From the NCBI GenBank assembly GCA_012515365.1, contig JAAYYM010000453.1, positions 1-7,281 of the forward strand: 7,281 nucleotides of DNA, in the 5' to 3' direction. Source of the DNA: Clostridia bacterium. Its GTDB lineage: Bacteria; Bacillota_A; Clostridia; Lachnospirales; Lachnospiraceae. Of the stretch, positions 1-7,281 are shown one piece after another. Position 1 is the stretch's first letter. Each line of letters begins with the position of its first letter. The position numbers and the translations under genes were made by a program. The notes beneath the pieces were generated by a model. It saw only the letters and a program-made list of their open reading frames with translations, was not told where the DNA came from and did no database searches.

Positions 1-287
1 ATAATGCTTCTGTTATGCCTGTCAGGATTAAATGACAATAGATTTTCGGGAAGAAGTTTGGATGAAAAATAATTGCTTTTTTCTTCCATGCGTGAGAGAT
101 CAATAATATTATTCATCGCTTCCTTTGTAATAGGCCTCGCTGCTCCAAGAATAGGTTTTCCTTTTCTTTTTGTTACTACATTTTGTATTTCAACATAAAA
201 TGTATCATTTCTGCTTGCCCTTAATGTTGTACTTCTGTATATGGTAACGACAGCTGATACTTCGATCGAGTCTTCTTTATTTTGCAT
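1..287 (-). CDS. PRTRC system protein B, N-terminal part (runs off left edge)
   Basis: This frame opens at ATG 285-287 and stays open to the window edge, giving 95 complete codons. The visible protein starts MQNKEDSIEVSAVVTIYRS. It carries two blocks I recognise from PRTRC protein B: GAARPITKEAMNNI (about residues 48-61; family pattern G-AGRPLT followed by a helix) and LLPENLLSFNPDR (78-90; family pattern LP-N-L-PD). PRTRC B belongs to a ParB/ThiF-related cassette found on plasmids and islands, and its biochemical function is unknown. The gene is the last of the coupled PRTRC run in this window. Its start lies inside the 3' end of the preceding frame, an overlap of 67 nt, and has no clear Shine-Dalgarno. 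The overlap suggests translational coupling, or that a later start is used. The C-terminus is missing only because the window ends. Confidence 0.8.
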   Translation of the reverse strand, partial: MQNKEDSIEVSAVVTIYRSTTLRASRNDTFYVEIQNVVTKRKGKPILGAARPITKEAMNNIIDLSRMEEKSNYFSSKLLPENLLSFNPDRHNRSI

Positions 288-598
288 TTCTTTGCTTTTT
301 CTGTTTCAATGTATTCTCTTATATCATCAAATAAGTCTGATCCTATCTCAAAAGATTTCATAAGTAATTCTGGTATCTTCTGAAATGTATCTTCATGTAA
401 CTTTCTTGCTGTATCAAAATCTTCTTTTGTTCTGCAATCAACTACTGTACATGGATAAATCTCTCCTAAATTTCCTTGCGTTTCTCCGAGCTGAGCACAT
501 AAATCGCGGATATATGATTCATCGCTAAACCAAAGTATTCTAAATACCTGGTCTATCTCTACTGGATTACCATCATTATATAAATCGTCTTCTTCGAT
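221..598 (-). CDS. Probable C-terminal half of PRTRC system protein F, separated by an in-frame TAA; ATC possible start
   Basis: This frame is the direct continuation, in the same phase, of the 614-1336 gene beyond its TAA (614-616), and it stays open to TAA at 221-223. It has no ATG, GTG or TTG near its 5' end. A strong GAGGAG (605-610) sits immediately after the upstream stop, and six bases later comes ATC (596-598), so a non-AUG start giving about 125 aa is possible. Stop readthrough would instead give about 371 aa in total. The protein reads IEEDDLYNDG..., then LWFSDESYIRDLCAQLGE and a helical tail. From memory, this arrangement resembles the C-terminal end of PRTRC F (I-DD-V...GE-TDL followed by helices), and the joined length also fits that family. 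Alternatives are a nonsense mutation, a sequence error (ATC for ATG, or the TAA), or two real subunits. Confidence 0.6.
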   Translation of the reverse strand: MEEDDLYNDGNPVEIDQVFRILWFSDESYIRDLCAQLGETQGNLGEIYPCTVVDCRTKEDFDTARKLHEDTFQKIPELLMKSFEIGSDLFDDIREYIETEKAKKCKIKKTRSKYQLSLPYTEVQH

Positions 599-610
599 TC
601 CTTGCTCCTC
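599..610 (-). promoter_or_regulatory. Strong Shine-Dalgarno right after the PRTRC F stop, placed before an ATC codon
   Basis: On the minus strand GAGGAG (605-610) is followed by CAAGGA and then ATC at 596-598. The spacing is ideal for initiation, yet no AUG, GUG or UUG is there. The site begins one codon after the TAA of the upstream gene, a layout typical of termination-reinitiation. It argues that the downstream half is, or was, translated as a separate product. Confidence 0.55.
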
Positions 611-613
611 TAT

Positions 614-1336
614 TTAAGCATGCCTTGCGGTTGAAGATATTGTATCCAAATCCCAATCAATGTCATCCATTTTTTCTGTTTTCAGCATCCAGTTTAGCGC
701 AGAATCATGTAGTTCACTTGGAAGAGAAGACTTTTCTAGAAGCTTAATTGCTTTATTATGATTGAAGAAATTTGATGACAATAATTGCCTGTATTTCATG
801 TGCCATTTCCTGTAAAGCTTCATTTCTCTTTCAAGCTCGAATGTAGAATCGCCTTCTTCTATTATCTCAGACAGAGTATCAAGTTCCCATTCGCCATAAT
901 AGTTTGAATCTATTAGAGGAACATCTCTACTACTCATAATGCTTAATACCATACATATAAAATCATGAAATGGCTTATTTATAGCATGTAAGTCAGGCAG
1001 GACTGAAATTGATACAGCATAAAGAGTATTTCCTGGATAATCATCAAAGACTCTTACTTTGATTATGAATCTATCGTTATTCTCATCATAATCTATCCAG
1101 AATTTTCGATCTGAATAACTCATACTAATATCAGTCAATTTCCTTATGAATAGATCATATAATTGTTTCTCTGACAAAAGAGAGAAGTCAATCTTTTTGT
1201 CAAATCTTTCAAACTCAGATTTAAAGATAGGGATTATCTCTTTCATGGCTTTTATTGCCATATTCCTTCCTTTTATCAGATCATGATAATCTGTTTCAAA
1301 GATTATTTTTGCTGAAGTTTCATCTTTCGATCTCAT
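614..1336 (-). CDS. Probable PRTRC system protein F, N-terminal part (240 aa)
   Basis: The predicted protein is 240 aa, acidic and mostly helical, with no signal peptide or membrane segment. I assign it to PRTRC F from position in the cassette (after E and C, before B) and from a central pattern, VSISVLPDL (108-116), a helix, then PLIDSNYYGEW (140-150). These resemble the L-NLG helix and the P-ITP-aromatic region of PRTRC F as I remember it; sequence similarity is weak. Its ATG overlaps the TGA of the preceding 57-aa gene (ATGA), so translation is coupled. The usual PRTRC F is over 340 aa, and the missing third lies in the same frame beyond the TAA at 614-616. The function of PRTRC F is unknown. 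The family call is moderate; that this is a real gene is nearly certain. Confidence 0.6.
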   Translation of the reverse strand: MRSKDETSAKIIFETDYHDLIKGRNMAIKAMKEIIPIFKSEFERFDKKIDFSLLSEKQLYDLFIRKLTDISMSYSDRKFWIDYDENNDRFIIKVRVFDDYPGNTLYAVSISVLPDLHAINKPFHDFICMVLSIMSSRDVPLIDSNYYGEWELDTLSEIIEEGDSTFELEREMKLYRKWHMKYRQLLSSNFFNHNKAIKLLEKSSLPSELHDSALNWMLKTEKMDDIDWDLDTISSTARHA

Positions 1337-1506
1337 GGTAAGAATGGAATTAATTCTTCTGGAACAATAATTGTTTTTTCCTCTGATTTCCTTTCAATAC
1401 GTGAATAGTCACTTAATATGATTTGGGCCAGGTCATTCATGTATTTAAAAGAAACAGGCTGGGTATTGTCGTACTCCAGCCTGTTCACTGCTTCAAAGAA
1501 ATCCAT
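1333..1506 (-). CDS. 57-aa coupled small protein between PRTRC C and F
   Basis: The frame starts at ATG 1504-1506 and ends at TGA 1333-1335, giving 57 aa: MDFFEAVNRLEYDNTQ... ending ELIPFLP. Its start overlaps the stop of PRTRC C by one base (TAATG) and its stop overlaps the start of the next gene (ATGA). The gene therefore fills the gap exactly and is coupled on both sides, which is strong evidence that it is translated. The protein looks soluble, with two predicted helices (residues 2-11 and 22-36) and a short hydrophobic tail. I recognise no family. A 10-bp inverted repeat lies inside it (1453-1485). It may be a small accessory subunit of the cassette, but that is inference from position only. 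Confidence 0.8.
   Translation of the reverse strand: MDFFEAVNRLEYDNTQPVSFKYMNDLAQIILSDYSRIERKSEEKTIIVPEELIPFLP
1453..1485. repeat. Perfect 10-bp inverted repeat inside the 57-aa gene
   Basis: AACAGGCTGG (1453-1462) and CCAGCCTGTT (1476-1485) are exact reverse complements separated by 13 bases. The spacer adds a partial inner pairing (GTA with TAC). As RNA it would form a stable GC-rich hairpin between two coupled genes. As DNA it is a dyad of the kind bound by repressors or ParB-like proteins. It has no U-tract, so it is not an intrinsic terminator. Confidence 0.75.
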
Positions 1507-1727
1507 TACCCCTTTGTTCCGGCCGACCCGCTAAACTCATATGTAACCTTGTCAACTCCAATCATTGGCCCGGAGATTGAAGCATTAATAAGATGAGGAT
1601 AGTGTGTAGAATAAGACTCGAGGACCTGTTTTGGTGTCCAAGCTATGTTCGGATCTGAGAGAGTCATGCCTGTTTTCTTGTCGACAAACTCTCTTTTAAG
1701 CTCTTTTGTATGCATTTCACCACTCAT
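1506..1727 (-). CDS. PRTRC system protein C
   Basis: This 73-aa protein matches PRTRC protein C well along its length: REFV (12-15), LSDPNIAWTPKQVLESYSTHYP (23-44, family pattern L-DP-P-SPEEVRDFYA-YP), LINASISGP (46-54, family LTNA-V-GP), and the typical ending Y-F...GTKG (63-73). The molecular role is unknown; the family is a constant small member of the PRTRC cassette. The start overlaps the end of PRTRC E by 11 nt. A second in-frame ATG (Met5, 1713-1715) lies just after the E stop codon, and starting there would give 69 aa; both starts keep the whole conserved domain. The stop overlaps the start of the 57-aa gene. Confidence 0.92.
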   Translation of the reverse strand: MSGEMHTKELKREFVDKKTGMTLSDPNIAWTPKQVLESYSTHYPHLINASISGPMIGVDKVTYEFSGSAGTKG

Positions 1728-2334
1728 CGCTAGCTTCGTTTATTGGTTGATCATTGTTTGCAGCTGGAGTTTCCGGCATTTGCATTGTCTGTTGAGCTGC
1801 TGCGACAGGTGGAGCTTTTGGAGCTGGAGGCTTTGGCGTTGGAGCAGGACTTTGTGCTGACTTATTCTGCGGCTGAATTTCCGCCTGGGTTGTTACCGGT
1901 ATTTCTCCGGTTTCCTGATCAACATCATCAAAGACATTATCTGCTTCTTCATCTGTTGCATCAGAAAAAGGTAATCCTTCTGTTCCAGATGGCTCTTCTT
2001 TTGTGTCAGAAGCTTTTTCATCCTTTTTGCCTTTCCCTTTCTTCGTAGATGGAATGGTTGTTTTTGATGATGCTTCTACTTTTGATTTTTCAACTGCATC
2101 AAGATTAGATTTCAGTCCATTAAGAACTTCAACGCTTTTTGCAAGAGAATTCATAAATCCGGCCTCGAGCTGATCAGGAGTGCCAGACATACATAGAGGA
2201 ACAAACCCGGTAAGCGGTTCGTCATTTTTGTCTTTCGGGAGAGAGACCACTATTAGTCTCTCTCCGTCTGCTGTGATGGATATGACAACAGTCTTGTCGC
2301 CAATTATCCCTTTTAATTCTTCAAAGAATTTCAT
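1717..2334 (-). CDS. PRTRC system protein E
   Basis: The 205-aa protein has the conserved PRTRC E core at its N-terminus (residues 1 to about 75): MKFFEEL, a beta-rich stretch DKTVVISITADGERLIVVSLPK, then PLCMSGTPDQLEAGF (46-60), matching the family's L-GT-EELD block. From about residue 80 it is low-complexity and probably disordered: lysine-rich (KKGKGKKDEK near 97-106), then acidic, then proline/alanine-rich (APTPKPPAPKAPP near 164-176). That tail is typical of the family and may be a flexible tether. No function is established. It starts seven bases after the stop of the 321-aa gene without a Shine-Dalgarno, and overlaps PRTRC C. It contains no catalytic motif that I can see. Confidence 0.88.
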   Translation of the reverse strand: MKFFEELKGIIGDKTVVISITADGERLIVVSLPKDKNDEPLTGFVPLCMSGTPDQLEAGFMNSLAKSVEVLNGLKSNLDAVEKSKVEASSKTTIPSTKKGKGKKDEKASDTKEEPSGTEGLPFSDATDEEADNVFDDVDQETGEIPVTTQAEIQPQNKSAQSPAPTPKPPAPKAPPVAAAQQTMQMPETPAANNDQPINEASDEW

Positions 2335-2341
2335 TTTCGTT

Positions 2342-3307
2342 TTATTCGACTATTATTGCATCAGGAACATTCATCTCGAAACGATCCGTAAGGTAATCAG
2401 CCCAAAGATTGCTGTTATTTGCGATTTCTCCAATATCAACAATCCCCGGCTTCATAATGGATGTTCCCCAGCTATAAATATCCCACACGTTTGCAAGCCT
2501 TTCTTCTGCTCTGCGAGCCTGAATCATTTCCTTGGTGAAATTACTGAGCTCATGAGTGTCAAACGGAGTGACGCCTCCCTTGAAATAAGCCTGCTTGATT
2601 GCCCGGATATAAAGATCACCAATGATTTCTTCAATTACTGATTCATGTTGTGGGAGCTGAAGAGATTTCATTGTATCCATTATTTCATTCTGAACATTCC
2701 AGATCTGGTTCAGACCTTTTATCCATTTCCCAAGTTTGTGCATCAGGAGTTCCCATGGTGTTTCTCCACTTCTTCCATTATCATAGGAATAAGTACGAAG
2801 TATCGTTCCACCGAGAACATTGAAATTTGAACATTCATGAACGTTCATTCCAAATGCGATAGAGATACCTTCTTTGTTTATGGTAAGACCTATTGCGGCG
2901 TTACGCATATCAATACCTGTTCCCGCAAATACTCCGGGGATCTGAATAAGGTTAATAACCTTGTCATGTCTCCATCTATCAATAGGTGCTCTTTTTGAAT
3001 CAAATCCATCGGCTTTCTCAATGTCTGTGAGATATGCTTTCGAACTGTTCTGTTGAACATGAAACTCTCCTTCAGTGAAGTTGATATTTTCATCTCTGAG
3101 CATCCCTGTGATGATCGTATACATTGTCCAGAACTGAGTTGGAACTGTTCTTATTCCTACAAGTCCTGGGTCTCTCCTTATGCTGCTTGCAAGAGCAGGA
3201 AATGGGATACTCTGAACCTTATTTTCCTTCTGGAATTCGTAAATCATTGGTTCGGGTCTCTGTGCCGGAGTATTTGATCCGGGCTGCTTGGCTGTTACCT
3301 CTGTCAT
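2342..3307 (-). CDS. DUF932-like mobile-element protein (321 aa)
   Basis: The protein is soluble, 321 aa, with a disordered N-terminus (residues 1-20) and a mixed alpha/beta body. The stretch INLIQIPG (118-125), then MRNAAIGLTINKEGISIAFGMNVHECSNFNVL (134-165), follows the logic of the DUF932 / phage-plasmid-like family (a lysine-free strand, a G-I strand, then V-C-N). The Cys-Ser-Asn-Phe at 159-162 would correspond to that family's conserved VC-N motif. The C-terminal half is helical with an ERLANVWDIYSWGTSI block (269-284). DUF932 proteins are frequent on plasmids and phages; their role is unclear. The ATG overlaps the TGA of the 99-aa gene (ATGA), and PRTRC E follows after seven bases, so it belongs to the cassette transcript. 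The family call is by eye and weak. Confidence 0.55.
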   Translation of the reverse strand: MTEVTAKQPGSNTPAQRPEPMIYEFQKENKVQSIPFPALASSIRRDPGLVGIRTVPTQFWTMYTIITGMLRDENINFTEGEFHVQQNSSKAYLTDIEKADGFDSKRAPIDRWRHDKVINLIQIPGVFAGTGIDMRNAAIGLTINKEGISIAFGMNVHECSNFNVLGGTILRTYSYDNGRSGETPWELLMHKLGKWIKGLNQIWNVQNEIMDTMKSLQLPQHESVIEEIIGDLYIRAIKQAYFKGGVTPFDTHELSNFTKEMIQARRAEERLANVWDIYSWGTSIMKPGIVDIGEIANNSNLWADYLTDRFEMNVPDAIIVE

Positions 3308-3603
3308 AACTGAGTTAATTTTTGGTCTATAATTGATTTTAAAAGTTTTCCCTTTTCGTTTACCTTCTCGATAAACTTTGTTGCATCACGATATCTGAAT
3401 GAGTTAGGATTCTTTTTACGATACTCTTCAGTAAGAACCTTTTTATAAAACTCACGTTCGATCTTCATGTATGTGATAATGCTCTGACATTCATCAAGAG
3501 ACAAGGTGCTCATCAGTTTGTTAAAGTCTTCTTCTTTGGAGTTCATAAGGGAAGCACCGAATCCCTTTTCTACTCTGCGAAAGACCGCTTCGTTTATATC
3601 CAT
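3304..3603 (-). CDS. 99-aa helical protein opening the PRTRC operon
   Basis: Soluble, highly charged and helical protein with no family that I recognise. Residues 24-55 (KEEDFNKLMSTL followed by DECQSIITYM) and the C-terminal part read like a small helical bundle. It is the first gene of the coupled run: its TGA overlaps the start of the 321-aa gene. The ATG at 3601-3603 has no Shine-Dalgarno (upstream AACAGAACTAA), which is common in Bacteroidota. It begins about 45 bases downstream of the tmRNA terminator, so the cassette is transcribed either from a promoter in that short AT-rich gap or by readthrough from the tmRNA gene. Confidence 0.75.
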   Translation of the reverse strand: MDINEAVFRRVEKGFGASLMNSKEEDFNKLMSTLSLDECQSIITYMKIEREFYKKVLTEEYRKKNPNSFRYRDATKFIEKVNEKGKLLKSIIDQKLTQL

Positions 3604-3608
3604 TTAGT

Positions 3609-3648
3609 TCTGTTATTAAATTTGAATGAAAAATAAATTCTTTTATCA
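3609..3648 (-). promoter_or_regulatory. Candidate promoter region of the PRTRC operon (repeat copy 1)
   Basis: This short AT-rich gap holds AAAGAATTTATTTT followed by ATTCAAATTTAATAAC on the minus strand. It closely parallels the region upstream of the exported-protein gene (5200-5234), which reads AAAGAATTTATTTT then ATTCGAATTTTATA just before a TATATTTG box. Here the TATATTTG itself is missing. The shared sequence ahead of two transcription units suggests a promoter or operator element. Confidence 0.35.
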
Positions 3649-3687
3649 AAAAAAACGGAGGGATAAGCACCTTGTACCTTCCCTCCG
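3648..3687 (-). terminator. Pseudoknotted terminator at the 3' end of the tmRNA coding piece
   Basis: CGGAGGG (3681-3687) pairs perfectly with CCCTCCG (3656-3662), followed by eight U residues (3648-3655), giving an intrinsic terminator on the minus strand. Its loop contains the 3' strand of another helix (GTGCTTAT, 3663-3670), which pairs with ATAAGCAC at 3699-3706. The terminator stem is therefore also the second stem of an H-type pseudoknot. Confidence 0.8.
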
Positions 3688-3822
3688 TCGGTTGCCGAGT
3701 GCTTATGCAGCCAGCTTAACCTGTGCTCTTTCGAGCAGATTAATTGATTTGCCGTTTAATTGGCATGCTTGTCATCTTCAACGATCTATACTTTCCTATG
3801 CCGTCTAAACCAAGTCAGCCCC
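3656..3822 (-). ncRNA. ssrA: tmRNA coding piece (5' half of the mature RNA)
   Basis: The predicted 5' end at 3822 is where RNase P would cut to free GGGGCUGA. The following CUUGGUUUAGACGG matches the tmRNA D-loop pattern UGG-UU-GAC. After the 5' strand of P2 comes GCAUGCC, which resembles the conserved end of P2 in other tmRNAs. The space between P2 and the tag is only about 15 nt, so a full PK1 is absent; at most a UGCC/GGCA hairpin can form. The tag frame follows, then an H-type pseudoknot: stem 1 ATAAGCAC (3699-3706) with GTGCTTAT (3663-3670), stem 2 CGGAGGG (3681-3687) with CCCTCCG (3656-3662). A small hairpin TCGG-CAA-CCGA (3688-3698) sits in the first loop. The piece is about 167 nt, far shorter than the 5' part of a one-piece tmRNA. 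Confidence 0.85.
3703..3753 (-). other. tmRNA tag reading frame, GKSINLLERAQVKLAA-stop
   Basis: Reading from GGC (3751-3753) to TAA (3703-3705) gives 16 codons ending Leu-Ala-Ala. This is the C-terminal signal for ClpXP-type proteases found in tmRNA tags such as ANDENYALAA of E. coli and the GKTNSF...ALAA tag of Bacillus. The resume codon GGC (Gly) is preceded by UAAAC. This keeps U at -5 and A at -4, which in E. coli precede the GCA resume codon (UAGUC). The neighbouring frame starting GCA has no timely stop and does not end in AA, so the Gly frame is preferred. The stop codon lies inside the first helix after the tag, as in the standard P5 arrangement. Confidence 0.8.
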
Positions 3823-4052
3823 ATGTACGCCCCATTTTTGTCATTCTCACTGAGAGGGACGTTTCTCGACCTCAGATCATCCAGTCGCTATCTGGCATCT
3901 TCTTAGCTCGCCGTACTATCGCGACGGATTAGCGAACACTGGCAAGTGATGAGATAGAAGCAATCAATTAGGCACACATAGCTATTCAGCAATACGCAAT
4001 TCTTATGTGCTTTATTCGACTGCGTATCTAAAAGTCTATTGATTGCTTCCCG
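3823..4052 (-). other. Intervening segment of the permuted tmRNA, highly structured
   Basis: These 230 bases separate the discriminator A (4053) from the first G of the coding piece (3822). They should be removed during maturation by RNase P and 3' trimming. Next to the acceptor end, a perfect 12-bp inverted repeat GAAGCAATCAAT / ATTGATTGCTTC (3957-3968 and 4038-4049) encloses two crossing helices (3975-3980 with 4004-4009, and 3992-3998 with 4021-4027), an H-type pseudoknot. The rest holds smaller hairpins: CCAG/CTGG (3881-3895), CCGT/ACGG (3911-3927) and CTGAG/CTCAG (3850-3875). No protein frame is credible here. CCA is not encoded after the discriminator (CGG follows). Confidence 0.7.
3957..4049. 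repeat. 12-bp perfect inverted repeat enclosing a pseudoknot
   Basis: GAAGCAATCAAT (3957-3968) and ATTGATTGCTTC (4038-4049) are exact reverse complements 69 bases apart. Between them, on the minus strand, ATACGCA pairs with TGCGTAT (4021-4027 and 3992-3998) and CACATA pairs with TATGTG (4004-4009 and 3975-3980) in crossed order. This stem directly abuts the acceptor end of the tmRNA and may help define its 3' end. Confidence 0.8.
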
Positions 4053-4126
4053 TGGAGCTGCCGGGAGTCGAACCCGGGTCCGGTCATATTATTCTTTAGA
4101 CCTCCAATGACAATATCTTAAAGAAC
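4053..4126 (-). ncRNA. ssrA: tmRNA acceptor piece (3' half of the mature RNA)
   Basis: The minus strand reads GGAC, then CCGGG-TTCGACT-CCCGG (T stem 4073-4077 and 4061-4065, loop 4066-4072), then CAGCTCC and discriminator A at 4053. GGAC before the T arm and the GUUC-A-C loop core are hallmarks of tmRNA 3' ends. The upstream bases 4082-4113 form the 3' strand of P2 with the coding piece. The 5' end is inferred as about seven bases after the TATATTTG promoter box, giving a piece of roughly 74 nt, in the range of known two-piece acceptor RNAs. The G-U wobble at the third acceptor pair (GGGGC with GCUCC), a determinant for alanyl-tRNA synthetase, is present. Confidence 0.88.
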
Positions 4127-4132
4127 TTTGTT

Positions 4133-4140
4133 CAAATATA
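4133..4140 (-). promoter_or_regulatory. Bacteroidota-type -7 promoter box of the tmRNA gene
   Basis: TATATTTG on the minus strand matches the Bacteroidota -7 consensus TAnnTTTG. It lies about 20 nt before the first paired base of the acceptor piece, which places the transcript start near 4126. A convincing -33 box was not found. The same eight bases occur before the exported-protein gene at 5193-5200. Confidence 0.6.
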
Positions 4141-4148
4141 ATAATTTA

Positions 4149-4718
4149 TCAAAGCATAGCAGGCATAATAACTGCATAAGAATCTTTATAATCCGGATCA
4201 TCAGTTGATGGTATGACAAGGCATCCTTTGTCTGCTGATCTGAAATAAAATATCAGGAAAAGCTTGTTACGCGGATCGGGTGACATTGCTTTGTGAAGAT
4301 CATCAATAAGATTCGGATTAAACTTAATTTTATCGATAGGCTTTGATTCCGCTTTCTTTGGAATAACTTTTTTGTAATCCGGCATTGCAGGAATATCCTT
4401 AGGAAGCTTATATCCTATTGTCGGAAGGATATGAGAAAGCATGATACTCGGAAGCAATGTAATCATTGTTTTATCCTCGGATAACCGTACTTCCTCAACC
4501 TCACGCTTACGAATATCAATAATCATTCTTCTTGTGAGACGTATTCCTTCTTCTGGAACAGAATTAGCAAACTCTTCTCCAAATAGTGTTTTCGTTTTGT
4601 GAACAACAAGAATGTGTCCATTAGTTGCAACTGTGTCTTCTTTTCCAACCCATACTGATTCCAGAGCAGGTCTTATGTCATCATCTGAAATAGCATAGTG
4701 TAATGCAGGTATTTTCAT
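4149..4718 (-). CDS. Shortened DNA polymerase III beta-clamp (DnaN-like) protein, 189 aa
   Basis: The protein follows the second half of bacterial DnaN: DIRPALESVWVGKEDTVATNGHILVV (14-39, like LNG-LFE-EG-LRTVATDGHRLAV), IRLTRRMIIDI (59-69, like VIVPRKGVIEL), MPDYKKVIPK (112-121, like FPDYRRVLPK), FNPNLIDDLHKAM (133-145, like FNVSYVLDVLNAL) and the C-terminal YAVIMPAML (181-189, like YVVMPMRL). It is about half the usual 366 aa: domain I and the first half of domain III are missing. A sliding clamp tethers polymerase to DNA; whether this one forms a ring is unknown. I chose ATG 4716-4718, since the longer frame to 4823 runs back through a terminator into the preceding gene. No Shine-Dalgarno. 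The stop lies just before the tmRNA promoter. Confidence 0.75.
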   Translation of the reverse strand: MKIPALHYAISDDDIRPALESVWVGKEDTVATNGHILVVHKTKTLFGEEFANSVPEEGIRLTRRMIIDIRKREVEEVRLSEDKTMITLLPSIMLSHILPTIGYKLPKDIPAMPDYKKVIPKKAESKPIDKIKFNPNLIDDLHKAMSPDPRNKLFLIFYFRSADKGCLVIPSTDDPDYKDSYAVIMPAML

Positions 4719-4739
4719 GATTATGCTTTGTATTGGTAC

Positions 4740-4767
4740 AAAAAAAAGAGTGGCATTTCTGCCACTC
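4740..4767 (-). terminator. Intrinsic terminator of the exported-protein gene
   Basis: On the minus strand GAGTGGCA-GAAA-TGCCACTC (4748-4767) forms a perfect 8-bp stem with a GAAA tetraloop, followed by eight T (4740-4747). It lies 23 bases after the stop of the exported-protein gene and just before the start of the clamp-like gene. Confidence 0.93.
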
Positions 4768-4789
4768 TCCAGGTTATGAGTTATTTTAT

Positions 4790-5164
4790 TTATTCCCTTC
4801 GAAGGAACTCTGGTCTTAACCATTCGATATATGGTATTCCCGTTGACAAATCCTGGCTTAATGATCTATTATAAAAATAACCGTATGTAAAACTGACTCC
4901 AGATCGTATCGTGGGAACTGCCACGCCCTCCTGACTAACGGATCTGTACAGGATACCCTGATCTGAATTGAATGACGCGATGAGGCCGGATACAACATAA
5001 TTGTCGGCTGAAGGCAGTATTACTGCGGATGCGTCGAATTCCTGGTTTGTAATTATAGCATATTCCATGCCTGTGTCAAGTTCTGCCGGGGGTGCATTGG
5101 CGACAGCGGGGCCGGCCATTGCAATTACGACAAGAACAAGGAAAAATTTGAGAAATGTTTTCAT
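4790..5164 (-). CDS. Small exported protein of unknown function (124 aa)
   Basis: The N-terminus is a classic signal peptide: basic MKTFLKF, a hydrophobic core LVLVVIAMAG and a signal peptidase I site AVA/NA after residue 22. No lipobox cysteine is present; indeed the protein has no cysteine. The mature part of about 100 aa is rich in Ser, Tyr and small residues, with alternating hydrophobic stretches suggesting beta-structure (AVILPSADNYVVSGLIASF, 47-65; RSGVSFTYGYFYNRS, 87-101). I recognise no family. It is a single-gene unit with a TATATTTG promoter box (5193-5200), the strong Shine-Dalgarno AAGGAGG (5169-5175) and its own terminator, which points to substantial independent expression. Location would be periplasm or outside the cell. 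Confidence 0.82.
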   Translation of the reverse strand: MKTFLKFFLVLVVIAMAGPAVANAPPAELDTGMEYAIITNQEFDASAVILPSADNYVVSGLIASFNSDQGILYRSVSQEGVAVPTIRSGVSFTYGYFYNRSLSQDLSTGIPYIEWLRPEFLRRE

Positions 5165-5192
5165 TGTACCTCCTTGTTTTTAATTGTTCAGT

Positions 5193-5200
5193 CAAATATA
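5193..5200 (-). promoter_or_regulatory. Bacteroidota-type -7 box before the exported-protein gene
   Basis: TATATTTG (TAnnTTTG) lies 28 bases upstream of the ATG at 5164, leaving a short leader that carries AAGGAGG. The upstream stretch 5209-5234 is the second copy of the AT-rich element also found before the PRTRC operon. No clear TTG -33 box is visible. Confidence 0.6.
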
Positions 5201-5208
5201 TAAAATTC

Positions 5209-5234
5209 GAATAAGAAAATAAATTCTTTGATCA
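5209..5234. repeat. AT-rich element, copy 2 (copy 1 at 3624-3648)
   Basis: The plus strand here and at 3624-3648 shares AAAATAAATTCTTT exactly (5216-5229 and 3630-3643), flanked by GAAT on the left and ATCA on the right, with one base indel and few mismatches. Both copies lie directly upstream of a minus-strand transcription unit. This copy overlaps the stop codon of the 75-aa gene. Confidence 0.55.
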
Positions 5235-5459
5235 GATTTTATTGTACGCAGCTATTGCAAGCTGAAGGTGAGATGTTGAAGTTATAAGCTTTCCAAGTCT
5301 CCACACTTCTATCACGTTTACAAGTTCATGCCTTCCAGGACTAATCTGACGAAGATATGTCTTCTGAATGATTTTTTTGGGAGAGTCTGATGTTGCGGCA
5401 AGGATAGTTTGATGTTCATAATCCTTGAAATCTTCAATTTTAACTATGTGTTTACTCAT
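5232..5459 (-). CDS. 75-aa hypothetical protein, last gene of the right-hand operon
   Basis: A small soluble protein, MSKHIVKIEDFKDY..., with alternating strands (KKIIQKTYLRQI; ELVNVIEVWRLGKLITST) and a short C-terminal helix (SHLQLAIAAYNKI, 63-75). I recognise no family. The start ATG overlaps the TAA of the 212-aa gene by one base (TAATG), and the Shine-Dalgarno GGAGG (5467-5471) lies inside that gene, so the two are coupled. No convincing terminator follows; the next promoter starts within 40 bases. Confidence 0.72.
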   Translation of the reverse strand: MSKHIVKIEDFKDYEHQTILAATSDSPKKIIQKTYLRQISPGRHELVNVIEVWRLGKLITSTSHLQLAIAAYNKI

Positions 5460-6097
5460 TATGCAACCTCCGGTAATTTACGATAGATTATTGGAACTTT
5501 ATTTTTAATGTAACGCTTAAGAATTTCCAAACGTTTTCTCATGAGATAATGTAACTCTCCATCAATTTCGTCTTTTGCCTCTGCAATCATTTGTTTGTAT
5601 CCATCCTGGCCCCAAAAGCCCCAGCATGATCCGAAATCAGATTTATATCCATATATTTCTCCGGCTAACATCATATTATAGCTTTTAACTATCCTATGAG
5701 CCTCTTCTAATGCGACGTCTTTGTAATGAAATTCTTCGCATTGTTTGATTACGACAAATCCTTTCATTGATATATCAAATCCTGTTGGTTCGTATCTTCT
5801 TGCTTTTTGTTCACTTATATAAAATACAACATCTCCATGAATATGTGCAAATACAGGAAAGATAAAACAATATTCTCCATCAATTTCAGTTGTGTCATCC
5901 TTGGATTCTCTCCATAGTTGATTTATCACACCTGCAAATGAAGGATCTTTTCCTTTTGGTGCAATTGAACATTGCCGATGATCATAAATAAGATATCCAG
6001 CATTAAACAAGTCTTCCTGATCGTCTATCGGATTATCATCATGGTATGTTTTTATCTCATGGCCACGATAAATTATTGTTTCTATTTCTTCAGACAT
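5459..6097 (-). CDS. 212-aa mobile-element protein with GEIYGY...SCWGF motif
   Basis: The conserved part is near the C-terminus: a helix EEAHRIVKSYNMMLAGEIYGY (131-151), then FGSCWGFWGQDG (155-166), then the helix KQMIAEAKDEID (168-179). The order YN-L-GE-YG...(D/G)SCWGF-G...A...ID recurs, from my knowledge, in many small proteins of phages and plasmids; its role is unknown to me. The N-terminal half (1-120) is beta-rich and contains FPVFAHIHGDVVFYIS (80-95). The protein seems cytoplasmic, with no signal peptide or membrane helix. AAGGAGG (6107-6113) precedes the ATG at a good distance. The start overlaps the end of the 110-aa gene by eight bases, and the 75-aa gene starts on its stop codon. 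Confidence 0.75.
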   Translation of the reverse strand: MSEEIETIIYRGHEIKTYHDDNPIDDQEDLFNAGYLIYDHRQCSIAPKGKDPSFAGVINQLWRESKDDTTEIDGEYCFIFPVFAHIHGDVVFYISEQKARRYEPTGFDISMKGFVVIKQCEEFHYKDVALEEAHRIVKSYNMMLAGEIYGYKSDFGSCWGFWGQDGYKQMIAEAKDEIDGELHYLMRKRLEILKRYIKNKVPIIYRKLPEVA

Positions 6098-6422
6098 TTG
6101 TGTGTTCCTCCTTATTTTGAACGTATAATCCTCTCATGTGTACTTCAAATGATGCATGAACATCTTGCTTTTTGAATAATTCAAGCTGTTCTATTGCACA
6201 TTCGTTCATATTTTCAAGCCTGATAATATCTTCATAGTAATGAATATTCTTTCTTATCATAAAAAGAATATTTATGAGATGCATATCATCTATCTCGGTG
6301 TATTTACTCTTGGTTCCGTCTAAATGCTGCCAGAACGCATTTGAGTGGCCCTGAGGCTCTGATTTAAACTCTTCAGGTATCACAAGGCCACTCTCTACGA
6401 TAAAGTCCTTAAACGGTCCCAT
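6090..6422 (-). CDS. 110-aa hypothetical protein
   Basis: Soluble and mostly helical after residue 40 (DDMHLINILFMIRKNIHYYEDIIRL). The N-terminal stretch FKDFIVESGLVIPEEF resembles nothing I can name. It begins one base after the stop of the 77-aa membrane protein, with no Shine-Dalgarno of its own, so translation probably depends on the upstream gene. Its end overlaps the next start by eight bases and contains that gene's strong AAGGAGG. Confidence 0.7.
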   Translation of the reverse strand: MGPFKDFIVESGLVIPEEFKSEPQGHSNAFWQHLDGTKSKYTEIDDMHLINILFMIRKNIHYYEDIIRLENMNECAIEQLELFKKQDVHASFEVHMRGLYVQNKEEHTNV

Positions 6423-6423
6423 A

Positions 6424-6657
6424 TTACATTTCTATCGATGAGATCCACATTATAATAGCAGCAAACAGAAATTCTATTATTGCTGCCAATATCTGCCATC
6501 CAATAATCCATAGAATTGTCTGACAAAATCCATTAGGATCCATTACATGATACGATAGGATTCCCGAGGCTATATAAAGTCCAACCATTATCAACCATAT
6601 AAGCATGCATGAAAAAGCAGTAAATCTTTCGGAATTTGGTACATTTTCGGAAATCAT
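6424..6657 (-). CDS. Small two-helix membrane protein (77 aa)
   Basis: Two hydrophobic segments, about residues 13-34 (FTAFSCMLIWLIMVGLYIASGI) and 46-72 (QTILWIIGWQILAAIIEFLFAAIIM), are separated by a short polar loop with DPNGFCQ. There is no signal peptidase site. The start overlaps the stop of the 74-aa gene by four bases (ATGA), and the Shine-Dalgarno AGGAGGA (6664-6670) lies within that gene. The family is not recognised. Small membrane proteins encoded in pairs on mobile elements can be holin-like, immunity, exclusion or toxin proteins, but the sequence does not decide between these. Confidence 0.75.
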   Translation of the reverse strand: MISENVPNSERFTAFSCMLIWLIMVGLYIASGILSYHVMDPNGFCQTILWIIGWQILAAIIEFLFAAIIMWISSIEM

Positions 6658-6878
6658 AATTCGTCCTCCTCATTTCTTTTATTAAACTTTTCAGCAAGAA
6701 TGTCATGAGAAACGAATAATCCGGCAGCTATTCCGGAAAGTATGGACATAAACACTCCAGCCATTCTAAGACCCATGTCAAACTTAATATAGCTGACAAT
6801 GATAAAGGCAATTCCTATCCAAAAGAAGAACAGAAGTATATAGCCAGTAGTTCTGTTTAAAAGTTTTGGTTCTTTCAT
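6654..6878 (-). CDS. Small two-helix membrane protein (74 aa)
   Basis: Hydrophobic segments at about residues 12-30 (GYILLFFFWIGIAFIIVSY) and 36-55 (GLRMAGVFMSILSGIAAGLF) are followed by a charged cytoplasmic-type tail (AEKFNKRNEEDEL). It is the first gene of the six-gene operon, directly after the terminator at 6899-6937. No Shine-Dalgarno and no clear TAnnTTTG box precede the ATG at 6876-6878. It is coupled to the second membrane protein by ATGA. Function unknown. Confidence 0.75.
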   Translation of the reverse strand: MKEPKLLNRTTGYILLFFFWIGIAFIIVSYIKFDMGLRMAGVFMSILSGIAAGLFVSHDILAEKFNKRNEEDEL

Positions 6879-6898
6879 AGTAATAGATTTGATTGATT

Positions 6899-6937
6899 AA
6901 AAAAGAAAGTGACTGCTTGTAGCACACAGTCACTTTC
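6899..6937 (-). terminator. Intrinsic terminator after the HExxH membrane protein
   Basis: On the minus strand GAAAGTGACTG (6927-6937) pairs perfectly over 11 bp with CAGTCACTTTC (6905-6915) across an 11-base loop, followed by six T (6899-6904). It separates the gene at the right edge from the six-gene operon. Confidence 0.93.
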
Positions 6938-6973
6938 AAATTACCCAGATCTAATACAAAAGGTAGAAACAAG

Positions 6974-7281
6974 CTACAATTCTTTCAACCAGGCGAATGT
7001 ATTTCTGAATATTGGATACTCAACCTGATTTTCATTTTTGAATGCTTCTTTCTCAAATGGAATATTCTTATAAGCTTCAAAGCTATTACCATACTTAATC
7101 CGGTTCACGATATACATGATTAAATATAGTATGTAATACAAGAATACGGCTGGCAGGAACACTAAAACCTGATCTATGAAAACAACCCCTGTGATGAAAA
7201 GAAAGACTCCTGCCAGGCCGCATTCGAGTTGCTGTTGTATATGAATAGTTTCATGAGTTTGTATAATTTGCTTAACCTTAA
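6974..7281 (-). CDS. HExxH metallopeptidase-like membrane protein, C-terminal 101 aa (enters from right edge)
   Basis: The frame is open to the right edge and ends at TAA 6974-6976. The visible part starts KVKQIIQTHETIHIQQQLE: HETIH followed by QQ and E is a zinc-peptidase-type HExxH signature. Hydrophobic segments follow (about residues 22-36 and 38-58 of the fragment, GLAGVFLFITGVVFI and VLVFLPAVFLYYILYLIMYIV). Then comes IKYGNSFEAYKNIPFEKEAFKNE (61-83), where a Glu could be the third metal ligand. I associate this layout (HEKIH-QQ, hydrophobic stretch, Y-R-AYRNI-FEREAYANE, final W) with small conserved proteins of Bacteroidota. Substrate unknown. An internal GTG at 7160-7162 could be mistaken for a start, but the motif upstream shows the gene continues to the right. 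Confidence 0.78.
   Translation of the reverse strand, partial: KVKQIIQTHETIHIQQQLECGLAGVFLFITGVVFIDQVLVFLPAVFLYYILYLIMYIVNRIKYGNSFEAYKNIPFEKEAFKNENQVEYPIFRNTFAWLKEL

Follow-up and report, generated by a model that had tools for sequence, protein, structure and literature searches.

A permuted tmRNA gene with a conserved spacer motif on a likely crAss-related phage of Bacteroidota

The tmRNA Locus

The window, as the whole 7,281-nucleotide stretch of DNA analyzed here is called, carries a permuted tmRNA gene on its minus strand at positions 3612-4144, in agreement with the original prediction, which was made from the letters of the sequence. ARAGORN reports a permuted tmRNA at window 3612-4144 (-) with the tag GKSINLLERAQVKLAA. 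A covariance-model search with cmscan (E<=1), a check proposed together with that prediction, matches RF04321 (tmRNA_permuted) at 4101-3703 with 62.2 bits (E 1.5e-10) against a gathering score of 47 and leaves alpha_tmRNA below its own threshold.

On the minus strand, the acceptor half (4081-4053) comes first and the coding half (3822-3648), comprising the 5' acceptor strand, D loop, tag, and terminator, comes second (Table 1). The acceptor stem has 7 bp and includes both the G3-U70 pair and A73. The halves had been described as complementary in the acceptor stem and at three places in P2, and all of these pairings arise when the two pieces are cofolded as separate strands without guidance, in a fold that comprises an acceptor stem of 7 bp, the T arm, and three helices in P2. 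The same treatment of the two pieces of a related gene, L003, also yields an acceptor stem, a T arm, and pairing in P2. In the window's own copy, as scored in the P2 pairing test described below, the helix beside the D loop is short (4 bp ungapped) and the second P2 helix has 8 bp. The tag frame encodes 16 residues with a hydrophobic AA end and is followed by a stop codon.

The outer limits first proposed, 3648 to 4126, are close, with a promoter-like element, TATATTTG, just beyond them. The Bacteroidota -7 box has the consensus TAnnTTTG, and the resemblance of TATATTTG to it weakly suggests a promoter role. This consensus occurs in 9 of 32 upstream stretches (shuffle mean 3.5, maximum 9), and three of those nine occurrences lie inside P2. 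At the other end of the gene, modeling allows the loop of the terminal hairpin to pair with TAAGCAC after the tag, a possible pseudoknot; the nested minimum free energy (MFE) structure favors another pairing of this loop. A pseudoknot after the tag was rejected as a general feature of these genes.

The gene at 4149..4823 adjoins the tmRNA directly on its upstream side. Its PHROG matches are phrog_3007 (1.1e-12) and phrog_947 (4.5e-6), and a dnaN model scores 14.5 bits, far below cut-off. A homologue of the protein upstream of the tmRNA that is 78% identical (P0089) bears the source label Candidatus Paceibacterota, possibly through misbinning of a phage contig.

Table 1. Features of the permuted tmRNA gene and its neighbors in the window
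Feature	Position	Strand	Sequence or remark	Basis
Candidate promoter	4133..4140	(-)	TATATTTG; resembles Bacteroidota -7 box	read in sequence
Acceptor piece, 5' part	4082..4126	(-)		cofold MFE, cognate-pairing test, coordinates
P2 helices, 3' strands	4106-4113; 4097-4102; 4082-4089	(-)	TTGTCATT; GGTCTA; ATATGACC	
GGAC, T arm, 3' acceptor strand, discriminator A	4053..4081	(-)	GGAC CCGGG TTCGACT CCCGG CAGCTCC A; CCA unencoded, CGG next	
Intervening segment	3823..4052	(-)	230 nt, predicted to be removed	
Long hairpin in intervening segment	3958..4048	(-)	AAGCAATCAAT / ATTGATTGCTT	
Hairpin with GCC loop	3937..3948	(-)	CACT-TGCC-AGTG	
Motif A	3911..3933	(-)	G-CTAATCCGTCGCGATAGTACGG	
Predicted RNase P site	before 3822	(-)		
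Coding piece start: 5' acceptor strand and D loop	3803..3822	(-)	GGGGCTG; ACTTGGTTTAGAC	
P2 helices, 5' strands	3769..3802	(-)	GGCAT..., TAGATC, GATGACAA (3769-3776)	pairing test, cofold
Tag reading frame and stop	3703..3753	(-)	GKSINLLERAQVKLAA	ARAGORN
Terminal hairpin	3656..3705	(-)	CGGAGGGA/TCCCTCCG	
Intrinsic terminator	3648..3655	(-)	run of eight U	sequence
Neighbor gene	4149..4823	(-)	top PHROG label RusA-like resolvase, second DNA polymerase processivity factor	
Conserved neighbor gene	2342..3307	(-)	321 aa; query for related phages	
PRTRC_E, PRTRC_C	1506..2334	(-)	PRTRC_E 1717-2334; PRTRC_C 1506-1727	

Homologues and Compensatory Pairing

The 321-aa neighbor protein has 86 homologues; 40 of them, aligned with the window protein (41 sequences in all), lead to five viral-contig loci and one genome-contig locus. 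In one of these, L003, a permuted tmRNA occupies the place that it has in the window, with a neighbor protein that is just 52% identical. Its RF04321 score of 37.5 bits (E 0.0005) is below the cut-off of 47, and ARAGORN makes no call there. The corresponding site lacks a tmRNA in L001 and in the Bacteroidales contig L006, though the neighbor gene is present in both, and the tmRNA is therefore dispensable. In L006, the place of the tmRNA is taken by a gene that reads by eye like an IS200/IS605-type TnpB (L006:8-1176).

A pattern for the T arm and acceptor strand retrieves at least 120 stretches from viral contigs, and ARAGORN called a permuted tmRNA in 18 of those 120. These called loci, minus the duplicates L072, L073, L125, and L141, were combined with the window, L003, five crAss-like phages, and Chryseobacterium phage MA9V-3 into a set of 22 genes. 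In a cmscan run on 12 further loci, RF04321 scores above cut-off in all 12.

All 22 genes show seven pairs in the acceptor stem together with G3-U70 and A73. The script demanded seven pairs, and in 14 of the genes the 3' strand was already set by the pattern, which leaves the other eight as the free test of the acceptor stem. Four of these eight have changes on both acceptor strands that keep the pairing (GGGGTTG/CAACTCC, GGGGGTG/CACCTCC, GGGGCAT/ATGCTCC, and GGGCGTG/CACGTCC). P2 was examined by pairing each gene's halves with the halves of other genes and scoring ungapped helices; a version based on free duplexes of the whole region was too noisy. In 21 of the 22 genes, the P2 helix next to the D loop scores higher with its own mate than it does on average with the halves of other genes, and the same holds for the second P2 region in 20. 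For each of the two regions, the observed mean is reached in none of 20,000 permutations, and relatedness among some of the 22 genes works against this comparison rather than for it. Compensatory change in the acceptor stem and P2 of homologues had been set beforehand as a test of the original prediction, and it is found in both. Together with the syntenic homologue L003, this compensation upholds the claim that the window gene is not a chance fragment.

No encoded CCA is present in any of the 22 genes, a count to which only eight contribute freely (the window, L003, and L142-L147) because the pattern excluded CACC; L216, L257, and L259 read ACCA. Among the 20 genes of the set called by ARAGORN, the tag ends in AA in 12, in another residue followed by A in six, and in neither form in two (L059 and L137).

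The Carrier Element

The locus had been placed on a mobile element of Bacteroidota type that bears PRTRC genes. Mobility and the Bacteroidota type hold up; the element is likely a tailed phage of Bacteroidota related to crAss-like phages rather than a plasmid, and its PRTRC genes look incidental to the tmRNA. No structural phage gene was found in the 7.3-kb window, and the phage label rests on relatives, because two records that share the 321-aa neighbor gene encode portal and major head proteins. The L003 record (93,679 bases) has a crAss-type major capsid protein (PF23898, 44.1 bits against a cut-off of 27), detected by direct scan and overlooked by a six-frame search, as well as a portal protein. 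The L001 record also encodes a major head and a portal protein, which belong to the PHROG families seen in the L003 record. The window likely derives from a phage in the 80-95 kb range. At its left end, the L003 phage record also holds a reading frame of 4,533 residues (G003:5823-19424).

PRTRC_E occurs in one and the crAss capsid in two of 36 other records (35 viral contigs and MA9V-3, with the window excluded). The PRTRC genes beside the tmRNA appear incidental because the one other record with PRTRC_E, L001, has no tmRNA at the site. PRTRC was not found in the L003 record, either in the reading frames tested or by six-frame search, and in the window itself PRTRC_B is a weak match below cut-off. 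The L001 record, of phage type, contains a ubiquitin-like PRTRC cassette at L001:11250-14810 (record G001) made up of PRTRC_E, Prok_Ub, one unassigned gene, Prok-E2_D, and ThiF.

Closer relatives were sought in several ways. The 321-aa neighbor protein has no match among annotated phages or plasmids, and a 23-base exact DNA pattern for close relatives gave no matches. By blastn, the T-arm and acceptor region was the only part matched, both in the best 20 of 127 phage records and in six of six plasmid records.

Phage and Host tmRNAs

Chromosomal tmRNA of Bacteroidota is one-piece, as had been stated: of 395 Bacteroidota genomes, 362 exceed the RF00023 cut-off and 384 have a match at E<=1e-10. 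RF04321 at E<=1e-4 matches 11 of the 395; one match is above cut-off (G240, L158), and the other 10 genes are one-piece by ARAGORN. The count of one permuted gene in 395 genomes is a lower bound, since stricter search filters lose weak matches. Genome G240 holds both kinds, a one-piece gene (160.3 bits) and a permuted gene in a prophage-like region, where its neighbors are genes for a phage-type polymerase, primase, helicase, rIIA-like protein, exonuclease, and integrase. The one-piece tmRNA of Bacteroidota is expected to have the same function as the window gene, but it has the normal half order and shorter tags (9 or 10 residues, for example ANDYSYAMAA) versus 16 residues in the window.

The original prediction knew of no other permuted tmRNA in such a setting. 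That view needs amending, as permuted genes also occur in the prophage-like region of G240, in the Crassvirales phages cr50_1, cr114_1, cr124_1, cr10_1, and cr53_1, and in MA9V-3. Five of these six phage records annotate SsrA without stating its form. Their genes are permuted like that of the window, but they have other spacers and other tags, such as GNNFVTDYTAIGA, and motif A, a conserved element of the window's spacer, is in none of them.

The members of RF04321 (alpha-, beta-, and cyanobacterial two-piece tmRNAs) have the half order, tRNA-like domain, T arm, and tag frame in common with the window gene. The window differs from them in that its host phylum uses one-piece tmRNA and in its long spacer bearing motif A. 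Against the older models for the alpha, beta, and cyanobacterial forms, the window and its relatives score below every family cut-off, as does the cyanobacterial control for its own model. Alpha_tmRNA (RF01849) gives 31.1 bits on the window against a cut-off of 50 and covers the tRNA-like part only; beta_tmRNA (RF01850, cut-off 84) and cyano_tmRNA (RF01851, cut-off 70, which the Synechococcus control also missed) score below 31.1 there or do not match. Among the older models of the clan, beta_tmRNA fits best in 10 of 12 relatives, with 27.4-46.5 bits against its cut-off of 84, and RF00023 does so in the remaining two. Cyano_tmRNA matches all 14 records with best scores of 14.7-39.2 bits per record, none above 70, a threshold below which the Synechococcus control also falls.

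The Spacer and Motif A

The spacer of a permuted tmRNA is usually viewed as a part for removal. In the window, its order is the long hairpin, the GCC-loop hairpin, and then CTAATCCGTCGCGATAGTACGG, the core of motif A. The strict form of this motif occurs in three viral-contig stretches, each within a permuted tmRNA spacer. A relaxed form, CTAAYCCGTCGN(2-5)TAGTACG, occurs in 17 viral-contig stretches, which are not all independent (L175 and L176 have the same tmRNA region, and L248, L257, and L260 have common flanking sequence), and all 17 lie in permuted tmRNA spacers in one orientation. Fifteen of the 17 passed a scripted check for a T arm and seven acceptor pairs; the other two were read by eye, L250 because the script excluded its T stem and L253 because its contig begins within the T arm. 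A score of at least 18 is found in 14 of the 15 scripted loci and at none of 1690 random places in the same loci. The remaining locus, L251, scores 16, a value reached by 3 of the 1690 random places, and has T in place of A73. Motif A was absent from all 395 Bacteroidota genomes, and in the 22-gene set it occurs in the window and L104 only. At L175:2112-2133 and L176:2616-2637, the permuted tmRNA has the T loop GGCAGAA rather than TTCGANN and was overlooked by ARAGORN.

A GCCA hairpin occurs in 12 of 35 intervening segments, compared with a mean of 1.95 and a maximum of 6 in 300 shuffles, figures that overstate the certainty since this loop was picked after seeing the data. Within the 26 nt before motif A, a short hairpin is present in 16 of 17 cases (the window and 16 relatives, L176 being omitted; shuffle mean 8.9, maximum 14 in 400 shuffles), and its loop is not always GCC. 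Taken over its full length, the spacer is no more stable than its shuffles (MFE z -0.83 for the window and -0.79 for L003). The pairing within motif A is nearly invariant, so covariation lends its fold no support, and the window copy has one mismatch by eye. An H-type pseudoknot in motif A is not claimed: the pairs are possible, but the sequence is near-invariant and the linker is one base. A group I intron or other known RNA was also sought in the spacer, and tmRNA was the only Rfam match at E<=1.

A second spacer motif, GGATTGATTAGTGATCG, has eight matches: four in permuted spacers by script, which amount to two look-alike pairs, a fifth (L265) by eye, and three elsewhere. In L054, L065, L263, L266, and L265 it apparently forms a hairpin loop on changing stems, as read by eye.

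The spacer is likely more than filler. The restriction of motif A to permuted spacers in the collections scanned suggests that the spacer has a job, and motif A beside the GCC-loop hairpin may act in precursor folding or processing. An alternative is that motif A is a DNA signal, for protein binding or recombination, and not part of an RNA. This alternative is doubtful though of some weight: the near-invariant sequence and a geometry that is tight for a pseudoknot are what a DNA element might show, whereas the confinement of all 17 cases to the spacer in a single orientation argues for an RNA.

Proposed Function and Alternatives

We estimate a probability of roughly 80% that the locus is a permuted tmRNA gene on a likely crAss-related Bacteroidota phage, expressed as a predicted single precursor from which the 230-nt spacer is excised to leave two paired pieces acting in ribosome rescue. 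For permuted tmRNA precursors, cutting by tRNA-processing enzymes into pieces that stay paired is described in PMC11915505. In the window, one transcript would lose its spacer, with the two remaining pieces held by base pairing. Host RNase P would generate the 5' end at 3822, and a host 3' nuclease would trim after A4053. Because CCA is unencoded, the host CCA-adding enzyme would complete the acceptor piece, which host alanyl-tRNA synthetase would charge with alanine through recognition of G3-U70. The complex is expected to be carried by host SmpB, since no SmpB was found in any of the 20 records searched, some of them fragments. The phage would gain extra rescue of ribosomes stalled on mRNAs broken in infection, plus a longer tag of its own. 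As first suggested, its RNA may also replace or compete with the host tmRNA.

A different role would be that of a decoy whose tRNA-like domain captures SmpB or alanyl-tRNA synthetase, so that trans-translation in the host is blocked. Such a role has been proposed for the tmRNA-like RNA of mycobacteriophage DS6A, and a phage RNA with only a tRNA-like part inhibits tmRNA (PMC11915505 and PMC4131195). A decoy would not need a tag frame, and the window gene retains one, which makes this role very unlikely. It is extremely improbable that the locus is a gene in decay, a fragment that arose by chance, or a one-piece tmRNA rearranged in assembly. The two records with the same neighbor gene and no tmRNA might be taken that way, but the syntenic permuted homologue L003, the compensation in the acceptor stem and P2, and the above-cut-off RF04321 scores in the window and the 12 further loci all speak against it. 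Another origin would be the simple acquisition, by a Bacteroidota element, of a permuted tmRNA from alphaproteobacteria, betaproteobacteria, or cyanobacteria. The weak matches of the tRNA-like part to alpha_tmRNA in the window, to beta_tmRNA in 10 of the 12 relatives, and to cyano_tmRNA in the 14 records are consistent with such an origin, but all fall under the family cut-offs of 50, 84, and 70, the last comparison being weak because the Synechococcus control is also below. Such a transfer is considered unlikely.

A broader proposal, put forward tentatively and at somewhat less than even odds, is that the two-piece tmRNAs in phages of Bacteroidota form a fourth lineage, absent from the hosts of these phages, and that the discarded spacer contains a new conserved RNA element (the GCC-loop hairpin followed by G-CUAAYCCGUCGCNNUAGUACGG) which either drives the processing of the precursor or, once released as a small RNA, has a role of its own in infection. 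The "fourth lineage" would be a reading of the comparisons, not a result.

Relation to Published Phage tmRNAs

Two-piece tmRNA in phages is in print, including phage Melnitz and other aquatic phages, and that study names three two-piece lineages (PMC9004378). It reports 53 of 133 unique phage tmRNAs as two-piece by ARAGORN, 50 of the 53 from marine or aquatic phages. These genes are phage-borne and permuted, as in the window, but are tied to Alphaproteobacteria, OM43, and Cyanobacteria, and the text available to us does not name Bacteroidota phages (PMC9004378). Permuted tmRNA sequences number 11,946 in the list given in PMC11915505. The word tmRNA is absent from the Crassvirales papers PMC7886860 and PMC10136315 and appears only in the reference list of PMC6235969. 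A search conducted mostly without subscription papers and bioRxiv found no earlier report of this phage set or spacer motif; the supplementary taxon table of PMC11915505 may include permuted entries from Bacteroidota or their phages.

The kind of gene is thus known in principle, and what appears to be new is the host setting and the conserved spacer element, motif A. If the proposed reading is true, phages of a phylum with one-piece tmRNA have a rescue RNA of different architecture and tag. The peptide alone would then separate host from phage tagging, and the question of why phages carry tmRNA would become directly testable.

Other RNAs accompany some of these genes. RAGATH-22 or RAGATH-9 RNAs score above cut-off near the permuted tmRNA in three crAss-like phages (L142:871-1037, L144:1018-1185, and L146:123-301). 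In the crAss-like phage cr114_1, a tRNA gene (63.1 bits) lies within the permuted tmRNA spacer itself (L144:1542-1613).
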